NCBI GenBank assembly: GCA_949283975.1
Contig: CASDUK010000003.1
Span: 62,001 to 126,000, forward strand
Length of the DNA stretch: 64,000 nucleotides
Direction: 5' to 3'
Source: an uncultured Bacillota bacterium
GTDB lineage: Bacteria; Bacillota; Clostridia; Christensenellales; UBA1242
Positions 1-64,000 of this stretch are shown here, piece by piece. A model generated the notes under the pieces. That model was given only the letters and a program-made list of their open reading frames with translations. It had not been told where the DNA came from and searched no databases. The position numbers were made by a program, and so were the translations under genes. How positions within the stretch are numbered: the first letter of the stretch is position 1; every line of letters starts with the position of its first letter.

Positions 1-783
1 GCCCTTTCCTTTTTCGTTTTGTTTTGATTGCTCAATATATCTTCTAATTGCCTCCATCGTAACAGTTTTGTTTTCTTGTTGTTCATCGGTTAAGGTTTCT
101 TCTTCTGAAAAGAGTTTGTCTTTTGAAAGCATTTCAAAAACATAATTTATGTCATATAATTCTAAATTCGAGTCATCATAGTCAAGCGCTTCTTCAACCT
201 CAACATATTCATATTCTTCCTTTCCGTCTTCGCCAGTTTTAACAACCAAAACTTCTTTTATTATTACAATTTCATATTCTCTTGTTTGCTCATTAAAAAC
301 AATTTTTGCTTGCTTGTCATATGGCGTGTAGATAAAGTTTGATTCTTGTTTTTTATTGTTAGTAATTGTCTCTTCACCTTTAAGTTTTAATTCATCTCTA
401 ACATCTTTTTCAAATGTTTCAATGTTTGTAATTAAAGAAGTGTAAGTTGTATACCAAAGATAGTTCTTTTCCGTGTTTGAAAGAACAATTGCGCCGTTTG
501 CAACAAGGTCTTTGGCGTCATCTAAATAGAGTTCTTTTGAAACCAAATATTTTATTAAAGAATTTAAAGCAACTTCGCTGTCTCCGTTTGATTGATTGTA
601 GAAAGTTGAATAATAATTATTATACCCAGTAACAAAATCTTCGCGCGAAATTGTAACCCCGCCCGTGCTAACAACCGTTTGGCTGTTTATTGCTGCTGTG
701 TTTTCGGGAAAAAGATTGCATCCAGCAAAACAAAAGCAAACGCAAAGCATTAAAGCAAAAATTGAAAACCACTTCTTTTTCAC
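1..783 (-). CDS. lipoprotein with PrsA/SurA-like N-terminal region (3' end outside window)
   Basis: The gene runs off the left edge; about 260 residues are visible. It starts at a GTG (781-783) preceded by a GAGAAGAGG ribosome binding site 5 nt upstream; the ATG at 798-800 is out of frame and soon hits a stop. The N-terminus is a lipoprotein signal peptide: KKK, a hydrophobic stretch, then FAGC with the lipidated Cys at about residue 21. The next part (VTISREDFVTGYNNYY, then ALNSLIKYLVSKELYLDDAK) resembles the SurA/PrsA N-terminal chaperone fold, which precedes a peptidyl-prolyl isomerase domain in extracellular foldases. A Glu-rich low-complexity stretch follows. The isomerase domain, if present, lies outside, so a foldase role is an inference from the N-terminus alone. 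Confidence 0.7.
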   Translation of the reverse strand, partial: MKKKWFSIFALMLCVCFCFAGCNLFPENTAAINSQTVVSTGGVTISREDFVTGYNNYYSTFYNQSNGDSEVALNSLIKYLVSKELYLDDAKDLVANGAIVLSNTEKNYLWYTTYTSLITNIETFEKDVRDELKLKGEETITNNKKQESNFIYTPYDKQAKIVFNEQTREYEIVIIKEVLVVKTGEDGKEEYEYVEVEEALDYDDSNLELYDINYVFEMLSKDKLFSEEETLTDEQQENKTVTMEAIRRYIEQSKQNEKGKG

Positions 784-819
784 ACTAACCTCTTCTCCAT
801 AAATTTACTTAGCGGATGT

Positions 820-847
820 ATTATACCTCATTGTAAAATATTGTCAA
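820..847 (-). promoter_or_regulatory. SigA-type promoter of the truncated lipoprotein gene
   Basis: On the minus strand TTGACA (842-847) and TATAAT (820-825) are separated by 16 bp. Both hexamers are perfect consensus. It lies about 37 bp upstream of the GTG start at 783. Confidence 0.75.
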
Positions 848-1122
848 AATAATTTTAATTAAACATTTTACATTTTTTTGTTGATATGTTGACAGCCATA
901 ACTTAGTTTTCAACAATTTATTAACATTTGCCTTAAATAAAATTTAACAATATGTTGTATATTTTTTATTAAATTCTTTTTTTTAAGTCAATATATTGAA
1001 AAAATTAAAAGTTGTTAACATTTTCACAGCCTTTAATATGATTAATATTATTTATCAATAAAATATAAACACAAAAGGCGCGCGCAGCCATTTAAAAATT
1101 TTTTTAACTTTGCTTAAAATAA
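848..1122. other. AT-rich intergenic region upstream of dnaN
   Basis: This gap between the divergent lipoprotein and dnaN genes is strongly A+T-rich apart from a short GC-rich patch around 1078-1090. It contains TTTTCACA near 1019-1025, one mismatch from a DnaA box, but no cluster of DnaA boxes. No dnaA gene is visible beside dnaN, so I do not call an origin here. I see no convincing ORF or RNA. Confidence 0.5.
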
Positions 1123-1151
1123 TTGAAAATTTAATTGATATTTGATATAAT
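1123..1151 (+). promoter_or_regulatory. SigA-type promoter of dnaN
   Basis: TTGAAA (1123-1128), a 17-bp spacer and TATAAT (1146-1151) lie 28 bp upstream of the dnaN start codon. An AAGGAGAAG ribosome binding site sits between them. dnaN therefore has its own promoter instead of being read from dnaA. Confidence 0.8.
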
Positions 1152-1179
1152 AAAGATTAGGTGAACAAGGAGAAGAAAT

Positions 1180-2283
1180 ATGCAAATTATATGTGATGGA
1201 TTAGATTTAAGCGAAGCAGCAATTAAAGTTTCAAGGGCAATTTCTGGAAAAACAACAAACCCAATTTTAGAAGGAATTAAACTTGTTGCAGACAACGATT
1301 GTTTAATTATTAGTGCAACAGACGGAGACCTTGCAATTGAAAAGAAAATTAAAGCAGAAGTTAAAGTTGAAGGGCAAACAGTTGTTCCTGGAAGGTTTTT
1401 TGTTGAATTTATTAAAAAGCTGACAAAAGAAAAAATTGAACTTTCTTTAAATGAAAAAAATCAGTTAAAGATTAGATATACAGACAGCGTTGGTTCAATT
1501 CAATGTTACAACCCTTCTGAATATCCCGGCTTTAACAAAATTGATTCAAACGATTTCTTTGCAATGAGCCAATCGGATTTTAAAGATTTAATTAACAAAA
1601 CAATCTTTTCGGTTGCTGTTGACGACAGTAGGCCAATTTTAAAAGGTTGCCTGCTTGAGATTTCTGAAAACGGAATTAATTCTGTTGCGTTAGACGGCTA
1701 TCGCCTTGCTTTCTGCAAAAAAGAACTTAAACATTCAACAATTAAAACAAATGTAATTGTTCCTGCAAGAAGCCTTGGAGAAATTTCAAGAATTTTGGAA
1801 GATTCAACAGAAATAATTAACATCTACATTCAAAAAAACGCAATTATGGTTGATTTAAAAGACACTAAAATTATTTCAAAGCTTTTAGAAGGTGAATTTT
1901 TAAATTATAAACAAATTATTCCAAACCATTTTGAAACTTCAGTTGTTATCAATAAAGCACAGTTTGAAGACGCGCTAGACAGAGCCTCTCTACTTTCAAA
2001 AATTGGCCAAAACAACCTTGTTAAACTTGACATAAAAGAAAACAGCATGGAAATAACCTCTAATTCAGACATAGGAAATATTTCTGAAAAGGTTAATGTT
2101 TCCTTTACTGGAAAAGATTTAAAAATTGCCTTCAACGCAAGATATTTTATGGAAGCCTCTAGAAACGTTCAAGACGAGTTTATTAAACTTAACTTCAATC
2201 TTCCAACAAACCCGTGTGTTATAACGCCGGTTGAAGGCGAAGAATTTAAATTCTTAATTTTGCCAGTTAGAATGATTAATTAA
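1180..2283 (+). CDS. dnaN: DNA polymerase III beta subunit (sliding clamp)
   Basis: This encodes the ring-shaped processivity clamp that tethers DNA polymerase III to DNA. At 367 residues it has the usual family length and the three-repeat beta-clamp layout. Recognisable signatures are the N-terminal NPILEGIKLVA stretch, DGYRLAF in the middle domain and the C-terminal LILPVRMIN, where the clamp's peptide-binding pocket is completed. The start is fixed by an AAGGAGAAG site just upstream. In most Firmicutes dnaN follows dnaA and precedes recF; here it stands alone with its own promoter and terminator, facing a PBP gene on the other strand. Expression is probably constitutive (inference from the consensus promoter). 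Confidence 0.98.
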   Translation: MQIICDGLDLSEAAIKVSRAISGKTTNPILEGIKLVADNDCLIISATDGDLAIEKKIKAEVKVEGQTVVPGRFFVEFIKKLTKEKIELSLNEKNQLKIRYTDSVGSIQCYNPSEYPGFNKIDSNDFFAMSQSDFKDLINKTIFSVAVDDSRPILKGCLLEISENGINSVALDGYRLAFCKKELKHSTIKTNVIVPARSLGEISRILEDSTEIINIYIQKNAIMVDLKDTKIISKLLEGEFLNYKQIIPNHFETSVVINKAQFEDALDRASLLSKIGQNNLVKLDIKENSMEITSNSDIGNISEKVNVSFTGKDLKIAFNARYFMEASRNVQDEFIKLNFNLPTNPCVITPVEGEEFKFLILPVRMIN

Positions 2284-2304
2284 TATTAAATAGATGATAT
2301 AAAG

Positions 2305-2338
2305 AAATAAAAGATAGAAAAATAACTATCTTTTATTT
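2305..2338. terminator. bidirectional terminator between dnaN and the PBP gene
   Basis: A 13-bp inverted repeat (2305-2317 and 2326-2338) reads AAATAAAAGATAG on one arm, with an 8-nt loop and a T-run on the dnaN side. It sits between the convergent ends of dnaN and the PBP gene and could serve both. Confidence 0.75.
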
Positions 2339-2415
2339 TTGCAATCTTACAAATAAGGGTTTTAAATTTTTATTTTTTTAATTATTGTTTATAGACTTTT
2401 GAAAATTTTAATTTG

Positions 2416-4317
2416 TTAACTTGTGTTTGTTATTAAATAGATTGATTGGTTTTTACAAACCATTGTTCCAGGAGAAGGAAGTTGGGCTATAACAACCCCC
2501 CCATCTCCTTGAATTTCATATTTTAGGCCAAGTTTAGAAAGAGTTATGCATGCTTGGGTTAAACTCATTCCAACAAGGTTTGGAACTTCAATGTTTTGTT
2601 CAAGTTGAACGTCGCTATCCTTTGCAATGTTTTTATATTCAAAAATTGCGCTAAAAATTTCCTTTGCATAAGGCGATGCAACAACGCTTCCATAATATGC
2701 CCCAGTTCCCGGTTCGTCAACAACAATTAAAACTATATATTCTGGGTTTGACGCCGGATATGTTCCAATAAAACTGGAGATGTATTTTCCAGAAATTTTT
2801 CCGTCTTCATATTTCTGAGTTGTTCCTGTTTTTCCTCCAACTTCATATCCTTCTATAAATGTCAATTCTCCCGTTTGAGAAACAACCTTTTCAAGCATTT
2901 CGTTTATCATGGAAGAAGTTTCGTTTGAGATAACTTGACGAACAATTGTTTTTTCGTTTTGTTCAATTACAGTTCCGTCTGCCGAAACAATTGAACTAAC
3001 CATGTATGGCCGAAGAAGATAACCGCCGTTAACGCAGGCTGAAATTGCTGTTATTAGTTGAAGAGGTGTTACTGCAATTGCCTGGCCAAATCCCATTCTT
3101 GCAAGATCAACTGTTTTAACGCCGTCCTTATCCATTAAAATTCCGCCACTTTCGCCAAGAAATTCAATTCCGGTTTGGCTTCCAAGGCCAAATTCTTGGA
3201 AGAATTGATAGAACTTGTCTAAACCAATTCTTAAGGCAAGTTGGGTAAAAACTGCGTTGCATGAGTTGCAAAGGCCGTCTGTTAAATCTTCGCTCCCGTG
3301 GCCAGTTGATTTCCAACATTTAATTTTTTGGCCGTCAATAATTGCATATCCCGGGCAGTAAAAGGAATCTGAAAGGTGGGCAGAACCAGATTCTAAGGCG
3401 GCGGCCATAGTTAAAATTTTAAAGGTTGAGCCTGGTTCATAAACATCAACAATTGCTTGGTTTTTAACCTGGTTTAACATTGCTTCAACATCATCTCTTG
3501 GAACTTCGTTTAGGTTGAAACTTGGTTTTGTTGACATGGCAATAATCTCTCCAGTGTTTGGATTCATAACAATTGCCGTTGCGCTCTTTGCCTTTTGTTC
3601 AACAATCAATTTTTCAAGAGTTTGTTCAACTTTTAGTTGAATGTTAACATCAACTGTCATGTTTATGTTGCAACCCGGAACGGAGGGAACAAAGCTTGTT
3701 AAACTGTTGTAAATTTGCTTTCCTTGAAGGTCGCTTTGAACAAGGCTATAACCGTTTACACCCTTTAAAATTTCATCGTAATAAGCTTCAATTCCAGCTT
3801 GACCTGTGTTGTCAATTGTTGTAAAACCCAAAACCTGTGTTAGCAAATTTCCATAAGGATAATATCTGCTTATGCTTTCCGAAAGGTAGACGCCACTGTA
3901 AGATTTTTCATAAATTTCCTTTGCAACCTCGCTTTCAACATTCATTTTAATTAAAACTTCGCTAACAGATTTGTTGTTTACTTTTAAGAGAGTTTGGTTA
4001 TAATCCAACCCTAATTTTTGAGAAAGAAAGTTTGCAACAGAAGGTGCTTCTTTAACTTCTCTGCCGCGGACATAAATATTGTATGTTGTATATGAAACTG
4101 CAAGTGCTGCGCCGTTTCTATCATAAATTGTTCCTCGTTCGGCAACAACAGGAAGGCCGCGCGTCCATTGGTCGGTTGCCTTTGCCTGGAGAAAACCTCC
4201 TTTAAAAACTTGAACATACAAAAGCCTTCCAACAATTGCACCAAAAAGAACAATTAAAACAATTGAAAAAATTAGAACTCTTTTCTTTAAAAATTTAATG
4301 TTAAATTTAGTGTCCAA
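2416..4317 (-). CDS. class B penicillin-binding protein with C-terminal PASTA domain (FtsI/SpoVD-type)
   Basis: This is a septal or elongation peptidoglycan transpeptidase acting outside the membrane. The 633 residues show a cytoplasmic KKR anchor, one membrane helix (about 13-35), a dimerisation domain beginning near RGTIYDRNG (61-69), and a transpeptidase domain with all three active-site motifs: STFK (catalytic Ser297), SCN (352-354) and KTG (496-498). A single PASTA domain (about 576-632, beginning VPNLVGMSL) ends the protein, as in SpoVD and PBP2x. The start is a TTG with an AAGGAG site 9 nt upstream. It lies in the dcw order rsmH, ftsL-like, PBP, which supports a division role. Whether it is FtsI or the sporulation paralogue SpoVD cannot be settled from the sequence. 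Confidence 0.93.
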   Translation of the reverse strand: MDTKFNIKFLKKRVLIFSIVLIVLFGAIVGRLLYVQVFKGGFLQAKATDQWTRGLPVVAERGTIYDRNGAALAVSYTTYNIYVRGREVKEAPSVANFLSQKLGLDYNQTLLKVNNKSVSEVLIKMNVESEVAKEIYEKSYSGVYLSESISRYYPYGNLLTQVLGFTTIDNTGQAGIEAYYDEILKGVNGYSLVQSDLQGKQIYNSLTSFVPSVPGCNINMTVDVNIQLKVEQTLEKLIVEQKAKSATAIVMNPNTGEIIAMSTKPSFNLNEVPRDDVEAMLNQVKNQAIVDVYEPGSTFKILTMAAALESGSAHLSDSFYCPGYAIIDGQKIKCWKSTGHGSEDLTDGLCNSCNAVFTQLALRIGLDKFYQFFQEFGLGSQTGIEFLGESGGILMDKDGVKTVDLARMGFGQAIAVTPLQLITAISACVNGGYLLRPYMVSSIVSADGTVIEQNEKTIVRQVISNETSSMINEMLEKVVSQTGELTFIEGYEVGGKTGTTQKYEDGKISGKYISSFIGTYPASNPEYIVLIVVDEPGTGAYYGSVVASPYAKEIFSAIFEYKNIAKDSDVQLEQNIEVPNLVGMSLTQACITLSKLGLKYEIQGDGGVVIAQLPSPGTMVCKNQSIYLITNTS

Positions 4318-4392
4318 AAAAATTCGCTCCTTTTAAATATTTTTATTTAAGGTTGCGAATTTTTATGTTAATTTTAAAATATTTTGCTGAAT

Positions 4393-5181
4393 TTAGCTGA
4401 AAAGGTTTGAAAGCCAGTTGCATAACCTGTCAAACCAGTTGCTTCTAACGCTGTATTCCGTTGGAACGCTTGGCGTTGGTTGAAGAGGAACTACTTCTGC
4501 GTTTGAAAGCTCGTCTAAGTTAAAAATGCTGTCCGGATTTGTTAAATCGTCTGCTTTTGAAATGTTGCTAATGTGGGTTACTATATTTACGGAATAGATT
4601 TTGTTTGCTTGTTCCATCTCAGATGTTAAAGTTTCAATTTGAACAGCGTTTGCAATTGTCCAACCAACCATGCAAGCTAAAACCAAAACCGCCCCAACGC
4701 AAATTATTTTAAGCCTTGTTTTAAATTTTGCCCTTTGCCTTGGTTTTTCCTCTTGGTCTGGAACTGTTTCTTCTTCCATTTTAGAAACTTCGGCTTCTTC
4801 TTCAATTTGGTTTTCAATTTTTTCTTCTTTAGCGGCTGGCTTTGATTCTATTACAACCTCATCTTCTTCAACAGGAGCATAGACAGAGTGAAACGAAACC
4901 TGACCTTTTGCTTGTTTTTTATCGCTTTTTTGTTTTTCTGAAAAGAATGTTTCGGCTGCTTCAAATTGAATTTTTGGCGTTACCTTTGTTTCTTTTTTTT
5001 GCTTAGGCTCTTCTTTTGAAAAATTTTTCTTTAAATTTTCCATGTATTCTGAAGGCGTGTTTGAAAAAAGAGTTTTTTTGGCCTCTTGTTTTTTTTCTTC
5101 AACATCGTTTTCAAAAACAACTTCTGGCTTGTTTTCAGTTTTTTCCAAAATTGAAACAGCTGTTTCCCTTTTCAAATCCAT
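4393..5181 (-). CDS. FtsL-position single-pass membrane protein with long charged cytoplasmic tail
   Basis: The 262 residues comprise a highly charged Glu/Lys-rich cytoplasmic region (1-150), one membrane helix (about 157-180) and a short external part with a heptad-like stretch (IETLTSEMEQANKIYS, 182-197) and an amphipathic C-terminus. No family is recognisable by sequence. Its place between rsmH and the class B PBP is exactly where ftsL sits in most Gram-positive dcw clusters, and FtsL proteins are small, fast-evolving single-pass proteins with an extracytoplasmic coiled coil. I therefore infer a divisome role. The roughly 150-residue cytoplasmic tail is far longer than in usual FtsL. There is no ribosome binding site; a promoter places the transcript start at or beside the ATG. 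Confidence 0.6.
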   Translation of the reverse strand: MDLKRETAVSILEKTENKPEVVFENDVEEKKQEAKKTLFSNTPSEYMENLKKNFSKEEPKQKKETKVTPKIQFEAAETFFSEKQKSDKKQAKGQVSFHSVYAPVEEDEVVIESKPAAKEEKIENQIEEEAEVSKMEEETVPDQEEKPRQRAKFKTRLKIICVGAVLVLACMVGWTIANAVQIETLTSEMEQANKIYSVNIVTHISNISKADDLTNPDSIFNLDELSNAEVVPLQPTPSVPTEYSVRSNWFDRLCNWLSNLFS

Positions 5182-5187
5182 AACTTA

Positions 5188-5216
5188 ACTATACATCACA
5201 AAGAAAAAAATTTCAA
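5188..5216 (-). promoter_or_regulatory. promoter of the FtsL-like gene, probably leaderless
   Basis: TTGAAA (5211-5216), a 17-bp spacer and TATAGT (5188-5193) end 6 nt before the ATG at 5181. A normal start site about 7 nt after the -10 box would be the A of the ATG itself. No Shine-Dalgarno sequence is present. Confidence 0.6.
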
Positions 5217-5222
5217 GCAAAA

Positions 5223-6188
5223 TTAAATTTTTTCTGCAATTCTAAGTTTTGCGCTTGAACTTCTTGAATTTATCTCAAGTTCTTTCTCGGAGGCAACAAT
5301 TGGCTTTTTGGTTATAACTTTTATTGAAGGAATGTGGTTACAAACACATTTTGGGAAAGAAGGCGGGCAAACGCAGCCAAGGCTTTTTTCTTTAAAGACT
5401 GTTTTAACAATTCTGTCTTCAAGAGAATGGAAAGAAATTACGCAAATTCTTCCTCCGCTCTTTAACATTTCAATTAGATTTTCAAGCGTTTCTTTTAGGT
5501 TTTCAAGCTCTCCGTTAACGGCAATTCTAAGAGCCTGAAAAACTTTTTTTGACGCTCCTCCTCTTGAAAAAACAACTTTTTTTGGAAGGCAGCTTTCAAC
5601 AATTTCGTTTAGTTTTTGTGTTGTTTCAATTGAAGCTTTTTGCCTTTCTTGAACAATTTTATTTGCAATTTTTCCCGCAAATTCTTCCTCTCCAAACTCC
5701 CAAAAAATTTTTCTAAGCTGTTCTTCACTAAGGTTGTTAACAAGTTCTTTTGCAGTTAAACTTTGGGATTGATCCATTCTCATATCCAAAATTCCATCTG
5801 TTTTAAAACTAAAACCTCTGCTTGGAGTGTCAATTTGATGGGAACTAACACCGAGGTCAATTAAAATTCCGTCAACCCTTTCAATTCCCAAACTTTTTAA
5901 AATTTCTGGCGCAAGTTTAAAATCTTTATTAACAAGCAAGGCCTCTCCTTGCCTGGGAAGGCCATCAGTTGAAATTTTTATAGTTTTTGAAAGTTTTTTT
6001 GTTGACTCTGAAATTGCCTCTAAATCCTTGTCGAAACCAATTAGAATTCCATTTGAAAGTTTTTTTGCAATTTCGCCGCTGTGGCCTGCTCCGCCCAAAG
6101 TTAAGTCTAAATAAACCCCATTAGGTTTAATTTTTAAGCCGTTTATAACCTCATTTAATAAAACGGGAATGTGATATGCTTTTTCCAT
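5223..6188 (-). CDS. rsmH: 16S rRNA (cytosine1402-N4)-methyltransferase RsmH
   Basis: This cytoplasmic enzyme (MraW) uses S-adenosylmethionine to methylate N4 of C1402 in the ribosomal decoding centre. At 321 residues it is standard length. The N-terminus HIPVLLNEV and the glycine-rich SAM loop LDLTLGGAGHSG are typical; LIDLGVSSHQID, RGFSFKTDGILDMRMD and ICVISFHSLEDR are further family signatures. It is the upstream member of the rsmH, ftsL-like, PBP order, but no mraZ precedes it; instead a large CvpA-like gene ends 14 nt upstream of its ATG. Confidence 0.98.
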   Translation of the reverse strand: MEKAYHIPVLLNEVINGLKIKPNGVYLDLTLGGAGHSGEIAKKLSNGILIGFDKDLEAISESTKKLSKTIKISTDGLPRQGEALLVNKDFKLAPEILKSLGIERVDGILIDLGVSSHQIDTPSRGFSFKTDGILDMRMDQSQSLTAKELVNNLSEEQLRKIFWEFGEEEFAGKIANKIVQERQKASIETTQKLNEIVESCLPKKVVFSRGGASKKVFQALRIAVNGELENLKETLENLIEMLKSGGRICVISFHSLEDRIVKTVFKEKSLGCVCPPSFPKCVCNHIPSIKVITKKPIVASEKELEINSRSSSAKLRIAEKI

Positions 6189-6202
6189 TTCTTATCCTAA
6201 AA

Positions 6203-9200
6203 TTAGAAAAGTGATTTAACTAAATTTCTAATTGTTTCATCTGTTGTTTTTGAATCTATTGCGGCCGAAATTTCTTCAAAGCTTAGCGAACTTGAAATTG
6301 CAACGCCAGAAGCAATTGCGCGCTGAAGAACAAGAGTTGCTCCGTTGCAAAGGTCTGACAGAGATTCATTTAAATTCTCGCTGCTAATTCCTGTTTCAAT
6401 TAAAAGGCTAATTCTGCTGCTAACAACTTGTTCTTTTTGTATGTAAGATAGATCCACAGAAGATGAAATGTCCTTTCCAATTGCAGATTGAACAATTTCA
6501 ACAATTTCACCTGCATTTTCCTCTGTTATATTTCCAAGAGAGGTTGAAAGGTCTTCAAAAGATTGAGAAGATGAACCATCAACATTTGCAAACGAATTTT
6601 GAACGTCCGAAATTTTGTTAGATGTTTCCTCGCTTGCGCCAACAACCTCCAAAGCATCTCCAACATCAACGCCAGATTCTGGGTCTGCTAAGATATCTAA
6701 GATATTTCCGCCACCCGAAAGGCTTGAAAGTTTTTGTGCTGTTTTTAAGAAGTTAATCCATTCAATCTCGCCATATGAAACATCTCCAGAGAAGGAGTAT
6801 GATTGTTTTGCATAGTCTATCATTGCAATGTAAAGCTCTGCAAAAATTCCACCGTTTTCAACTGTTTTTCCATCTGAACTTAAAACACAATTTGGATTTG
6901 GAGTTCCGTTTGAATAGTCATAGGCGTTTTCTTTTAAAGAATTTAGGAAAGAGCCAACCTTTTCAATTTCTTCGTCTGTCATGTTTCCAAGGTCGAAGTT
7001 CTCACCTGTTAAAATTTCAAAACAATCTGCCAACTTTTCAAGAATTACAACAATGTCCTCCTCTTGGTCTTCTGTTAACCTATCTAAATCAATTGGAGAA
7101 ATTGAAACAACATTTTCTTCTGACGAAATTTGTTCTCCAACGCTTTCGTTTAGAGTGTTAATTAGATAGACTAGAGTTTGTTTTAAAATTTTGCTGTCGT
7201 AAAGATTGTTAATCATAATCCTAATTGAAGAGGACTCTGGAAGAGTTTCATAGAGCGGAAGTTTTAGGTTGTTGAAAATTTTTGAAATTAGTTCGTTTGT
7301 TATTTCAACAGAGCCAAGTTCCCCCGTTGGGAAAAGAAGGTTAGCAACGGACTGTCCGTTATTTTCTTTTTCAAAAATTGAAAGCAAAACATTTATAATT
7401 TCAAATTCTTCCTCCCAACTGAAATCTTCGCTAGCAGCTTCGCCAAGAGTCAGATATTGGTTGAATTCTTCGTTGTTTTGAGCGGCTTGGAAAATTGAAT
7501 TATAAGTTGGGCGCAAGATTGAAATTTTTGAAAGAGGGTTGATTATGTTTACGATATAATCTGAGTTAACTCCTCCGTTTAAAGACGGATCGTTTAAAGC
7601 AAGAATTGTTGAGAGAGTGTCGCCTGTAAAGCCTTCAAAACCAAATTCAACAACCATAACAACAAAACCATCAAACAAGTTTGTAATTTCTTCTTTGTCT
7701 GCCGCGCTTAGGTATGTGAAGTTTGAAAGATCAATGTTTTCAACCTCTTGGCCAATTTTTTCTCGAAGTGTGTCCATATTTTCGTTTGCAAGCTCAAGCG
7801 CATATTTAACTGGTTTTTGAGAAAGCCTTGAATCTAGAAGCGGTTTTAAAACTTCTCTAACATAAGTTTGATTTTCCAAGCTTTCTTCGTTTATAAGAAG
7901 CGTGCAAATTTCTGTTATATCCAGTTCGTTATTTATTGCATAGTCTAAAATTCCTTGCTCTTTAAGAACTGTTAGAGAAGGTTTTATTTGATTGATTTCA
8001 TCTTCCCAATTTAATGATTTTAAAAGCGGGGCGTCTAAAAGTTCGTTAAAGGGCTCTTTTAAAACAACATAGTCAACAAGTTGATTATACGCGTTAATGT
8101 CTTGTGAAACAAACAATGGGCTTGATTTTAAAAGTTCAAGTTCGCTTCCAACAAGTGAGATTAAAGCGTTGAAATCCTCTGTTGAAAAACTGTTTGAGAA
8201 AACATTTTCAATGTTGTTTTGGTCAATTCCGTTTCTATCTAAGATTAAATAGCCATCAACTGCGTTTCTTAAAAGAGAATTGAGCGAAGAATTTGCCAAA
8301 GCCCAGTCTATTTTGTTTTGGTCTAAATCTCCAAGATAGAGTTCGTCATTTGTTTGGTCTTGAACAACCTCAAAACCAACATTTAAGCCGCCTGTTAAAA
8401 TACATTTTAAAGTATAGGACGAAGTTACATTTTCTGTTAAAGAGTTTATTAATTTATAGTCTTGTGCGGCCAAAGAATTTATAAAAGTTGAAACATCTCT
8501 TTCTCCCCCAACCCAGCTGTCAACAAGGCCAACTTGGCAGGCAGCTTGGCAGATTTTTAAAATTGAAGAAAGGTCGCTTTTAAGAGTGTTAACAAAGCCA
8601 GATTTTGAAGATTTTAAGCCTTCAACAACGTTGTCTAGCGCCGCTTTAACTTCTTGGTTGTATTCAAAGTTTACAAAAGTTTCTGAATCATAAACAAAAG
8701 TTAAAGCATATGGAACGGCCTCTTCTGCAAGAACGCGAACAATTCCCATATCTAAAACAGTGTTTAAAATTTTTTCAATTTTGTCAAAGTTAACATTTTT
8801 GTAATTTTCGCTTGCGCCAATTTCGTCAACCAAAAACACATATTCATCATAAACTTTTGTTAAATTTAAAACATCTTTTCTAAAAGCAAAATTTTCGTTG
8901 TTTACAGAAACAGAGGTTAATGCATCAAATATTACATCGTCAAACCCGCCAAGCGTTAACATTTTTCCAGGAACACTTTGGCTAAATGCATCTACATATG
9001 AAATTGTTTCCTCTCCCAAATAATATTTTAACAAATCGGAGCTTGTTTCGCTTAAAAATTCGCTATCACTCTCTGCACTAACAACTGGAGAAGAAGGAGA
9101 CGCTGCAATTTCGGAAATTGTTGAAGTTAGAGAACTTATTGGAACAAAAAGGCAGAAGATAAACAAAAACCCAAAAACAAGGCCAACGGCCGAGCCAAGC

Positions 9201-9754
9201 CACCTTCTTTTGTTTTCCTTTGGAACAATAACCTGAACAGATGACGGCTTTGCAATTTGACCCTTTAAATTCTTTTTATCCTGCTTAATTTGTTTTTTTG
9301 CTTTTCTTTCAAGCCTGCTTTGTCTTAGTGCAAATTTTTCGATTATTATATATACAATCCAACTTAAAAAGCTCATAACTAAAACGAGAAGCATAAAAAT
9401 AACAATTGAAATTATTGCAGAAGGCAAACTTTCAATTAGCGATAAAACAGAGGGCATGTCTGCCGCAGCTTGGCTAATTTGTTCATTTTGAAGGAGAAGG
9501 GCGGTTATTCCGTCTGGAAGGTTTGAAACAACCTCTCCATCAACAACCCAACCTATTCCAGAAATGTCAATATTTGCAACGGCGTTTGAAATTGGAATTG
9601 TTATAAGCCCGGCAATTATTACAAAAACAAGAAATGTTCCAAGCCTGATAGAGCTTCTAACAAGCCCTCTTTTAAGCCCAAACAAAAAGCCCAACGCAAG
9701 CGAAAGAATTAAAACCAAATATGCAACAAGAGTTATTATTGAAGCAAGATCCAT
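6203..9754 (-). CDS. giant CvpA-like membrane protein with ~970-residue C-terminal region
   Basis: The chosen start (ATG 9752-9754) has an AAGGAG site 5 nt upstream; a start 9 codons earlier lacks one. The 1183-residue product begins with a CvpA/colicin V production-like module: a first helix, GLKRGLVRSS, then a second helix. Two more membrane helices follow near residues 95-120 and 185-210. The remaining roughly 970 residues are Ser/Glu/Asn/Leu-rich, predicted mostly helical, and resemble no family I recognise. Ordinary CvpA proteins have about 160-200 residues, so this is either a fusion or a large lineage-specific expansion. It sits directly upstream of rsmH, which suggests envelope function (inference). 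The function is unknown. Confidence 0.75.
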   Translation of the reverse strand: MDLASIITLVAYLVLILSLALGFLFGLKRGLVRSSIRLGTFLVFVIIAGLITIPISNAVANIDISGIGWVVDGEVVSNLPDGITALLLQNEQISQAAADMPSVLSLIESLPSAIISIVIFMLLVLVMSFLSWIVYIIIEKFALRQSRLERKAKKQIKQDKKNLKGQIAKPSSVQVIVPKENKRRWLGSAVGLVFGFLFIFCLFVPISSLTSTISEIAASPSSPVVSAESDSEFLSETSSDLLKYYLGEETISYVDAFSQSVPGKMLTLGGFDDVIFDALTSVSVNNENFAFRKDVLNLTKVYDEYVFLVDEIGASENYKNVNFDKIEKILNTVLDMGIVRVLAEEAVPYALTFVYDSETFVNFEYNQEVKAALDNVVEGLKSSKSGFVNTLKSDLSSILKICQAACQVGLVDSWVGGERDVSTFINSLAAQDYKLINSLTENVTSSYTLKCILTGGLNVGFEVVQDQTNDELYLGDLDQNKIDWALANSSLNSLLRNAVDGYLILDRNGIDQNNIENVFSNSFSTEDFNALISLVGSELELLKSSPLFVSQDINAYNQLVDYVVLKEPFNELLDAPLLKSLNWEDEINQIKPSLTVLKEQGILDYAINNELDITEICTLLINEESLENQTYVREVLKPLLDSRLSQKPVKYALELANENMDTLREKIGQEVENIDLSNFTYLSAADKEEITNLFDGFVVMVVEFGFEGFTGDTLSTILALNDPSLNGGVNSDYIVNIINPLSKISILRPTYNSIFQAAQNNEEFNQYLTLGEAASEDFSWEEEFEIINVLLSIFEKENNGQSVANLLFPTGELGSVEITNELISKIFNNLKLPLYETLPESSSIRIMINNLYDSKILKQTLVYLINTLNESVGEQISSEENVVSISPIDLDRLTEDQEEDIVVILEKLADCFEILTGENFDLGNMTDEEIEKVGSFLNSLKENAYDYSNGTPNPNCVLSSDGKTVENGGIFAELYIAMIDYAKQSYSFSGDVSYGEIEWINFLKTAQKLSSLSGGGNILDILADPESGVDVGDALEVVGASEETSNKISDVQNSFANVDGSSSQSFEDLSTSLGNITEENAGEIVEIVQSAIGKDISSSVDLSYIQKEQVVSSRISLLIETGISSENLNESLSDLCNGATLVLQRAIASGVAISSSLSFEEISAAIDSKTTDETIRNLVKSLF

Positions 9755-9842
9755 GTTTTCTCCTTTTTTAATTATACCCAATCTAAATTGTTTTTAATTT
9801 TGTAAAACAGGTTTTTTTGTAAAAAAGAAAAGATTGTTGGCG

Positions 9843-10442
9843 TTATTCGCCCAAAATCTTCCCCTTTTCCTTTTTATATTCCTTTTCTGATATTTCGCCA
9901 CTTTCTTTTAAAGAATTTAGTTTTTTAAGCGCTGTGTAATGATCTGCGGTTGCAATAATTGAAACAGGTTTTGGTTTTAGGCTGTTTTTCTTTCCTATGT
10001 AAAAGAATATAATGGCAGAAAGCGTTACAAGGAAGGCTATAAGCGAAATTAACGCTGCAACCAAAATAAGCGGAATTAAAACGCCTTGCTCTTTGCAAAT
10101 TCCAAACAGAACAAAGAAAAGACCAGCGCAAATTAACATATAAACAAGGCTTGAAACAAGCTTTAAAGATTTGTAATATTCGCCGAGCTCAACTTTTATT
10201 TGCTTAAACCTTAAAATGCCCAAAACTAAAGCAAAAAAAGCCAAGACAACAAAAATTGCCAAAAAACCGTTTCTTGTTACTTCAAGCGACGGAGAAGAGT
10301 TGAAGGCCTCAACAAAACCGGCCGACAAATCTGAAACGAAAGTTTCGCTTGAAAACAAAACCCCGCACAGCGCAAAAAGATATATTGCAAAAATAATTTG
10401 CAAAGCGCCACATGCGCCAATTAAAAGTGAACCCTTTTTCAT
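9843..10442 (-). CDS. four-helix membrane protein with SHOCT-like C-terminus
   Basis: The start is the ATG at 10440-10442 with a GGAGG site 5 nt upstream; a start 4 codons earlier would cover that site. The product of about 199 residues has four hydrophobic helices within its first 150 residues and a charged tail. The last 35 residues (LKKLNSLKESGEISEKEYKK) match the SHOCT pattern, a short C-terminal oligomerisation module: Leu-x-x-Leu, Gly-x-Ile-(S/T)-x-x-Glu-(F/Y). Such proteins are usually annotated only as SHOCT domain-containing membrane proteins. The CvpA-like gene lies just downstream on the same strand. Confidence 0.65.
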   Translation of the reverse strand: MKKGSLLIGACGALQIIFAIYLFALCGVLFSSETFVSDLSAGFVEAFNSSPSLEVTRNGFLAIFVVLAFFALVLGILRFKQIKVELGEYYKSLKLVSSLVYMLICAGLFFVLFGICKEQGVLIPLILVAALISLIAFLVTLSAIIFFYIGKKNSLKPKPVSIIATADHYTALKKLNSLKESGEISEKEYKKEKGKILGE

Positions 10443-10552
10443 AGAATCCTCCAATTAAATTATAAAACAAAACAGTTAAAAAAACAAGAGTTTTAAATTA
10501 AAGAAATAAAATATACTTTAATTTCTTTATATTTAATGTTATTATATGATTT

Positions 10553-11146
10553 GTGGTTATATTTACGCAAATAATTTCCGTTCTTTTTTTAATATTAAGT
10601 CGGCTTCAAAAGACAAAACCGAAGTCTTTAATTATGCTTTTAACTTCAAGCGTTGCAAACGTTGCCTCACTTATGCTTTTAAACCAAGCGGCAGGGGCGT
10701 TTTTGTCAATTGCAACAATAATTAGAACAATAATTTTTTTCCTATATAACAAATTTAACCTAAAGCCTAGCATAGCAACATTTGCAACTTTTGAAATTGG
10801 CTTTATAATTATTGCCGGAATAACTTGGAACTCCTATTATGACATCTTGTTTCTTTTTGCGGTTTCAATTCTAACAATAGTAACTTGGCAAGACAACATG
10901 TTTGTTTTAAGAGTTGGAATGATTTTAAACTCTGCCGTTTTAATTGTTTATGATATTTTAATTGGGGCTTACATAAACACAATTGGAAAGGTATTTTGTT
11001 TGGTTGCAGCGGTTATAGCAATAATCTATTATGATGTTTACAAGAGGACAACGCCCATTATGAAGTTTTTTTATGGCGGGAAGCCAAAGCTAAAAAGAAG
11101 ACGCCTTTGGGCAAGGCTTAAAAAAAACCGCGTTCGCGGTTTTTAG
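10553..11146 (+). CDS. YgjV-family inner membrane protein
   Basis: The 197-residue, highly hydrophobic protein has about six membrane helices in the arrangement of the bacterial inner membrane protein YgjV family (N-terminal QIISVLFLILSRLQKTK, then repeated helix pairs); the family's function is unknown. The Lys/Arg-rich C-terminus is cytoplasmic by the positive-inside rule. The start is a GTG without a ribosome binding site; a TATTAT -10-like box ends 7 nt upstream with a weak TTTAAT -35, suggesting a leaderless transcript. It is divergent from the SHOCT gene and convergent with a lipoprotein gene, and its last codons form part of a terminator hairpin. Confidence 0.7.
   Translation: MVIFTQIISVLFLILSRLQKTKPKSLIMLLTSSVANVASLMLLNQAAGAFLSIATIIRTIIFFLYNKFNLKPSIATFATFEIGFIIIAGITWNSYYDILFLFAVSILTIVTWQDNMFVLRVGMILNSAVLIVYDILIGAYINTIGKVFCLVAAVIAIIYYDVYKRTTPIMKFFYGGKPKLKRRRLWARLKKNRVRGF
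11123..11144. terminator. terminator overlapping the end of the YgjV-like gene
   Basis: A 9-bp perfect stem (11123-11131 and 11136-11144) with loop GTTC is flanked by A-runs and T-runs on both sides. It encodes the last residues of the YgjV-like protein and ends 5 nt before the end of the convergent lipoprotein gene, so it can act in both directions. Confidence 0.75.
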
Positions 11147-11148
11147 GT

Positions 11149-11940
11149 TTATGCCTCAATAAATCCAGAAAGGTCTGGAAACTGAATTTCTTCGTTAAAC
11201 TGACAAAGAGTTGATTTGCAGGTCATATCCATCTTTTGCCCCTGGGAAGAAATAGTCATCGTCAAATTTGCGCTAAACCCAACGATGTTATTTTCGCTTA
11301 GAACAACATATGATTTTAAGTTTGAAACAGTCATGTTAAGCGCGCTTGACGAAAGTTCAAAGGATGAATTTTGAGAGATTTCAAATTTTGTTTGATTGTC
11401 TTGAACTGCTTTTTTAACAACAAGTTTTTCGCCGCCGCTTTCAAACATTGTAAAAAGAGAGTCAAGGTCGGAAATTCCCATAAAGCCATCTGGAGCTGTT
11501 GAAACGTAGCCGTCTTCGCCAAGTTTAACTTTAACCTTTTGGCCGTTTAGTTCTGTATACATATACCCGTCTACAACAAAAGTTGACATAGCGGCGTTTT
11601 GCCCGTTTCCTTCTACAACATAGAACATTGCAAGTTTTGGGTTTTCGGAATCTGAAAAATCAACAATTGAATTGAAATCGACTTTCATTTTTTCCCCGTT
11701 ATAACTCATTTCAGACGAGCCGGTTATCTTATATTTTAAAACATCAGATGACGGCTCAAAAGTTGAGAATTCATCATAAGATGAAGCAGAATAAGAGCCT
11801 TCGGTGTTAATTTCTTGCCTAGATTGAAGCTGGGCGGTTGGCGCAGATTTTAACGGGTCGCTCTCTCCGCATGCGGCAAAAACAAGGCTGCAAGGAACAA
11901 GAACCAAAACAAGCATAAAAAACTTTAAAAACTTTTTCAT
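11149..11940 (-). CDS. lipoprotein of unknown function, LolA/LppX-like beta fold possible
   Basis: The 263 residues start with a lipoprotein signal (KKFLKFFMLVLVLVPCSLVF, then AAC with Cys at about residue 24). The body is a chain of alternating beta-rich segments (YKITGSSEMSYNGEKMKVD, FSANLTMTISSQGQKMDM), the pattern of DUF6612 and LppX/LolA-like lipoproteins that bind hydrophobic ligands. That assignment is only by general appearance. The start has a GGAGGTTAT site. The gene is monocistronic between two terminators. A TTTGTCGAA sequence at 12014-12022 upstream resembles a Spo0A box. Confidence 0.6.
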   Translation of the reverse strand: MKKFLKFFMLVLVLVPCSLVFAACGESDPLKSAPTAQLQSRQEINTEGSYSASSYDEFSTFEPSSDVLKYKITGSSEMSYNGEKMKVDFNSIVDFSDSENPKLAMFYVVEGNGQNAAMSTFVVDGYMYTELNGQKVKVKLGEDGYVSTAPDGFMGISDLDSLFTMFESGGEKLVVKKAVQDNQTKFEISQNSSFELSSSALNMTVSNLKSYVVLSENNIVGFSANLTMTISSQGQKMDMTCKSTLCQFNEEIQFPDLSGFIEA

Positions 11941-12013
11941 ATAACCTCCAAAAATTTATATAAGAATAATTTAATATAAAAATTAAAAAAAAACAATTAA
12001 AAAACCGCGCTTT

Positions 12014-12022
12014 TTTGTCGAA
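12014..12022. promoter_or_regulatory. candidate Spo0A box upstream of lipoprotein gene
   Basis: TTTGTCGAA at 12014-12022 matches the TGTCGAA core of the 0A box. It lies about 75 bp upstream of the lipoprotein start at 11940. A single short match could be chance, but a Spo0A-type protein is encoded in the window. Confidence 0.3.
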
Positions 12023-12031
12023 CAACAAAAA

Positions 12032-12057
12032 AATTTGCCAGGAACTCCTAGCAAATT
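12032..12057 (-). terminator. leuS terminator overlapping the stop codon
   Basis: The 26-nt palindrome starts within the last leuS codons (ATT TGC TAG) and is followed on the minus strand by a run of seven T. Stem pairing is complete except for one G-U. The stop codon therefore lies inside the hairpin. Confidence 0.8.
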
Positions 12058-14459
12058 ATATTTATTATTCTATTTGGAACTAAAATAACCTTTTTAATTG
12101 GCTCAGTTAGATATTTTGAAATCACCGAGTCCGCTTTAATTAAACTTAAAATTTCTTCTTGCCCCGCCGCCGGCGAAACCTCAATTGTTCCTCTCATCTT
12201 TCCGTTAATTTGAACCGGAAGACTTATAACATTTTTAACAAGGGCCTTTTCGTCATATGTTGGCCAAGAAACATTTTTAAACTCAGGTGAAAATTTGTTA
12301 AGCTCCCAAAGCTCTTCCGTTATATGGGGCGCAAAAGGATTTAGCAAAATTAAAAGCGTTTTAAACTCTTCCCGGTTAACCTTTTTGTTCTTATAAATTT
12401 CATTGCAAAGAGACATAAGCGCAGAAACGGCGGTGTTGAACTTTATCTCATTAATATCATTTGTAACCTTTTTAATTGCATAGTTAAGAGGATAGGAAAG
12501 TTCGTTTGAAAACTTGTCTCCATCAACCAAGAAATCTTGCATTGCCCAAACCCTGTTTAAAAATTTGAAGCATGCTTTAACGCCGTTGTCGTTCCAGTTT
12601 ACCATTTCGCTGTAATCTCCAATAAACGACTCCCAAAGCCTTAGCGAATCTGCTCCATATTCTTTAACAACCTCTCTTGGGTCAACAACATTTCCAAGAC
12701 TTTTGCTCATCTTAACCCCGTTGCTTCCAAGAATAATCCCCTGGGAAATTCTTGTTTCAAACGGCTCTAAAACCGGGCTAATTCCAATGTCATAGAAAAA
12801 CTTATTCCAAAATCTTGCATACAAAAGGTGGCGCGTTGTGTGTTCGTTTCCACCGTTATAGATGCTAACCGGAAGCCATGCGCGAAGGGAATCCATGCTT
12901 GCAAACTCTTTGTCGTTGTTTGGGTCGCAATATCTCATGAAATACCAGCTGCTTCCCGCCCAACCGGGCATTGTGTCCGTTTCTCTGCGCGCGGGCGCGC
13001 CGCATTTCGGACAGGTTGTTTTAACAAAACTTTCAATTGCAGAAAGCGGGCTTTCCCCGTCCTTTGTTGGCTCATAGCTATCAACATTCGGAAGGACAAC
13101 AGGGAGCTGATCTTCTGGAACAGGAACCCAGCCACAGTGGTCGCAATATATCATTGGAATTGGCTCGCCCCAATATCTTTGGCGAGAAAAAACCCAATCT
13201 CTCATCTTAAAATTAACTTGTTTTTTGGCAACACCAAGAGAAATTAGTTTTTCGGTTATCTTTTGTTTTGCCTCCTCAACAACAAGGCCGCTAAATTCCG
13301 CCGAGTTAATTAATTTTGCGCCCGTTCCCAAATAATCTTGTTTTTCAAGAGCGCCGCCTCTAATGTCCCCCTCAATAACTTGAATTACGGGAATTTTTCT
13401 TTGTTTTGCAAATTCATAATCCCTTTGATCGTGGGCAGGAACAGCCATAACCGCGCCCGTTCCATAGCCGGCGAGAACAAAGTCTCCAATATAAACGGGA
13501 ACTTCCATTCCGTTTGCTGGATTTATTGCCGTTATTCCTTTTAGCAGGCAACCGCTTTTTTCTTTAACGAGTTCCTGCCGTTCAAATTCACTCTTTTTGG
13601 AGGCCTGTTTTATGTATTCATTAACCTCATCTAAATTTTCAATTCTATCCTTCAAAGATTTAACAATTTCCGATTCTGGAGCAAGAACCATGAAGGTTAT
13701 TCCATAAATTGTCTCTATGCAAGTTGTAAAAATTTCAAAGCTTCCGCCTTGCTTTATTTGGAATTTAACCTGAACACCTTCGCTTTTTCCAATCCAGTTA
13801 ATCTGACTTGTTTTGATGTGTTGCTGATATTTTGTAAGCTGTAAATCATCGGAAAGCCTGTCGGCATATTCCGTCATTTTTAAAATCCACTGGCTTTTGG
13901 CCTTTTGAACAACTTCTTCGTGGCACTGGCAACACTTTCCGCCCTCAACTTCTTCGTTTGCCAAAACACCGCAATTTTTGCAAAAGTTAACAAGCGTTTC
14001 TCTCTTTTCTGCAAGGCCGTGATTAAAGAATTGAATAAAGAGCCATTGCGTCCATTTGTAATAGGAAGGGTCACATGTGTTAATTTCTCTAGACCAGTCG
14101 AAAGAAAGGCCAATTTGTTTAAGTTGCTCTTTAAAAGTTGCAATGTTCCTTGCAACAATTTCTTGGGGAAGTTTGTGTTCTTTAATTGCCGTTCGCTCTG
14201 CCTCCAAACCAAAGGCGTCGCAGCCCATTGGAAAGAGAACATTTTTTCCTTCCAATCTCTTTTTTCTTGCAACGGCGTCAAGCGCCGTGTAACTTCTTAA
14301 ATGGCCAACATGAAGACCCTTTCCGCTTGGGTATGGAAACTCAATTAAAACATATTCGTTTTGCTTTCCGTCCTCGTGATTTTTGACAACAAACCTTTTT
14401 TCGTCCTCCCACCTTTTTTGCCATTTTGCCTCTATCTCGTGGAAATTATAGCCTTCCAT
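12048..14459 (-). CDS. leuS: leucyl-tRNA synthetase
   Basis: This cytoplasmic class I enzyme charges tRNA-Leu and edits mischarged products. At 803 residues it matches bacterial LeuRS length. The HIGH-type signature is HVGHL, preceded by FPYPSGKG (about 42-49). The connective polypeptide editing domain follows, then the zinc-like segment with CDHCGWVPVP and CPKCGAPAR, and the KMSKS signature (KMSKSLGNVV) towards the C-terminus. The start has a GGAGG site. It is followed 3' by its own terminator. The gene upstream on the same strand ends 8 nt before this start, but with no sign of a T-box leader in that 8-nt gap. Confidence 0.98.
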   Translation of the reverse strand: MEGYNFHEIEAKWQKRWEDEKRFVVKNHEDGKQNEYVLIEFPYPSGKGLHVGHLRSYTALDAVARKKRLEGKNVLFPMGCDAFGLEAERTAIKEHKLPQEIVARNIATFKEQLKQIGLSFDWSREINTCDPSYYKWTQWLFIQFFNHGLAEKRETLVNFCKNCGVLANEEVEGGKCCQCHEEVVQKAKSQWILKMTEYADRLSDDLQLTKYQQHIKTSQINWIGKSEGVQVKFQIKQGGSFEIFTTCIETIYGITFMVLAPESEIVKSLKDRIENLDEVNEYIKQASKKSEFERQELVKEKSGCLLKGITAINPANGMEVPVYIGDFVLAGYGTGAVMAVPAHDQRDYEFAKQRKIPVIQVIEGDIRGGALEKQDYLGTGAKLINSAEFSGLVVEEAKQKITEKLISLGVAKKQVNFKMRDWVFSRQRYWGEPIPMIYCDHCGWVPVPEDQLPVVLPNVDSYEPTKDGESPLSAIESFVKTTCPKCGAPARRETDTMPGWAGSSWYFMRYCDPNNDKEFASMDSLRAWLPVSIYNGGNEHTTRHLLYARFWNKFFYDIGISPVLEPFETRISQGIILGSNGVKMSKSLGNVVDPREVVKEYGADSLRLWESFIGDYSEMVNWNDNGVKACFKFLNRVWAMQDFLVDGDKFSNELSYPLNYAIKKVTNDINEIKFNTAVSALMSLCNEIYKNKKVNREEFKTLLILLNPFAPHITEELWELNKFSPEFKNVSWPTYDEKALVKNVISLPVQINGKMRGTIEVSPAAGQEEILSLIKADSVISKYLTEPIKKVILVPNRIINIIC

Positions 14460-14467
14460 TTTTCCTC

Positions 14468-15805
14468 CTATGCCATTTTAACTGGAATTTTATCAGAACT
14501 GTCTAAATCAACCCTGTAACAAGAAATTTTATTTGTTTTGGAAGAGTCTTCTGCAAAGAAATAGAAGAAATCTTCGTCTATGTCAAAATAATCTGACTTT
14601 ATTGTTAGCGTTCCAGAAATTTTTTCTGAGGTTGCATCAACGTCTGTTAAGCTAATTCTATAAACTGCGCTTGAAGAAACATAGTATAAATAACCATTTC
14701 TACTGCAAATAATTTTTGTAACAGAGCTTTTAACAAGAACGTTTCCAGCAGAGTTATCTAAATTTTTTATTATAATCTTCTCTTCTCCCGAAACATATGC
14801 AACGCCAAGGTTTTTCCCCTCATAAACGCCCAAAGGAACAAGAGGAATTGTTTCATCATCAAAGTGTTTAATTTCGCTTGAGTGGAAGGTTTCCCCGTCT
14901 AAACTATTTGAATAGATGTTATAGTCTGAAATTGTTCCGTTTGCAAAAAGTTCGTTTCTTGTGTAGAACAGCCTTCCGCCCTCTAAATAGGAAAGCGTTA
15001 CTGCAATTCTATCCTCATTTAAAAGTTCTGTTTCGTTTTTAGAAACAATGTCTGCCCTATACAAAATGTTTCCCATTGAAATGCTTCCCTGGCTTTCTTT
15101 GTTGACAGTGTAATAAACAGAGCATTCAATTGGGCTTGGGTTTTCGCTGTTGGAAACAATTGTTGTTCTTGAAGGAAGAATTGCCCCTGTTACATCTGAA
15201 GCAACAACACTTTCGCTTCCGTTTTCATTAACGATTATAATTTGATTTCCGTCATAAATTAAAAGATAAACTTGCTCGTCAATCATTGTCATTGAAAATT
15301 TTCCGTCTGAAAAACTTTGGGTTTGATAGAAAACTTCCAAGTTAGAGCCGTCTAAATTGCAGCGATAGAAAGTTAGAAGGTCATATCTAACCCCGCTAGA
15401 ATCGGACTCTGTTGTTGGAGAAGGGAAATATATTTTATCTTTAAAGATATAAAGCCCCATGTTTTCAAAGCCAACAACTTTTGAAACCATAAGTTGAACA
15501 TTTTTTAAAACCGGCGTTTCAACGTCTGAAACAAGTTCTGTGTCCATCTCTGCCCTATAGAGCCCAGTTTCGGTAACTGTTCCCTGCTCATTTGTTATTG
15601 ATGAGCCCAAAGAGGACGAAGAAACATAGGCGTCCGTAAAGTAAAGATAATCTCCCTTTGTAACAGCAAAGCCACCGTTTCCATAAATTTGGTCTTCATA
15701 TGCTGGCCCTCCTTGTAAAACAATTTCCTTTGGCCCGCAACCAGCAAAGGCAACGCCAACAACAATTAAACACAAAACTAGCGCTGCAGAAAGAAATTTT
15801 TTCAT
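14468..15805 (-). CDS. lipoprotein with DUF5050-like repeated beta segments
   Basis: The 445 residues carry a clear lipoprotein signal (Cys in VAFAGC, about residue 23). The body contains repeated short units of the type YLYFTD, FYRCNLDGSNLEVFYQ, NILYRADIVS, LYYVSSSAVYRISL, which is the DUF5050/beta-propeller-like pattern seen in extracellular proteins of Clostridia. The function is unknown; a sensor or ligand-binding role on the outer face of the membrane is an inference. It is just upstream of leuS (8-nt gap) and may be cotranscribed with it. The start has an AAGGAAGG site. Confidence 0.65.
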   Translation of the reverse strand: MKKFLSAALVLCLIVVGVAFAGCGPKEIVLQGGPAYEDQIYGNGGFAVTKGDYLYFTDAYVSSSSLGSSITNEQGTVTETGLYRAEMDTELVSDVETPVLKNVQLMVSKVVGFENMGLYIFKDKIYFPSPTTESDSSGVRYDLLTFYRCNLDGSNLEVFYQTQSFSDGKFSMTMIDEQVYLLIYDGNQIIIVNENGSESVVASDVTGAILPSRTTIVSNSENPSPIECSVYYTVNKESQGSISMGNILYRADIVSKNETELLNEDRIAVTLSYLEGGRLFYTRNELFANGTISDYNIYSNSLDGETFHSSEIKHFDDETIPLVPLGVYEGKNLGVAYVSGEEKIIIKNLDNSAGNVLVKSSVTKIICSRNGYLYYVSSSAVYRISLTDVDATSEKISGTLTIKSDYFDIDEDFFYFFAEDSSKTNKISCYRVDLDSSDKIPVKMA

Positions 15806-15876
15806 GATAACCTTCCTTTTATTAAAGCAAAAAATATATTAACACTTATATAAACAAAATGTCAAACAAAATAAAG

Positions 15877-16812
15877 TCAGCAAATCCACTTTTCAATAAA
15901 ACAAGTTATAACTTTTTTATAGCCCTCAGGGTCTTTTGCAAAGCTTTGAATGTGTCCAGCGCCTTTTGTTAAATAAATAGAGCATATTTGTTTGTTTGAA
16001 ACATCAAACATGTCCTTAGACATATACGCCGGAACAAATTTGTCGTTTGAGCCGTGGAAAAACAAAATTGGCAAGGTTGTTTTTTTAACGCTGTCAATCG
16101 GGCTTGCCTTTTTAAGGTCGCAATCGGCAAAAACTTTTGAAAAAAAGTTTGCAACGGGAAGAAACAGAAAGGCCGGAAGAAACCCTCTTTTTTCAACCAA
16201 ATATTCAAACGCTTGATAGGCGTTTGAATATGCGCTGTCTGCAACAACACATTTAACATTGCTTGGAAGATTAAGTTCGCTTGCCATCAAAACAGTTGCC
16301 CCGCCCATGGATTCTCCAAAGAGAACAATTTGGCAATCATTTCCAAAAAGTTCAATTGCTTTGTTAATCCATAAAACAATGTCGTTTTTGTCAAAGTAGC
16401 CCATGCTAACATATTGGCCGCTGCTCTTGCCGTGGGCTCTTAAATCTGGCGCGATAACGCTGAAGCCCTCTTCAAACAATATTTTTGCCCAAGGGTTTAA
16501 ATCCCTAAAGTTTCCATAGTAGCCATGAACGCAAATTCCAACCTTTTTCGAGCCGCTTTTTTCCAAAACTGTTCCAACAAGCGTTTCCTCTCCAGCCTTA
16601 ATTTCAACCTCTTTAGACGGAACCGTTTCCCACCAAGAATAATCAATTTTATAGCTTTCAATTTCTTTCATAAAAACTTTGTTAACCAATTTTCCGGCAA
16701 GCCCTCCGCGGCGCAGCGAGAAAAGATAGGCCAAAAAGCCAAATAAAACCCAAAGCAAAAACAGGCCAATAATAACGCCTAAAATTGTAAGAACAATTTC
16801 CAAAACACCCAT
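15877..16812 (-). CDS. membrane-anchored alpha/beta hydrolase
   Basis: The 311 residues begin with one membrane helix (about 5-30) and continue into an alpha/beta-hydrolase fold. The oxyanion-hole turn is HGYYGN. The nucleophile elbow is GESMGG (Ser catalytic), an Asp follows late (HGSNDKFVP), and the catalytic His lies in GAGHIQSF. The order and spacing match the Prolyl oligopeptidase/BAAT-like hydrolases (YqkD-type) of Firmicutes, whose substrates are mostly unknown. The start has a GGA site. It reads in the same direction as the lipoprotein and leuS, separated by about 70 nt. Confidence 0.85.
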   Translation of the reverse strand: MGVLEIVLTILGVIIGLFLLWVLFGFLAYLFSLRRGGLAGKLVNKVFMKEIESYKIDYSWWETVPSKEVEIKAGEETLVGTVLEKSGSKKVGICVHGYYGNFRDLNPWAKILFEEGFSVIAPDLRAHGKSSGQYVSMGYFDKNDIVLWINKAIELFGNDCQIVLFGESMGGATVLMASELNLPSNVKCVVADSAYSNAYQAFEYLVEKRGFLPAFLFLPVANFFSKVFADCDLKKASPIDSVKKTTLPILFFHGSNDKFVPAYMSKDMFDVSNKQICSIYLTKGAGHIQSFAKDPEGYKKVITCFIEKWIC

Positions 16813-16875
16813 TAAAATTCCTTTTTTAATTGTTACGCAAAATTAAAAAATAAAACCGCAGGCGCGGCTTTAATT

Positions 16876-17271
16876 TTAGTAATATGCCCCAACATTTACG
16901 CTAATTGGAAGAACCAAGCAAGCAACCAAAAGTGAAACAAAAACAAGAATTATTTGAAGATTAAGGTTAAACTGCTTGTTTTTAACAAATTTAACAACTT
17001 CAACAACAAGCCCGCTAAAAGCCAAACAGAAGCTAAACAAAAAGAAAACAGCAACAGCGGCAAAAGCAGAAGGAGAAGCAGTAAACAACGGAATTAGCCC
17101 AACCAAAAAGCTAAAGAAAATTGAAAGAACTGTTAAAAACAAGGAAATATATTCCAGTGTAAACAAGTTTTTGAAAAAACTTTTGCAACAGCCCTCACCT
17201 TGTTTTTCTTTGTTTTTGGGTTGCTGCGGCGCGTATTCTTCATCTTCGTTAAAAATTTCATATTCGCTCAT
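16876..17271 (-). CDS. small membrane protein, unknown function
   Basis: The 131-residue product has a charged N-terminus rich in Glu and Lys, then three or four hydrophobic helices (FTLEYISLFLTVLSIFF, LIPLFTASPSAFAAVAVFFL, LNLQIILVFVSLLVACLV). I recognise no family. A GGAGGTTTATT ATG start is clear. It lies 63 nt upstream of the hydrolase gene on the same strand and is probably cotranscribed. Confidence 0.6.
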   Translation of the reverse strand: MSEYEIFNEDEEYAPQQPKNKEKQGEGCCKSFFKNLFTLEYISLFLTVLSIFFSFLVGLIPLFTASPSAFAAVAVFFLFSFCLAFSGLVVEVVKFVKNKQFNLNLQIILVFVSLLVACLVLPISVNVGAYY

Positions 17272-17454
17272 AATAAACCTCCAAAATTAAATTTGATTAT
17301 AACAATCTTTTCATATATATTATACAACAAATTTAAAACATGTGCAACCATTTAAAAAATAATTCTATTAAAATAATATTTATTTTTAAATTCAAAAAAA
17401 AATACAAAAAAAGACAAAAAAAACATAAAAAATGCAAAAAAAACACAATTTTTT

Positions 17455-17808
17455 TTAAAATTCGCAAGAAGTTTGGGCAGCCGAATAATCTTTAAATTTA
17501 GAAGAAAGAAAATTTTGCCATTGCTTTGAAAAGTTTTGGTCGCCATGAAAACTTTTGCACGAGTAATCTTCAAAAACCAAAACAGTGTTTAAAGAGGACG
17601 CACAAGTTGAAAAATATTCCAACTGCTCCCTTGGAAAAACTTTTGCCAAAATCCTTTCTGAAAGATCTTTTCCAGAGCAAATTAAAACAGCAAAAGGAGT
17701 TGCCGCGTTTAGAAAAAACCTTGCAGGGCTTGAAAGCGAATCTGTGGAAAATCCAAGAGAGCCAGCAAAATTAAATAAATCCTCTTCACTTAATCTTTCG
17801 ATAAACAT
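17455..17808 (-). CDS. hypothetical protein (117 residues)
   Basis: The sequence resembles no family I know. It starts LSEEDLFNFAGSLGF and contains four Cys residues, without a Cys-x-x-Cys pair. The strongest support for a real gene is upstream: a perfect promoter (TTGAAA, 17 bp, TATAAT) whose -10 box ends 6 nt before the ATG, as at several other genes here. There is no ribosome binding site. The tail end runs into a long A-rich tract at 17390-17460. Confidence 0.5.
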   Translation of the reverse strand: MFIERLSEEDLFNFAGSLGFSTDSLSSPARFFLNAATPFAVLICSGKDLSERILAKVFPREQLEYFSTCASSLNTVLVFEDYSCKSFHGDQNFSKQWQNFLSSKFKDYSAAQTSCEF

Positions 17809-17814
17809 ATAAAA

Positions 17815-17843
17815 ATTATATCACAAATATATGTGCTTTTCAA
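17815..17843 (-). promoter_or_regulatory. consensus promoter, probably leaderless
   Basis: On the minus strand TTGAAA (17838-17843) and TATAAT (17815-17820) have an exact 17-bp spacer. The ATG at 17808 begins 6 nt after the -10 box, so the transcript should start at the start codon. Confidence 0.65.
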
Positions 17844-17920
17844 TAGTTTTTTTATAACAGGTTTGAAATAATGCAAGCGTAATTTTTTAAAAAAGTTTAA
17901 AAGATTTTGTTTTGCAAATT

Positions 17921-18169
17921 TTAAGCGCCAGAAAGCTTTTTAATTTCAACGTCCCCACACAAAACATCAAAATAAGAAAATGTTTGGGTGTCAAGCTGAT
18001 TTGCCGCGCTAACCTTAACTGTAAAAACGCTTGGATAGATGCAGTCTATTACCGCGTTGAAATAGTCCATCTTTTTTCTTCCGCGGTTTATTGCCATAAA
18101 AATATTTTCGCCTTTAAGGTCGCGAATTCTTTGCTTAACTTCTTCCAAGGTTATCCCTGTTTTTCTCAT
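17921..18169 (-). CDS. veg: Veg family protein
   Basis: The start was set at the ATG 18167-18169 (AGGA site 6 nt upstream); the longer in-frame reading has an unlikely N-terminus. The resulting 82 residues are the usual Veg/DUF1021 length. Signatures are GITLEEVKQRI, GENIFMAINRGRKK and CIYPSVFTVKV. In Bacillus subtilis Veg stimulates biofilm matrix gene expression by opposing SinR; the same role here is inferred from family only. It stands alone between the hypothetical gene and uppP on the same strand. Confidence 0.9.
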   Translation of the reverse strand: MRKTGITLEEVKQRIRDLKGENIFMAINRGRKKMDYFNAVIDCIYPSVFTVKVSAANQLDTQTFSYFDVLCGDVEIKKLSGA

Positions 18170-18228
18170 AAAAAAATCCTCACTGTTAAAATTCTTGCCA
18201 AATTTAAATATTTTTAGACAAAAAACTT

Positions 18229-19020
18229 TTAAACAACGAAGAATGAAAGAATTGAAATTCCAACAAGATAAATTGAAAACCAATAATATTTTGCTTTTTC
18301 AACAATTTTTAACATGATTTTAATTGACAAAATTCCAATAACAAATGCGGCAATAAAGGAAACAAGAATTGGCAAAACCATTTCAGAGGTTGCAATTTGG
18401 CTAAAATCGCCAGAGAGAATTTCCCAAAGTATTGAGGCCAAAATAATTGGAATGCTCATAAGAAAGGAAAACTTTGCAACCCTCCCCCGCTGCTCTCCCG
18501 CAAGTAGGCCGGCGCAAATTGTGGATCCGCTTCTTGAAATTCCCGGAAAAACGGCAACTCCCTGTGCAATTCCCATAATTAGCGAAGAGCGGGTGTTGTT
18601 TCTAAACCCTTCTTTTGGATAGCAAAGCCCATTTGTTTGATTTCTTTTCCCAACAAAATGGGTTACCAAAAGCAAAGCCGCCGTTATTAAAAAGCAATAT
18701 GGCAGAAGTTTTGCGCTTGTAAAAGAATTTTCCAAAAGCCCCTTTGTTAGAAGAACTATTATAACTGTTGGAACAGTTGCAATATATAGGTTAACCGCCT
18801 CTCGGCTAAAAGGGCGGCGAACAAGCTCCCAAAGTTCCTTTCTTAAAACGTAGATTACCGCAAACAATGTTGCAAGGTGGAGAAGAATTGCAAGAAGCAA
18901 AGTGTTTTCTTCAATTCCAAAAATCTTGTTAAGAAGAGTTAAATGGCCGCTTGATGAAACGGGAAGAAATTCCGTCAGTCCCTGAACAGCGCCCAAAATT
19001 AATGCAACCCAAATTGACAT
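18229..19020 (-). CDS. uppP: undecaprenyl-diphosphatase UppP (BacA)
   Basis: This integral membrane enzyme dephosphorylates undecaprenyl pyrophosphate outside the membrane to recycle the lipid carrier for peptidoglycan synthesis; high dosage gives bacitracin resistance. The 263 residues have eight hydrophobic helices. Both catalytic regions are visible: QGLTEFLPVSSSGH near the N-terminus (active-site Glu and Ser-rich loop) and PGISRSGST (about residue 174). The length is normal. An AGGAG is about 15 nt upstream of the ATG. The ychF gene is divergent. Confidence 0.97.
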   Translation of the reverse strand: MSIWVALILGAVQGLTEFLPVSSSGHLTLLNKIFGIEENTLLLAILLHLATLFAVIYVLRKELWELVRRPFSREAVNLYIATVPTVIIVLLTKGLLENSFTSAKLLPYCFLITAALLLVTHFVGKRNQTNGLCYPKEGFRNNTRSSLIMGIAQGVAVFPGISRSGSTICAGLLAGEQRGRVAKFSFLMSIPIILASILWEILSGDFSQIATSEMVLPILVSFIAAFVIGILSIKIMLKIVEKAKYYWFSIYLVGISILSFFVV

Positions 19021-19105
19021 TTCTCTTGCTTTTTTCTCCTTTTTAGTATATTCTATGTTTACATCTAAAATTTATTTGTTAAAGTTAAATAAAAGGAAAG
19101 AAAAG

Positions 19106-20197
19106 ATGAAAATTGGAGTTGTTGGACTTCCAAATGTTGGGAAAAGCACGCTTTTTAATGCAATAACAAATGCGGGGGCAGAAAGCGCCAACTACCCTTT
19201 TTGCACAATCGAACCAAACGTTGGAGTTGTTGATGTCCCAGACGCGCGGCTAGACGCGCTTGCAAAGCTTTACAACACCAACAAAATTGTTCCTGCAACA
19301 ATTGAATTTGTTGACATTGCCGGCCTTGTTGAAGGGGCAAGCAGGGGCGAAGGCCTTGGGAACAAATTTTTAAGCCATATTCGCGAGGTTGATGCAATTG
19401 TTCATGTTGTTAGATGTTTTGACAACGAAAAAATAATTCACGTTAGCGGAAGCATAAACCCAAAGAGGGACATTGAGGTTATTAACTTAGAGCTTGTTTT
19501 GGCGGATTTAGAAACAGTTAACAAGCGCTTTGAGAAGGCGCAAAAAATGATTAAAGTTGGCGAAAAGGGAGCGCGAGAGGAGTTTGAAGTTTTAAGCAAA
19601 ATTAAGCCCGCCCTGGAAGAGGGAAAAAGCGCAAGAACCGTTCCGCTTTCAAGTGACGAGAAGAAAATTTTAAACTCCTTTTTCCTTCTCTCTTCAAAGC
19701 CAATCATATATGTTGCAAACATAGCAGAGGACGAAATTGGAAAGCCAGAAAACGAATATGTAAAACAAGTTGTTGAAATTGCAAATTCAGAAGGTGCGGA
19801 GGCAATTTCGCTTTCGGCAAAAATTGAAGAAGAGCTTGCTGCGCTTCCGCAGGAAGAGAGGGCAATTTTTAAAGAAGAACTTGGAATTTCTCAAAGTGGG
19901 CTTGAAAAACTTGTTTCGGCAAGTTACAACCTTCTTGGACTCATGAGCTTTTTGACGGCAGGCGAAAAGGAGGTTAGAGCCTGGACAATTAAAAAGGGCT
20001 CTAAAGCGCCAGAGGCGGCGGGAAAAATCCATTCAGATTTTGAAAAGGGTTTTATTAAAGCCGAAGTTGTTAAATTTCAAGATTTGATGGACTGCGGCTC
20101 ATACCTTGCCGCGCGCGAAAAGGGAAAAGTTAGAATCGAAGGAAAGGACTATGTTGTTGAGGACGGCGACATAATGCTTTTTAGGTTTAATGTTTAA
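19106..20197 (+). CDS. ychF: redox-regulated ATPase YchF (Obg-like)
   Basis: This is a conserved P-loop ATPase of the Obg family that binds ribosomes and affects stress responses. The start is at the ATG 19106 (AAAGGAAAG site); an upstream in-frame ATG would add 17 atypical residues. The 363-residue length is exactly typical. Motifs: G1 GLPNVGKST at the N-terminus, FVDIAGLVEGA (G3), NIAEDE in place of a canonical NKxD (the basis of ATP preference in YchF), and the C-terminal TGS-like domain with FLTAGEKEVRAWTI. The small downstream gene starts 13 nt after the stop. Confidence 0.98.
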   Translation: MKIGVVGLPNVGKSTLFNAITNAGAESANYPFCTIEPNVGVVDVPDARLDALAKLYNTNKIVPATIEFVDIAGLVEGASRGEGLGNKFLSHIREVDAIVHVVRCFDNEKIIHVSGSINPKRDIEVINLELVLADLETVNKRFEKAQKMIKVGEKGAREEFEVLSKIKPALEEGKSARTVPLSSDEKKILNSFFLLSSKPIIYVANIAEDEIGKPENEYVKQVVEIANSEGAEAISLSAKIEEELAALPQEERAIFKEELGISQSGLEKLVSASYNLLGLMSFLTAGEKEVRAWTIKKGSKAPEAAGKIHSDFEKGFIKAEVVKFQDLMDCGSYLAAREKGKVRIEGKDYVVEDGDIMLFRFNV

Positions 20198-20209
20198 AAG
20201 GAGAAAAAA

Positions 20210-20338
20210 ATGGAAAATTTAGACGAAAATTTTAAAAGACTTTTTGAAACAATGTTCCCCGGGCTTAAAGAAAGGCCAAAAGAAGAGCCAAAAGAAGAGC
20301 CAAAAGAAAAAGTCCCAGAAAAAGAGCAAGGAGAATAA
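20210..20338 (+). CDS. 42-residue protein with KEEP repeats
   Basis: This small gene follows ychF by 12 nt with an AAAGGAG site 7 nt before its ATG and a strong terminator 30 nt after its stop, so it is very likely translated from the ychF transcript. The product starts MENLDENFKRLFETMFPGLK, an amphipathic helix, then a tail of three (E/K)(R/E)PK(E)E units ending in KEQGE. No family is recognised. The tail resembles the charged low-complexity tails of several other proteins in this window. Confidence 0.6.
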   Translation: MENLDENFKRLFETMFPGLKERPKEEPKEEPKEKVPEKEQGE

Positions 20339-20367
20339 AATAAACAAATTGCGTCTTAAACTAGAAA

Positions 20368-20397
20368 AGGCTTCATTTTTTGAAGCCTCTTTTTTTT
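20368..20397 (+). terminator. terminator of the ychF operon
   Basis: An 8-bp stem AGGCTTCA/TGAAGCCT (20368-20375 and 20381-20388) with loop TTTTT is followed by a T-run to 20397. Confidence 0.85.
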
Positions 20398-20441
20398 AAA
20401 TGAAACATTTCAGAGTTTTGTTTAACAACTGTTTTTGCTGC

Positions 20442-21134
20442 TCAAATGCTTCTGGCAGCAAAAGCGTCTCCGCCCTGCCCTTTATGGTTGTATAGTTTGG
20501 ATTTGTTAATTTTGTTGTTCATGGCATATTTTGAAACTTTCATGAAATTGTCATCATAGAAAGAAAATTGTTGGCCAAATCTAAGCCACATTCTCGACCA
20601 AGAATTGTTTTCTTCTTTTAGCAGCTTTTTAACATTTGCTTCTTCTAAAGCAATATTGTTTTCTTGCGCCATTAGGTTAACACAGTTTTCTTCGTCATAA
20701 AGCTTACACTGTAAATCTGCCTCAAGTTTATCACATTGATAGGCAAAAACTGCCTCCTTTGTTTTTCTGTTGTCAAACTCAAAGATTAAATTTTGAATTT
20801 CTTGTTTGGTTGTTAAGTTTTCCAAAATTTTTTCAACCGCCGAATGTCCGCGCTGTTGTTTTGTTTCTCTATTAATTTCAAAAGGTGTTAAATCTCCAAT
20901 AACAATTTCCTCTAATTCGTGAACAGCCAGCATAAACAAAACCTTTTTTAAGTCTATGTCATACTTAAATTCAGACCACATTGCAATTGCAAGCATCTGC
21001 GCGCCATAGACATGCTCTGCAACGCTTTCAACCCTTTCGCGCTCAACATTCCAAAGCTTCCAACCGCTTCGAATAACATTTTTTAACTTATTGCATAAAA
21101 CATAAAATTCAACAACATTTTGTTCGCTTTCCAT
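20442..21134 (-). CDS. HD-domain nucleotidase-like protein (YfbR/HDDC2 type) with HE variant
   Basis: The 230 residues match the HD_3 family of metal-dependent phosphohydrolases (YfbR-like 5'-deoxynucleotidases). Metal-ligand positions are His41 (AEHVYG), His72-Glu73 (HELEEIVIGDLTPFE) and Asp135 (CDKLEADLQ). The signature doublet is His-Asp in most relatives; here it is His-Glu, which is noteworthy and might change metal binding. The next gene downstream on the same strand is absent; the MazG-like gene lies 18 nt upstream, so the pair may form a nucleotide-pool sanitation unit (inference). Confidence 0.8.
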   Translation of the reverse strand: MESEQNVVEFYVLCNKLKNVIRSGWKLWNVERERVESVAEHVYGAQMLAIAMWSEFKYDIDLKKVLFMLAVHELEEIVIGDLTPFEINRETKQQRGHSAVEKILENLTTKQEIQNLIFEFDNRKTKEAVFAYQCDKLEADLQCKLYDEENCVNLMAQENNIALEEANVKKLLKEENNSWSRMWLRFGQQFSFYDDNFMKVSKYAMNNKINKSKLYNHKGQGGDAFAARSI

Positions 21135-21152
21135 TTGTCCTCTTTAAAAAAA

Positions 21153-21467
21153 TTAAATAACCCCGCTTCCCATTGAGTTTTTTTCTTCAATTCTCTTTCG
21201 ATATTTTTCAATTGCCAGCTGCAAACATTCTTTCGCATCTAAATTCGCCTCGCAAGCAAGCGAGAGAAGGCAATATAATGTGTCGCCAAACTCATCTTTA
21301 AATTTTTCGTTCATGCTAAAGTTAACAGTTCCATACTTTGAGGCCTTTAAATATTCCTTTGAAAGCTCTCCAAGTTCGCTTTGAGTGTCTAAAAGCCTTG
21401 CATAAATTGGCATCTGTTTTTTGTTGGTGCCTTTTGCCCTGTTAAACTCTTCAACAATTTTCTGCAT
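21153..21467 (-). CDS. MazG-like nucleotide pyrophosphohydrolase
   Basis: The start was set at the ATG 21465-21467, which has a GGGAAGG site; an in-frame ATG 6 codons upstream would overlap it. The roughly 104-residue protein shows the MazG fold metal motifs: SELGELSKEYLKA (ExxE) and DEFGDTLYCLLSLA (ExxD). The family hydrolyses nucleoside triphosphates to monophosphates and pyrophosphate, clearing aberrant nucleotides. It sits immediately upstream of the HD protein gene on the same strand (18-nt gap). Confidence 0.8.
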   Translation of the reverse strand: MQKIVEEFNRAKGTNKKQMPIYARLLDTQSELGELSKEYLKASKYGTVNFSMNEKFKDEFGDTLYCLLSLACEANLDAKECLQLAIEKYRKRIEEKNSMGSGVI

Positions 21468-21619
21468 AACAACCTTCCCTAACAATCTTTAATAATATAA
21501 CATTTTTTTAACAAAACGAATTTTTCTTGTTCCTCGTTTAACCCCCCTTTCACATATAATTTACCACATTTAATTTTAAAACAAAACTTTTTAAAAGTGG
21601 CACAGTTCTATCATTTTGT

Positions 21620-21648
21620 TTGCCCCCGGATAACCTTTAATATATAAT
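21620..21648 (+). promoter_or_regulatory. promoter of the YjbR-like gene, near-leaderless
   Basis: TTGCCC (21620-21625), a 17-bp spacer and TATAAT (21643-21648) end 9 nt before the ATG at 21658. The predicted leader is 2-3 nt or none, and no ribosome binding site is present. Confidence 0.6.
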
Positions 21649-21657
21649 AGAAAAGAA

Positions 21658-22323
21658 ATGGAACAGGAAATTTTTAAGGACATAAAAGTTAATTTTAATA
21701 AACTTATTAAATTTGGGTTTGATGAAGCGAATGGGCGCTACACATACTCCGCCCCAGTTGGAGAAAATCAATTTTTGCTTAAAATTGTTGTGGACCAGAA
21801 TGGAAAACTCTCAACCGAGATGTTAGATAAAAGCTCTGGCGACGAATATGTTCTTCATTTAGTTGAAGGTGCATCCGGAAACTTTGTTGGGAAAATTCGA
21901 AAAGAATATGAAGAGATATTGCAAAATATTAAGAAAAATTGCTTTGAAAAAAATGTTTTTAAAAGTAATCAAGCCCATGATGTTATCTTGTATGTTAAAG
22001 AAAAATATGGAAGTGAATTGGAATATTTATGGGAGAAATTTCCAAATAACGCAATTTGGAGGAGAGGCGACAACAATAAGTGGTATGGCGTGATATTAAC
22101 TGTTTCAGCTAGCAAACTTAATTTAGAAAGCAAAGAAATTGTTGAAATATTAGACCTTCGAGCAGAAAGCCAAAGCATTTGTGAAATTGTTGATAATAAA
22201 AAAATTTTTCAAGGCTATCACATGAACAAAAACCACTGGATTACAATAATTTTAAACAACACCATTCCAAATGATGTCCTGTTTGCGCTTATAGACAAAA
22301 GCTTTGATCTTGCCAAGAAATAA
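21658..22323 (+). CDS. MmcQ/YjbR family protein with extra N-terminal domain
   Basis: The C-terminal half (about 105-221) matches the MmcQ/YjbR (DUF419) fold: WEKFPNNAIWRRGDNNKWYG, then GYHMNKNHWITIILN and a final ALIDKSFDLA. These proteins have a CyaY-like fold and unclear function, possibly DNA-binding. The first 100 residues form an additional domain (GRYTYSAPVGENQFLLKIVVD) found in a subset of the family. The ATG lacks a ribosome binding site, and a consensus promoter ends 9 nt upstream. It is convergent with the ATP-grasp pseudogene. Confidence 0.85.
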   Translation: MEQEIFKDIKVNFNKLIKFGFDEANGRYTYSAPVGENQFLLKIVVDQNGKLSTEMLDKSSGDEYVLHLVEGASGNFVGKIRKEYEEILQNIKKNCFEKNVFKSNQAHDVILYVKEKYGSELEYLWEKFPNNAIWRRGDNNKWYGVILTVSASKLNLESKEIVEILDLRAESQSICEIVDNKKIFQGYHMNKNHWITIILNNTIPNDVLFALIDKSFDLAKK

Positions 22324-22360
22324 GGAAAATAAAAGCGAACAACGTATATATTAGGATTTT

Positions 22361-23484
22361 CTAATGTTCAAATATCCCAGATTCTACAAGAGAGTAATCA
22401 AATATTTTTCTATAGAACGAATTTGGATTGAATTCACAGAATCCATTTGCAACAATTTCATAATTACTAAATTGTTTAAAATTAACTTCATTGTTGCAAT
22501 TTAAAAAACTCTTATATATTTTAAACTTTTTAATTTTTTCTACAGGCAAATTATTCAATGCGTTATAATTTAGTTCTGCTAAACAGGGGAGACCGTGTTT
22601 TTTTAACTCTAAATTAATTAAAAATGACGATGCTTGGAATCTTGGATTGATCTCCATAAAAAACAACTCATTAATTTCTGTTAACATATAATCTATCCCA
22701 ACAATTCCTCTATAACCCATTTTTTTTAATATTTTCAATAGGTGTGAGGTTGCAGAGGTTAAATCAGCTAAAATCTTTTTAGGTAGTATACAAGGATAGA
22801 TAAAGTCACCACCGACATAAGTAAAGTTAGAAGAATTTGCCAATATTAATTGCGCAGATACAGGAAAAAGCACAATATTTTTATCTGCAATAATTGCTGT
22901 GACATTAAGTGGAACATGTTCTATATATTTTGAAATACAAAATTTTCCAACTCTATTTTTTATATTCAAATAATCTTTTTCACAAGAAATGTTATATGTT
23001 GTGTTTCCCCCTGCGCCAATTATCGATTGGACTACAAAATGATTGCATTTAATCTCCTTCGAAATTTCTTCATAACTCTTATCTAGATTCTCTAGCCAAA
23101 TATAATTTAAAATAGGTAGTTTTCTTAGGTAGTTTTCTTTTGGCAATCTCTCTTGCTATATACTTATCATTTAATATGCTTAACAATTTATCATCATTGC
23201 TTGAAGAAAAATTAGCTTTAAACTCTTTGCAAAGTTCTTTTGCCTTTTCGTTAAAAAACATTATTTTAGCTGTTGGATATTTATTAATAATATCTGTTAA
23301 AACATTTTTTACAAATAAATTATATCCCTCCTTTGATGCGTGCTGAGTATCGGATTTGCTTTTAAAAAAAGAGATATTCCCTTTTCTTTGGTAGGATATA
23401 ATGTTAATGACCCTTCAAAAAAGTCTTCGTTACATATTGCGTTGTTTGCATTGAAGCCACATAGTATACCTTTTCGTTTTTCAT
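22361..23484 (-). pseudogene. frameshifted ATP-grasp ligase gene
   Basis: The region reads as an ATP-grasp enzyme when frames are joined. The first part reads GFNANNAICNEDFFEGSLTL, the middle KSKSDTQHASKEGYNLFVKN, and the C-terminal part contains QSIIGAGGNTTY, GYRGIVGIDYMLTE and the metal-binding FMEINPRFQ. The frames are broken by a perfect 13-bp tandem duplication (23113-23125 and 23126-23138; deleting one copy restores KRKLPILNY) and by a T-run of seven (23364-23370) that needs one more base. At the 5' end the ATG (23482-23484), which overlaps the NUDIX stop, is one base out of frame near 23457. Substrate unknown; coupling to NUDIX suggests a nucleotide- or metabolite-conjugating pathway (inference). 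Confidence 0.75.
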
Positions 23485-23975
23485 AATGAATTTAGCACTT
23501 CCTCAAAAAAAATATTTGCTTCAAACTTACCCTGGTTATAAAGATCTAATATTTCTTGCTTTGTTGCCCATTTCACGTTCATTACCTCATCTTTTTGGAT
23601 TTTTATTTTTTCTATTGGTGTGTTATCTAAAATAATCCAAACATCTAAAATATCTGGGCAATCTTTAAAAAATCTTAGAGCAGAGTTGAAGAGCCGGGCT
23701 TTTGTTTTATCAATTTTGATGTTTAATTCTTCTTTAATTTCTCTAGCAATGGCGTCTAATGAAGTTTCGCCACTTTGTGCTGATCCCCCGGTACATTCCC
23801 ACATGTATGCAAAACTTTTGTTTGGAGCTCTTTGCGTAATCAAAAACTCGTTTTTTTCATTTTTTATCCAACCATTAACAACAAGATGAAACTCATTTTT
23901 TTTAAGCTTTTCTCCTCTTAAAACTACCTTGTTCAGTTTTTTTCTGTTCTTATCATACAAATCCCATTTTTCCAT
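23481..23975 (-). CDS. NUDIX hydrolase
   Basis: The 164 residues contain a complete NUDIX box: Gly, five residues, Glu, seven residues, REIKEEL (GGSAQSGETSLDAIAREIKEEL region, about residues 69-90). The N-terminal WDLYDKNRKKL and GWIKNEKNEFLITQRAP resemble the YfcD/isopentenyl-diphosphate isomerase-like branch, so a nucleoside diphosphate-linked substrate is likely but not defined. Its stop overlaps the ATG of the ATP-grasp pseudogene (ATGA), showing former translational coupling. A GGAG site precedes the ATG, and a 70-residue gene lies 8 nt upstream. Confidence 0.9.
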   Translation of the reverse strand: MEKWDLYDKNRKKLNKVVLRGEKLKKNEFHLVVNGWIKNEKNEFLITQRAPNKSFAYMWECTGGSAQSGETSLDAIAREIKEELNIKIDKTKARLFNSALRFFKDCPDILDVWIILDNTPIEKIKIQKDEVMNVKWATKQEILDLYNQGKFEANIFFEEVLNSL

Positions 23976-23983
23976 TTTTTCTC

Positions 23984-24196
23984 CTATTTTAATATAACTT
24001 TAAATGCAACAACATTATTTTTAATTCCTGCTGTCTGGATATCTGCGCCAGCTTTTATAAACTCAACAAACGAAGATAAAGCAAAAAGCTTTTGTCGTAA
24101 AACTTTATCGGTTATGTTTGCATTTTCAATTGAAAAATCTAAAGCTTCGCTGATCTGTGAGATAAGTTTATCAAAATTATATTGGCTGTTGTTCAT
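23984..24196 (-). CDS. hypothetical protein (70 residues) upstream of NUDIX gene
   Basis: The product is a mostly helical protein with no recognised family (starts NNSQYNFDKLISQISEALDF). It has a GGAGGGGG site just before its ATG. The NUDIX gene follows after 8 nt, so the two genes are very likely cotranscribed. Just upstream, in another frame, a short stretch reading GIEDTYQSVCNDLGLIGGG looks like the C-terminus of a lost gene whose end overlapped this start. Confidence 0.5.
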   Translation of the reverse strand: MNNSQYNFDKLISQISEALDFSIENANITDKVLRQKLFALSSFVEFIKAGADIQTAGIKNNVVAFKVILK

Positions 24197-24350
24197 TTCC
24201 CCCTCCTATCAAGCCCAAATCATTACAAACGCTCTGATATGTGTCTTCTATTCCTAATACAACGCAACTTTATTAAAAAATAATGAGTTTATTATATCTT
24301 CTGGGGATGGGGATGTTGTTAAAAAAGAAAACGGAAATTTTTATGGCGTG
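24197..24350. other. gene-fragment debris between hypothetical gene and glycosyltransferase stub
   Basis: No complete gene is present. On the minus strand about 24196-24265 a reading frame gives CVVLGIEDTYQSVCNDLGL before running into the next gene. On the plus strand 24280-24400 an uninterrupted frame reads ISSGDGDVVKKENGNFYG and then LKKDCKEAW, antisense to the glycosyltransferase stub. Both look like remnants of coding sequence. I cannot name the parents. Confidence 0.35.
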
Positions 24351-24458
24351 TTAAAAAAAGATTGCAAAGAGGCTTGGAATCATGGTTTTTTGATATGTTG
24401 CAATACCGCCAAAATTGGTTTCTTCAGGGTATTCTTCATGAACCAAACAAATTTTCAT
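24351..24458 (-). pseudogene. N-terminal stub of a GT4 glycosyltransferase
   Basis: A 35-residue frame begins with an AAGGAG ribosome binding site and ATG (24456-24458). The sequence KICLVHEEYPEETNFGGIAT is the characteristic N-terminus of GT-B family 4 glycosyltransferases, with the glycine loop GGIATY. After QK the sequence becomes unrelated and ends in TAA, so only the first 24 or so residues survive. It points to a deletion that joined two gene fragments in this patch. Confidence 0.6.
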
Positions 24459-24675
24459 GTTTCTCCTTGCCATTATATTAACTTAATATAACATATCTTT
24501 CATGGATTTTCAATTAGTTAAATAAAAAATTTTAAACAAGGATTTAAAAGAATAAAAAATAACAAACAGAATTAATAAATATGAATTATGGCTTACGGGG
24601 AAATTATAATATAAGCTGTAATGGGTATTTTTGAATACAATATATTTTTTAAGATTCAATCTAACATTAAACCTA
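24459..24675. other. intergenic region upstream of the GH26 gene
   Basis: This A+T-rich gap separates the minus-strand debris patch from the plus-strand GH26 gene. A GT-remnant promoter is not obvious. The half-palindromic TTACGGGGAAAT near 24594 weakly resembles the TTTACGGnTAACCGT sites at 37.8 and 60.7 kb. No ORF is supported. Confidence 0.35.
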
Positions 24676-24705
24676 TTAACAAATCTAAAGACAATATGTT
24701 ATACT
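24676..24705 (+). promoter_or_regulatory. promoter of GH26 gene, probably leaderless
   Basis: TTAACA (24676-24681), 18 bp and TATACT (24700-24705) end 6 nt before the ATG at 24712. No ribosome binding site is visible. This supports the ATG at 24712 over the in-frame upstream start at 24631. Confidence 0.5.
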
Positions 24706-24711
24706 ACAAGC

Positions 24712-26400
24712 ATGAGAAAAACATTTAAATCAAATTGTCTTGCAATTGTTTTTCTGTTAGCAATAATGCTTTCAAACATTTTGCTTTGCTTTCCAGTTTT
24801 AAGGGCAGACAACCAAACACCTAGCAAAATTTATGAGGCAGAACACAGCGACTTTGTTGGCCAAGTTGTTGAAAATGAAAACTGCTCAAACGGGCAATAT
24901 TTACAAATAACTGACAATAATTATGCAGAAAACACACACATTAAATTTACAATAGAAATTGAAACTGCGGGCTTTTACAACATTCTTGTAAACAGCTGTG
25001 GAAGCGGCGCCGAAAAGCTAAATTTTGTTGAAATAGATGGAGAGATTGCTCAAAAACATTTAATTTCAACTCCAGACATATTTACTGAAACCGTATTTTG
25101 CGAAAATTATTTCTTTAAAAAAGGAACACACACTTTAGAAATTTTGCCTTTGCATGGATGGATAAGCGTTGACTATTTAAAGCTTAGCCCAACAAAATTA
25201 GTTGATTATGGAAACATGCTAAATGTAAATTATGAACTTTCAAACCCAAAGGCGTCAGATGGCGCAAAAAGGTTGTTTTCATATTTGAAGTCCACTTATG
25301 GAAAATATATTTTATCTGGGCAACACACAGAACATGGAATGAAAGACCCAGACTTTCAAAAAATTGTTGAGCAAACGGGCAAGGCTCCCGCCATTTTAGG
25401 CCTGGACTTAATGAACTATTCTTCAGTCTTTGACACCTATGGAGAATATGCAGAAGTATATTTAAGAACGGCAATTTCTAGCGCAATTGAGTTTTCATCT
25501 GTTGGAGGGATTGTTACATTTTGCTGGCATTGGGTTGCGCCTGAACAATTTTTAAAGAAGGGAGATGACGGAGAATACTTAGACGCATGGCAGGGCTTTA
25601 GAACTCAATATGTTGACATGGACTTAGAGACTATAATGTCTGACAAATCAAGCGAGGAATATTTGCTTTTGTTAAAAGATATAGATTTACTCTCGGAAAG
25701 ATTAAAAATTTTAAACAAAAAAGATGTTCCAATCTTGTTTAGGCCTCTTCATGAGGCAAGCGGCGGCTGGTTTTGGTGGGGCTCTGGAGGAGCAAACGCA
25801 TACGTTGAACTTTGGAAGTTGATGTATGAAAGAATGACATTTTATCACGGATTAAACAATCTGATTTGGGTTTGGAACGGCCAGAGTAAAAGTTGGTATC
25901 CAGGCGATGAATATGTTGACATTGTTGGCGAGGACATTTACTCTGCTCCAAAAGATTATGACGAACATGCCGAACAGTTTGCCAAAACAATTTACTATCC
26001 CAACTCTCCCAAAATTACGGCGCTAACAGAAAACGGAACGCTTTTTGACATTGATGAGGCCATAAAGTCAAACTCTTTGTGGGCGTGGTTTTTAAATTGG
26101 CACGGAATCCACACAATTCCCGGCGCAGAGCTATCTGAAGAATATTCGTCGCTTGAAATGTGGAAAGAGGTTTATAACCATGAAAGGGTTTTAACGCTAG
26201 ATGAAATTCCGTTTCATTTGCATACAGATAACAACGCAGATAACATCTGTGAGCTTTGTGGTGCAAACATAATTTCTGATGAAGTTTCTCCAGACAAAAC
26301 CGACCCAACTTTAACCTATGCAATTGTTTTTTCGGGTTTATTTGTGGTTATAGCCATTGTTGCAATTATTTTAATCGCAAAAAAAAGGCGGGAAAAATAG
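24712..26400 (+). CDS. secreted, membrane-anchored GH26 beta-mannanase-type glycoside hydrolase with CBM35-like domain
   Basis: The start at 24712 gives MRKTFKSNCLAI, a typical signal peptide (562 residues total). Residues about 35-160 form a CBM35-like carbohydrate-binding module (EAEHSDFVGQVVENENCSNG). The GH26 catalytic domain follows: the acid/base Glu lies in RPLHEASGGWFWWG, and the nucleophile Glu in ITALTENGTL. A short Cys pair (CELCG) and a C-terminal membrane helix followed by KKRREK anchor the enzyme outside the cell. GH26 enzymes hydrolyse beta-1,4-mannans or related beta-glycans, so it probably lets the cell use plant or yeast mannan. Exact substrate specificity is not readable. 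Confidence 0.9.
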   Translation: MRKTFKSNCLAIVFLLAIMLSNILLCFPVLRADNQTPSKIYEAEHSDFVGQVVENENCSNGQYLQITDNNYAENTHIKFTIEIETAGFYNILVNSCGSGAEKLNFVEIDGEIAQKHLISTPDIFTETVFCENYFFKKGTHTLEILPLHGWISVDYLKLSPTKLVDYGNMLNVNYELSNPKASDGAKRLFSYLKSTYGKYILSGQHTEHGMKDPDFQKIVEQTGKAPAILGLDLMNYSSVFDTYGEYAEVYLRTAISSAIEFSSVGGIVTFCWHWVAPEQFLKKGDDGEYLDAWQGFRTQYVDMDLETIMSDKSSEEYLLLLKDIDLLSERLKILNKKDVPILFRPLHEASGGWFWWGSGGANAYVELWKLMYERMTFYHGLNNLIWVWNGQSKSWYPGDEYVDIVGEDIYSAPKDYDEHAEQFAKTIYYPNSPKITALTENGTLFDIDEAIKSNSLWAWFLNWHGIHTIPGAELSEEYSSLEMWKEVYNHERVLTLDEIPFHLHTDNNADNICELCGANIISDEVSPDKTDPTLTYAIVFSGLFVVIAIVAIILIAKKRREK

Positions 26401-26508
26401 ATTTCAAAAAAAAATATCTACCAGCCGTCAATTTCAACTGGGGGAATCTATGCGCCGCTTTGCATTAGCTACACTTTAAACGAAAAGTAAATTACAAGCT
26501 AAAAAAAG
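26401..26508. other. possible C-terminal gene remnant after the GH26 gene
   Basis: Directly after the GH26 stop, a plus-strand frame reads YQPSISTGGIYAPLC and then ISYTLNEK with a TAA near 26489. It has no start codon and no ribosome binding site and looks like the tail of a lost gene. Confidence 0.3.
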
Positions 26509-26541
26509 AAAAGCGCAAGCGCGCTCAATCCTTCGCTTTTT
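26509..26541. terminator. candidate terminator after the GH26 gene
   Basis: AAAAGCG (26509-26515) pairs with CGCTTTT (26534-26540); an inner GCGC-aa-GCGC hairpin is an alternative fold. The T-run is short (TTTTT). Confidence 0.4.
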
Positions 26542-26590
26542 AACCCCATTAATTAAATCATATTTTTATAATATTTGCTGTTTTTCAAAT

Positions 26591-26621
26591 AAAAAACAAC
26601 CCGAAACCACCATGGGTTCGG
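26591..26621 (-). terminator. terminator of tRNA-Ser
   Basis: On the minus strand CCGAACCC and GGTTTCGG pair with one mismatch (26601-26608 with 26614-26621) and are followed by GTTGTTTTTT. It lies 12 nt past the tRNA CCA end. Confidence 0.6.
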
Positions 26622-26632
26622 ATTGCTCACAA

Positions 26633-26722
<90 letters not shown>

Positions 26723-26738
26723 GCGCCTAGCTTTCATT

Positions 26739-26767
26739 ATTTTAGCACATAGAACTTTAGTTTGCAA
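26739..26767 (-). promoter_or_regulatory. promoter of tRNA-Ser
   Basis: On the minus strand TTGCAA (26762-26767), 17 bp, TAAAAT (26739-26744), 16 nt before the tRNA 5' end. Confidence 0.65.
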
Positions 26768-26898
26768 GTTTTTTGTCTTGAAAAGTTTTTAGTGTTGTGG
26801 GAGATTTTTTCCGCGGCAAAAGAAGGTAATTAATTTTTGTATGTTTTAAACATTTTCAGGATTTGCTTCAGGCGAGAGGGTGGCGACTTTGCACAAAA

Positions 26899-26971
26899 TT
26901 CGACAAAATTTGACAAAATTTTTAAAGTTGACGGAAAAAAAGATTGAAATTTGTCGAAAAATTGATATAAT
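26899..26971 (+). promoter_or_regulatory. leaderless promoter with Spo0A-box-like sites
   Basis: The lipoprotein promoter is TTGAAA (26944-26949), 16 bp, TATAAT (26966-26971), ending 6 nt before the ATG at 26978. Three Spo0A-like boxes surround it: TTTTGTCGAAT on the minus strand (26898-26908), TTTTGTCAAAT on the minus strand (26908-26918) and TTTGTCGAA on the plus strand inside the promoter spacer (26950-26958). The inside position suggests direct control of the promoter. Confidence 0.5.
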
Positions 26972-26977
26972 TTCCCC

Positions 26978-29032
26978 ATGGAAATCAAAAGAAAAAGAAT
27001 AATTTTAACAATTTTTTGTTTATTTTTTGTTTTATGCGCAGCGCTTTTGTTTTGCGCCTGTTCGCCCAGGGGTGAACAACCCTCCGCCGACCCGGGTTTC
27101 CAAGAGGAAATCCCACAAAATCCAAGCGAAGAAGATGAACCAGATATGCCAGAAAACCCGAGCGGAAGCGAAGACCAAGGTGAAAGCGAAAAGCCGGGCG
27201 AAGATGAAAACCTAGGAGAAAGCGAAGACCCGGGCGAAGTTGAAAACCCAGGCGGAAGCGAAAAGCCGAGCGAAGATGAAAACCCAGGCGAAAGCGAAGA
27301 CCCGGGCGAAGTTGAAAACCCAGGCGGAAGCGAAAAGCCGAGCGAAGATGAAAACCCAGGCGAAAGCGAAGACCCAGGTGATGACGGAAACCCAGGAGAA
27401 ATTGAAAAACCAGGCGAAGTTGAAGACCCAGGCGAAGACGAAGAACCGGGAGATGACGAAACTCAAAATCCGCCAGAAGAAGACAAGCCAATCGGCTCAG
27501 ATAAACCAGCAGAGGAAGACCCCTTGCCCGAAGAGCAGCCAGAGATTATTTATGAAAAAGAAGAAACAATTTCTCTTGCAAACAACGGCATAGGCTTTGT
27601 TCTAGAGCCCTTTTTAGACGGAGATTTTTTGTTTATAGTCGAAAACGAAGAGGTTGCAACTGCTCTGCCCTACTTTGAAAGCGCAATTACGCTTTATCCG
27701 GTTTCGGTTGGAGAAACGAAATTAACAGTTAAAATTTCAACCGAAGAAAAAATTTGGATTAAAGTTTATAACATAATTGTTCTTCCTTTTGACAAAAATT
27801 TAAACATTGAAATTGAAGGCTTGGAAGAAAATGAACTTAAAGGTGGAACAAGGGCGGATGGAAGCTATTTACTTTACAATGCAAGTGTAGTTTCTTGTCG
27901 AAATTTGGCGACTGAGGATTTTTTTATAGAAAAATCTGATAATATCATTATCGTGGAAAATTCAATTGTTTCATCTAAAACGGAAAATGGCGGAACGAAA
28001 CTTTCGTTTTCTTTCTATGTTTTGGGCGGACAAGAGGCAAACATTAAAGTTTATTTTGAAAATAATTTTGCAAACCTTTTAGCGCCAACCGAAGCCCAAG
28101 AAACATTTGTTGTTTCTGAATTTTTAAAAGAAATTTCATATGAGTTGACAAACGAAGGAATTTCCCCAATTAAAGGGGAGAACGGTTTTAAGTTATATCT
28201 TCCAACAATTGGTTTTGAGGACGAAATGGACGGGGCTGGCTATTTCACATATTACAATTTGACAATAGACAAAGCGCTCTTTTCTGTTTCAACAATGTCA
28301 TCAAACATTGAAATTATTGAAAATGAAGAAGGGTTTGTAATTTGCTCAAAGGAAGAAGGAACGGCGCTTGTTGTAATTTCGGCAAACGACGGCTCTAACC
28401 TAACAGAAAATTTTATTATTGAAACCGCCCCGCTCCTTGCAACAGAATATGTTGTTTCTATGGGCGGAGAAGAAACCATTTTCACGCCAGAAGACTTTTG
28501 TTATTATTTGCTTGGGCTAGAATCTTTTGAAATGAGCAAAGATGGAGACCCCTTTGTTTTGCAAATTTTACAAAACCCAATTTACAGCAAGACAGAATAT
28601 CAAATTGTTGTTGCAAGCGGAAGTTCTGTTAAGTTGATTTATGAGCCGGTTGGCGGAGTTGCGAAATTATCCTTTGTTCCTGTTGAAAAGGGAAAAACAG
28701 ATTTTAACATTCTTTACAACGGCAAAACAATTTCATCTTTCACGGTTGAGGTTAAAGAGAAAGAATATGAAATTTTAATAGAAAACATTGAAGATGAAAA
28801 CGAAATAAAAGTTGGAAGTTTTATTGAACTTAATTTATCTCTAACCCGTAATGGAGTTGAGATTATTAGGGCGCAGTTTGAAATAATTTGCAATCAAAGC
28901 GGCGTTATTTTTGACAATTTTGCATATAACGGAACGGCTTTTATTGAGTTTCAAAAACCAGGCGACTTTTATTTTACCATTACAGCAAGCGATTATGGCG
29001 TTAGTCGAACCATAAAATTTATTGTTGTCTAA
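26978..29032 (+). CDS. surface lipoprotein with acidic Pro/Gly/Glu repeat and Ig-like beta domains
   Basis: The 684 residues start with a lipoprotein signal (LLFCAC, lipidated Cys at about residue 28). Residues about 35-190 are a highly acidic low-complexity spacer built of units such as GESEDPGEV and PGGSEKPSEDEN, including an exact 24-residue tandem repeat. The rest (190-684) is beta-rich without a named family: repeated segments such as PVSVGETKLTVKIS, ENEIKVGSFIELNLSLTRNG resemble bacterial Ig-like surface domains. The spacer probably holds the domains away from the membrane (inference). There is no ribosome binding site; mnmE follows 9 nt after the stop, so readthrough into mnmE is possible. 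Confidence 0.7.
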   Translation: MEIKRKRIILTIFCLFFVLCAALLFCACSPRGEQPSADPGFQEEIPQNPSEEDEPDMPENPSGSEDQGESEKPGEDENLGESEDPGEVENPGGSEKPSEDENPGESEDPGEVENPGGSEKPSEDENPGESEDPGDDGNPGEIEKPGEVEDPGEDEEPGDDETQNPPEEDKPIGSDKPAEEDPLPEEQPEIIYEKEETISLANNGIGFVLEPFLDGDFLFIVENEEVATALPYFESAITLYPVSVGETKLTVKISTEEKIWIKVYNIIVLPFDKNLNIEIEGLEENELKGGTRADGSYLLYNASVVSCRNLATEDFFIEKSDNIIIVENSIVSSKTENGGTKLSFSFYVLGGQEANIKVYFENNFANLLAPTEAQETFVVSEFLKEISYELTNEGISPIKGENGFKLYLPTIGFEDEMDGAGYFTYYNLTIDKALFSVSTMSSNIEIIENEEGFVICSKEEGTALVVISANDGSNLTENFIIETAPLLATEYVVSMGGEETIFTPEDFCYYLLGLESFEMSKDGDPFVLQILQNPIYSKTEYQIVVASGSSVKLIYEPVGGVAKLSFVPVEKGKTDFNILYNGKTISSFTVEVKEKEYEILIENIEDENEIKVGSFIELNLSLTRNGVEIIRAQFEIICNQSGVIFDNFAYNGTAFIEFQKPGDFYFTITASDYGVSRTIKFIVV
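27231..27374 (+). repeat. 72-bp exact tandem repeat in lipoprotein spacer
   Basis: Two 72-bp units (27231-27302 and 27303-27374) are identical or nearly so and keep the reading frame (24 residues each). Degenerate relatives continue on both sides. Such in-frame repeats usually vary in copy number between strains. Confidence 0.8.
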
Positions 29033-29041
29033 GGAGCGGAC

Positions 29042-30382
29042 ATGGAAGAAAAGACAATTTGTGCAATTTCAACCCCGCTTGGCAACAGCGCAATTTCAAT
29101 AATTCGAATGAGCGGAAAGGACAGTCTAAAAATTGCGGAGCAATATTTTTCATCCAAATCTCTAAATTATGAAAAAATTGAAGCAAGGAAAATGTATCTT
29201 GGAACTTTTAACGCGGAGGGAATTTCCGAAAAGTGTTTGCTTGTCTATTTCAAAGCGCCGTTTTCCTACACGGGGGAAGATGTTGTTGAATTTCAAATCC
29301 ACGGCGGGGAATATCTTGCAAAGAAAATTTTGGAAATCTTGGCAAAAAACTGCGCCTTAGCTCTTCCTGGAGAGTTTACAAAAAGAGCTTTCTTTAACGG
29401 AAAAATCTCTTTGGACGAAGCCGAGGGCGTTATTGACATTATAAACGCCGAAAGCCAGGCAGAACTTTCAAGCGCCTACAACCTTTCCTCTGGAAAGTTT
29501 AACAAAGAAATTTCTGCCTTTCAAAAAAGATTAACAGAAATTTTGGCAAAAATTGAAGTTGCACTGGACTACCCCGAGCACGACGAAGAGCTTATAACAA
29601 CTAAAGAAGCGCAAGATGTTTTGGTTGAAATTGGAAACAAGCTTAAGCAACTTATTGAAAATTCTTCAAGCGGCCAAAAACTAAAATCCGGAGTAAATAT
29701 TGCAATTTGCGGAAGCCCGAACGTTGGCAAATCCAGCCTTTTAAATGCTCTTTTGGGAAGGGAGCGAGCAATAGTTAGCAGCGTTGCCGGAACAACAAGG
29801 GACACAATTTCTGAAACAATTGTCCACGACGGAATTAAATTTAATTTAACGGACACGGCGGGAATTAGAAACGAAGGCGATGAAATTGAAAAAATTGGAA
29901 TAGAAAGGGCAAAAAACGAAATTGAAAACTCCGACCTAACTCTTTTTGTTGTTGATTTAACAAGAAAAATGACAGAGGAAGAAAAAGCTCTTTTAAAGAA
30001 ATTAAACAAGGAAAAAACAATTGTTGTTTTAAACAAAAGAGACATTGCCGCCGAAAAGCAGCTTTCTGGTTACGCTTGCGTTTCAATTAGCGCAAAGAAG
30101 GAAGAAAACATATCAAAGCTTTTAGATTTGATTTATGAAAAGACAATTTCAAATAAGATTGACCTTTCAAAAATTGTTCTAACAAACATTAGGCACATAA
30201 CAATTTTAAAAGAGGCAAAAAAACTTGTTGAACAAATTCTTCAAAATATTAGCTTTATGAGCCTAGACGTTGTTGCTTTTGAGATTAAACAGGTTTGGAA
30301 CGAGCTTGGGAAAATTACGGGAGAAACGGAAACGGAGGAAATTATTGACGAAATTTTTTCCAAATTCTGTTTGGGGAAATAG
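29042..30382 (+). CDS. mnmE: tRNA-5-carboxymethylaminomethyl modification GTPase MnmE
   Basis: MnmE, with MnmG, modifies the wobble uridine (xm5U34) of several tRNAs. The 446 residues have the full layout: folate-binding N-terminus (ICAISTPLGNSAISIIRMSG), helical domain, G domain with GSPNVGKSS (G1), DTAGIR (G3) and LNKRD (G4), and the C-terminal CLGK that carries the catalytic Cys. It is first in the order mnmE-mnmG-rsmG-parA-parB, the classical origin-proximal block of Firmicutes. The mnmG ATG follows 3 nt after the stop, so the genes form one operon. The preceding lipoprotein gene is only 9 nt away. Confidence 0.98.
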   Translation: MEEKTICAISTPLGNSAISIIRMSGKDSLKIAEQYFSSKSLNYEKIEARKMYLGTFNAEGISEKCLLVYFKAPFSYTGEDVVEFQIHGGEYLAKKILEILAKNCALALPGEFTKRAFFNGKISLDEAEGVIDIINAESQAELSSAYNLSSGKFNKEISAFQKRLTEILAKIEVALDYPEHDEELITTKEAQDVLVEIGNKLKQLIENSSSGQKLKSGVNIAICGSPNVGKSSLLNALLGRERAIVSSVAGTTRDTISETIVHDGIKFNLTDTAGIRNEGDEIEKIGIERAKNEIENSDLTLFVVDLTRKMTEEEKALLKKLNKEKTIVVLNKRDIAAEKQLSGYACVSISAKKEENISKLLDLIYEKTISNKIDLSKIVLTNIRHITILKEAKKLVEQILQNISFMSLDVVAFEIKQVWNELGKITGETETEEIIDEIFSKFCLGK

Positions 30383-30385
30383 CAA

Positions 30386-32242
30386 ATGGAAACTAAATTT
30401 GACATAATTGTAATTGGTGCTGGCCATGCGGGTTGCGAAGCAGCCCTTGCTGGCGCGCGCCTTGGGAAAAAAGTTCTCTTAACATGTTTAAATTTGGATT
30501 CCGTTGCCTTTTTGGCTTGCAACCCGTCAATTGGCGGAACGGCAAAAGGCCATTTGGTTTGCGAAATTGATGCTCTTGGCGGCGAAATGGGAATAAACGC
30601 AGATGAAACAGCAATTCAAATTAGAATGCTAAATGAAGGAAAGGGCCCCGCCGTTCACAGTCTTAGAGCCCAAGTTGATAAAATTGCCTATCATTGCCGA
30701 ATGAAAAGGGTTTTGGAAGAAAATCCAAACATCTTTTTAAAACAGGCGGAAGTTACAGAAATTTTGGTTGAAAACGAAAGCGTTGTTGGAGTTAAAACCT
30801 CTCTTGGCGAAAGTTTTTTTACCGGCGCAATTGTTGTTGCAACTGGGGTTTATCTAAAAAGCAGAATTATAATTGGCGAGTTTTCGCAAAACATCGGGCC
30901 AAACGGCTTTGCAAGCGCAAATGGGCTAACCCAAAGCCTTTTGAACCTTGGGTTTGAAATTAGAAGGTTTAAAACTGGAACGCCGGCAAGGATAAACGGG
31001 CGCACGATTAATTTTTCAAAACTTGCACCACAAGAGGGAACGGAGGGAATTAGTTTCTCCCCCTTGTCTAAAAACCCAAACAAAAATGTTGCAATGTGCT
31101 TTGAAACGGCAACAAATTTAAAAACCCATGAAATAATTTTAAAGAATTTAAAAAGAGCCCCAATGTTTAGCGGAGAAATAAAGGGCGTTGGGCCAAGATA
31201 TTGCCCCTCTATTGAAGACAAAATTGTTCGCTTTCCAAACCGAGAGCGCCACCAAATTTTCTTAGAGCCCGAAGCGCTTTCAACAAACGAAATTTATGTT
31301 CAAGGCGTTAGCACCTCTCTTCCGGCAGATGTTCAAAACGAAATGTATGCCTCAATTGAGGGGCTTGAAAACGCCCAAATCATGCGAAATGCCTATGCAA
31401 TTGAATATGACTGTATAAACAGTCAAGAGCTTTGCCCTTCGCTTGAAAGCAAAAAGATTTCTGGCCTTTTCTTTGCCGGGCAAATAAACGGAACAAGCGG
31501 ATATGAAGAGGCGGCCGCCCAAGGGCTTATTGCCGGAATTAATGCAAGCCTAAAACTAAGCGGAAAAGCCCCCCTTGTTTTAAAGCGCAACGAAGCCTAT
31601 ATTGGCGTTTTGATAGACGACCTTGTAACAAAGGGAACAAACGAACCTTACAGAATGATGACAAGCCGCGCCGAATTTAGGCTTGTTTTAAGGCAGGACA
31701 ACGCGGATTTGCGGCTTACAGAAATTGGAAGGGAGATTGGACTTGTTAACGAAGAGAGATTTCAACTTTTTACAAAAAAGCAGGAAATTCTTGAAAAAAT
31801 GCGAAAAAAACTTGAAATTTTGATAAAAATTGACGAAAAAACAAAAAAATTTCTAAAAGAAAATAATGAACCGCTGCCCTCCGGCTCAATTAAGGCAATT
31901 GACCTTTTAAAGAGAAATAACATTGACATATATAAATTAAACGATGAATATGGCCTGTTTTGCGAAGAAGAAACAAAGTTCTTAGATGCAATCAACACAG
32001 AGGTTAAATACAGCGGATATATTAAGCAGCAAAATGATGAAATTGAAAAGCTTAAGAAACAGGAGGAAGTTTCACTTACCATAATCGAAGACTATTCGCA
32101 AATAAAAGGGCTTAGAATTGAGGCGCAACAAAAGTTGAACAACATTCGCCCTCAAACCCTTGGCCAGGCTTCGAGAATTTCGGGCGTCTCCCCCGCAGAT
32201 ATAACCGTTTTGTCAATATACCTTAAAACGAGGAACAGATGA
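30386..32242 (+). CDS. mnmG: tRNA uridine 5-carboxymethylaminomethyl modification enzyme MnmG
   Basis: MnmG (GidA) is the FAD- and NADH-dependent partner of MnmE for wobble uridine modification. At 618 residues it has the normal length. The Rossmann FAD site GAGHAGCEAALAGA is at the N-terminus (about 12-25), CNPSIGGTAKGHLV is the next signature, and PRYCPSIEDK and the C-terminal helical domain with GLRIEAQQKLNNIRPQTLGQASRISG-type sequence complete the protein. Its stop overlaps the rsmG start (ATGA), indicating translational coupling. The two conserved Cys-containing loops needed for catalysis (CNPS, RYCPS) are both present. Confidence 0.98.
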   Translation: METKFDIIVIGAGHAGCEAALAGARLGKKVLLTCLNLDSVAFLACNPSIGGTAKGHLVCEIDALGGEMGINADETAIQIRMLNEGKGPAVHSLRAQVDKIAYHCRMKRVLEENPNIFLKQAEVTEILVENESVVGVKTSLGESFFTGAIVVATGVYLKSRIIIGEFSQNIGPNGFASANGLTQSLLNLGFEIRRFKTGTPARINGRTINFSKLAPQEGTEGISFSPLSKNPNKNVAMCFETATNLKTHEIILKNLKRAPMFSGEIKGVGPRYCPSIEDKIVRFPNRERHQIFLEPEALSTNEIYVQGVSTSLPADVQNEMYASIEGLENAQIMRNAYAIEYDCINSQELCPSLESKKISGLFFAGQINGTSGYEEAAAQGLIAGINASLKLSGKAPLVLKRNEAYIGVLIDDLVTKGTNEPYRMMTSRAEFRLVLRQDNADLRLTEIGREIGLVNEERFQLFTKKQEILEKMRKKLEILIKIDEKTKKFLKENNEPLPSGSIKAIDLLKRNNIDIYKLNDEYGLFCEEETKFLDAINTEVKYSGYIKQQNDEIEKLKKQEEVSLTIIEDYSQIKGLRIEAQQKLNNIRPQTLGQASRISGVSPADITVLSIYLKTRNR

Positions 32243-32931
32243 AAGAAATATTAAAAGAGGCTCTTTGCCGCGCAAAAATAGACGTAAATGACGCGCAAAT
32301 TGAAAAATTTGTTGATTTTTACAACTTTTTAATTGAAACAAATAAAAAATTTAACTTAACGCGAATTGTTTCGGAAAATGAATTTGTTGAAAAACATGTT
32401 ATAGATTCGCTTTCGGCTCTCCCCTTCCTTGAAAAGAATTCTTTGGTTGTTGATGTTGGCTCTGGCGGAGGCTTTCCGGGAATTCCATTAAAAATTGTTA
32501 GGCCAGATTTGAGGATTACAATGATTGACAGCGTTTTGAAAAAGGTTGGCTTTTTGAACGAGGCCATTAAACTTTTGGGGCTTAATGGCGCGATTGCTGT
32601 CCACGCGCGCGCTGAAGATTTTGCCGCTGAAAATAGAGAGGGTTTCGATGTTTGCGTTTCGCGCGCGGTTGCCCCGCTTAGCACGCTTTTGGAATATTGC
32701 GCGCCGCTTACAAAAGTTGGCGGAAGGGTTGTTGCTTATAAGGGAAGCGGCGCTAATGAAGAACTAGCTGAGGCAAATAAGGCAATTGATGTCTTTGGTC
32801 TTAAGCTTGAAATTAAACATTCTTATCAAATTCAAGGAAGAGCAAGCTGCCTGTTAATTTTTAAAAAAGAGCGGCGCACGCCAAATATTTATCCAAGGCG
32901 CAACAATAAACCGCGAAAAGATCCAATTTAA
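32239..32931 (+). CDS. rsmG: 16S rRNA (guanine527-N7)-methyltransferase RsmG
   Basis: RsmG (GidB) methylates G527 of 16S rRNA using S-adenosylmethionine; loss gives low-level streptomycin resistance in many bacteria. The 230 residues contain the SAM motif VVDVGSGGGFPGIPL (about 69-83), KFNLTRI in the N-terminal helical region and the CVSRAVAPL stretch of the substrate-binding region. A basic C-terminal tail (RRNNKPRKDP) is slightly longer than usual. The start overlaps the mnmG stop by 4 nt. A strong terminator 5 nt after the stop separates it from parA. Confidence 0.98.
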   Translation: MKEILKEALCRAKIDVNDAQIEKFVDFYNFLIETNKKFNLTRIVSENEFVEKHVIDSLSALPFLEKNSLVVDVGSGGGFPGIPLKIVRPDLRITMIDSVLKKVGFLNEAIKLLGLNGAIAVHARAEDFAAENREGFDVCVSRAVAPLSTLLEYCAPLTKVGGRVVAYKGSGANEELAEANKAIDVFGLKLEIKHSYQIQGRASCLLIFKKERRTPNIYPRRNNKPRKDPI

Positions 32932-32935
32932 AGCA

Positions 32936-32963
32936 AAAACGCAAATCCGATTTGCGTTTTTTA
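32936..32963 (+). terminator. terminator after rsmG
   Basis: AAAACGCAAA (32936-32945) pairs with TTTGCGTTTT (32951-32960), loop TCCGA, followed by TTATT. It ends the mnmE operon. Confidence 0.85.
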
Positions 32964-33009
32964 TTATTTTTTGTTAATATATTAATTATTATAACAAAGG
33001 AGATGTTCT

Positions 33010-33825
33010 ATGGGAAAAATAATTGCCTTTGCAAACCAAAAAGGTGGCGTTGGGAAGACAACAACCTGTGTGAATGTTGCAGCCTACATAGCGGCAATGG
33101 GAAAAAAAGTTCTTTTAATAGATCTAGACCCTCAGGGAAACGCAACAAGCGGCGTTGGAATTGAAAAAACAAGTTCGACCAAAACAATTTACAATGTCAT
33201 AGATGGTGATGCAATTATAGATGAGGTTATTGTTCCAACCGAAGTTGCCGGGTTGGACTTTATTCCTGCAACAATAGACCTTGCAGGGGCGGAAATTGAC
33301 TTGGTTCAAATGCCAAACAGAGAAAATGTTATTAAAAACAGGCTTGCAAGAATTAAGGATAGGTATGATTATATATTTATCGACTGCCCTCCTTCTCTTG
33401 GGCTTTTAACGGTTAACGCCCTTACAAGCTGCAATTCAATAGTAATTCCAATACAATGTGAGTTCTATGCCTTGGAAGGGTTAACCCAACTTATGAACAC
33501 AATTAAGCTGGTTAAAAAGCACTTAAACCCAAGCTTGGATATCGAAGGCGTTGTTTTAACGATGAAGGATTCAAGGAGCAACCTTATCAGCCAAGTTAGC
33601 GAAGAAATTAAGGCCTTCTTTGGAAAAAAGGTCTTTGAAACATCAATTCCAAGAAATATTAGGCTGGCCGAAGCCCCAAGCCACGGAACGCCGATTGGAA
33701 TGTATGATGCCTCGTCAAAAGGGGCAAAAGCCTATTTAGATTTAGCAGAAGAAATATTGCAACGAAACAACGAGAAATACACAAAAATTACACCAAAGAT
33801 AAAATTAGGAGGTTCAAATGATTAA
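33010..33825 (+). CDS. parA: chromosome partitioning ATPase ParA (Soj)
   Basis: ParA is a Walker-type ATPase that works with ParB/parS in origin segregation; in Bacillus it also regulates DnaA. The 271 residues begin with KIIAFANQKGGVGKTTT, the deviant Walker A with its signature lysine (about residues 11-18). LIDLDPQGNATSG is the switch region, and FIDCPPSLGLLTVNAL is Walker B. A GGAG site precedes the ATG. The parB start overlaps the end of this gene by 8 nt, so the genes are coupled. Confidence 0.98.
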   Translation: MGKIIAFANQKGGVGKTTTCVNVAAYIAAMGKKVLLIDLDPQGNATSGVGIEKTSSTKTIYNVIDGDAIIDEVIVPTEVAGLDFIPATIDLAGAEIDLVQMPNRENVIKNRLARIKDRYDYIFIDCPPSLGLLTVNALTSCNSIVIPIQCEFYALEGLTQLMNTIKLVKKHLNPSLDIEGVVLTMKDSRSNLISQVSEEIKAFFGKKVFETSIPRNIRLAEAPSHGTPIGMYDASSKGAKAYLDLAEEILQRNNEKYTKITPKIKLGGSND

Positions 33826-34756
33826 AAAAGGTTTAGGAAGAGGATTAAACGCCCTGCTGTCCATCTATGACGAAGAGGCGGAGAAAGAAGAAGAGAAGGC
33901 TGGAAATGTTTCACGTGAAACAAAACCGGATAACGGAATTGAAGGAGTTGACATATCATTAATATATGCCAACCCAAACCAGCCGAGAAAGAATTTTGAT
34001 GAAACAGCTTTAAAAGAACTTGCCATGTCAATCAAAACCCATGGAATTATTCAGCCCATCGTTCTAAACCGTGCGGAAGACGGAAAATATATGATTATTG
34101 CAGGCGAAAGGCGTTGGCGCGCGGCAAAAATTGCTGGTTTAACACAAGTTCCCGCTTTCATTAGGAATTACACGCCGAAGCAAATTCGAGAGATTTCCAT
34201 TATTGAAAACCTTCAAAGGGAAGATTTAAACCCAATTGAGGCCGCAAGGGCTATTAAACAACTTATGGACGAGTATGACTTGACCCAAGAGGCGGTTGCG
34301 GACAGAATTGGGAAAAGCCGCCCGGCAATTGCAAACACCCTTAGGCTTTTGACGCTTCCTTCTGATGTTGTTGACATGATTGAGAACAACAAACTCAGTG
34401 CTGGCCACGCAAGGTGCTTAATTCCTTTAAGCAGTTCGCTTGAACAAACAAAAGTCGCGCAGGCCGCTGTTGCTAAAAAGCTTTCCGTTAGAGATTTGGA
34501 GAAATTGGTAAAAAACCTCTTAAATCCGGCCAAAGAAAGGCCAAAAGCAGAACAAAGCATTGAATTAAAGGCCATGATTGAGGAAATGCAGAGAACTTTT
34601 GCAACAAAGGTTTCTGCAATTGGAAATGATAACAAAGGAAGGATTTACATAGACTATTACAGCAAGGACGACTTAGATAGAATCTCGGAGTTGATCCAGC
34701 TTATCAACAAAAAAACTCTCACCCTAAAGGATTTGACCCTGATAAACAAAAAATAG
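33818..34756 (+). CDS. parB: chromosome partitioning protein ParB (Spo0J)
   Basis: ParB is a CTP-dependent clamp that loads at parS sites and organises the origin region with SMC and ParA. The 312 residues start with the ParA-interaction peptide KKGLGRGLNALLS. The N-terminal domain has the GERRWRAAKIAG CTP-binding motif and PxQPRKNFD signature. The helix-turn-helix is in LTQEAVADRIGKSRPAIANTLRL, and a C-terminal dimerisation domain ends the protein. A parS site is embedded in the coding sequence (codons for NVSRET), another lies 7 nt past the stop. The AGGAGG site lies inside parA. Confidence 0.98.
   Translation: MIKKGLGRGLNALLSIYDEEAEKEEEKAGNVSRETKPDNGIEGVDISLIYANPNQPRKNFDETALKELAMSIKTHGIIQPIVLNRAEDGKYMIIAGERRWRAAKIAGLTQVPAFIRNYTPKQIREISIIENLQREDLNPIEAARAIKQLMDEYDLTQEAVADRIGKSRPAIANTLRLLTLPSDVVDMIENNKLSAGHARCLIPLSSSLEQTKVAQAAVAKKLSVRDLEKLVKNLLNPAKERPKAEQSIELKAMIEEMQRTFATKVSAIGNDNKGRIYIDYYSKDDLDRISELIQLINKKTLTLKDLTLINKK
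33907..33922. promoter_or_regulatory. parS site 1 (inside parB)
   Basis: The perfect 16-bp palindrome TGTTTCACGTGAAACA is identical to the Bacillus/Firmicute parS consensus. It lies in the parB coding sequence. Confidence 0.97.
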
Positions 34757-34763
34757 GCCGAAA

Positions 34764-34779
34764 TGTTTCACGTGAAACA
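34764..34779. promoter_or_regulatory. parS site 2 (just after parB)
   Basis: A second perfect TGTTTCACGTGAAACA starts 7 nt after the parB stop codon, 857 bp from the first. Two perfect sites beside the parAB genes mark this as the centromere-like, origin-proximal region. Confidence 0.97.
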
Positions 34780-34915
34780 AAAAGGGCAAAATCTTAAACG
34801 AGAGCCGTTTTTGGTGTAATGGGGAAAATATCAAAATCAATGTCAAAAATCGCCCTCATCAAAGATTTTTTGAGTCAAAAATCGGGTAAAACATACCAAT
34901 TTTAAATTACTTTAT

Positions 34916-34944
34916 TTGCAAAAAGTTAAATAAAATGGTAGAAT
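34916..34944 (+). promoter_or_regulatory. promoter of ftsH
   Basis: TTGCAA (34916-34921), 17 bp, TAGAAT (34939-34944), 38 bp before the ftsH ATG, with an AAGGAG site between. The 130 bp before it hold no gene; short repeats of GTCAAAAATCG occur at 34841-34878. Confidence 0.7.
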
Positions 34945-34982
34945 AAATTTGTTTTTATAAGAAATTATATATAAGGAGATTT

Positions 34983-37331
34983 ATGAAAGAAACTAAACCT
35001 AACTATGGAAAAATAATATGGATAACTGTTCTTGTTGTTTTGGTTGTTCTTTTGCTTTGGTCTGCTTTTTCTGGAACGGGCTCTTATGGCGAAAAAGTTA
35101 CTATAACAGAATTTCAAGAAATGATTGAGAAAGGGGAAGTAACAGATGTATACTACTACAACGGTGTATTTAGGGCAAGAATAAAGGATTCTGAGATTCC
35201 GGACGAAAGTTTCCCTGCATACTCAGATTATTACTGTGAAATTGCATTGCAAAAGGACTATGAAGATATAAAAGATGCAATTAATGTTGCAAACGACCCC
35301 GTTGTTACAATTTCGTATAATGCAGAGCCAACAAGGGAGTCGTTGTTGTCAACAATAATGCCTTATATAAGTTTGGCAATAATATTAATAATTGGATATT
35401 TCTTGCTCAGGGCAATATTAAAAGGCAACGCGGGAACAATGTCTTTTGGCAAAAGCCGTGCGCGCGCAAACGATAACATAAAAATAAGGTTTAGCGATGT
35501 CGCTGGCGCAGATGAAGAAAAGGCGGAGCTCCAAGAAGTTGTTGAATTTTTAAAGAATCCTCAAAAATTCACCGATCTTGGGGCTAGAATTCCAAAGGGT
35601 GTTCTTTTGGTTGGTCCGCCGGGAACTGGGAAAACCTTGCTTGCAAAGGCCGTGGCGGGGGAAAGCAACGTTCCTTTCCTTTCAATAAGTGGCTCGGACT
35701 TTGTTGAAATGTTTGTTGGAGTTGGAGCCTCAAGGGTTAGAGATTTGTTTGAGCAGGCAAAGAAGTCACGCCCTTGCATAATTTTCATTGATGAAATTGA
35801 TGCCGTTGGCCGACAAAGGGGAACGGGCCTTGGCGGGGGCAACGATGAGCGAGAGCAGACCCTCAACCAGCTTTTGGTTGAAATGGATGGTTTTGAGGCG
35901 AACGAAGGGATAATTGTTTTGGCGGCAACAAACAGAAGCGATGTTTTAGACCCTGCTTTGCTAAGGCCGGGAAGGTTTGACAGGCAAATTTATGTTCACA
36001 TTCCAGATGTTCGTGGCCGCGAGGCAATAATTAAGATACACGCACGAAACAAGCCAATCGATGACGAAGTTGACTATCAAACACTTGCGCGTATAACAAG
36101 CGGTTTCACCGGCGCAGACATTGAAAACATGTTAAACGAGGCTTCAATTTTGGCAGCAAGAGCCAACAGACCCAAGATTATAATGTCAGATTTAACAGAA
36201 GGAATAAATAAAGTTATTATGGGCCCCCAAAAGAAAAGCCTTTTGGTAACAGAGCGAGACAAGAAGATTACAACCTATCACGAATCCGGCCACGCAATTT
36301 TGGGTAAACTTCTTCCAAACTGCGATGAAGTTCAAGAGGTTTCAATAATTCCAAGAGGAATGGCCGCAGGTTACACAATGAGCAGGCCAGACGAGGACGA
36401 CAACCATGTAACATATAAAAAACTTTTAGACCAAATTTCAATGTGTATGGGTGGGCGAATTGCAGAAGAGCTTGTTTTTGGGGATATCTCAACCGGGGCT
36501 CAAAACGACATTCAGCAAGCAACTGAGATTGCAAGAAGAATGGTTACCGAATGGGGAATGAGCAAGGCCCTTGGTTTTGTTGGGTATGACACTTCAACCC
36601 AGCCTTTCCTTGGAAGAGACTATCAAAACCAATCAAAATACAGTGAAAAAACCGCAGCAACAATAGACGAAGAAATTAGGGAAATCTTAAAAAGCTGTTA
36701 TGACCGTGCAACAAAAATTTTAAAAGATAACAGAAAACTTATGGATAGAATGTCAGAAATTCTTCTTCTAAAAGAAACAATATATAAAGAAGAAGTTGAC
36801 ATGATCATGGCGGGCAAGACAGTTGACGAAATTGTTGCAGAAATGGATAAAAAGGCACAGCTTCGAAAGAAAAAGGAAGAGAAGGGAAGGCTGGACGCCG
36901 AAGTTGCGAAAAAACTAAAACGCCTAGACGAAAAAATTAAAACAGCCGAAATGCTTTTAAGAGCTGGGGTAATAACCCAAGATGAGTATAACCAACTTCA
37001 AAAGACGCGGGAGGAGCTTGGCAAAAAGTTAGAGGAGGCTCAAAACCTTTCCGAAGAAAAAGAAGCAAGTGTTGACGCCGAAATAGAAAAGAAAATTAAA
37101 GAAGTTGAAAAGGCAAAACCAAACAAGCAAAGGGGAAGGCCAAAGAAAAACCCTGAATCCAAGGAAGAAGAGGCCGCTAGTGTGCAGCCGGAAGAAGATA
37201 AACCAAAAGAGGAAAAGGCGGATGAAAAGCCTTCAAAGGCTGAAGAAAAAACAAAGGCCCAAGAGCCAACAGCAAAAAAGGTAATTCGCAAAATGAAGGG
37301 CGAACAAAAGCCAGAAGATAAAAACGATTAA
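34983..37331 (+). CDS. ftsH: ATP-dependent zinc metalloprotease FtsH with long charged C-terminal tail
   Basis: FtsH is a membrane-anchored AAA+ protease that extracts and degrades membrane and short-lived cytoplasmic proteins. Membrane helices lie at about 11-27 and 123-143 with the small external domain between. The AAA module has Walker A GPPGTGKT (211-218), Walker B FIIDEID (about 267-273) and [11 protein letters not shown]. The zinc site is HESGH (433-437). The core ends near residue 625; a further 150 residues form a Lys/Glu coiled coil and low-complexity tail ([16 protein letters not shown]), much longer than in most FtsH. It has its own promoter and terminator. Confidence 0.98.
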
Positions 37332-37348
37332 AATATAATTAGTTTTTA

Positions 37349-37378
37349 AACAAGAAGGGTTTCCTTCTTGTTTTTTTT
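37349..37378 (+). terminator. terminator of ftsH
   Basis: AACAAGAAGG (37349-37358) pairs with CCTTCTTGTT (37363-37372), loop GTTT, then a T8 run. Confidence 0.9.
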
Positions 37379-37505
37379 GCAATAAGATTAAATCTTTTTA
37401 TTTTTTAGAAAATTCTTCCTTCTGCCCCCAACCCCGAAAAAAGCGAGGGAGAAAGGAAAAAAGGGCTAAATTTTAAAAAAATTTTCAAAAAACGCCTCAA
37501 AAAAC

Positions 37506-37534
37506 TTGACAGGGGGGGGGGGGGGTAGTACAAT
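37506..37534 (+). promoter_or_regulatory. promoter with 14-G spacer, candidate phase-variable switch
   Basis: TTGACA (37506-37511, perfect consensus) and TACAAT (37529-37534) are separated by exactly 17 bp, of which the first 14 are an unbroken run of G (37512-37525). Slippage of such a run would change the spacer and thus promoter strength. The first gene downstream is the LRR surface protein at 37898, after a leader of about 360 nt. Confidence 0.7.
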
Positions 37535-37590
37535 AAGTATGTAAAACCGCGAAAAGTTTTTTTGGTGGAAACGCCCTTTGGCGGTCGTAA

Positions 37591-37777
37591 GCGAGGCTAA
37601 CCCCTTAGGTTGGTTTTAAGGTTTTTAAACTCCAAAGCGGAAAGCAATTTGCTTTGGCTAAACAGAAGAGAAAAACCTTGGCTTTAGCCGGGCGAGGCTA
37701 AACCTCTTAGGTTGGTTTTGGGTTTTTAAATCTTAAAGCGGAAAGCAATTTGCTTTGCCTAAAAGCGGAGAGAAACC
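37591..37777 (+). repeat. two ~85-bp direct repeats in the LRR gene leader
   Basis: Copies at about 37591-37675 and 37692-37777 (101-bp period) share GCGAGGCTAA, CTTAGGTTGGTTTT, GGTTTTTAAA and a perfect hairpin AAAGCAATTTGCTTT. A nearly inverted copy of the first 10 bases (TAGGCTCGCC, 37797-37806) can pair with GGCGAGGCTA at 37691-37700. The leader transcript would be strongly structured. Confidence 0.65.
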
Positions 37778-37822
37778 TAAAAAAAAGAAAAAAAATAGGC
37801 TCGCCTAGCCAAAAAACGCTTG

Positions 37823-37840
37823 TTTACGGGTAACCGTCAA
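37823..37840. promoter_or_regulatory. palindromic operator-like site upstream of LRR gene
   Basis: TTTACGGGTAACCGTCAA is an imperfect palindrome that matches the complement of a site at 60739-60758 upstream of the Spo0A-like gene in 16 of 18 positions (TTTACGGATAACCGTAAA). A TAAAAT -10-like box follows at 37862-37867 without a good -35, so the site would be centred near -42 of that promoter, an activator position (inference). Confidence 0.4.
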
Positions 37841-37897
37841 TATGTTTTAAATAAATAGTGGTAAAATACAAAATATAAAAGGAAGGGAGAAAAAATT

Positions 37898-40150
37898 ATG
37901 AGCCTAAAAATAAAAATTTCAATTCTTGCAATTTGCTTTGCGCTTCTTGCCGCCGTTTGCGTTGGCTTTGCCTTTGCCGCTCCAAGCGAAAAATTAAACT
38001 TAAAGGGAACTTTAAGTTATGAGGTTGCAAAGGCAACAATTTCGGTTTCGCCAAATATTTCAACTTTGGGTTCAACAACCGGCTCTGGCTCAACAACCGG
38101 CTCTAGCTCGGGAACTGGTTCTGGCGAATACGCAATTGGCGAAACGATAACCCTAACCGCAACGCCGTCCGGCTCTAATAGTAGCTTCCTCGCTTGGGCA
38201 ACTTCAACAGACCCAAACGAAATGGAAATTCTCTCAATTTCTCCAACATATTCCTTTAAGCTCTCAAAAGATTCCCCAACAACTTACTTTGCTCTCTTTA
38301 ACGAAACAACATCAGAGCAAACAGTTGGGGAGTTAAAATACACAATCTATGAAGATGCAGAATTTGCAGCAGTAACGGACACAACTTCAACAGAGCTTTC
38401 AAGCGCTGAAATTCTTCCTGAAGTTCAAAATGAAAACAACTCTTACAAAGTTTTCTTAGTTGGCAGTTCTGCTTTCCGTAGTTGCAGCTGGTTAACCTCA
38501 ATTACAATCCCAGAAGGAATAAGGGTAATTGGCGAGGAGGCTTTTTATGTTTGCAGCCGTTTAACCTCGGTGTCTCTTCCAAGCACATTAACAGAAATTG
38601 GCGAACGGGCTTTTGCCGCAACTGGCTTAACTTCAATAATAATTCCAGATGGGGTTACTTCAATTGGCAGTTCTGCGTTCGAATTCTGCGGAGATTTAAC
38701 CTCAGTTTCAATCCCAGAAGGCGTAACCTCAATTGGCGATAGGGCTTTCTATTATTGCAGAAGGTTAACCTCAGTAACTCTTCCAACCACATTGACATCA
38801 ATTGGCAATTATGCGTTCGAATACTGCGAAGATTTAACCTCAGTTTCAATTCCAGAAGGAATTAGGGTAATTGGCAATTCTGCTTTCTCTCATTGCAGCA
38901 GTTTAACCTCGGTGTCTCTTCCAAGCACATTAACAGAAATTGGCAATCGGGCTTTCCAAAATTGCTACAGCTTAACCTCAATAACGATTCCAGGAGGCGT
39001 AACCGAAATTGGTGAGTATGCTTTCGTCCAATGCAGCGGTTTAACCGAAATTACAATCCAAGAGGGAATGACAGAAATTGGTTATTCTGTCTTCCAAGCT
39101 TGCAGCAGTTTAACCTCTGTAACACTGCCAAACACGTTAACTTCAATTGACATATGGGCTTTCGCCCAATGCAGTAGTTTAACCGAAATTACAATTCCAG
39201 AGGGCGTAACCAAAATTGGCGAATGGGCTTTTTATAGTTGCTACAATTTAGCTTCGGTAAACCTTCCAAAAACGTTAACCTCAATTGGATATTTGGCTTT
39301 TTCTTCTTGCGTCAGTTTAACCGAAATTACAATTCCAGAGGGCGTAACCGAAATTGGCACAGGGGCTGTCGGTGCCTTTGTTGAAGCTGGCGCTTTCTCT
39401 GGATGCTATGCGCTGGTTATAGTGTATAACAATTCAAGTTTAAATATAACGGCAGGTTCTACTGAAAATGGTTGTGTTGGACTTTATGCAAAGGAAATTG
39501 TAAAAAAAGGGGGAACTCTACAGGGAAAAATCGAAATTGACGGAGGCGTTCAATATTATGTAAACGGAGCAGCAAATATTGCCCTTGGGCCTTTAGGTTT
39601 TAGAGGTTCTCTAACAAGCGTAAAAATTAGAAACGAGGCAACTGAAATAAGGCCAGGAGCTTTCGCTTTCTGCAGCAATTTAACCTCAATTACAATCCCA
39701 GAAGGAATAACTTCAATTGGCGATGATACCTTCAACAGTTGCACCAGTTTAACCGAAATTAAAATCCCAGAAAGTGTAACCTCAATTGGCGCGGGTGCTT
39801 TCTCTGCTTGCTATAATTTAAGTTCAATAACGATCCCAGAAAAAGTAACAAAAATTGACACTTTTGCTTTCGCGAATTGCGACAATTTAACTTCAATTAC
39901 GATTGACGGAAATATTGCAAGTTTGGAGTCTGATGCTTTTTATAATTGCGACAAGTTAACTTCGTTAACGCTGGGAAAAGATGTTTCAACCCTTCCAAGC
40001 AATCTGTTTGACGCGTTAACACACCTAACCGAAATTGAAGTTCTTGGGAGTTTAAATTCAACAACTTTCCCAAGCGGAACTTGGTATAAGGACGGAGAGG
40101 AAGTTACAAGTTTTGACGGCGAGGGAACTTACACAAGGACGGATGTTTAG
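37898..40150 (+). CDS. BspA-type leucine-rich-repeat surface protein
   Basis: The 750 residues start with a signal peptide (IKISILAICFALLAAVCVGF). A Ser/Thr/Gly-rich linker (GSTTGSGSTTGSSSGTGS) and a short beta domain (GETITLTATPSGSNSSFLAW) precede about 20 BspA/LRR_5 repeats of 23 residues with the pattern ITIPEGVTSIGDRAFYYC. Such repeats occur in host-adhesion and fibronectin-binding proteins of oral and gut bacteria and in Trichomonas. No LPXTG, membrane anchor or other wall-binding module is visible at the C-terminus, so the way it is retained is unclear. The start has a GGAAGGGAG site. The upstream poly-G promoter suggests on/off switching. Confidence 0.9.
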   Translation: MSLKIKISILAICFALLAAVCVGFAFAAPSEKLNLKGTLSYEVAKATISVSPNISTLGSTTGSGSTTGSSSGTGSGEYAIGETITLTATPSGSNSSFLAWATSTDPNEMEILSISPTYSFKLSKDSPTTYFALFNETTSEQTVGELKYTIYEDAEFAAVTDTTSTELSSAEILPEVQNENNSYKVFLVGSSAFRSCSWLTSITIPEGIRVIGEEAFYVCSRLTSVSLPSTLTEIGERAFAATGLTSIIIPDGVTSIGSSAFEFCGDLTSVSIPEGVTSIGDRAFYYCRRLTSVTLPTTLTSIGNYAFEYCEDLTSVSIPEGIRVIGNSAFSHCSSLTSVSLPSTLTEIGNRAFQNCYSLTSITIPGGVTEIGEYAFVQCSGLTEITIQEGMTEIGYSVFQACSSLTSVTLPNTLTSIDIWAFAQCSSLTEITIPEGVTKIGEWAFYSCYNLASVNLPKTLTSIGYLAFSSCVSLTEITIPEGVTEIGTGAVGAFVEAGAFSGCYALVIVYNNSSLNITAGSTENGCVGLYAKEIVKKGGTLQGKIEIDGGVQYYVNGAANIALGPLGFRGSLTSVKIRNEATEIRPGAFAFCSNLTSITIPEGITSIGDDTFNSCTSLTEIKIPESVTSIGAGAFSACYNLSSITIPEKVTKIDTFAFANCDNLTSITIDGNIASLESDAFYNCDKLTSLTLGKDVSTLPSNLFDALTHLTEIEVLGSLNSTTFPSGTWYKDGEEVTSFDGEGTYTRTDV

Positions 40151-40168
40151 TTTTGGTGCTTTAGAAAG

Positions 40169-40195
40169 AAATGGCGGGAAAACCGCCATTTTTTA
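40169..40195 (+). terminator. terminator of the LRR gene
   Basis: AAATGGCGG (40169-40177) pairs with CCGCCATTT (40183-40191), loop GAAAA, followed by T-rich sequence. It begins 19 nt after the stop. Confidence 0.85.
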
Positions 40196-40251
40196 CTTTT
40201 ATCAAGTTAAATAATGTTTGAGATATTAAGAATATTAAATTTAAAAAACAC

Positions 40252-40280
40252 TTGTTTTTTTGTTTTGAATCTGGTATAAT
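40252..40280 (+). promoter_or_regulatory. promoter of tRNA-Glu
   Basis: TTGTTT (40252-40257), 17 bp, TATAAT (40275-40280), 19 nt before the tRNA 5' end. Confidence 0.7.
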
Positions 40281-40299
40281 TCCAAAGAACAGAAAAGAT

Positions 40300-40374
40300 G
40301 CCCTCATGGTCAAGCGGTTAAGACGTCGCCCTCTCACGGCGGAATCTGGGGTTCGATTCCCCATGAGGGTACCA
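40300..40374 (+). tRNA. tRNA-Glu (CTC)
   Basis: The 75-nt tRNA has acceptor GCCCTCA/TGAGGGT (one G-U), discriminator A and encoded CCA. The D-arm GGTCAAGCGGTTAAGAC and anticodon loop CTCTCAC give anticodon CTC. The phosphodiesterase gene follows 60 nt downstream after a GGATTTTTTTTG run. Confidence 0.95.
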
Positions 40375-40434
40375 AAATTAAAAATCCTTTGATTAAAGGA
40401 TTTTTTTTGTTATAATTTCCAAGAAGAGGAAAAC

Positions 40435-41532
40435 ATGATTAAGCCAGATTTTCAAAACGGGTTGATAAACCTTTCTGCAACACTTTCAAATTTTGTTGGG
40501 GCAAGAACAACTGTTCCAACATTAAAAGAATTGGAGGAGGAGCTTAAAAAGGAGAAAAAAGACGTTGTTTTTATTATTTTTGACGGCCTTGGTGTTTACA
40601 ATGTTGAAAATTTTTCTAAAAAAGATTCGTTTTATAAAAACCACATAGTTTTGAAAATTTCTTCAAATCTTCCGCCAACAACAACCTCTGCAACAACAAC
40701 GCTGATGAGCGGCAAATATCCAGACGAACATTTGTTTTTGGCTTGGACGCTGTATTTAAAAAAGCAAAAGAGAGTTGTTGAACTTTACACAAGTAAGGAC
40801 TACTTTTCAAAGGAAAAGGTCCTTCCATATACGCAAAAAGTTAATTGTTTCTTGGACAGGGCGCAGACAGACAGAAAAATTTACACCGTTGGCCCAAGCT
40901 ATTTAAGCTATTCAAATAAAATTGAACACAAAGTTGCAAATACAATTGACGAGATGTTTTTAAAGATTGACGAAATTTTAAAAGAAAAAGAAAAACATTT
41001 TCTTTATTGCTATTGCAGCGAGCCGGATTACACAATGCACGAATTTGGCGTTAAATCTAAAGAGGCCCAGGAAAAGTTTAATTCAATTGTTGCCGGGCTT
41101 AAAAATTTGGTTTCCTCAAACAAAGATGTTTTAATTTTAACAACCGCCGATCATGGCCATGTTGACATTAAGGAATATTTAGAATTTGACGAAGGGCTTG
41201 CCTCTCTTTTAAGCCGGCCGCTTAGCATGGAGCCAAGATTTGTTAGCTTTAAGATTAAATTTGGGAAGAAGGGCAAATTTAAAAGGCTTTTCAATAAAAA
41301 ATTTGGCAGATATTTTGATTTAATTTCTCAAAAAGAGGCAATTAAACAAAAATTTTTTGGGAAAGGCAAGAATTTAAGAAAATTAAAAAGTTTTATTGGG
41401 GATTTTATTGCCGTTGGAAACGAGGAGTTTGTTGCGTTTAACATAAACAACAGCCCAAGCCCGCTTAAAGGCCACCATTCTGGGGGAACAAAAGAGGAAA
41501 TTATTGTTCCAGTTTGCGTTTTTGAATGTTAA
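40435..41532 (+). CDS. type I phosphodiesterase/nucleotide pyrophosphatase family protein
   Basis: The 365 residues match the alkaline phosphatase-like phosphodiesterase (NPP) family, which cleaves phosphodiesters with two metals. The N-terminal IIFDGLG supplies the first metal Asp; PPTTTSATTTLMSG holds the nucleophilic Thr; CSEPDYTMHEFG gives Asp and His; TADHGH gives the second Asp-His pair; HHSGG near the C-terminus gives the last His. No signal peptide is present, so it acts in the cytoplasm. The ribosome binding site is AGAGGAAAAC. The substrate is unknown. Confidence 0.88.
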   Translation: MIKPDFQNGLINLSATLSNFVGARTTVPTLKELEEELKKEKKDVVFIIFDGLGVYNVENFSKKDSFYKNHIVLKISSNLPPTTTSATTTLMSGKYPDEHLFLAWTLYLKKQKRVVELYTSKDYFSKEKVLPYTQKVNCFLDRAQTDRKIYTVGPSYLSYSNKIEHKVANTIDEMFLKIDEILKEKEKHFLYCYCSEPDYTMHEFGVKSKEAQEKFNSIVAGLKNLVSSNKDVLILTTADHGHVDIKEYLEFDEGLASLLSRPLSMEPRFVSFKIKFGKKGKFKRLFNKKFGRYFDLISQKEAIKQKFFGKGKNLRKLKSFIGDFIAVGNEEFVAFNINNSPSPLKGHHSGGTKEEIIVPVCVFEC

Positions 41533-41569
41533 ATTGTTTAAAAATTTTTGAATAGCAAATAATATCTTT

Positions 41570-41938
41570 GTGTTGGACAAGAGAAGCGAAGCTTTGCTTA
41601 GAATTATTAACAAAGAGTGTTTAGAGGGGTCGTATAAAGTTTTGGAAGTTGACGACCTTATTAGGCTTATGCCAAAAAAATTTAAGGTGGATTATGAAAC
41701 AATTTCCCAGCTTATGGGCTATTTAAAAGCGGGGGAATATGTTTCTGTTAAATATTGTGATAACGAAGTTTTTTGTGTTTCGCCTCTTCCAAGAGGGCGA
41801 AGGGTTTTTGAGGTTGAGCTTGAGGACAAAAAAAACAACAAAAAAAGAAAGCTTAAAGGCTTTCTTTTGCTTGCTTTCTATCTTTTGTTAATTTTTGGGG
41901 TTTCTCTAATTGCCGCCTATATTTCAAAATTTATTTAA
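41570..41938 (+). CDS. small protein with helical N-domain and C-terminal membrane helix
   Basis: The 122-residue product has a helical N-terminal domain resembling a winged helix (VDYETISQLMGYLKAGEYVSVKY) and a basic linker (KKNNKKRKLK) followed by one membrane helix to the C-terminus. No family is recognised. The start is a GTG without ribosome binding site; an AATAAT box ends 6 nt upstream with TTGTTT 18 bp before it, suggesting a leaderless transcript. Its end overlaps the convergent hypothetical gene by 8 nt. Confidence 0.5.
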   Translation: MLDKRSEALLRIINKECLEGSYKVLEVDDLIRLMPKKFKVDYETISQLMGYLKAGEYVSVKYCDNEVFCVSPLPRGRRVFEVELEDKKNNKKRKLKGFLLLAFYLLLIFGVSLIAAYISKFI

Positions 41939-42269
41939 CGTTGTTTTTATATTCCCTTGCCTCGTTTGTCATTTGAATTAAGTTGCTATATCTTTTCGCA
42001 ACAAATTCATAATTTTCACAGGCCTTTAAAAAGCCCTCGTTAAAGCGCTCGTATTCCGAGAGATATCTCCAAAATTTTCTGGCAGAAAAAACAAGCTTTA
42101 AAGGGCTTAACCCGCCGTTCTTGCTTTTATACGCTGAAAATATCTTTCTTTTCCAACATTTTTTTAATGTTTCAATTTCTTTTGAAAGCGATGGGTTGTT
42201 TTTAATTGTGTGGGAAAATGCCATTATAACAAACTGGTCTTCGGTTTCTAAATTGCTAAATTTATTCAT
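41931..42269 (-). CDS. hypothetical protein (112 residues)
   Basis: A Lys/Glu-rich, helical, cytoplasmic protein of no recognised family (starts NKFSNLETEDQFVIMAF). The reading frame is open over its whole length, but there is no ribosome binding site: the ATG is only about 20-30 nt downstream of the end of the SRP RNA, so it may be read from the SRP promoter. It overlaps the convergent gene by 8 nt. Confidence 0.4.
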   Translation of the reverse strand: MNKFSNLETEDQFVIMAFSHTIKNNPSLSKEIETLKKCWKRKIFSAYKSKNGGLSPLKLVFSARKFWRYLSEYERFNEGFLKACENYEFVAKRYSNLIQMTNEAREYKNNVK

Positions 42270-42299
42270 AATCTTTTGTTTTTCTTTGCGGCATTGCCG

Positions 42300-42570
42300 C
42301 GCTGCACAATTGCTTCGAAAATTTTGCCATGCGAGCCACAGTTAGCGCTGGCTCCATTAAAGCTTCCTTAAATCACTTGCTTTAATCTGCTTAATGATGC
42401 TCCCGTCAGGGCCTGACATGGTTCACAGCAAAACAATGTTTAAGACCTTAATTTCAACACCAAGCTAAAAGTTCGTTCCACAAAGCAGAAACTCCCTCAA
42501 ACAACTAGTTCAGCCTTGCTATAGCGGATTGCAAGTTCAGGGCACCGCTAGCTCCCCGCCTAGTGCAGCA
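42300..42570 (-). ncRNA. ffs: signal recognition particle RNA, large Gram-positive type
   Basis: The minus strand matches the Bacillus-type SRP RNA (scRNA) over its full length of about 270 nt. The 5' Alu domain reads GCACTAGGCGGGGAGCTAGC and then GGTGCCCTGAAC, TTGCAATCCGCTATAGCA. Domain IV reads GTGAACCATGTCAGG, CCC, UGAC, GGG, AGCA, so its apical tetraloop is UGAC (URRC type) in place of GGAA. The ends pair (TGCTGCAC with GTGCAGCG). With Ffh it targets membrane and secreted proteins. Exact 3' end is uncertain by several bases. Confidence 0.93.
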
Positions 42571-42575
42571 AAAGG

Positions 42576-42604
42576 ATTATATCACAAAACAAAATTAAAA
42601 TCAA
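42576..42604 (-). promoter_or_regulatory. promoter of the SRP RNA
   Basis: On the minus strand TTGATT (42599-42604), 17 bp, TATAAT (42576-42581), 7 nt before the RNA 5' end. Confidence 0.75.
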
Positions 42605-42655
42605 ATGTTTAAAGCAGCAAAAGCCGCTCCTGCCAGGCAATTAAAATTAATTAGT

Positions 42656-42748
42656 AAAATTTTTGTCATAAATCTTGAATATATAAAAACTATATGATAA
42701 CTTAATGTTTAATTTAGTCTACAAGTTTTATAAATAACCTTTTGTTTT
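42656..42748. repeat. 93-bp dispersed direct repeat, copy 1
   Basis: This AT-rich stretch is nearly identical (one 1-nt gap and one substitution) to 45321-45414, directly upstream of the TerS-like gene of the tRNA-Lys element. It runs from AAAATTTTTGTCAT to CCTTTTGTTTT. Neither copy encodes a protein. Confidence 0.85.
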
Positions 42749-42787
42749 GTGTTTTAAGCTTGAAGTCAAATTGTTAGCAGAAAGGGC

Positions 42788-42848
42788 ATCTGGTTATTGC
42801 GTTAATTGGTGCTGGGCGAAACTCGGCGCTACAAGCAATAAAACCCAT
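42788..42848. other. GC-rich hairpin region, possible structured RNA
   Basis: GGTTATTGC (42792-42800) can pair with GCAATAAAACC (42835-42845, two-base bulge), and GCTGGG pairs with CTCGGC around a CGAAA loop inside. The local G+C is much higher than in the flanks. No known riboswitch or ncRNA class is recognised. Confidence 0.35.
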
Positions 42849-42941
42849 AGGAATCATTTGACATAAAGGCCTTAAATATATTATCATTCAATAAAACCCA
42901 CAGAAACTATTTGACATAAAGGCCTTAAATATATTATCATT
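42836..42941 (+). repeat. 53-bp tandem duplication carrying a promoter
   Basis: Two copies (42836-42888 and 42889-42941), about 92% identical, each contain TTGACA followed 15 nt later by TATTAT. The downstream gene at 42964 therefore has a duplicated promoter-like segment. Confidence 0.8.
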
Positions 42942-42963
42942 AAAACAGAAAGTGGAGGAATTT

Positions 42964-43464
42964 ATGAAATTTTTAGGTTGGCTTTTTAGCGTTACAAGCA
43001 GGCACTATAGAGATATGCGAAGATATGAAAGAGGGGGTGTTGGCGCAAGAATTTTTGCGATAATTCTTTCAATGCTTTTTGTTGGGGCTGCGCTTGGGCT
43101 TGAATATTGGTTTTTTTCATCGCTCATGACAGAGGGGTCGCTTGGCGGCGGAACTGCAAAATTTGTTGCTCTAATTTTCATTGGCATTTTCTTTGTTGCA
43201 ACTTTTATTACAGCGCTTGAATATTGTGGCGTTTATGCCTTTACTGCTTTTGCAATGGCGATTATGGGTGTGGTTTATAAGGCAGAAAAAAGAAAGGCAT
43301 TGCTTGAAAAAAATCAAAAGAAAATTGAAAATTTGGAAGCTGAACTTGAAACAACTCCAAGCTTAAAATATAAAAAACTTGACATATTTGTTGGAATTTT
43401 TCAAATACTACTTGCAGTTGGGCTTTTTGTCGGCGTTATTGCTGTTGCAGTTTTAACGCTTTAA
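42964..43464 (+). CDS. four-helix membrane protein with C-terminal charged segment
   Basis: The start is ATG 42964 with GGAGG 5 nt upstream; the in-frame GTG at 42952 would cover that site. The 166-residue product has membrane helices at about 27-50, 62-85, 85-110 and 142-164 and a Lys/Glu coiled segment (RKALLEKNQKKIENLEAELE) between the third and fourth. It is not a family I know. Its upstream region holds a duplicated promoter-like segment and the hairpin region. Confidence 0.6.
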   Translation: MKFLGWLFSVTSRHYRDMRRYERGGVGARIFAIILSMLFVGAALGLEYWFFSSLMTEGSLGGGTAKFVALIFIGIFFVATFITALEYCGVYAFTAFAMAIMGVVYKAEKRKALLEKNQKKIENLEAELETTPSLKYKKLDIFVGIFQILLAVGLFVGVIAVAVLTL

Positions 43465-43584
43465 TTGACGAAAGCTCGCCTAAATTATTTGGAGTTTTGT
43501 AACTTTTATGATATATATTTTTTAGTTATATGTTGCATTTTTCACAAACAACCCTTTCTATTTCGTATAAAAAAAGGAGGATCT

Positions 43585-44958
43585 ATGAAAAAGAAAATTT
43601 TAATATTTGTCATGGCTTTTGCAATTATTTTCCCAGCGGCTTTTCTTTTAAGCGCGTGCGACGGGAAAGGCGGGAAAAAAGTTCAATCAATAACTGTTGA
43701 CAATCTTTTCATTGGCGACTCTCTCGAGGGCGACTCTGTCGAGTATGAGTATGGAACCAACATTAACGACATCTTTTCTCTTGAAAACATGAAAGTCACC
43801 GCAATCTATGATGACAATTCTACAAAGGTTCTAAGTTCTGATGAATACACCGTTGAGTTTAGCAAAAATACAAACCCAATAGATGAAATTAAAAGCATTC
43901 CAGATGTTGGTTATTATGGAATTTCTGTTTTCTACGAAGGGGCTTTTGACGGCATTACTTTTACTGTAATCCCGAGCAGCACACCTTATTATTCAATTTC
44001 ACTGTCTCATAAATCTTGGACTTATGGCAACGATGATATACCAGAGGTTACTTTAAAAAATTATCAGTTGCAAGAAGGCGAAAGCGTTGATTATTATTAC
44101 ATCGAAAAATCCAACTATGACGCCTTGAGCGACGAAGAAAAAGAACTTGCTAATAGATATGCAAATTATTGGACAGATATTACAGACGGAAATACAACAC
44201 TTGATGCTGGGCAATATTATGTGTTTGCATACATCAATTTTGCAAATGAACCAAATTATACAAGGCTTACAGTGAGAGAGCTAATTACAGTCAATAAAAA
44301 ACGAATTGTTGTTACACAAGAGGATGCAGCTGGAGTTTCGGCATGGGAATTTGATTATAGCAATTCTTACAACACTTCTTCTGACGGCAAATATATTATT
44401 GGAGACATCGCTTTAAAAAATATCACATTAGACGGCAATCATGTAACTATTTCTGACATTGCAGGTCGTTTTGAATGGAAAAATCCTGAACAAACTTTAA
44501 ATTCTTCTAATAGCGGCGATTCCTATCCACTTGTTTTTATTCCTTACGATTCAAATAATTACGAGGTGGTTTACAGCGGAGGTGAAATAAAATTGCAGGT
44601 TACCATTGAAAAGGGAGTTATTGACAATAAAAACACCCTTGACATTTACTTTGCAGAATATTTTGAAAGTGAGGCTAAAACAATAGCATATGATGGAAAG
44701 CAACACAGCCTTTTGCTTGATAGTTTTGAGATATTCGATGCTGGTGGCGTTTTGAAAAATATTGTAACATTTACACAAAACGGGGAAAATGCTGTTGTTC
44801 GCGAAGAAACTCCGGAAGGTGGAGTAACAGCCTATTATATTGATGGGCTTGTAGAAAGAGGACAATACATTTTTACTGTTAGCATAGTAGATGCAACAAA
44901 CTATTGTTGGGAGGGCGGCGACACCGCGCCAGCAACATTCACAGTAACAATAGAATAA
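43585..44958 (+). CDS. lipoprotein with Ig-like (Big_3/MBG-type) repeats
   Basis: The start at 43585 (AAGGAGGATCT site) gives a lipoprotein signal ending LLSAC (Cys about residue 24) and 457 residues. A first domain (ITVDNLFIGDSLEGDSVEYE, AIYDDNSTKVLSS) resembles Big_3-type bacterial Ig domains. Further segments such as LSHKSWTYGNDDIPEVTLKN and ITVNKKRIVVTQ resemble the MBG-type repeats of Firmicute surface lipoproteins, and a final segment contains YDGKQHSLLLDSF. They are typically adhesive or structural; no enzyme motif is seen. It is followed by a terminator. Confidence 0.7.
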   Translation: MKKKILIFVMAFAIIFPAAFLLSACDGKGGKKVQSITVDNLFIGDSLEGDSVEYEYGTNINDIFSLENMKVTAIYDDNSTKVLSSDEYTVEFSKNTNPIDEIKSIPDVGYYGISVFYEGAFDGITFTVIPSSTPYYSISLSHKSWTYGNDDIPEVTLKNYQLQEGESVDYYYIEKSNYDALSDEEKELANRYANYWTDITDGNTTLDAGQYYVFAYINFANEPNYTRLTVRELITVNKKRIVVTQEDAAGVSAWEFDYSNSYNTSSDGKYIIGDIALKNITLDGNHVTISDIAGRFEWKNPEQTLNSSNSGDSYPLVFIPYDSNNYEVVYSGGEIKLQVTIEKGVIDNKNTLDIYFAEYFESEAKTIAYDGKQHSLLLDSFEIFDAGGVLKNIVTFTQNGENAVVREETPEGGVTAYYIDGLVERGQYIFTVSIVDATNYCWEGGDTAPATFTVTIE

Positions 44959-44990
44959 CTAAAAACAACAAGGATCAACGGAATAACTAA

Positions 44991-45022
44991 AAATCTCTTT
45001 GCCAAGCGAAGAGATTTTTTTT
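44991..45022 (+). terminator. terminator after the MBG-type lipoprotein gene
   Basis: AAATCTCTT (44991-44999) pairs with AAGAGATTT (45009-45017) and is followed by T5. Confidence 0.85.
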
Positions 45023-45062
45023 GCCTCTTTCGAACAAGAGCTTTTTCGCCACTTTCGCAAAA

Positions 45063-45132
45063 TAAAAAAGCCCCTTTTTGGGGGTTTTGGTGAACCGCCG
45101 GGGGATCGAACCCCGGACCCACAGATTAAGAG
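45063..45132. repeat. attL-like 70-bp direct repeat (tRNA-Lys 3' fragment)
   Basis: This segment is identical to 47861-47930 and contains the tRNA-Lys terminator and the 3' half of the tRNA up to the anticodon loop. The 5' half of the tRNA is missing here, as expected at the displaced end of an element integrated into the tRNA gene. Confidence 0.9.
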
Positions 45133-45247
45133 AAAATGATAAAGTATTTTAAAATGATTTAATTTTTACCTTTTAAAGCCTTTATTCCCCTTTATTTATA
45201 AGACAATTAGAGTTTAAACCATTCTCTTTTGTTTTATCTTGTTTTGC

Positions 45248-45287
45248 CTAATTTTATTAGGCATTATTTTGTTTTCTATTAGGCAAT
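45248..45287. repeat. inverted repeat cluster near the left end of the element
   Basis: TGCCTAAT and ATTAGGCA form an 8-bp inverted repeat with a TTT loop, and a third TATTAGGCAA follows about 20 bp later. Such small iterated sites near an attachment end resemble integrase or excisionase arm sites, but that is inference. Confidence 0.4.
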
Positions 45288-45320
45288 TGATTTACAGGTA
45301 AACTTTTTTCTATAAATAGC

Positions 45321-45414
45321 AAAATTTTTGTCATTAAATCTTGAATATATAAAAACTATATGATAACTTAATGTTTAATTTAGTCTACAAGTTTTATAAA
45401 TAGCCTTTTGTTTT
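45321..45414. repeat. 94-bp dispersed direct repeat, copy 2
   Basis: The partner of 42656-42748. It ends 13 nt before the TerS-like start codon, so it is the immediate upstream region of the element's operon. Promoter-like TTGAAT and TATAAA sequences lie inside. Confidence 0.85.
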
Positions 45415-45427
45415 ATAAGGAGAAATT

Positions 45428-45847
45428 ATGGATAAATGGCAAAAAGAAATGGTTGAACGAAATCAAAAAAATGCTTTAGAAATAGAAGAAAACAATAATG
45501 AGATATTACAAATTCCAAACTATTTAACCGATGAAGAAAAGAAAGCTTATGAAGAAATTGTGGGCTCATTAAAAGAAAGCATAAAGTATAGGCTTTCTCA
45601 TTCAGATGTTGAATTAATTTGGCAATATTGTCAAATTAAAATTATGAGAGATAGAGCATGGAAAGGATACAACAAAAATCCAGAAAGATATATAAGAATT
45701 GTGACTGGGATTTGTAGCGACGGAAAAACACCTAAGGTTATGGTTAAAGAAAATGAACACTATAAAACTTTGATTGATTGCAATAAACAACTTGAAAAGA
45801 TTTTAAAAGATTTAAGACTTACACCAGAAGCAAGGAGAAAAAGATAA
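45428..45847 (+). CDS. P27-family phage terminase small subunit-like protein
   Basis: The 139 residues match the P27 family of small terminase subunits (TerS), which recognise phage packaging sites. Support: the sequence YLTDEEKKAYEEIVGSL, the helical middle and the C-terminal pattern ENEHYKTLIDCNKQLEK, then LKDLRLTPEARRKR, a strongly conserved end in this family. An AAGGAG site is 5 nt before the ATG. It is first in the element, and its stop overlaps the start of the ParB-like gene by 1 nt. No large subunit (TerL) is present, so it could only act with a helper phage. Confidence 0.7.
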   Translation: MDKWQKEMVERNQKNALEIEENNNEILQIPNYLTDEEKKAYEEIVGSLKESIKYRLSHSDVELIWQYCQIKIMRDRAWKGYNKNPERYIRIVTGICSDGKTPKVMVKENEHYKTLIDCNKQLEKILKDLRLTPEARRKR

Positions 45848-46389
45848 TGGAAGATTTAAAAATAGAATATATTGAAATTGAAAAATTAAATCACTATGCA
45901 AACAATTCAAAAATTCACACAAAAGAACAAATTGAACATATTGTAAACTCTATTCAAGAATTTGGCTTTAATGACCCACTTGGTATTGCTGGAGAAAATA
46001 ATATTGTTTTGGAAGGAAATGGCAGAGTTGAAGCTGCAAAGAAGTTAGGTTTAAAAACATTGCCCTGTGTTAGACTTGACCATCTTTCCAAAGAAGAACA
46101 AGAAGCATATGTAATAGCACACAATGCCACAAATCTCGAAACGGGTTTTGATGACGGAATTTTATTTCAAGAATTAAAGAAACTACAAAACTTTGATTTT
46201 ACGCAATATGGAATTGATGTTGATAAATATCTTAAAACTTGTGTAAAAGTTCAAAAAAGGATATTAAAACCTTTAAAAAGTGTCCACTATTTGATAAGTT
46301 TAGATATAAACAAAAATGATGAAGTTTTAAAAGTTATTGACAAATTAAGAAATATAGAAGGAGTTGAAATTGAGTCGACAATCAACTAA
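45847..46389 (+). CDS. ParB/Srx-fold nuclease-domain protein, phage type
   Basis: The first 110 residues are a ParB-like (Srx-fold) domain: LNHYANNSKIHTKEQIEHIV, then FGFNDPLGI and the phosphate-binding GNGRVEAAKKLG (about 57-68). The C-terminal 70 residues (VHYLISLDINKNDEVLKVI) form a second small domain. Such proteins are common in phages next to methyltransferase or terminase genes and are not chromosome-partitioning proteins; no helix-turn-helix is present. The start ATG overlaps the TerS stop, and the next gene starts inside its last codons. Confidence 0.8.
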   Translation: MEDLKIEYIEIEKLNHYANNSKIHTKEQIEHIVNSIQEFGFNDPLGIAGENNIVLEGNGRVEAAKKLGLKTLPCVRLDHLSKEEQEAYVIAHNATNLETGFDDGILFQELKKLQNFDFTQYGIDVDKYLKTCVKVQKRILKPLKSVHYLISLDINKNDEVLKVIDKLRNIEGVEIESTIN

Positions 46390-46918
46390 AACAGATAATA
46401 AATCAATTGCAAATAAAATATTTATTCGCAAAGAAGCTATAAAAAACTTAAACGAAGTTAAAGTTTTAGATTTATTTGCTGGCAGAAATGTTTTGTGGAA
46501 TAATATCAAAACTGATAAGTATTTTGGAATTGAAATTGAAAAAAATAAAGGAAAAAATTTAAATGTTGATGTTAGAAAAGTTTTTGACAATTTAGATTTA
46601 AGTGCTTTCAATGTGATTGATTGTGATAGTTATGGTTTGCCTTTTGACTTAATGAAAAAGATTTTAACAAGACAAGATGTAAATAAAGGAACAATAGTGT
46701 TTTACACGGCAATATCCTATCAATTCACTGGACTTCAAAAAGAAATTAAAGATTACATAGGTTTTAAAAACTTTTATCACAAAGCACCAACACTTTTTAA
46801 TGAAAAAGGTATTGAATTTTTTTATGAATATTTAGCAAATTTAGGTGTAAAAGAAGTTATTTACTATTCAGTTCACGATCCGATTGACAAACATTATGGA
46901 TATTTTGTCATAAATTAG
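46370..46918 (+). CDS. SAM-dependent methyltransferase-like protein
   Basis: The chosen start is the TTG at 46370-46372 with AGAAGGAG 6 nt upstream, overlapping the ParB-like gene by 20 nt. The 182 residues show a class I methyltransferase motif I (VLDLFAGRNVLW, in place of the usual DxFxGxG) and a motif II acidic turn (YFGIEIEKNK). VIDCDSYGLPFDLMKK is in the position of motif IV, but no NPPY or DPPY is present, so DNA amino-methyltransferase activity is doubtful. It may be a non-catalytic or different methyltransferase. The coupled gene order with a ParB-like protein is frequent in phages. Confidence 0.6.
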   Translation: MSRQSTKTDNKSIANKIFIRKEAIKNLNEVKVLDLFAGRNVLWNNIKTDKYFGIEIEKNKGKNLNVDVRKVFDNLDLSAFNVIDCDSYGLPFDLMKKILTRQDVNKGTIVFYTAISYQFTGLQKEIKDYIGFKNFYHKAPTLFNEKGIEFFYEYLANLGVKEVIYYSVHDPIDKHYGYFVIN

Positions 46919-46954
46919 TAGTCAAACCCTATCTTTATGTGCTATCATCATTTT

Positions 46955-47776
46955 ATGAGTGTTATTTATAGACCGAAAGGAATGGCGAGAGAATATAGCC
47001 CGTATGCACTGAATGTTTACATAGGTTGCAGTCATAGATGTAAGTATTGCTATGCTCCACACACTTTGCAAAGGCGTGGAGATGAATATTTTGGTAAGCC
47101 TGAGCCGAGAAAAAATATTTTAACTGAACTTGAAAAAGATTTGAAGAAAAATGTTTACACCGAACAGGTTTTACTATCTTTTGTCGGCGATTGCTATTGC
47201 GATTCGGCAGATAGTGGAGAAACCACGAGAGAAGTTTTGAAAATGCTGAATGCCTATCATGTTCCTGTTGCAGTTCTATCAAAAGGTGGCAAGAAAATGC
47301 TTCGAGATTTAGATATTTTTAAAGAGTTTGGCAGCCGCATAACAGTAGGCACAACTCTCACATTTTTAGATGAGAAAAAGTCAAAAGAGTGGGAACCTTT
47401 TGCGTCCACTCCAAGCGAAAGACTGGAAACGCTAAAAATCTTGCACGAGAATGGTATCAAAACTTTTGCTTCTTTTGAGCCGACTATTGAACCAGAAGAA
47501 AGTTTGGCGCTCATTCGAAAAACGCTGGAAGACAACTCCGTCGACCACTATAAAATCGGCAAAATTAATAACTATCGTTCTGCTGATAAGTGGCAAGACT
47601 GGGCAAAATATCTTGAAGATTGTGTGAAACTGCTTCGTCCAACAGGAAAGCAAGTCTATTACAAATTTTGTCTGCGAAAACTTGCACCAAACATCTCACT
47701 TTTGCCACAAGAGAAAAATCCAGACGAATATATTGTCAGGTATATTCCACCACAGCAGTCAAATTTGTTTGGATAA
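46955..47776 (+). CDS. radical SAM protein, spore photolyase-like / DUF5131-type
   Basis: The start at 46955 is preferred over the ATG six codons upstream because a TATCAT box ends 6 nt before it (possible leaderless transcript); no ribosome binding site is seen. The 273 residues contain the radical-SAM cluster motif CSHRCKYCYAP (CxxxCxxC) near residue 26. LSFVGDCYCDSADSGETTRE is the SAM-binding glycine-rich region. The sequence resembles the SplB-like family often found in phages and plasmids beside terminase genes. Its reaction is unknown. It closes the element; attR begins 84 nt after the stop. Confidence 0.8.
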   Translation: MSVIYRPKGMAREYSPYALNVYIGCSHRCKYCYAPHTLQRRGDEYFGKPEPRKNILTELEKDLKKNVYTEQVLLSFVGDCYCDSADSGETTREVLKMLNAYHVPVAVLSKGGKKMLRDLDIFKEFGSRITVGTTLTFLDEKKSKEWEPFASTPSERLETLKILHENGIKTFASFEPTIEPEESLALIRKTLEDNSVDHYKIGKINNYRSADKWQDWAKYLEDCVKLLRPTGKQVYYKFCLRKLAPNISLLPQEKNPDEYIVRYIPPQQSNLFG

Positions 47777-47860
47777 TAAATTTAGAGGACAGAAAACAAC
47801 ACAAAGCACCGCCTGAAGAGAAAATAGTTATGGCTTTATTCAAAAAATTTTATGTAAAAT

Positions 47861-47930
47861 TAAAAAAGCCCCTTTTTGGGGGTTTTGGTGAACCGCCGGG
47901 GGATCGAACCCCGGACCCACAGATTAAGAG
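47861..47930. repeat. attR-like 70-bp direct repeat (part of intact tRNA-Lys)
   Basis: Identical to 45063-45132. It contains the terminator and 3' half of the intact tRNA-Lys gene, which the element restored on integration. Confidence 0.9.
47862..47882 (-). terminator. terminator of tRNA-Lys
   Basis: On the minus strand CCCCC and GGGGC around AAAAA are flanked by an A-run and a T6-run. The same hairpin is duplicated in attL. Confidence 0.75.
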
Positions 47931-47961
47931 TCTGTTGCTCTACCAGCTGAGCTAGCGGTCC
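47886..47961 (-). tRNA. tRNA-Lys (CTT)
   Basis: The 76-nt tRNA has acceptor GGACCGC/GCGGTTC (one G-U), discriminator A, encoded CCA, D-arm TAGCTCAGCTGGTAGAGCA and anticodon loop CTCTTAA with anticodon CTT. Its 3' half, from the anticodon loop onwards, is duplicated at 45063-45132, marking the tRNA as an integration site. Confidence 0.96.
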
Positions 47962-47979
47962 GTTTCAATTACAACGGCA

Positions 47980-48008
47980 ATTATACATTAAAAGACAATT
48001 TCTGTCAA
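47980..48008 (-). promoter_or_regulatory. promoter of tRNA-Lys
   Basis: On the minus strand TTGACA (48003-48008), 17 bp, TATAAT (47980-47985): a perfect SigA consensus, 18 nt before the tRNA. Confidence 0.85.
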
Positions 48009-48036
48009 CAAAATTTTTTAAAAGGAAGCAGCCTTA

Positions 48037-48177
48037 ATGTTAAAGGAATTTGCACAGAGAATTTTAATTTTATTGTTAACACGCAAAAAAATTAAGGACA
48101 GTCTTTTAAAATTTTCGCCACGGCAAAAGCTTGAAAGAATTATAAAAAGCAGAAACGCTAAAAAGATTAATTATTAA
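48037..48177 (+). CDS. possible small basic protein (46 residues)
   Basis: A short frame with an AAAGGAAG site about 10 nt before its ATG encodes a basic, amphipathic protein (LKEFAQRILILLLTRKKIKD, then LKFSPRQKLERIIKSRN). No family is recognised and no clear promoter is visible, so its reality is uncertain. Its upstream region overlaps the tRNA-Lys promoter on the other strand. Confidence 0.35.
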   Translation: MLKEFAQRILILLLTRKKIKDSLLKFSPRQKLERIIKSRNAKKINY

Positions 48178-48207
48178 ATAACGATATTAGCGTAATAGCC
48201 GCCATAA

Positions 48208-48226
48208 TTCGACATCTTTCGACAAA
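48208..48226. promoter_or_regulatory. two tandem Spo0A-box-like sites
   Basis: On the minus strand TTTGTCGAA (48218-48226) and ATGTCGAA (48208-48215) lie 10 bp apart, one helical turn. They are between the small ORF and the end of the unknown gene at 48281, so the target is unclear. Confidence 0.35.
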
Positions 48227-48280
48227 CTTTTACCTTGTGTGCCGCTTGTAATTGAAAATTATGACAATGTTAAGAAAAAA

Positions 48281-49768
48281 TTAAGTTGCACTTGAAGAAG
48301 GGTTTACATATTCCCATGTTCCAAGTTTATTAATGAAGTAGTCATCTCCATATCCTTCCAAAACCTCATAGGCATTTTCAAAAACCTCGGAGTTAGAGTC
48401 ATGAGTATATTTGCCAGTTTCAGAATTAAATAAAAGGTGCTTTTTATAAACATTATTGTGCCAGCGATAGTATACGTTAATAGAATGATCACTTTGCATA
48501 AAACCGTTAACTTGATGACCCTTTGCAACAAGCAGGCGCTGAGTTGCGTTATATGAATTGTATAGCCAAATATCAAGGTTTTTCATAACCGCCAAAAAGC
48601 AGGGCTCTCGGTTTCCAATGTTGTCTTCCCAATCTTTTGCAAAAACCGAAACAAGTTCGATGTGTTCATCCAGAATGTCAGAATTTTGATATTTTAAGTA
48701 ACTTTCGGTTGAATGAGTTGAAATTCTAAATCTTGCACGGCTGTCTAAACAGGTGTTGACGCAGCCAATGTTATACGGCAACTCTGTTTTTGCATAGGGG
48801 TGGCCAATTGTGTAAGATTGCCCAAGTTTAATTGGAATGTTTTGCCTGTTAGCAGTTCCAGAGCTCAAATTAATTTGAAGATAATTAACTTGGTCGCTAT
48901 AGCTGTAACAAATGTAGAACATTTCCTTTTCGCTGTTAATTGAAACGGTATCTGTTTCAGAATTGTATTCAACACATGGAACATACGTTCCGTTAAAAAC
49001 TTTAACTGGATTGCTAGATGTTTCAAATCCAGGGGCAAAATCTCCAAGTGTTGTGAAGCCTGTCAATAAATCAACCTGATCTATTGGCATTTTTGCGTAT
49101 TCAATGTGATCAACAAAATTTTTGGTTATGTAATAGTTTGTTTTGGTTGTAAAAAGTTTAAAGCCGTTGTCTCTTGTAAGGTCAATGACATTATATCCAT
49201 AGATTTCAACCTCAAGGTCATTGAAGCCAGAAGTTCCAAAAAACGGAAGAGTTCCAAGGCCTTTAACAACAAACAAAAGGCTGTTTGTTTCTTCTGTTGG
49301 GGTAAATTCATATGTGAATTCAATTGTTTTTGTTTGAGTTGTGTTTAGCGGAAGCTCATCATATGTCTCTTCGTATATAACCCCGTCAACTTGGTTTGTT
49401 GTGTTTAAAAAGGCTTTGAAATAGCCGTCTGAAGAAGAGAAAAAGTTTTCAAAATACAATTCCGCCTTAACTTTAATTAAAAGTTTTACATTTGGAGTGC
49501 ACATGAAATATATCCTGTCGGATTCAACCGTTCCTGCCCCCAAGGTTTTTGCTGATATATTATACTTTAAAACATAGTTATAAAAACTTTCATCTGTGTG
49601 AAAAATTGCGTCAACATTTAGCCGCAAAAGCTTTACCATTTCATAAATCATAGAAACATATTCCGAAAGCGAAACAATTTCCGAGTTTCCAGATTTAATT
49701 GTTTTGCTAAGAGAATTTAAACGCTTTTCAAGTTCTTCTAACTTAACTATTTCCAAACTGTTATCCAT
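48281..49768 (-). CDS. protein of unknown function (495 residues), coiled-coil N-terminus and beta-rich body
   Basis: I recognise no family. The first 60 residues are a helical, leucine-rich coiled-coil segment (EIVKLEELEKRLNSLSKTIK). The remaining 430 are beta-rich with many aromatic residues (YYITKNFVDHIEYAKMP, VYYRWHNNVYKKHLLFN), no signal peptide, no membrane helix and no enzyme motif. The layout (helical N-terminus, long beta body) recalls phage receptor-binding or tail-fibre proteins, and the gene lies next to the tRNA-Lys integration site, but this is a weak inference. AAAGGAG is 5 nt before the ATG. Confidence 0.55.
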   Translation of the reverse strand: MDNSLEIVKLEELEKRLNSLSKTIKSGNSEIVSLSEYVSMIYEMVKLLRLNVDAIFHTDESFYNYVLKYNISAKTLGAGTVESDRIYFMCTPNVKLLIKVKAELYFENFFSSSDGYFKAFLNTTNQVDGVIYEETYDELPLNTTQTKTIEFTYEFTPTEETNSLLFVVKGLGTLPFFGTSGFNDLEVEIYGYNVIDLTRDNGFKLFTTKTNYYITKNFVDHIEYAKMPIDQVDLLTGFTTLGDFAPGFETSSNPVKVFNGTYVPCVEYNSETDTVSINSEKEMFYICYSYSDQVNYLQINLSSGTANRQNIPIKLGQSYTIGHPYAKTELPYNIGCVNTCLDSRARFRISTHSTESYLKYQNSDILDEHIELVSVFAKDWEDNIGNREPCFLAVMKNLDIWLYNSYNATQRLLVAKGHQVNGFMQSDHSINVYYRWHNNVYKKHLLFNSETGKYTHDSNSEVFENAYEVLEGYGDDYFINKLGTWEYVNPSSSAT

Positions 49769-49873
49769 AAAAACTCCTTTTTAGCAAAGTATAGCAATTG
49801 GAAGAGGAGGGGGGCAACCTTGACTGCCAGAATAAAAAAAACCAAATTGAAAAAAATATATTCGGAGATTATT

Positions 49874-50164
49874 ATGATTACTTTTATTTCTTTTCTAATT
49901 GTTCTGTTTGGAAGCGTGAATTGGCTTAGCATTGGAATGCTTCAATATGACATAATTGCTGGTTTTTTTGGAACTCAGGCAAACATTTTTAGCCGAATAA
50001 TTTACATTCTTTTTGGCTTTGCCGCAATTTGGCTTATTATCTCTGCAATCAGACAAAAGGGAAAAATTAACATAGTTAAAGACCGGCTAAACCTTAAAGC
50101 AATGGAACAAAAGGAAGATGAGCTTGCAGAAAAATTTGGCCAGAAAAACAGCCCAAGCGATTAA
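49874..50164 (+). CDS. DUF378 (YuzA-like) membrane protein with charged tail
   Basis: The chosen start (ATG 49874, GGAG 6 nt upstream) begins MITFISFLIVLFGSVNWLSIGM, the DUF378 signature of two helices with Gly-x-(V/L)-Asn-Trp. A TTG start at 49820 with a GGAGG site would add 18 basic residues and cannot be excluded. The core is about 65 residues; a charged tail (EQKEDELAEKFGQKN) follows. Function unknown; YuzA-family proteins are small membrane proteins of Firmicutes. Confidence 0.8.
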   Translation: MITFISFLIVLFGSVNWLSIGMLQYDIIAGFFGTQANIFSRIIYILFGFAAIWLIISAIRQKGKINIVKDRLNLKAMEQKEDELAEKFGQKNSPSD

Positions 50165-50166
50165 AA

Positions 50167-50188
50167 AAAACCGGAGCAATCCGGTTTT
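50167..50188. terminator. bidirectional terminator between DUF378 gene and pfkA
   Basis: AAAACCGGA (50167-50175) pairs with TCCGGTTTT (50180-50188), loop GCAA, flanked by A- and T-rich sequence on both sides. It overlaps the pfkA stop. Confidence 0.85.
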
Positions 50189-51083
50189 AAATTTCTGATA
50201 GGTTTTTGGATTTTATTTTATTCCCAACCTGGCCAATTGCCCGGCTGAATTTTTTTGATGAAATTAGTTCAAGCGCAAATTTAGCAAATTTCCTTGCCAA
50301 AATTCTGTCCATAACAGAGGGGGCAGTTCCCCTTTGAACATATCCAATTCGGCAAGCCCGTGTTTCAATGTCCAACTCGTTTTGAATTTTTTTTGCAAGT
50401 TCAAAAACATCTAAAATATTTTCTCTAATTATGACAGATGGCGCTTCCTCTCCGTCTCCAATTGCCTCCTTAATTTTTGAAATTGTTTCTTTAAACGAAA
50501 ATTGTTTTGCCTCTGTTATTAAAATTGTTGCATCTGTTGCAATTGCGCTGCTAATTGCAATGTCGGGGCAGTGCCTTCCCATTACTTCACATATGAAAAT
50601 TCTGTTCAAAGAAAGCATTGTTTGCTTAATTTTGTCAATTGCGTCAACAGCGGCGTTAACTGCCGAGTCAAACCCAAGAGTTTGCTCTGTGTAGAAAAGG
50701 TCGTTGTCAATTGTTGCCGGAATATAAACAACCTTAATTCCTGCGGCCGAAAGTTCCTTTGCCCCGCGAAGAGTTCCGTCCCCACCAAGGACAATTAAAC
50801 AATCTATTTCGTTTAATTTAATATTTTGAATTGCGCGCCTAAAACCTTGTTTTGTTAAAAATTCGCTGCTTCGCGTGCTTTTTATGTTGCTTCCTCCAAG
50901 GTGGGCAATGTTTGAAACATCTTCTCTTGTCAGCGTCTTTGCTGAGTTGTCAATTAAACCCTGATAGCCAAACTTAAATGCAACAACTTCGTGCCCGGCC
51001 TTCAAAGCAAGGTTTGTAAACTTTGAAATAAAGGCGTTCATTCCCGGCGCGTCTCCGCCACTTGTTAAAATTCCAATTTTCAT
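50187..51083 (-). CDS. pfkA: 6-phosphofructokinase
   Basis: This glycolytic enzyme phosphorylates fructose 6-phosphate. The 298 residues (slightly short of the usual 319) contain ILTSGGDAPGMN at the N-terminus, GGDGT for ATP/Mg binding, PATIDND with the catalytic Asp, LGFDSAVN and MGRHCPDIA for substrate binding. The GGDGT form indicates ATP-dependent rather than PPi-dependent chemistry. It lies 12 nt downstream of dnaE with a GGAGG site and is likely cotranscribed with it, an unusual but not rare partner in Firmicutes. Confidence 0.96.
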   Translation of the reverse strand: MKIGILTSGGDAPGMNAFISKFTNLALKAGHEVVAFKFGYQGLIDNSAKTLTREDVSNIAHLGGSNIKSTRSSEFLTKQGFRRAIQNIKLNEIDCLIVLGGDGTLRGAKELSAAGIKVVYIPATIDNDLFYTEQTLGFDSAVNAAVDAIDKIKQTMLSLNRIFICEVMGRHCPDIAISSAIATDATILITEAKQFSFKETISKIKEAIGDGEEAPSVIIRENILDVFELAKKIQNELDIETRACRIGYVQRGTAPSVMDRILARKFAKFALELISSKKFSRAIGQVGNKIKSKNLSEI

Positions 51084-51095
51084 TTTTTTTCCTCC

Positions 51096-54000
51096 TTATC
51101 TAACAATTACATCTTCTTCGCCCAAAATTCCCAAAAGCTCACCAAGAAGGTGTTGAGAAATAGAAACCTCCTTGTTCATCTTAAAGGCGCTTCCCGTTTC
51201 CGAGCAGCGAACAAAAACTTCGCTTTTTCCGGGATAGGAATTTATTATTCCCGCAACGGCGTTGTAAAGCGGAATGTCTGTTACGTTAAACTTTAGGTAA
51301 AGTTTTTCAATTTTTTCTTCTTGGGTCTTTTGTTCTGATTTCCAAGGCAAAATTTCATCAACAATAATGCAGGGCTTTTCGCCGTCCCTAAAATTAAGTT
51401 TCCCCTTTATTGTTGCCATTGTGTCTTCAACCAATAGGTGTTTAACATTTCGGTATGGCCCGGGAAAAATTGTTAAATCAATTGTTCCATAAAGATCTTC
51501 AAGCTTAGCAAAGCCCATTTCCTTATTTCCGCTCTTAGTCATGGTTTTTCTTATGTCTGAGATAATTCCCCCGCAAACAACTCTCATGTCGTTTTCAAGG
51601 CCAGAGTTGGCAAATTGATCCGATTGCTCCTCTTCCAGCCCTTCGCCATCTTCAACGCTCTGGGTCGTTGCCAGCATGCTGGTGTTGAAGTTATACTTGG
51701 CAAATTCGTTAAGGTGGCCGTCTAACGGGTGGCCAGAGAGGTAAACTCCAACAACTTCCTTTTCAAATTTTAAAAGCGATTCCTTGTTAAACTCTTTTAT
51801 GTTGGGGTAGTCAAGCGTGTCCTCAAGCGCGGAGCTTTCCGAGGTGTCAAACAGCGAGAATTGGCCGGTTGCTTGCTTTTTTGCCTCTGCGCTAACCCTG
51901 CCAACCGCTGTTTCATAAACGCTCATGAGTTGAGAGCGGTGGAGGCCAAAACAATCAAATGCACCGGAGAGAATTAGGCTTTCCAAACAGCGTTTGTTTC
52001 TTGCTTGGGCGTCAACGCGCTTAATAAAGTCCATGAAATTTTTAAACTGTCCGTTTTTTTCTCTCTCTTCAATTATGCTCTCAATGAGCGAAATTCCAAC
52101 GTTTTTAACGGCCGCAAGGCCAAAGCGCAAGTTTCCTTCTTCAACAGAAAAATATGTTTGGCTTTTGTTTATGTCTGGAGGAAAAACTTTAAACCCTTCT
52201 TCTTTAACATAGGTTACATACTTTTTAATTTCATCAGCGTTTGTTATTCTGTTGTTTAAAACAGAACATAAGAATTCAATCTCATGATAACATTTCAAAT
52301 AGGCTGTTTGGTAGGATAAAAAGGCGTATGCAGCGGCGTGTGACTTGTTGAAAGCGTATTGAGCAAAGGATTCCATCTCCGAGAAAACTTGCTCTGCAAC
52401 CTCTCTGCTAATTCCAAGTTTTAATGCGCCAGGAATTGAAGCCTTTCCAGTTGGGTCTTCCCAACCTTCAATAAATTTCTTCTTTTCAATGGGCATTTTT
52501 TCAACCTTTTTCTTGCCCATAATTCGCCTAACATTGTCTGCCTGACCCATTGAATATCCCCCCATAACTTGGAAGATTTTCATAACTTGTTCCTGGTAGA
52601 CGATGCAACCATAGGTAACATTTAAAATTGGCTCTAAGCATGGGTGGGCATATTTAATTTCGCCTGGATTTTGCTTGTTTTTTATATATCTTGGAATTGA
52701 GTCCATTGGGCCGGGGCGATAAAGTGAAACGCCGGCAATTATGTCTTCTAAGCAGTCCGGCTTAAGGTCTCTCATAAACTTCTTCATTCCGTCACTTTCA
52801 AGTTGGAAAATTGCGTCTGTTTTTCCGCTGCTGATAAGATCATAAACATTTTTGTCGTCATATTCCATTGCATAGAAATCTATGTCAATTCCCTTGTTTT
52901 GTTTGACATATTTAATTGCCTTATCAATATCTGTTAGTGTTCTAAGCCCAAGGAAATCCATTTTCAAAAGGCCAAGCTGTTCAAGCTCAATCATGTTATA
53001 TTGGGTTGTTATGTCTTCGTCATTTCTTGCAAGTGGAACATAGTCGTCAACTCTCGTTGGCGCAATTAGAACGCCAGCGGCGTGGGTTGAGGTGTTCCTT
53101 GGGCTTCCTTCAAGTTTAATTGCCATGTCGGCAATTTCTTTAACCGCAGGGTCTTGCTGATAAAGTTCTCGAAGTTCTGGAATTATATATTTGTTGTTCT
53201 CTTCCTTTCCCGTTGTTCCAAAATAGAATTTTAAAACAGGCGGCTTTTTAATTCCGGCTGGAAGGCGGTTTGGAATTAATTTGGAAATTCTATCCGCCTC
53301 GGAATAGGGCATGTTAAGAGTTCTTGCAACATCTCTAATTGCGTTTTTTGCAGCCATTGTTCCAAATGTTACAATTAAAGCAACGTTGTCTTCGCCATAT
53401 TTTCTTCTGACATAGTCAATAACTTCCCCTCTTCGGTCGTAATCGAAGTCAACGTCAAAATCTGGCATCGAAACGCGCTCTTTGTGGATAAATCTTTCAA
53501 AGATTAAATCATATTTAAGCGGGTCAACCAAGGTTATTCCGCTTGCATAGGCAACAATGCTTCCCGCGCCGCTTCCCCTTCCCGGCCCAACAGGAATTCC
53601 GTTTTCTCTTGCATAATTTATGTAATCCCAAACAACAAGGAAATATTCAACAAACCCCTGGGAGTGAATTATCTCAAGTTCGCTCTCCGCTCTTTGCATA
53701 ATTTCGGGGGTGATTTCCCTATATTTTTTCTTTAAGCCCTCAAAAGTCAAGTGCCTTAAATATTCATAACAAGTCATTCCGTTTTCTGGGTGATAGGGTG
53801 GAATGTAATTTTCATTTGCCGGCATGACATATTTTTCGTCAATCCCAGGAATGTCTCCATGGGCTTTTGATCTAATAATAACATCGCATTTGTCTGCAAT
53901 TTCAAGCGTTGTATCAAGGGCGTCTTCAAAGCCGGCCATAGCTTCTTTCATTTCGTCATAAGTTTTGAAATAAAATTCGTCTGTTTCAAACTTAAGCCGG

Positions 54001-54689
54001 TCTGGGTCGTCAACCCTTTTTCCCATTTGAACGCACATCAAAACATCTTGCATCTTTGCATCGCCTTTTTCAATGTAGTGGCAATCGTTTGTTGCAACAA
54101 GTTTTATGTTTAATTTGTTGGAAAGAACTCTTAAAAATTTGTTAACCTCTTGCTGTTCGGCAAGGCCGTGGTTTTGAACTTCCAAATAAAAATCTTCTCC
54201 AAAAACTTCTTTAAACCACCTTGCCGCCCGCTCCGCCTCTTCAAACTGGCCAAGCAAAATTGATTGGGGAATTTTCCCCGCCAAACAGGCGCTTAAACAA
54301 ATTAGCCCCTCGCTGTGTTTTTTTAATGTTTCGAAATCTATCCTTGGCTTATAATAAAAGCCGTCTTTAAAGGCAATTGAATTTAGTTTTAAAAGGTTTT
54401 TATACCCCGTGTTGTTTTTTGCAAGCAAAATTTGGTGGTAAAATTTTTGTTTTCCCGCCTTAACAAAGAGATTATCGCAGAGATAGAACTCCGTTCCAAT
54501 AATTGGCTTAATTCCTGCAGCCAAACAGGAAGAATAAAATTGAAGAGCGCCATACATGTTTCCGTGGTCTGTTATTGCAACAGCGTCCCAACCGCGCTCC
54601 TTTGTTTTTTCAACAAGTTGTTTAATTCTTGCACATCCGTCCAGAAGGCTAAACTCAGTGTGGTTGTGAAGATGAACAAATTTTTCCAT
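51096..54689 (-). CDS. dnaE: DNA polymerase III alpha subunit DnaE
   Basis: This is the DnaE-type replicative polymerase, in Firmicutes usually extending RNA primers before PolC takes over. The 1197 residues begin with the PHP domain (VHLHNHTEFSLLDG, AITDHGNMYG), continue into the palm with PDFDVDFDYDRR (catalytic Asp residues about 400-410) and the fingers, and have tandem helix-hairpin-helix and OB-fold regions near the C-terminus (VVCGGIISDIRKT). The length and order are normal. The start has no strong site; ATG 54687-54689. It is part of a minus-strand block with pfkA downstream and whiA upstream. Confidence 0.98.
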   Translation of the reverse strand: MEKFVHLHNHTEFSLLDGCARIKQLVEKTKERGWDAVAITDHGNMYGALQFYSSCLAAGIKPIIGTEFYLCDNLFVKAGKQKFYHQILLAKNNTGYKNLLKLNSIAFKDGFYYKPRIDFETLKKHSEGLICLSACLAGKIPQSILLGQFEEAERAARWFKEVFGEDFYLEVQNHGLAEQQEVNKFLRVLSNKLNIKLVATNDCHYIEKGDAKMQDVLMCVQMGKRVDDPDRLKFETDEFYFKTYDEMKEAMAGFEDALDTTLEIADKCDVIIRSKAHGDIPGIDEKYVMPANENYIPPYHPENGMTCYEYLRHLTFEGLKKKYREITPEIMQRAESELEIIHSQGFVEYFLVVWDYINYARENGIPVGPGRGSGAGSIVAYASGITLVDPLKYDLIFERFIHKERVSMPDFDVDFDYDRRGEVIDYVRRKYGEDNVALIVTFGTMAAKNAIRDVARTLNMPYSEADRISKLIPNRLPAGIKKPPVLKFYFGTTGKEENNKYIIPELRELYQQDPAVKEIADMAIKLEGSPRNTSTHAAGVLIAPTRVDDYVPLARNDEDITTQYNMIELEQLGLLKMDFLGLRTLTDIDKAIKYVKQNKGIDIDFYAMEYDDKNVYDLISSGKTDAIFQLESDGMKKFMRDLKPDCLEDIIAGVSLYRPGPMDSIPRYIKNKQNPGEIKYAHPCLEPILNVTYGCIVYQEQVMKIFQVMGGYSMGQADNVRRIMGKKKVEKMPIEKKKFIEGWEDPTGKASIPGALKLGISREVAEQVFSEMESFAQYAFNKSHAAAYAFLSYQTAYLKCYHEIEFLCSVLNNRITNADEIKKYVTYVKEEGFKVFPPDINKSQTYFSVEEGNLRFGLAAVKNVGISLIESIIEEREKNGQFKNFMDFIKRVDAQARNKRCLESLILSGAFDCFGLHRSQLMSVYETAVGRVSAEAKKQATGQFSLFDTSESSALEDTLDYPNIKEFNKESLLKFEKEVVGVYLSGHPLDGHLNEFAKYNFNTSMLATTQSVEDGEGLEEEQSDQFANSGLENDMRVVCGGIISDIRKTMTKSGNKEMGFAKLEDLYGTIDLTIFPGPYRNVKHLLVEDTMATIKGKLNFRDGEKPCIIVDEILPWKSEQKTQEEKIEKLYLKFNVTDIPLYNAVAGIINSYPGKSEVFVRCSETGSAFKMNKEVSISQHLLGELLGILGEEDVIVR

Positions 54690-54734
54690 AGGTTTAGTTT
54701 ACACCCTTTAAAGGTTTTTTTGCAAGTGAAAAAT

Positions 54735-55685
54735 CTATAATTTTTCTGCAATAGAAACAATTTTTCTAAGCCGGTGGTTAAGCCCGCTTTTTGTCAGTTT
54801 AATGTTGGAAAGAAGGAGAAGAGAAGAAAGCGGTTCTTCTGGGTTTGCAAGCCTAAGAAGGGCAACTTCTTCAAGGTCTGGAGACAGCGCAGCAAGCCCA
54901 ATTTTCCTGTCTATCTTTTCAATTGCCTCAAGTTGTTTAAGGCTTGCATCAACTGTTTTTGAAATGTTCGCACTCAAACAGTTTGTTTGGCGGTTTATTT
55001 TGTTTCTAAAATCTCTCTTTGCAATTTCGTTTTCAAGCGTTAAAACAGAGCTGTTAGCGCCAATTAGTGCAAGCAGGTTTGAAACCTGGGTTGCATCTTT
55101 CAAATATAGAACATAAATGTTTTTTCTCTTTATTAATTTTGGGAAAATGTCAAATTGCGCTAAAATATGGGCAAATTCTCGAAGAAGGGGAAGGCTTTTA
55201 GAGCCAAATTCAAGATGATAGCCGCTAGACGTTTTTTCGTTTGGTTTTTGGCTAATTTTTATGCTTGACGTTCCACAGCCAATAAACATTCCCCTACAAA
55301 AATTTTTTATGTCCTCATTTTTTTCAGAAATTAAATGCAAATTATTTTCTATGTTATTTTCAACATTTAAGCCAAATTTTTCAAACAATATTTCCAATAT
55401 ATTGTTTTTAAAAATAATTTTATAAAAAATTTTATTATTTATTTTAAAACTCTCTAAATTTTTAATATTTTCATCAATATTTTTATTAATTCCATATTTT
55501 TTCAACAATATTTTTAAATTTTTTTTGCAAAAAGAAAACAAATTTTCTAAATCTGTTGTAATTTCAACATTTCCCTCTTCATCGTAGCTTCCGCTTGAAA
55601 CAAAGAGGCCAAAGAAAAAAGCGCTGGAAACTTTTGAGTTTTCAGAAAGTAGCTCTGCTTTGGTTGCTTTAGAAAAGGACTCCAA
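54735..55685 (-). CDS. whiA: sporulation/cell division regulator WhiA
   Basis: WhiA is a DNA-binding protein with a degenerate LAGLIDADG homing-endonuclease N-domain and a C-terminal helix-turn-helix. It affects division and chromosome segregation in Firmicutes. The 316 residues fit. Signatures: LSENSKVSSAFFFGLFVSSGSY, FCRGMFIGCGTSS in the N-domain, and NPEEPLSSLLLLSNIKLTKSGLNHRL in the helix-turn-helix. The start is a TTG with AAGGAG; its PHP partner ends at 55686, so the two genes abut. In many Firmicutes whiA follows rapZ and yvcK; here it follows a PHP gene. Confidence 0.95.
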   Translation of the reverse strand: MESFSKATKAELLSENSKVSSAFFFGLFVSSGSYDEEGNVEITTDLENLFSFCKKNLKILLKKYGINKNIDENIKNLESFKINNKIFYKIIFKNNILEILFEKFGLNVENNIENNLHLISEKNEDIKNFCRGMFIGCGTSSIKISQKPNEKTSSGYHLEFGSKSLPLLREFAHILAQFDIFPKLIKRKNIYVLYLKDATQVSNLLALIGANSSVLTLENEIAKRDFRNKINRQTNCLSANISKTVDASLKQLEAIEKIDRKIGLAALSPDLEEVALLRLANPEEPLSSLLLLSNIKLTKSGLNHRLRKIVSIAEKL

Positions 55686-56438
55686 CTATTTTTTCTCCTT
55701 TTTAAACTGAGGCAATTTGTCAATATTAACAATTAGCTCAAGCGGAATGTTAAGGCGGGTTATAAGCGCAATTGCGTTGTTAACTTCGCCTACGCGCTCT
55801 GAGCTGTGGGCATCAGAATCTAAAATAAATTTTACGCCAGCCTTTGCCATTTCAACCATCTCTTCGTCCGTGAAGAAAATTTTCTTGCCGTTAAGTTCAA
55901 TAAGTGTTCCCGCCTCCTTTGCGGCAAGGGCAACTTTAAGGGTGTCCACCCTCATTCCTCGATTTAGATGAGAGAGAATGTCTATTTTATATTTCTTTAA
56001 AGCTTGGAGATAGACGTTTGTGTTTTTCTCAAGTTTTTTCTTTGAAATTGGAAAAATTTTTGAAAGATTGTTTCTAACAAAAAGGCTAAGCTGATCTTTA
56101 AAAGTTTTTGCGGTTACGAATTTGTGTTGACCAACAATAACTAAATCTAGTTTAGAAAAATCTTCTTCATTTAAATCAATTGTTCCATCGTTTGAAATAA
56201 AGTTTGCCTCAACGCCAAGCAAAACTTTAACCCCCGTTTGCCTTTCGGCCTCTAAACATTGCCTTCTCATCTCATCAAGATCTGTTCTCTTCATCGCATA
56301 AAGTTTATGGTTAAAGCCGTGGTCTGTTATTGCAATTGCTTTAAGGCCCTTTTTCTTTGCCGAAATCGCATTTTCTAAAATTGTTCCCTTTCCGTGGCTG
56401 AAGGGTGTGTGGGTGTGAAAATCTCCTGTTAAAAGCAA
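55686..56438 (-). CDS. PHP-domain metal-dependent phosphoesterase
   Basis: The start was set at TTG 56436-56438 with GGAGG 8 nt upstream; a longer TTG start at 56474 lacks one. The 250 residues form a PHP domain with metal ligands in FHTHTPFSHGKG, AITDHGF, GVEANFIS, HLNRG and DSDAHSSE. Such YcdX-like proteins hydrolyse phosphate esters; some are histidinol-phosphatase relatives, but the substrate here is unknown. The 5' part overlaps the 3' end of murB by 98 nt and the stop abuts whiA. Confidence 0.85.
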   Translation of the reverse strand: MLLTGDFHTHTPFSHGKGTILENAISAKKKGLKAIAITDHGFNHKLYAMKRTDLDEMRRQCLEAERQTGVKVLLGVEANFISNDGTIDLNEEDFSKLDLVIVGQHKFVTAKTFKDQLSLFVRNNLSKIFPISKKKLEKNTNVYLQALKKYKIDILSHLNRGMRVDTLKVALAAKEAGTLIELNGKKIFFTDEEMVEMAKAGVKFILDSDAHSSERVGEVNNAIALITRLNIPLELIVNIDKLPQFKKEKK

Positions 56439-57339
56439 GCTTTTTTCCTCCAAAGATAATAATTTCTTCTTCAAGTTTTAGGTTGTTTGTTTTATAAACA
56501 ATTTTTTTAATTTTTTTAATCAGCCGCAAAACATCTTTTGCCGAGGCATTTTCAAAGTTAACAATAAAGCCCGCGTGTTTTTCGCTAACTTTCGCCCCTC
56601 CTATTTTAACACCTTTTAGCCCCAAGTTGTCAATTATTTTTGCGGGAAAAATTGTTTGGCCGTCAACTTTAAGCCTTTTAAAGACGCTTCCCGCGCAAAA
56701 AGCGCCATATGGTTGTGTTTGTTTTCTCCTTTCTAAAAATAATTTCATCTTTTCATCAATTTGGTTTTTGTTTCCATGCAAAAGAGAAAACTGCGCGCCC
56801 AAAATTACGCCCCCGTCTCTTTTAAAACTTGAATCCCTGTGAGAATAAGAAAAATTTTTAGTCCAAAAAATTTTCCCGTTCCTAAAAACTTTAACGCGCG
56901 AAACATGGCCTAAAACTTCTTCTTCAAAAGCGCCAGCATTTCCAAAAATTGCCCCGCCAACAGTTCCAGGAATTCCATAAAGAAATTCAAGGCCGCAAAG
57001 CGAGTTGTCTCTTGCTATTTTGCAAACAGAAAAAAGGCTTGCGCCAGCCATTGCTGTTAGTTTGTTTTTTCCAACATAAATTCTTTTAAAGTTTCCGCTA
57101 AGCTTAATAATCGTTCCGTTGTAATATTTAAATGAGAGCAGGGTGTTTGTTCCTCCGCCAAGAATAAAAAACTTTTTACATTTTGAAAGAATATTTTCTA
57201 GCGTTTTTTGGTTTTTTACAACAACAAAATATTTTGCCTTTCCTCCAATTTTAAACGAAGTTTGGGAGGCGAGAGAATGGTTATAATAAGTAGTTGCATC
57301 TTTAAGGCTTAAACTTTTTAAAAATTTTTTATAACGCAT
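56341..57339 (-). CDS. murB: UDP-N-acetylenolpyruvoylglucosamine reductase MurB
   Basis: MurB uses FAD and NADPH to make UDP-MurNAc for peptidoglycan. Signatures: SFKIGGKAKYFV, GIPGTVGGAIFGNAGAF, YSHRDSSFKRD and the catalytic Ser region CAGSVFKRL, then KHAGFIVN. It belongs to the type IIb MurB proteins. The conserved end (LEEEIIIFGG) is followed by 34 extra residues (FNRRFSHPHTLQPRKGNN) that overlap the PHP gene by 98 nt, as if the original stop was lost. The start has no ribosome binding site, and a TATAAA box is 5 nt upstream. Confidence 0.95.
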   Translation of the reverse strand: MRYKKFLKSLSLKDATTYYNHSLASQTSFKIGGKAKYFVVVKNQKTLENILSKCKKFFILGGGTNTLLSFKYYNGTIIKLSGNFKRIYVGKNKLTAMAGASLFSVCKIARDNSLCGLEFLYGIPGTVGGAIFGNAGAFEEEVLGHVSRVKVFRNGKIFWTKNFSYSHRDSSFKRDGGVILGAQFSLLHGNKNQIDEKMKLFLERRKQTQPYGAFCAGSVFKRLKVDGQTIFPAKIIDNLGLKGVKIGGAKVSEKHAGFIVNFENASAKDVLRLIKKIKKIVYKTNNLKLEEEIIIFGGKKLAFNRRFSHPHTLQPRKGNNFRKCDFGKEKGP

Positions 57340-57396
57340 GTTAATTTATATGAAAAAATAAACTTTTTATTTAAATAACAAATGCGCTTTGAGCCT

Positions 57397-58197
57397 TTAA
57401 AGGTTTAAAACCTCCGTGTAAACTTTGTTTTTGGCAAGGTTGCGTTCTTTGGCAACTTTTTTAATAGCATCGTTTTTCCCAAACCCAAGGTTAATATAAA
57501 ACTTAACATGTTCCAAGATTGACATCTTTGAAAAGTCTTCGCCCTTCGAACCTGCAACAATTAAAACAAATTCGCCGCGGCCATCAACTTCTGGGAGAGA
57601 GGAGAGGTTGAAGAAGGTTTTTGTTTCATGAAGTTTTGTAATTTCTTTAATCAAACATGCTTTTCTGTCTCCAAGAGCGTTAAACAAAAATTCAATGTCT
57701 TGCTTTAGGTTGTGGGGCGAAACGTAGAATATTAGTGTTGATTTAAGAGTTATGATTTGAGAAATTAAAGCCTCTTTTCCCGAATTTTTTTCTGGAAGAA
57801 AGCCGCCAAAATAAAAGTTTCTGGAATCAAACCCGCTTAAAACAAGCCCGCTAATAAGCGCGCATGCGCCGGGAACAACGGTGTAGTCATAATTATTTTC
57901 CGCAAGAAGTTTTACAAGAATTCCTCCCGGATCTGAAATTCCCGGCGTTCCGGCATCGGAAATCACGCAAATTTCCTTTCCCTCTTGCGCAAGGTTTAAA
58001 ATTTTTTCTGCCGACTTGTGCTCGTTGAACTTATGATAGGAAAGAAGCGTTTTTCCGGTTATGTTAAAGTGGGATAAAAGAATTTTTGAAGTTCTTGTAT
58101 CCTCACAACAAATTATGTCTGCCTTCTTTAAAGTTTCAAGCGCCCTAAGCGAAATGTCGCCCAAGTTTCCAATTGGCGTAGCAACAAAACTAACCAT
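57397..58197 (-). CDS. rsmI: 16S rRNA (cytidine1402-2'-O)-methyltransferase RsmI
   Basis: RsmI methylates the 2'-OH of C1402, the same nucleotide as RsmH. The 266 residues match: FVATPIGNLGDISLRAL, CEDTRTSKILL, VISDAGTPGISDPG and VVPGACALISGLVLSG are the SAM-binding tetrapyrrole methylase-type signatures. The start has a GGAGAAG site inside the end of the TrmN6-like gene (8-nt overlap), so the two are coupled. Confidence 0.97.
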   Translation of the reverse strand: MVSFVATPIGNLGDISLRALETLKKADIICCEDTRTSKILLSHFNITGKTLLSYHKFNEHKSAEKILNLAQEGKEICVISDAGTPGISDPGGILVKLLAENNYDYTVVPGACALISGLVLSGFDSRNFYFGGFLPEKNSGKEALISQIITLKSTLIFYVSPHNLKQDIEFLFNALGDRKACLIKEITKLHETKTFFNLSSLPEVDGRGEFVLIVAGSKGEDFSKMSILEHVKFYINLGFGKNDAIKKVAKERNLAKNKVYTEVLNL

Positions 58198-58933
58198 TTT
58201 CTTCTCCTAAAAGTTTTTTAATTGTGTAGAGGTAAGAGCCGTCCTTGTCGTTTGCAATTAGAGTTGGAAGAACCTTTAGCCCGCTCTTTGCCCCCTTTTT
58301 TGCTTCAATCAAAACTGCCGTTGGGGGCTTGGCCATTAAAGGGGAAACAAAAAGAAGTTTTTTGGGTTCTAAATTGTTTAACTTAAGTTCAGCAAAAATT
58401 TCTGAAAGTCGCTCTGGCCTATGAACAAAACAAAACTTGCCCCCAAACTTTAAAAGTTTTGCCGCGCAAAAAACAAGTTCTTTTAAAGAAAGCAAAATTT
58501 CATGGCGCGAAATTGCCCTTGAACTGTTCTCTCCAACAAGGCTTTTCTCGTTGGTTTTCATGTATGGCGGGTTGGAAAAAACAACATCAAAACTTTCGGG
58601 TTGGGCGTGATCTTTAAATTTTTGAATTGGCGCATGAATGATTTTAATTTTATCTTTTAAATTGTTCAATTCAACGTTTCTGTCTGCAAGTAGGGCGGCG
58701 GGCTTTTGAACCTCAAAGGCAACAATTTCTTTTGGATTGCACTTGTAAGACACCAAAATTGAAATTACGCCATTCCCACAGCCAATTTCAAGACATCTAT
58801 CGCTACTTTTTGCGCTAACAAAGTTTGCCAAAATTGCGGAGTCGCTTGTAAAGCAATATTTCTCTCCGTCCTGAATTATTTTAAGGCCGCCAATTTGAAG
58901 GTCCTCAAGCCTCTCGCTTTGATTTAGCTTCAT
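58190..58933 (-). CDS. TrmN6-like tRNA1(Val) (adenine37-N6)-methyltransferase
   Basis: The start was set at ATG 58931-58933 with AAGGAT 5 nt upstream; the longer in-frame start at 58984 lacks a site. The 247 residues show a class I methyltransferase fold with LEIGCGNGVISILV (motif I) and SNPPYMKTNEK (motif IV, N6-adenine type) as in YfiC/TrmN6. The start overlaps ricT by 29 nt and the stop overlaps rsmI by 8 nt, so ricT, this gene and rsmI are tightly coupled, as in many Firmicutes (yaaT-yabA-yabB-rsmI order, without yabA here). Confidence 0.9.
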   Translation of the reverse strand: MKLNQSERLEDLQIGGLKIIQDGEKYCFTSDSAILANFVSAKSSDRCLEIGCGNGVISILVSYKCNPKEIVAFEVQKPAALLADRNVELNNLKDKIKIIHAPIQKFKDHAQPESFDVVFSNPPYMKTNEKSLVGENSSRAISRHEILLSLKELVFCAAKLLKFGGKFCFVHRPERLSEIFAELKLNNLEPKKLLFVSPLMAKPPTAVLIEAKKGAKSGLKVLPTLIANDKDGSYLYTIKKLLGEENG

Positions 58934-59744
58934 TTTTATCCTTGTTTTGTTTAATTTGAGAAAGTTCGAAGTTCTTAACTTCAAAGTTCAAGTCATCACC
59001 AATTCTAACCTGAACAAGCCTCTTTAAAAGGTCGTTGTATAAAACCTTTCCTTCGCCAAGCGGCGTTTGAACAGTTGAGCCAACTTTTGGCATTAGTTTG
59101 TTTGTTTCAACATAGTGGTCGTTTTCATATCCAAGGCAACACAAAAGCCTTCCGCAAAGGCCGCTTATCTTAGTTGGGTTTAGTGAAAGATTTTGGTTTT
59201 TTGCCATCTTAACAGAAACATGTTCAAAATCTGTTAAAAATTGTTTGCAGCAACACTCCTTTCCACAAAGGCCAAAGCCGCCCATAATTCGCGTTTCATC
59301 GCGCGAGCCAATTTGGCGAAGTTCAATTCTCATTTTAAAAATCGCGGCAAGATTTTTAACAAGGTCTCTAAAATCAACGCGATTTTCAGCAGTGAAATAT
59401 ATAGAAGCCTTGCTTCTGTCAAGCGTTAGGTCAACTCCGCTAATTTTCATTTCCAGGCCAAGCTGATCAATTAGTTGATTTGTTTTCTCTTTAATTTGTT
59501 CTCTAACTTTTAAATTGTCTTTGTCTGTTTTAATTTCATGCTTGGTTGCAACTTTTACAAACGAAATTTTTTCTTCTTCATCTTCAAAACCTTCCTCAGG
59601 TTTTTCGGCGTTAATTTTAACAACCTTTGCAAGTTCAAACCCTCTTGGGCTTTCAACAACAACAACCGTTCCCGTGGCAACTTCTTCTGGGATTTCAACA
59701 AAGTGGCCAACCGGGCTGTTAGAAAATGTTATAAGTGCGTTCAT
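58905..59744 (-). CDS. ricT: RicT (YaaT) PSP1-domain protein
   Basis: RicT is part of the RicT-RicA-RicF complex that guides RNase Y and supports Spo0A phosphorylation in Bacillus. The 279 residues contain the PSP1 C-terminal domain with GLCGKECCCKQF and GLCGRLLCCLGYE, the Cys residues of which bind an iron-sulfur cluster, as well as GTVVVVESPRGFELAKV at the N-terminus. The start has an AGGAG site. It follows holB by 7 nt in the conserved tmk-holB-yaaT-like order. Confidence 0.97.
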   Translation of the reverse strand: MNALITFSNSPVGHFVEIPEEVATGTVVVVESPRGFELAKVVKINAEKPEEGFEDEEEKISFVKVATKHEIKTDKDNLKVREQIKEKTNQLIDQLGLEMKISGVDLTLDRSKASIYFTAENRVDFRDLVKNLAAIFKMRIELRQIGSRDETRIMGGFGLCGKECCCKQFLTDFEHVSVKMAKNQNLSLNPTKISGLCGRLLCCLGYENDHYVETNKLMPKVGSTVQTPLGEGKVLYNDLLKRLVQVRIGDDLNFEVKNFELSQIKQNKDKNEAKSKREA

Positions 59745-59751
59745 ATTTCTC

Positions 59752-60678
59752 CTATAAGTTATAATTATACTTTATTTCTAAAATTTTCATAAGCAAATTA
59801 TCAACAATTAAATTTGCGCCAACATTTCTTCCAAGTTCTTCAACCGAACGGTTAATTTGGGTTATGATTTCGCAATAGCCCAAATTTCCGCTTTCCTTTA
59901 AAAGCTTTTCAAAGCAGTGCTCAAGAATTTCTAAAAACCCCAAAATGTTGTCTTTAAATTCTAAAATTCTTGCGCTTAAAGCCGGAAGGTCTTTGCTTTT
60001 TGAAAAGGAAAGAGCAACCTCTTGACCAAGGGCAAAAATTTTTGGAAAGCTTTCTTCTTTTAAAAGTTCAATTGTTTTTCCAAGCCAACCTTCTCCTTCG
60101 TCAAGAGCTTGGGAAAGAGCGGTTGTGTTTAACTTAGAAGGCAAAAATTCCTTTAAGTATTGCGGAGGAGACAAAATAATTTCCTCAACCGCCTTTTCGT
60201 TTAATTTTGGAAGAAAAACTTTTCTAACCCTTGAAATAATTGTTGGAAGAATTTTGTTTTCGTTCGTTGCTGTTAAAATAAAAACAACATGGCGCGGAGG
60301 CTCTTCAAGCGTTTTTAAAAGCTTGTTCTGAGCTTGAATTGTTGCGCTGTCAATTCCCCTTAGAATAAAAACTTTAAAATCGCCAAACATTGGCCGCTCC
60401 AAAGATTTTTCTATAACAAGGTTTATATCCTGTGCCAAAATTGTTTTTTCAGTTGGAAGGACTGTTAAATCTAAATTGGTTTTGGCAAGAGACTTTTGGC
60501 AAGAAGGGCATGAGCCACAAAAATTTTTATTTTCACAAAGAATGTGAGAGGCGAAAATTTCCGCGCAGAGATTGTTGTAAATTGAATCTGGTGAAATAAA
60601 AAGATAGGCATGGGAAAGGCGCTTGAAGTTTTCCCCAAGAGGTTTTAAAAAGTTTTGATCCAAAATATTATCTTTCAT
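59752..60678 (-). CDS. holB: DNA polymerase III delta prime subunit HolB
   Basis: This is a clamp-loader subunit. The 308 residues have SHAYLFISPDS at the P-loop position, which lacks the Walker A Gly-Lys-(S/T), as is normal for delta prime; the zinc-binding motif CGSCPSCQ is present, followed by FILRGIDSATIQAQNKLLKTLEEPP and VISRVRKVFLP. The end runs 7 nt before ricT. The start has no good ribosome binding site; a TAAAAT box ends 11 nt before the ATG with TTGCAA 16 nt upstream of it. Confidence 0.93.
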   Translation of the reverse strand: MKDNILDQNFLKPLGENFKRLSHAYLFISPDSIYNNLCAEIFASHILCENKNFCGSCPSCQKSLAKTNLDLTVLPTEKTILAQDINLVIEKSLERPMFGDFKVFILRGIDSATIQAQNKLLKTLEEPPRHVVFILTATNENKILPTIISRVRKVFLPKLNEKAVEEIILSPPQYLKEFLPSKLNTTALSQALDEGEGWLGKTIELLKEESFPKIFALGQEVALSFSKSKDLPALSARILEFKDNILGFLEILEHCFEKLLKESGNLGYCEIITQINRSVEELGRNVGANLIVDNLLMKILEIKYNYNL

Positions 60679-60738
60679 GGCCTACGGAAATTTTATCACA
60701 ATCCAAAAAATTTGCAAAAATTTTTTTAAAACTACAAG

Positions 60739-60773
60739 CTTTACGGTTATCCGTAAAGATTTTATCGACAAAA
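60739..60773. promoter_or_regulatory. palindrome and Spo0A-like box upstream of the Spo0A-like gene
   Basis: The perfect palindrome CTTTACGGTTATCCGTAAAG (60739-60758) resembles the site at 37823-37840 before the LRR gene. Directly beside it, minus strand TTTTGTCGAT (60764-60773) is one mismatch from an 0A box. Between it and the gene at 60908 several TTGTAAAA/TTTTACAA sites occur (60792, 60817, 60836, 60868). Confidence 0.45.
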
Positions 60774-60907
60774 GTCGCGGATCACAACAATTTTGTAAAA
60801 AAATAGAATAAATTTTACAAAAATATTAAAATATTTTTACAATACACTTGGATTTTTTAAAAAAATATTGTAAAATATAGTTTGTCAATCACAAAGGAGA
60901 AGAGAAA

Positions 60908-61633
60908 ATGTGTAAAAGCGCAGTTTTGTTTTCTAAAAGAGATTATTCGCTTGGCGAGGCTCTTCGCTTAATTTGCAGAAATGAAAAGGTGAATTTAATT
61001 TATTGCCTAACCTTTCCAGAACTTTTAAACAATGTTATCAATTCAAATCCAGAGATAATTTTTTATGATGCCGAATCATATGAATTTCCATATAACATAT
61101 ATAGGGAATTTAAAGAAACAAACATCTTCTATATCCCAAAGGTTGTTGTTTTAACAAACAGCCCAGAGAAATATAAATATGGAGACGAAAACCTTATTTT
61201 TGTAGATAAAAGGAATTTTTCTGATCAGATTGCGGCAATGCTCTCCAAAACAAAGGAGAGAGAGGCAAAGGCAATAGATCCAGAAAAAATTGAATGCGTC
61301 AAAAGCAAAACAACAAAACTGCTTTCAGAAATTGGAATAACAACAAAATATTTGGGCTATGAGTATATCAGAGAGCTGGTTGTAATTGTCTATAAGGACA
61401 AAAGGCTTTTGCAATCCTTTAACAAAAAGGTTTATCCAAAACTTGCAATGCGCTACAACACCCAAGTTAACAATGTTGAAAGGAACATAAGAAATGCAAT
61501 AACCGTTGCCTCCCAGCGAAGCAAAAACAAAATTGTTTTTGACGAGATAAGCGGAAGGGGAACGCTAAACGATGCTGGTCCAGTTCCAAGCAACAAACAA
61601 TTTATAACCTGGCTTTTGGATAAGGTTAGTTAA
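60908..61633 (+). CDS. Spo0A-like transcription regulator with divergent receiver domain
   Basis: The C-terminal part (about 130-238) matches the Spo0A effector domain: LLSEIGITTKYLGYEYIREL, LYP-like KVYPKLAMRYNT, VNNVERNIRNAITVA and the final PSNKQFITWLLDKV. Spo0A is the master regulator of sporulation. The N-terminal 110 residues form a receiver-like fold; Asp54 (IIFYDAE), Thr83 and Lys101 fit the phosphorylation site, but the usual acidic pair is reduced to SKRD (Asp12). Phosphorylation is therefore plausible but not certain. A clear AAGGAGAAG site precedes the ATG. Its upstream region carries an 0A-like box, suggesting autoregulation. Confidence 0.85.
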   Translation: MCKSAVLFSKRDYSLGEALRLICRNEKVNLIYCLTFPELLNNVINSNPEIIFYDAESYEFPYNIYREFKETNIFYIPKVVVLTNSPEKYKYGDENLIFVDKRNFSDQIAAMLSKTKEREAKAIDPEKIECVKSKTTKLLSEIGITTKYLGYEYIRELVVIVYKDKRLLQSFNKKVYPKLAMRYNTQVNNVERNIRNAITVASQRSKNKIVFDEISGRGTLNDAGPVPSNKQFITWLLDKVS

Positions 61634-61685
61634 AAAACTGAAGCATATTCGTTTTGAAAATAGAACAAGGGTTGAAAACACTATA

Positions 61686-61710
61686 AAACCACGGCTTAAC
61701 TCCGTGGTTT
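61686..61710. terminator. terminator between the Spo0A-like gene and walJ
   Basis: AAACCACGG (61686-61694) pairs with CCGTGGTTT (61702-61710), loop CTTAACT. It serves both convergent genes. Confidence 0.8.
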
Positions 61711-61712
61711 AA

Positions 61713-62501
61713 TTATGTAATTTTGTAAATTTTTCCTGGGAGGGTTGAGGCAACATCAACAAAAAATTTTTCTCCAAGAACAACTCCCTTTGCCTCCAAA
61801 ATTACTTTAACCGTTTCAAGTGCAAGAGCGGGCGTGTTGTTTTCTTTTGACAGGTGGGACAGGACAACCCTTTTTGTTCCGTTTTTAAAAAGTTTTTCAA
61901 TTGCCTGGGCAGAGGCAATGTTTGAAAGGTGGCCTCTTGAAGAGAGAATTCTTTGTTTCAAACTTGCGCTGTAATTGATGTTGTTCTTTAACATTTCAAT
62001 GTCGTGGTTGGCCTCTAAATAAACAAGTTGGCTTCCATAGAGATTGGAAAGAATTTGGTCTGAAATTGTTCCGAGGTCCGTGCAAATTGAAATTTTTTTG
62101 TTTTCATGTTGAATTGAAAAACCAACGCAACATGCGGAATCGTGGGGGACTTTAAAACTTGTTATTGTTAAATCATTAATTTGAAATGGAGCAGAGGTAA
62201 ATTGAAATTTTTGGAAGTTAGAAATTCTTTGAAGTTTTCTTGAAAGCGCGTCCCAGCCGTCTTGGTGGGCATAGATTTTTGTTTTAAACTTGGAGGCAAA
62301 GACGTCAACGCCTCTTATATGGTCGGAGTGTTCATGAGTTATTAAAATTGCATCGATTTGGTTTCCAGAAACGCCAAGAAGAGAAAGCCTTGTTTCAATT
62401 TCCCTGCAAGAAAGGCCGGCGTCAATTAAAATTTTTGAGCCCTGGCTTTCCAAATATGTTAAGTTTCCATCGCTTCCCGATGATAAATTTACAACTCTCA
62501 C
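61713..62501 (-). CDS. walJ: MBL-fold hydrolase, YycJ/WalJ family
   Basis: The chosen start is GTG 62499-62501, giving VRVVNLSSGSDGN, the usual N-terminus of this family; a longer in-frame start adds a hydrophobic leader not seen in relatives. The 262 residues carry metallo-beta-lactamase ligands THEHSDH, PHDSACC, CTDLG, EANHD and a final LSHLS. WalJ/YycJ coordinates wall synthesis with division and genome maintenance in Firmicutes and usually follows the walRK genes; here it is alone. No ribosome binding site is present, but TTGCTT, 17 bp, TATTAT end 7 nt before the GTG, so it is probably leaderless. Confidence 0.9.
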   Translation of the reverse strand: MRVVNLSSGSDGNLTYLESQGSKILIDAGLSCREIETRLSLLGVSGNQIDAILITHEHSDHIRGVDVFASKFKTKIYAHQDGWDALSRKLQRISNFQKFQFTSAPFQINDLTITSFKVPHDSACCVGFSIQHENKKISICTDLGTISDQILSNLYGSQLVYLEANHDIEMLKNNINYSASLKQRILSSRGHLSNIASAQAIEKLFKNGTKRVVLSHLSKENNTPALALETVKVILEAKGVVLGEKFFVDVASTLPGKIYKIT

Positions 62502-62550
62502 GGTAGAAATAATATCAAATTTTGTCAAAAAAAGCAATATAACATAAAAA

Positions 62551-62570
62551 AACTTGGCGTTTGCCAAGTT
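62551..62570 (-). terminator. terminator of the rpsB-tsf operon
   Basis: On the minus strand AACTTGGC (62563-62570) pairs with GCCAAGTT (62551-62558) and a T7 run follows. It lies 6 nt past the tsf stop. Confidence 0.85.
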
Positions 62571-62575
62571 TTTGT

Positions 62576-63220
62576 CTATTTGCTCATTTTTGCAACTTCT
62601 TCTGCCAAGTTGTCAACGCGCTTTTCAAGGCCTTCGCCCATTTCATAGCGAACAAACCTTCTAATTGAAATTTTTTCTCCAATTGCAAGAATTGCCTCGT
62701 TAATTATCTCTGAAATTGTTTTGCTGCTGTCCTTAACAAATTCTTGATCCATTAGGCAAACATCTTTGTAATATTTTTTAATTCTGCCTTCAACCATTTT
62801 CTCAACAACAGCCGCTGGCTTTCCTTCGTTTAAAGCTTGAGCTTTTAAAATTTCTTTTTCTGCTTCAAGCGCAGCTGCTGGAACTTCGGCCTCTGTTACA
62901 TAAAGCGGTTTTGCTGCTGCAATTTGCATTGCAATGTCCTTTACCAAGTTTTGGAAGGCATCGCTCTTTGCAACGAAATCTGTTTCACAGTTAACTTCAA
63001 CCAAAACGCCAATTTTTCCGCCCATGTGAATGTATGAGCCAACCGCGCCTTCTGCGGCAATTCTGTCTGCCTTTTTTGCTGCTGCTGCAATTCCCTTTTC
63101 GCGGAGATATTTGATTGCCTCGTCAAAGTTTCCGTTGGTTTCAGTTAGTGCCTTTTTGCAATCCATCATTCCTGCGCCAGTTGTTTGGCGAAGTTTAGAA
63201 ACGTCTTGTGCTGTAAACAT
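62576..63220 (-). CDS. tsf: elongation factor Ts
   Basis: EF-Ts exchanges GDP for GTP on EF-Tu. The 214 residues are a short form (many bacteria have about 290), with the N-terminal UBA-like [15 protein letters not shown] and the core [25 protein letters not shown]; one of the two core subdomains is shortened. The SD sequence GGAGGAA lies in the last codons of rpsB, and the start is only 2 nt after the rpsB stop. Confidence 0.97.
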
Positions 63221-63222
63221 GC

Positions 63223-64000
63223 CTATTCCTCCTCTGATTTTGCTTTTTTAGAAGCCCTTTTTGGTTTTTCTTCGGTTGCTACTTCTTCAGCTTTTTGTTC
63301 TTCCTCTTTCTTCTTTGAAGCCTTTTTTGCAGGTTTTACTTCTTCGCTAGCTTCTTCTTGCTTTTCAGAAGCTTCCTCTTCCTTCTTCTTTGAAGATTTT
63401 TTCTTTGGCTTTTCCTCTGAAGCTGGCTCTTCTAAATCTTCTGCCGTTGGCTTAGATTGCTCAATTGCGGCAGCAAGGTCAACAGGCTCTTCTTCCTCTT
63501 CGCTCTCTTTGAAGGAAACGCCCTCTTTTGCTTCAATAACCGCGTCTGCAATTGCACTTGCAATTAATTTAACAGAACGAATTGCATCGTCGTTTCCAGG
63601 AATAACATAGTCAATTCCCGATGGGTCACAGTTTGTGTCAACAAGGCCAACAAGTGGAATGTGCATTTTAATTGCTTCTCTAACGCAAATGTGTTCCTTA
63701 GATGGATCAACAACAAAGATAACCCCTGGCATCTCTCTCATCTCTTTAATTCCGCCAAGGTTAGCCTCAAGCTTGTCCCTTTCCGACTTTAAAAGGGCAA
63801 CCTCTTTCTTTGGCAAAAGTTCAAATTCCCCAACTTTTTCCATTTGGTTAAGCTTGTTAAGCCTGTCAATTCTGCTTCTGATTGTTTTAAAGTTTGTTAA
63901 ACAACCGCCAAGCCATCTTGAATTAACATAAAACATTCCGCACCTTTCTGCTTCTTCTCGAATTGCGTCTGCTGCTTGTTTTTTTGTTCCAACAAACAAA
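63223..64000 (-). CDS. rpsB: 30S ribosomal protein S2 (5' end outside window), extended acidic/lysine-rich tail
   Basis: The visible part starts at LFVGTKKQA, so roughly the first 70 residues lie beyond the right edge. [44 protein letters not shown] and [11 protein letters not shown] are S2 signatures. The S2 fold ends near [13 protein letters not shown]; about 110 further residues are Glu/Lys/Ala-rich low complexity ([20 protein letters not shown]). It is first of the rpsB-tsf operon. Confidence 0.96.

Follow-up and report, generated by a model that had tools for sequence, protein, structure and literature searches.

A poly-G promoter spacer before a secreted LRR protein gene, a predicted phase-variation switch in an uncultured Clostridia lineage

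What does an unbroken run of 14 G residues do between the two recognition elements of a promoter, in DNA that is AT-rich? The question arises at a locus of an uncultured Clostridia genome, within a stretch of 64,000 nucleotides (the window; GC content, 36.3%). On the forward strand, the promoter P1 comprises a −35 element, TTGACA (37506–37511), a G14 tract that is the predicted slippage site (37512–37525), the trinucleotide TAG (37526–37528) and a −10 element, TACAAT (37529–37534). The initial annotation gave the spacer between TTGACA and TACAAT as exactly 17 bp, including the unbroken G14, and all coordinates matched when they were re-read. It also called the run exceptional, and this holds: the tract is the longest run of G or C in the window, the next longest being 7, and the 9 matches to G7 in the window are more than were found in any of 100 dinucleotide shuffles. 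P1 scores 11 out of 12 in a promoter scan, making it the top sigma-70-type match of the region, and its −10 element is invariant in nine aligned TACAAT-type cassettes. By its sequence, P1 is a sigma-A-type promoter with a spacer that is almost wholly poly-G; at G14 it can reasonably be predicted to be ON. A computed terminator-like hairpin 3′ of the upstream ftsH-like gene (37348–37373, forward strand) divides that gene from the gene downstream of P1, which therefore probably needs a promoter of its own.

The downstream gene (37898–40150, forward strand) encodes a secreted LRR protein of 750 amino acids. Its assignment to the BspA type, made earlier from the sequence alone, was borne out by the LRR_5 profile (PF13306; E = 2.7e-163; 535 bits against a Pfam cut-off of 27.7); a match to an InlB-B-like family is weak and under the family cut-off. 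The signal peptide, as read from the sequence, ends in GFAFA-APSEKLNL with a cleavage-like site at AFA-AP, and the protein is very probably exported. The description ‘surface protein’ stands in part: the signal peptide and the BspA-type repeats point to export, no wall-anchor motif was seen by eye, and a surface location is likely. Elsewhere in the window, a lipoprotein-like open reading frame (26978–29032) contains a low-complexity GESEDPGEVENPGGSEKPSEDENP repeat region.

The locus is one of several. In the 893-kb genome (7 contigs), we found nine TTGACA-polyG cassettes, each in front of a gene of one secreted-protein family; 13 genes have the same type of leader, and 9 of these carry their own cassette. 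Measured to the homologous −10 element, the spacers are 17 nt long at the window site (G14), at C4:33188 (reverse strand, G14) and at C1:42983 (forward, G6AG6, −10 element TAGGAT); 15 nt at C3:199247 (forward, G12); 11 nt at C3:45693 (reverse, G8) and C3:129769 (forward, AG7); 10 nt at C2:56662 (reverse, GGGTG6); 20 nt at C2:2372 (reverse, ATGA plus G13); and 28 nt at C2:182277 (reverse, G6AG17, −10 element TAGGAT). By spacing alone, three of the nine are predicted to be active. BspA LRR proteins are encoded at three cassettes, and the products at the other six have no match to any Pfam family. A search of the whole genome for runs of at least nine Gs, with no promoter required, returned only six tracts, five of which sit in spacers between TTGACA and a −10 element, upstream of genes for secreted proteins. 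The remaining one, an in-frame G10, is in another large secreted LRR gene (G000:C3:158031-158040; L033:6032-6041), where gain or loss of one base would truncate the protein, a candidate for translational phase variation. The initial annotation did not include this set of loci, the G10 in coding sequence or a proximal element at 37823–37867 (see below).

Across cassettes, the tract appears to be the part that changes fast. In an alignment of the cassettes, little or no variation is seen in the −35 element, the −10 element and much of an A/T-rich block upstream, whereas tract lengths run from G7 to G14; across homologous cassettes they reach G17. The window cassette and a cassette of a same-genus genome (G004) are identical at 36 of 36 upstream and 19 of 20 downstream bases, whereas their tracts are G14 and G7, respectively. 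A genome of another genus (G203) has two cassettes that match at 81 of 81 flanking bases but carry G10 in one and G11 in the other, as well as a further group of cassettes with tracts of G10, G11 and G12. At a locus judged orthologous by its upstream sequence, G6AG17 at C2:182277 corresponds to G7AAG6 at C7:4178 of G004. With one genome per species, all of these tract-length differences are between paralogues and species rather than within a population. A search of G004 for at least nine Gs found no tract. For the nearest G004 cassette, the stretch examined contains no ftsH relative; we therefore rejected synteny with the ftsH locus, and this seems to be the same cassette located elsewhere.

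The arrangement extends beyond the genus. TTGACA-G7 followed within 25 nt by TANNNT occurs in 8 of 309 genomes of the family, representing 6 genera, and, in a sample of 396 genomes of the order, 9 have the G9 form; a reversed control pattern gave zero matches in both sets, and, as these scans required TTGACA, its association with poly-G was tested only by this control and by the searches for at least nine Gs. The same layout has different flanks in different genera, suggesting that it either arose more than once or has diverged fast. By a crude hydrophobicity rule, and counting paralogous sites that are not independent, the first downstream gene encodes a hydrophobic N-terminal segment at 34 of 36 scorable sites, compared with 16 of 45 open reading frames of the window; poly-G promoters thus appear to be placed almost exclusively at exported-protein genes. 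In G203, 10 of the 16 tracts of at least nine Gs are TTGACA-polyG promoters and others lie in coding sequence, including one in an acyltransferase gene. Another G203 locus (L125:1063-1982) holds a Caps_synth gene in two frames, matching profile positions 6–128 and 126–278 on either side of a G9 run; its arrangement resembles that of a phase-variable capsule gene switched out of frame, a typical contingency locus. The longest tract that we saw is at locus L106 of genome G672, TTGACA-G23-TACAAT, in which the spacer consists wholly of 23 Gs.

Other collections were also scanned. The pattern scan of viral contigs returned no matches. Two matches in the scan of genome contigs are a same-genus relative (CALWHN01 records), and another, in Clostridiales NALB_7813_23 (JAMPAF010000003.1; L069:4921-4955), reads TTGACA-G12-TAGACGAGTAG-TACAAT before a lipoprotein-like gene and looks like a genuine poly-G promoter. 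A further match, L068, has a G9 run and may be either a promoter or a chance match; the G runs of L066, L070 and L071 are short and look like chance, and we set these three aside.

We conclude that the promoter spacer is highly likely to undergo slipped-strand phase variation that controls the secreted LRR gene. Phase variation was the reading proposed at the outset, and it is strengthened by the nine cassettes, by variable tracts within conserved flanks, by the association with exported proteins, by the empty reversed control and by tract changes, both across species and within genomes, that leave the flanks unchanged or almost so. Replication slippage would add or remove Gs in the P1 spacer, shifting the −35 and −10 elements into or out of the 16–18 bp spacing that RNA polymerase accepts, and transcription of the LRR gene would then switch heritably and reversibly. 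Switching within a population, a promoter activity particular to each tract length and a selective advantage are predictions of this reading. Given the multiple related poly-G promoters at secreted-protein genes, P1 very probably belongs to a group of switches that turn parts of the cell exterior on and off at random; with a separate tract at each of nine cassettes, cells would differ in their combinations of secreted proteins. In meningococci, homopolymers of at least 8 nt were mostly variable on resequencing (PMC5084427). On this basis, G14 would be expected to be unstable, and several cassettes with short or interrupted tracts (G7–G8, GGGTG6, G6AG6) may be nearly frozen. Loss of mutS, a mutator background that could be a source of instability, was ruled out: the gene is intact (PF01624 present; open frame of 880 amino acids) and implies no raised slippage rate.

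Between P1 and the gene lies a second promoter-like element. The predicted P1 start would give a leader of about 357 nt (37541–37897, forward strand) whose predicted fold is more stable than that of shuffled controls (z = −2.8); by eye, it contains a unit of roughly 110 nt in two imperfect copies, and an Rfam scan of it gave sub-threshold matches only. Its proximal part holds P2 (37823–37867, forward strand), TTTACGG-N4-CCGTCAA-N21-TAAAAT with TGG before the −10, recognized by recurrence of its dyad: TTTACGG-N4-CCG occurs 12 times in the genome, and 8 of these occurrences are at genes of the secreted-leader family. The dyad is also upstream of a gene at C2:85683 that, by eye, encodes an HTH-type regulator. 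In the window, a perfect 18-bp palindrome, TTTACGGTTATCCGTAAA (60740–60757), consists of P2-dyad half-sites and lies upstream of a Spo0A_C-domain gene (60908–61633). The presence of these half-sites at the eight leader-family genes, the HTH-type regulator gene and the Spo0A_C-domain gene suggests a shared regulon. Class II activators bind near −42, and if TAAAAT is the −10 element, the P2 dyad would fall near that position. P2, a common proximal element, may therefore add basal or regulated expression of the LRR gene that is independent of P1. ‘OFF’ at P1 may then mean ‘low’, and the transcript that P1 switches may come in addition to a regulated one. In genes of the MGTKLK type and in the G203 genes, the poly-G promoter is near the ATG and there is no P2 dyad, so that the switch would be more nearly all-or-none.

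P2 also invites a different account of the locus, in which P2 and its regulator mainly drive the gene and the spacer is static, the tract differences being neutral drift in a relic promoter. A P2-like element is kept at eight family genes, one of which, C2:134726, has lost its poly-G cassette and retains the P2 region, and several cassettes have short or interrupted tracts, all of which fit this account. However, a relic would not have kept TTGACA, TACAAT and the flanking block; the same layout is found in several genera whose flanks differ; and the MGTKLK-type and G203 genes have a near-ATG poly-G promoter and no P2 dyad. We consider a static spacer improbable.

The tract could instead act through its own structure (a G-quadruplex, stiff A-like DNA or a bound protein) rather than through spacing. 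G14 is long enough for quadruplex-like structures, and the G strand is the coding strand at every promoter site; against this, the tract is always between −35 and −10, a position at which sigma-A must be sensitive to length itself, and an interrupted tract, G6AG6, exists with a 17-nt spacer, so that we regard a structural role of this kind as very unlikely. An artefact of assembly or sequencing has almost no probability. Homopolymer lengths are prone to error and the assembly comprises 7 contigs, but nine sites and a separately assembled relative (CALWHN01) have the same promoter context each time, with the reversed control at zero; exact lengths may still be off by one or two. Slippage that changes the spacing of P1 remains our preferred reading.

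Simple-repeat phase variation has been studied mainly in Gram-negative pathogens and mycoplasmas, and is best known from Neisseria and mycoplasmas. In the Vlp system, each gene of an exported-protein family has its own homopolymer promoter switch, and expression is combinatorial. The family described here is similar in that several genes each have their own predicted independent switch (9 of 13, with spacers of 10–28 nt), but Vlp tracts are poly-A in adjoining genes, whereas these are poly-G at dispersed loci whose products have mostly non-lipoprotein signal peptides. Contingency genes of the Campylobacter type carry poly-G tracts inside genes for exterior structures and switch by frame; they resemble only the side loci (Caps_synth of G203 and C3:158031), not spacer switching. 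The Vlp system of Mycoplasma hyorhinis is cited in two reviews (PMC3899988, PMC11868660). The spacer-length mechanism itself is established for porA and hifA/hifB (PMC3899988). Neisseria meningitidis porA has a poly-G run between −35 and −10 (van der Ende 1995, as given in PMC3899988), and, as in the layout of P1, the run is in the spacer; in porA, transcription of an exterior protein is set by the length of this run. However, porA is a single gene of a Gram-negative pathogen, whereas here, in a Clostridia lineage, there are nine cassettes at dispersed loci, some of them accompanied by a proximal element. Haemophilus influenzae hifA/hifB has a promoter with TA repeats, the number of which alters the −35/−10 spacing (PMC3899988); unlike the poly-G cassettes, it combines a dinucleotide repeat with a bidirectional promoter of fimbrial genes. 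Clostridioides difficile has invertible promoters, and the Clostridia cases in one review use DNA inversion (PMC11868660); these share promoter-level phase variation in Clostridia, but the switch is recombinase inversion, not homopolymer slippage.

The kind of mechanism is thus already known, and its multi-locus use in an uncultured Clostridia lineage is apparently unreported: we found nothing on poly-G phase variation in Clostridia or Christensenellales in the open-licence PMC literature. We give about an even chance to a wider reading, in which these loci constitute an undescribed poly-G phasome in uncultured Clostridia, with a cassette spread between subfamilies of secreted-protein genes, a slippage-driven distal promoter combined with a regulated proximal one (dyad TTTACGG-N4-CCG), and coding poly-G switches, so that bacteria of a commensal type would vary their exterior combinatorially. 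The nine cassettes are also a compact natural spacer series, from 10 to 28 bp, in which the −35 and −10 elements are nearly unchanged. If the reading is true, small-genome uncultured Clostridia would also bet-hedge their exterior by slippage.

Follow-up and report, generated by a model that had tools for sequence, protein, structure and literature searches.

The 64,000-nucleotide stretch of DNA analysed here (the window) carries two identical 70-bp repeats, at 45063–45132 and 47861–47930, which extend to 74 bp with one mismatch and flank 2.8 kb exactly as the original prediction had described. Among non-adjacent copies, this pair is the longest exact repeat of the window; it is exceeded in length only by the near-tandem direct repeat (86 bp, exact) at 27218 and 27290. 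Between the 70-bp repeats lie four intact co-directional open reading frames, for a terminase small subunit (TerS), a ParB-like protein, a 184-aa protein (p184) and a radical SAM protein. The features of the locus are:

43585–44958, plus strand: lipoprotein-like gene left of attL, absent at the corresponding site of genome G004
45063–45132, unstranded: attL, displaced 3′ half of tRNA-Lys plus terminator, exact copy of 47861–47930
45234–45294, unstranded: putative integrase arm-type sites, TGCCTAA / TTAGGCA, three copies, a motif that L071 and L072 carry at either end
45313–45414, plus strand: promoter-like region 5′ of TerS, a leader 82–85% conserved in related elements
45428–45847, plus strand: TerS, P27/HK97-type terminase small subunit, 139 aa (Pfam Terminase_4, PHROG 83, structure model)
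45847–46389, plus strand: ParB/Srx-like N-terminal domain protein, 180 aa (PHROG 620, 1.1e-39)
46364–46918, plus strand: p184, predicted class I SAM-methyltransferase-fold protein, 184 aa (AlphaFold model)
46955–47776, plus strand: radical SAM protein, PA0069-like (Pfam Radical_SAM, 4e-12)
47777–47856, unstranded: right junction, ~80 bp, putative deletion joint, no match to L069, L071, L072 or L098
47861–47930, unstranded: attR, 70-bp exact repeat
47886–47961, minus strand: tRNA-Lys (CTT), integration target (ARAGORN, Rfam RF00005)

G-numbers denote genomes and L-numbers loci; all genomes are metagenome assemblies, and some contigs end inside elements. ARAGORN and Rfam concur on the tRNA-Lys(CTT) gene and bear out the expectation that one repeat completes it while the other is only its 3′ half: the 47861–47930 copy forms the 3′ half of the gene, with the break in the anticodon loop, and the 45063–45132 copy is that half alone, displaced. 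Both copies include the hairpin terminator 3′ of the tRNA. The attL junction, between GATTAAGAG and AAAATGATAA, is common to the window and six related loci (L069, L071, L072, L073, L074 and L098). A search for an empty site, proposed together with the original prediction, led to G004, a genome of the same genus whose left flank matches window positions 42501–43495 at 93% and whose tRNA and right flank match at 95%. Between these flanks lie 305 bp in G004 versus ~4.4 kb in the window genome, and the site has neither the island nor the lipoprotein-like gene. We regard the G004 locus as an unoccupied orthologous site, not as the exact pre-integration sequence, because its 305 bp differ. The repeats and the unoccupied site support site-specific integration at tRNA-Lys as originally claimed, and the 2.8-kb interval is a real integrated element.

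The locus may have a longer history. In the window, as in G020, G035 and L088, the repeats extend past the tRNA and take in terminator sequence, which is most simply read as serial integration: the tRNA terminator would itself descend from a previous element of this family. A ~100-bp copy of the TerS leader (45313–45414) lies at chromosomal positions 42648–42748 (96% identity, 68 bp exact), is also found in G004, and is probably what remains of an older element, or the product of conversion from it. The lipoprotein-like gene may have arrived as cargo of a previous element; in L074 and L033, too, lipoprotein genes adjoin tRNA-Lys elements. Leader copy and lipoprotein gene both fit a locus occupied more than once. 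Just left of the leader copy is a bacterial large SRP RNA gene (42302–42568, minus strand; Rfam RF01854, 156.7 bits), and an array of degenerate repeats with a 69-bp period occupies 38458–39921.

The window TerS matches Pfam Terminase_4 above cut-off (E 1.5e-6) and PHROG 83 (2.2e-9), and misses the NCBIfam P27 cut-off. HK97 TerS supplied the top two entries for its structure model, with middling Z-scores of 7.3 and 7.1; the former corresponds to an rmsd of 3.3 over 93 residues, with a Foldseek E that is not significant. Profile and fold both place the protein in the P27/HK97 TerS family. The AlphaFold model of p184 (pLDDT 79) matches class I methyltransferases and predicts that fold, and a phage homologue of p184 weakly matches Pfam TRM (Trm1 family, E 0.003); PDB sequence searches with TerS and p184 were empty. 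A PADLOC match of the ParB-like protein to a type II methyltransferase was rejected, as it covers the shared ParB domain only. The radical SAM protein scores 1.2e-23 against NCBIfam rSAM_PA0069, under the cut-off. The claim of a P27-type TerS at the head of a compact operon has held up in the Terminase_4 and PHROG 83 matches and the four co-directional frames, and no integrase or capsid gene is present among the open reading frames of the interval, again as anticipated; TerL is likewise absent there. Nor does the window copy contain a MobL relaxase, a primase or replication module, or recognised capsid or packaging interference genes.

Full elements with this cassette, 7.8–15.8 kb long and equipped with xis and int, occupy tRNA-Lys in related Clostridia. 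In L072, a 45-bp tRNA-Lys repeat spans 7785 bp; the integrase of this otherwise complete element (6566–7905) is split by a frameshift or an assembly error. L071 runs attL, TerS, ParB, p184, radical SAM, three unknown genes, xis, int (443 aa) and tRNA-Lys, and its 136-, 361- and 279-aa proteins belong to no recognised family. In L098, an RHH gene and a MobL relaxase (Pfam 1.7e-23) stand ahead of xis-int, and in G349 the same gene order reaches tRNA-Lys over ~15.8 kb (MobL 94%, int 97% identical); in L082 and L083, MobL, xis and int directly precede TerS. No TerL or capsid genes were present among the open reading frames inspected in complete elements, and no conjugation apparatus was noticed among those read in G349 and L098. 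Thus, G349 and L098 unite xis, int and MobL in one element, the window copy has neither int nor MobL, and the encoded integrase typical of PICIs is absent in the window and present in L071 and G349. On their gene content, the complete relatives count as integrative mobilizable elements (IMEs) by the integrase-plus-relaxase definition, with TerS aboard. We found no paper in open-access text that describes an element combining integrase, relaxase and phage TerS.

How does the window copy relate to these elements? Several features bear on this question: (i) its left end (~295 bp) is 82–85% identical to L069, L071, L072, L073, L074 and L098; (ii) its TerS-to-radical-SAM block is collinear with the complete relatives; (iii) 3′ of the radical SAM gene, ~80 bp without counterpart lead directly to attR; and (iv) TTAGGCA/TGCCTAA motifs, which may be integrase arm sites, occur at both ends in L071 and L072 and at the left end only in the window. 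The window copy is most likely a deletion derivative of a larger mobile island: the interval is probably the left end of a 7.8–15.8-kb tRNA-Lys element that lost its right part, with a packaging or interference function that we infer. The ancestral order would have been attL, TerS, ParB, p184, radical SAM, variable cargo, with or without RHH-MobL, xis, int and attR. Deletion would have taken the span from just 3′ of the radical SAM gene to just inside attR and, with it, int and the right-arm sites, so that the island could not excise itself. No integrase stub is left in the window, and the deletion is therefore deduced from synteny. The tRNA-Lys islands of G020 (3.66 kb) and G035 (4.3 kb) do keep integrase C-terminal stubs adjoining the tRNA, and loss is therefore the observed direction in siblings. 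The G035 island, considered as a TerS sibling, was rejected, as it holds lipoproteins and the integrase stub without TerS. The only tyrosine recombinase encoded in the window genome (G000) has 351 aa and is probably Xer; serine resolvases are absent. L071 and L072 carry a 67-bp arm repeat 3′ of the radical SAM gene, which is compatible too with cargo gain by an ancestral unit of smaller size. Of the minimal satellite originally proposed, the own TerS and the lack of an integrase stand; its completeness does not, since the cassette, 90–97% identical, is the left end of elements of 7.8–15.8 kb.

The search for the same four genes elsewhere, also suggested at the outset, was productive. A TerS profile was positive in 26 of 309 genomes of the same GTDB family, and in public genomes the cassette occurs at ~35 loci, nearly all in uncultured Clostridia, many of them compact, integrase-free and beside tRNAs. 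At almost all loci, TerS heads a series of ParB, a variable third protein and one and the same radical SAM protein; p184 fills the third position, or its place is taken by a DUF4417 domain that forms a fusion with ParB, and another version carries DUF488 and GNAT proteins with a different ParB. Within the family, every p184 gene adjoins TerS, bar one at a contig start. The Terminase_1 TerL profile (PF03354) was over cut-off in only 7 of the 309 genomes and under it in all 28 cassette genomes, the window's included; by this profile, the window island has its own TerS without TerL, as PICIs do. Integrase-free TerS islands are a recurrent kind of object because several others exist, with direct repeats: L078 (3.66 kb), L088 (3.25 kb, tRNA-Trp) and L097 (2.6 kb, tRNA-Met). 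Other intact cassettes, such as L075 and L100, have neither attachment repeats nor integrase. An apparent integrase beside the L089 cassette was dropped for want of Pfam support. In L094 and L097, 3′ of the cassette, the TerS leader recurs ahead of the following gene, in direct repeats of 137 bp and ~130 bp, which looks as though later cargo uses the TerS promoter as well. Defence genes adjoin two cassettes: AbiLi/AbiLii-like in L077 (13064–15014) and OLD/HEC-01-like in L086 (8013–9814).

The cassette proteins are 90–97% identical to those of related elements, and ParB and p184 are 96–98% identical to those of L069 and L071, whereas LeuS is only 50% identical to that of the window in the L069 genome and 43% in the L071 genome; therefore, the cassette moved horizontally. 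Compared with L069, L071, L073 and L075, dN/dS was 0.08–0.125 for TerS, 0.025–0.07 for ParB, 0.03–0.10 for p184 and 0.03–0.05 for the radical SAM gene, and stops were absent from all four genes. The four genes are thus under strong purifying selection, which may predate the deletion.

Where does the cassette come from and what could it do? Dulem virus 36, a tailed phage, has ParB, p184 and radical SAM genes in this same order a short way ahead of TerL, and such genes also lie beside TerL in the viral contigs L107 and L111; in G021, a true prophage of the family, a P27 TerS (27% identical) precedes TerL and portal. These neighbourhoods point to phage-derived packaging-neighbourhood DNA that exists today without TerL. 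The window TerS itself had no profile match in 2.9 million viral contigs and no match in 50,697 phage records (INPHARED) or in PLSDB plasmids. In L107, an apparent S-adenosylmethionine synthetase gene, read by eye, lies between the radical SAM and ParB genes (957–1787), which suggests that the module consumes SAM. We infer that the cassette is a module for hijacking or interfering with helper-phage packaging, carried on integrative mobilizable elements. Hijack is the leading idea because in SaPIs the island TerS directs packaging with helper machinery (PMC8494744); interference with an infecting phage is close behind. TerS of a complete element would redirect the TerL of a helper to element DNA, or block helper packaging; ParB and the methyltransferase and radical SAM proteins would bind or modify DNA, and the relaxase would open a further, conjugative route to a complete element. 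If the window copy keeps its cassette at all, this is probably because of interference with infecting phages. In a survey of ParB-CTPases, fusions with DUF4417 and methyltransferases were over-represented in prophages, where they perhaps serve anti-defence (PMC12704722). We identified no helper phage for the cassette. A 12.6-kb insert at the same tRNA-Lys in G015, of a related genus, was rejected as a helper for TerS: it is an inovirus-like prophage with a Zot-like protein and an integrase (L034, G015:C7, 3922–16623).

Low dN/dS would also be expected if the cassette were a domesticated chromosomal anti-phage operon, kept by the host to interfere with packaging or to mark phage DNA, its mobility being irrelevant. 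The intact cassettes without attachment repeats or integrase (L075, L100), the two beside AbiL-like or OLD-like genes (L077, L086) and the pairing of ParB with alternative enzymes (p184, DUF4417, GNAT), which resembles arms-race diversification, agree with such a role. However, TerS, p184 and the radical SAM protein match no PADLOC model, the cassette sits on mobile elements in close relatives, and satellites commonly have defence neighbours too, so we hold this reading possible but on the unlikely side. Less probable still is that elements with both a relaxase and a phage TerS travel by conjugation and transduction, with integrase-free derivatives of 2.5–4 kb moved in trans; were this true, such derivatives would be the smallest TerS satellites known.

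The 2.8-kb unit could be complete in itself, a functional ultra-small satellite whose excision relies on an integrase supplied in trans and whose packaging by a helper runs via the satellite's own TerS. Compact TerS islands that lack an integrase and have direct repeats at tRNAs of different genera (L078, L088, L097) and an intact, horizontally spread cassette speak for such a unit, which we nevertheless consider very unlikely: arm-like sites are absent from the right end, G000 offers one Xer-sized tyrosine recombinase and no serine resolvase, complete relatives with int occupy the same site, and PICMI115, described as the smallest satellite with characterised activity, needs its own int (PMC10803314). 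A decayed tailed prophage stripped of TerL, capsid and tail genes, to which the TerL-linked genes of Dulem virus 36, L107 and L111 and the G021 TerS might have pointed, is largely refuted and equally improbable, as TerL (PF03354) is missing from the 28 cassette genomes, TerS is unmatched among the viral contigs and phage records, and the genes, which a prophage remnant would have shown only within complete prophages, occur in complete elements without TerL or capsid.

The deletion derivative and its complete relatives resemble PICIs and SaPIs in tRNA or site-specific integration, in an own TerS without TerL, in int and TerS at opposite ends of complete relatives and, presumably, in helper dependence; they differ in having no primase and no recognised capsid-remodelling or Ppi gene, in the MobL relaxase of some complete relatives and in the 2.8-kb, int-less window copy, typical satellites measuring 6–18 kb (PMC10803314; PMC11389934). 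PICMIs of Vibrionaceae are likewise very small satellite-like islands without capsid remodelling genes, but have int, AlpA and primase and no TerS (PMC10803314), whereas the present elements do have TerS and showed no primase. Phage ParB-CTPase fusion modules, enriched in prophages, share the ParB fold fused to DUF4417 or accompanied by methyltransferases (PMC12704722), but here the module follows an orphan TerS on non-phage integrative elements, a linkage of TerS, ParB and DNA-modifying enzymes with a testable function. Like IMEs and iMOBs, G349 and L098 have int, xis and a relaxase at a tRNA, with no conjugation apparatus noticed; unlike them, they carry a phage TerS cassette, and in the window copy int and any relaxase are gone. 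Phage satellites and mobilizable elements are as a rule classed apart, with terminases or cos/pac sites taken to mark phages and relaxases to mark conjugation (PMC11389934); the distinction becomes less sharp when integrative elements of uncultured gut Clostridia that bear a relaxase also carry a conserved TerS cassette.
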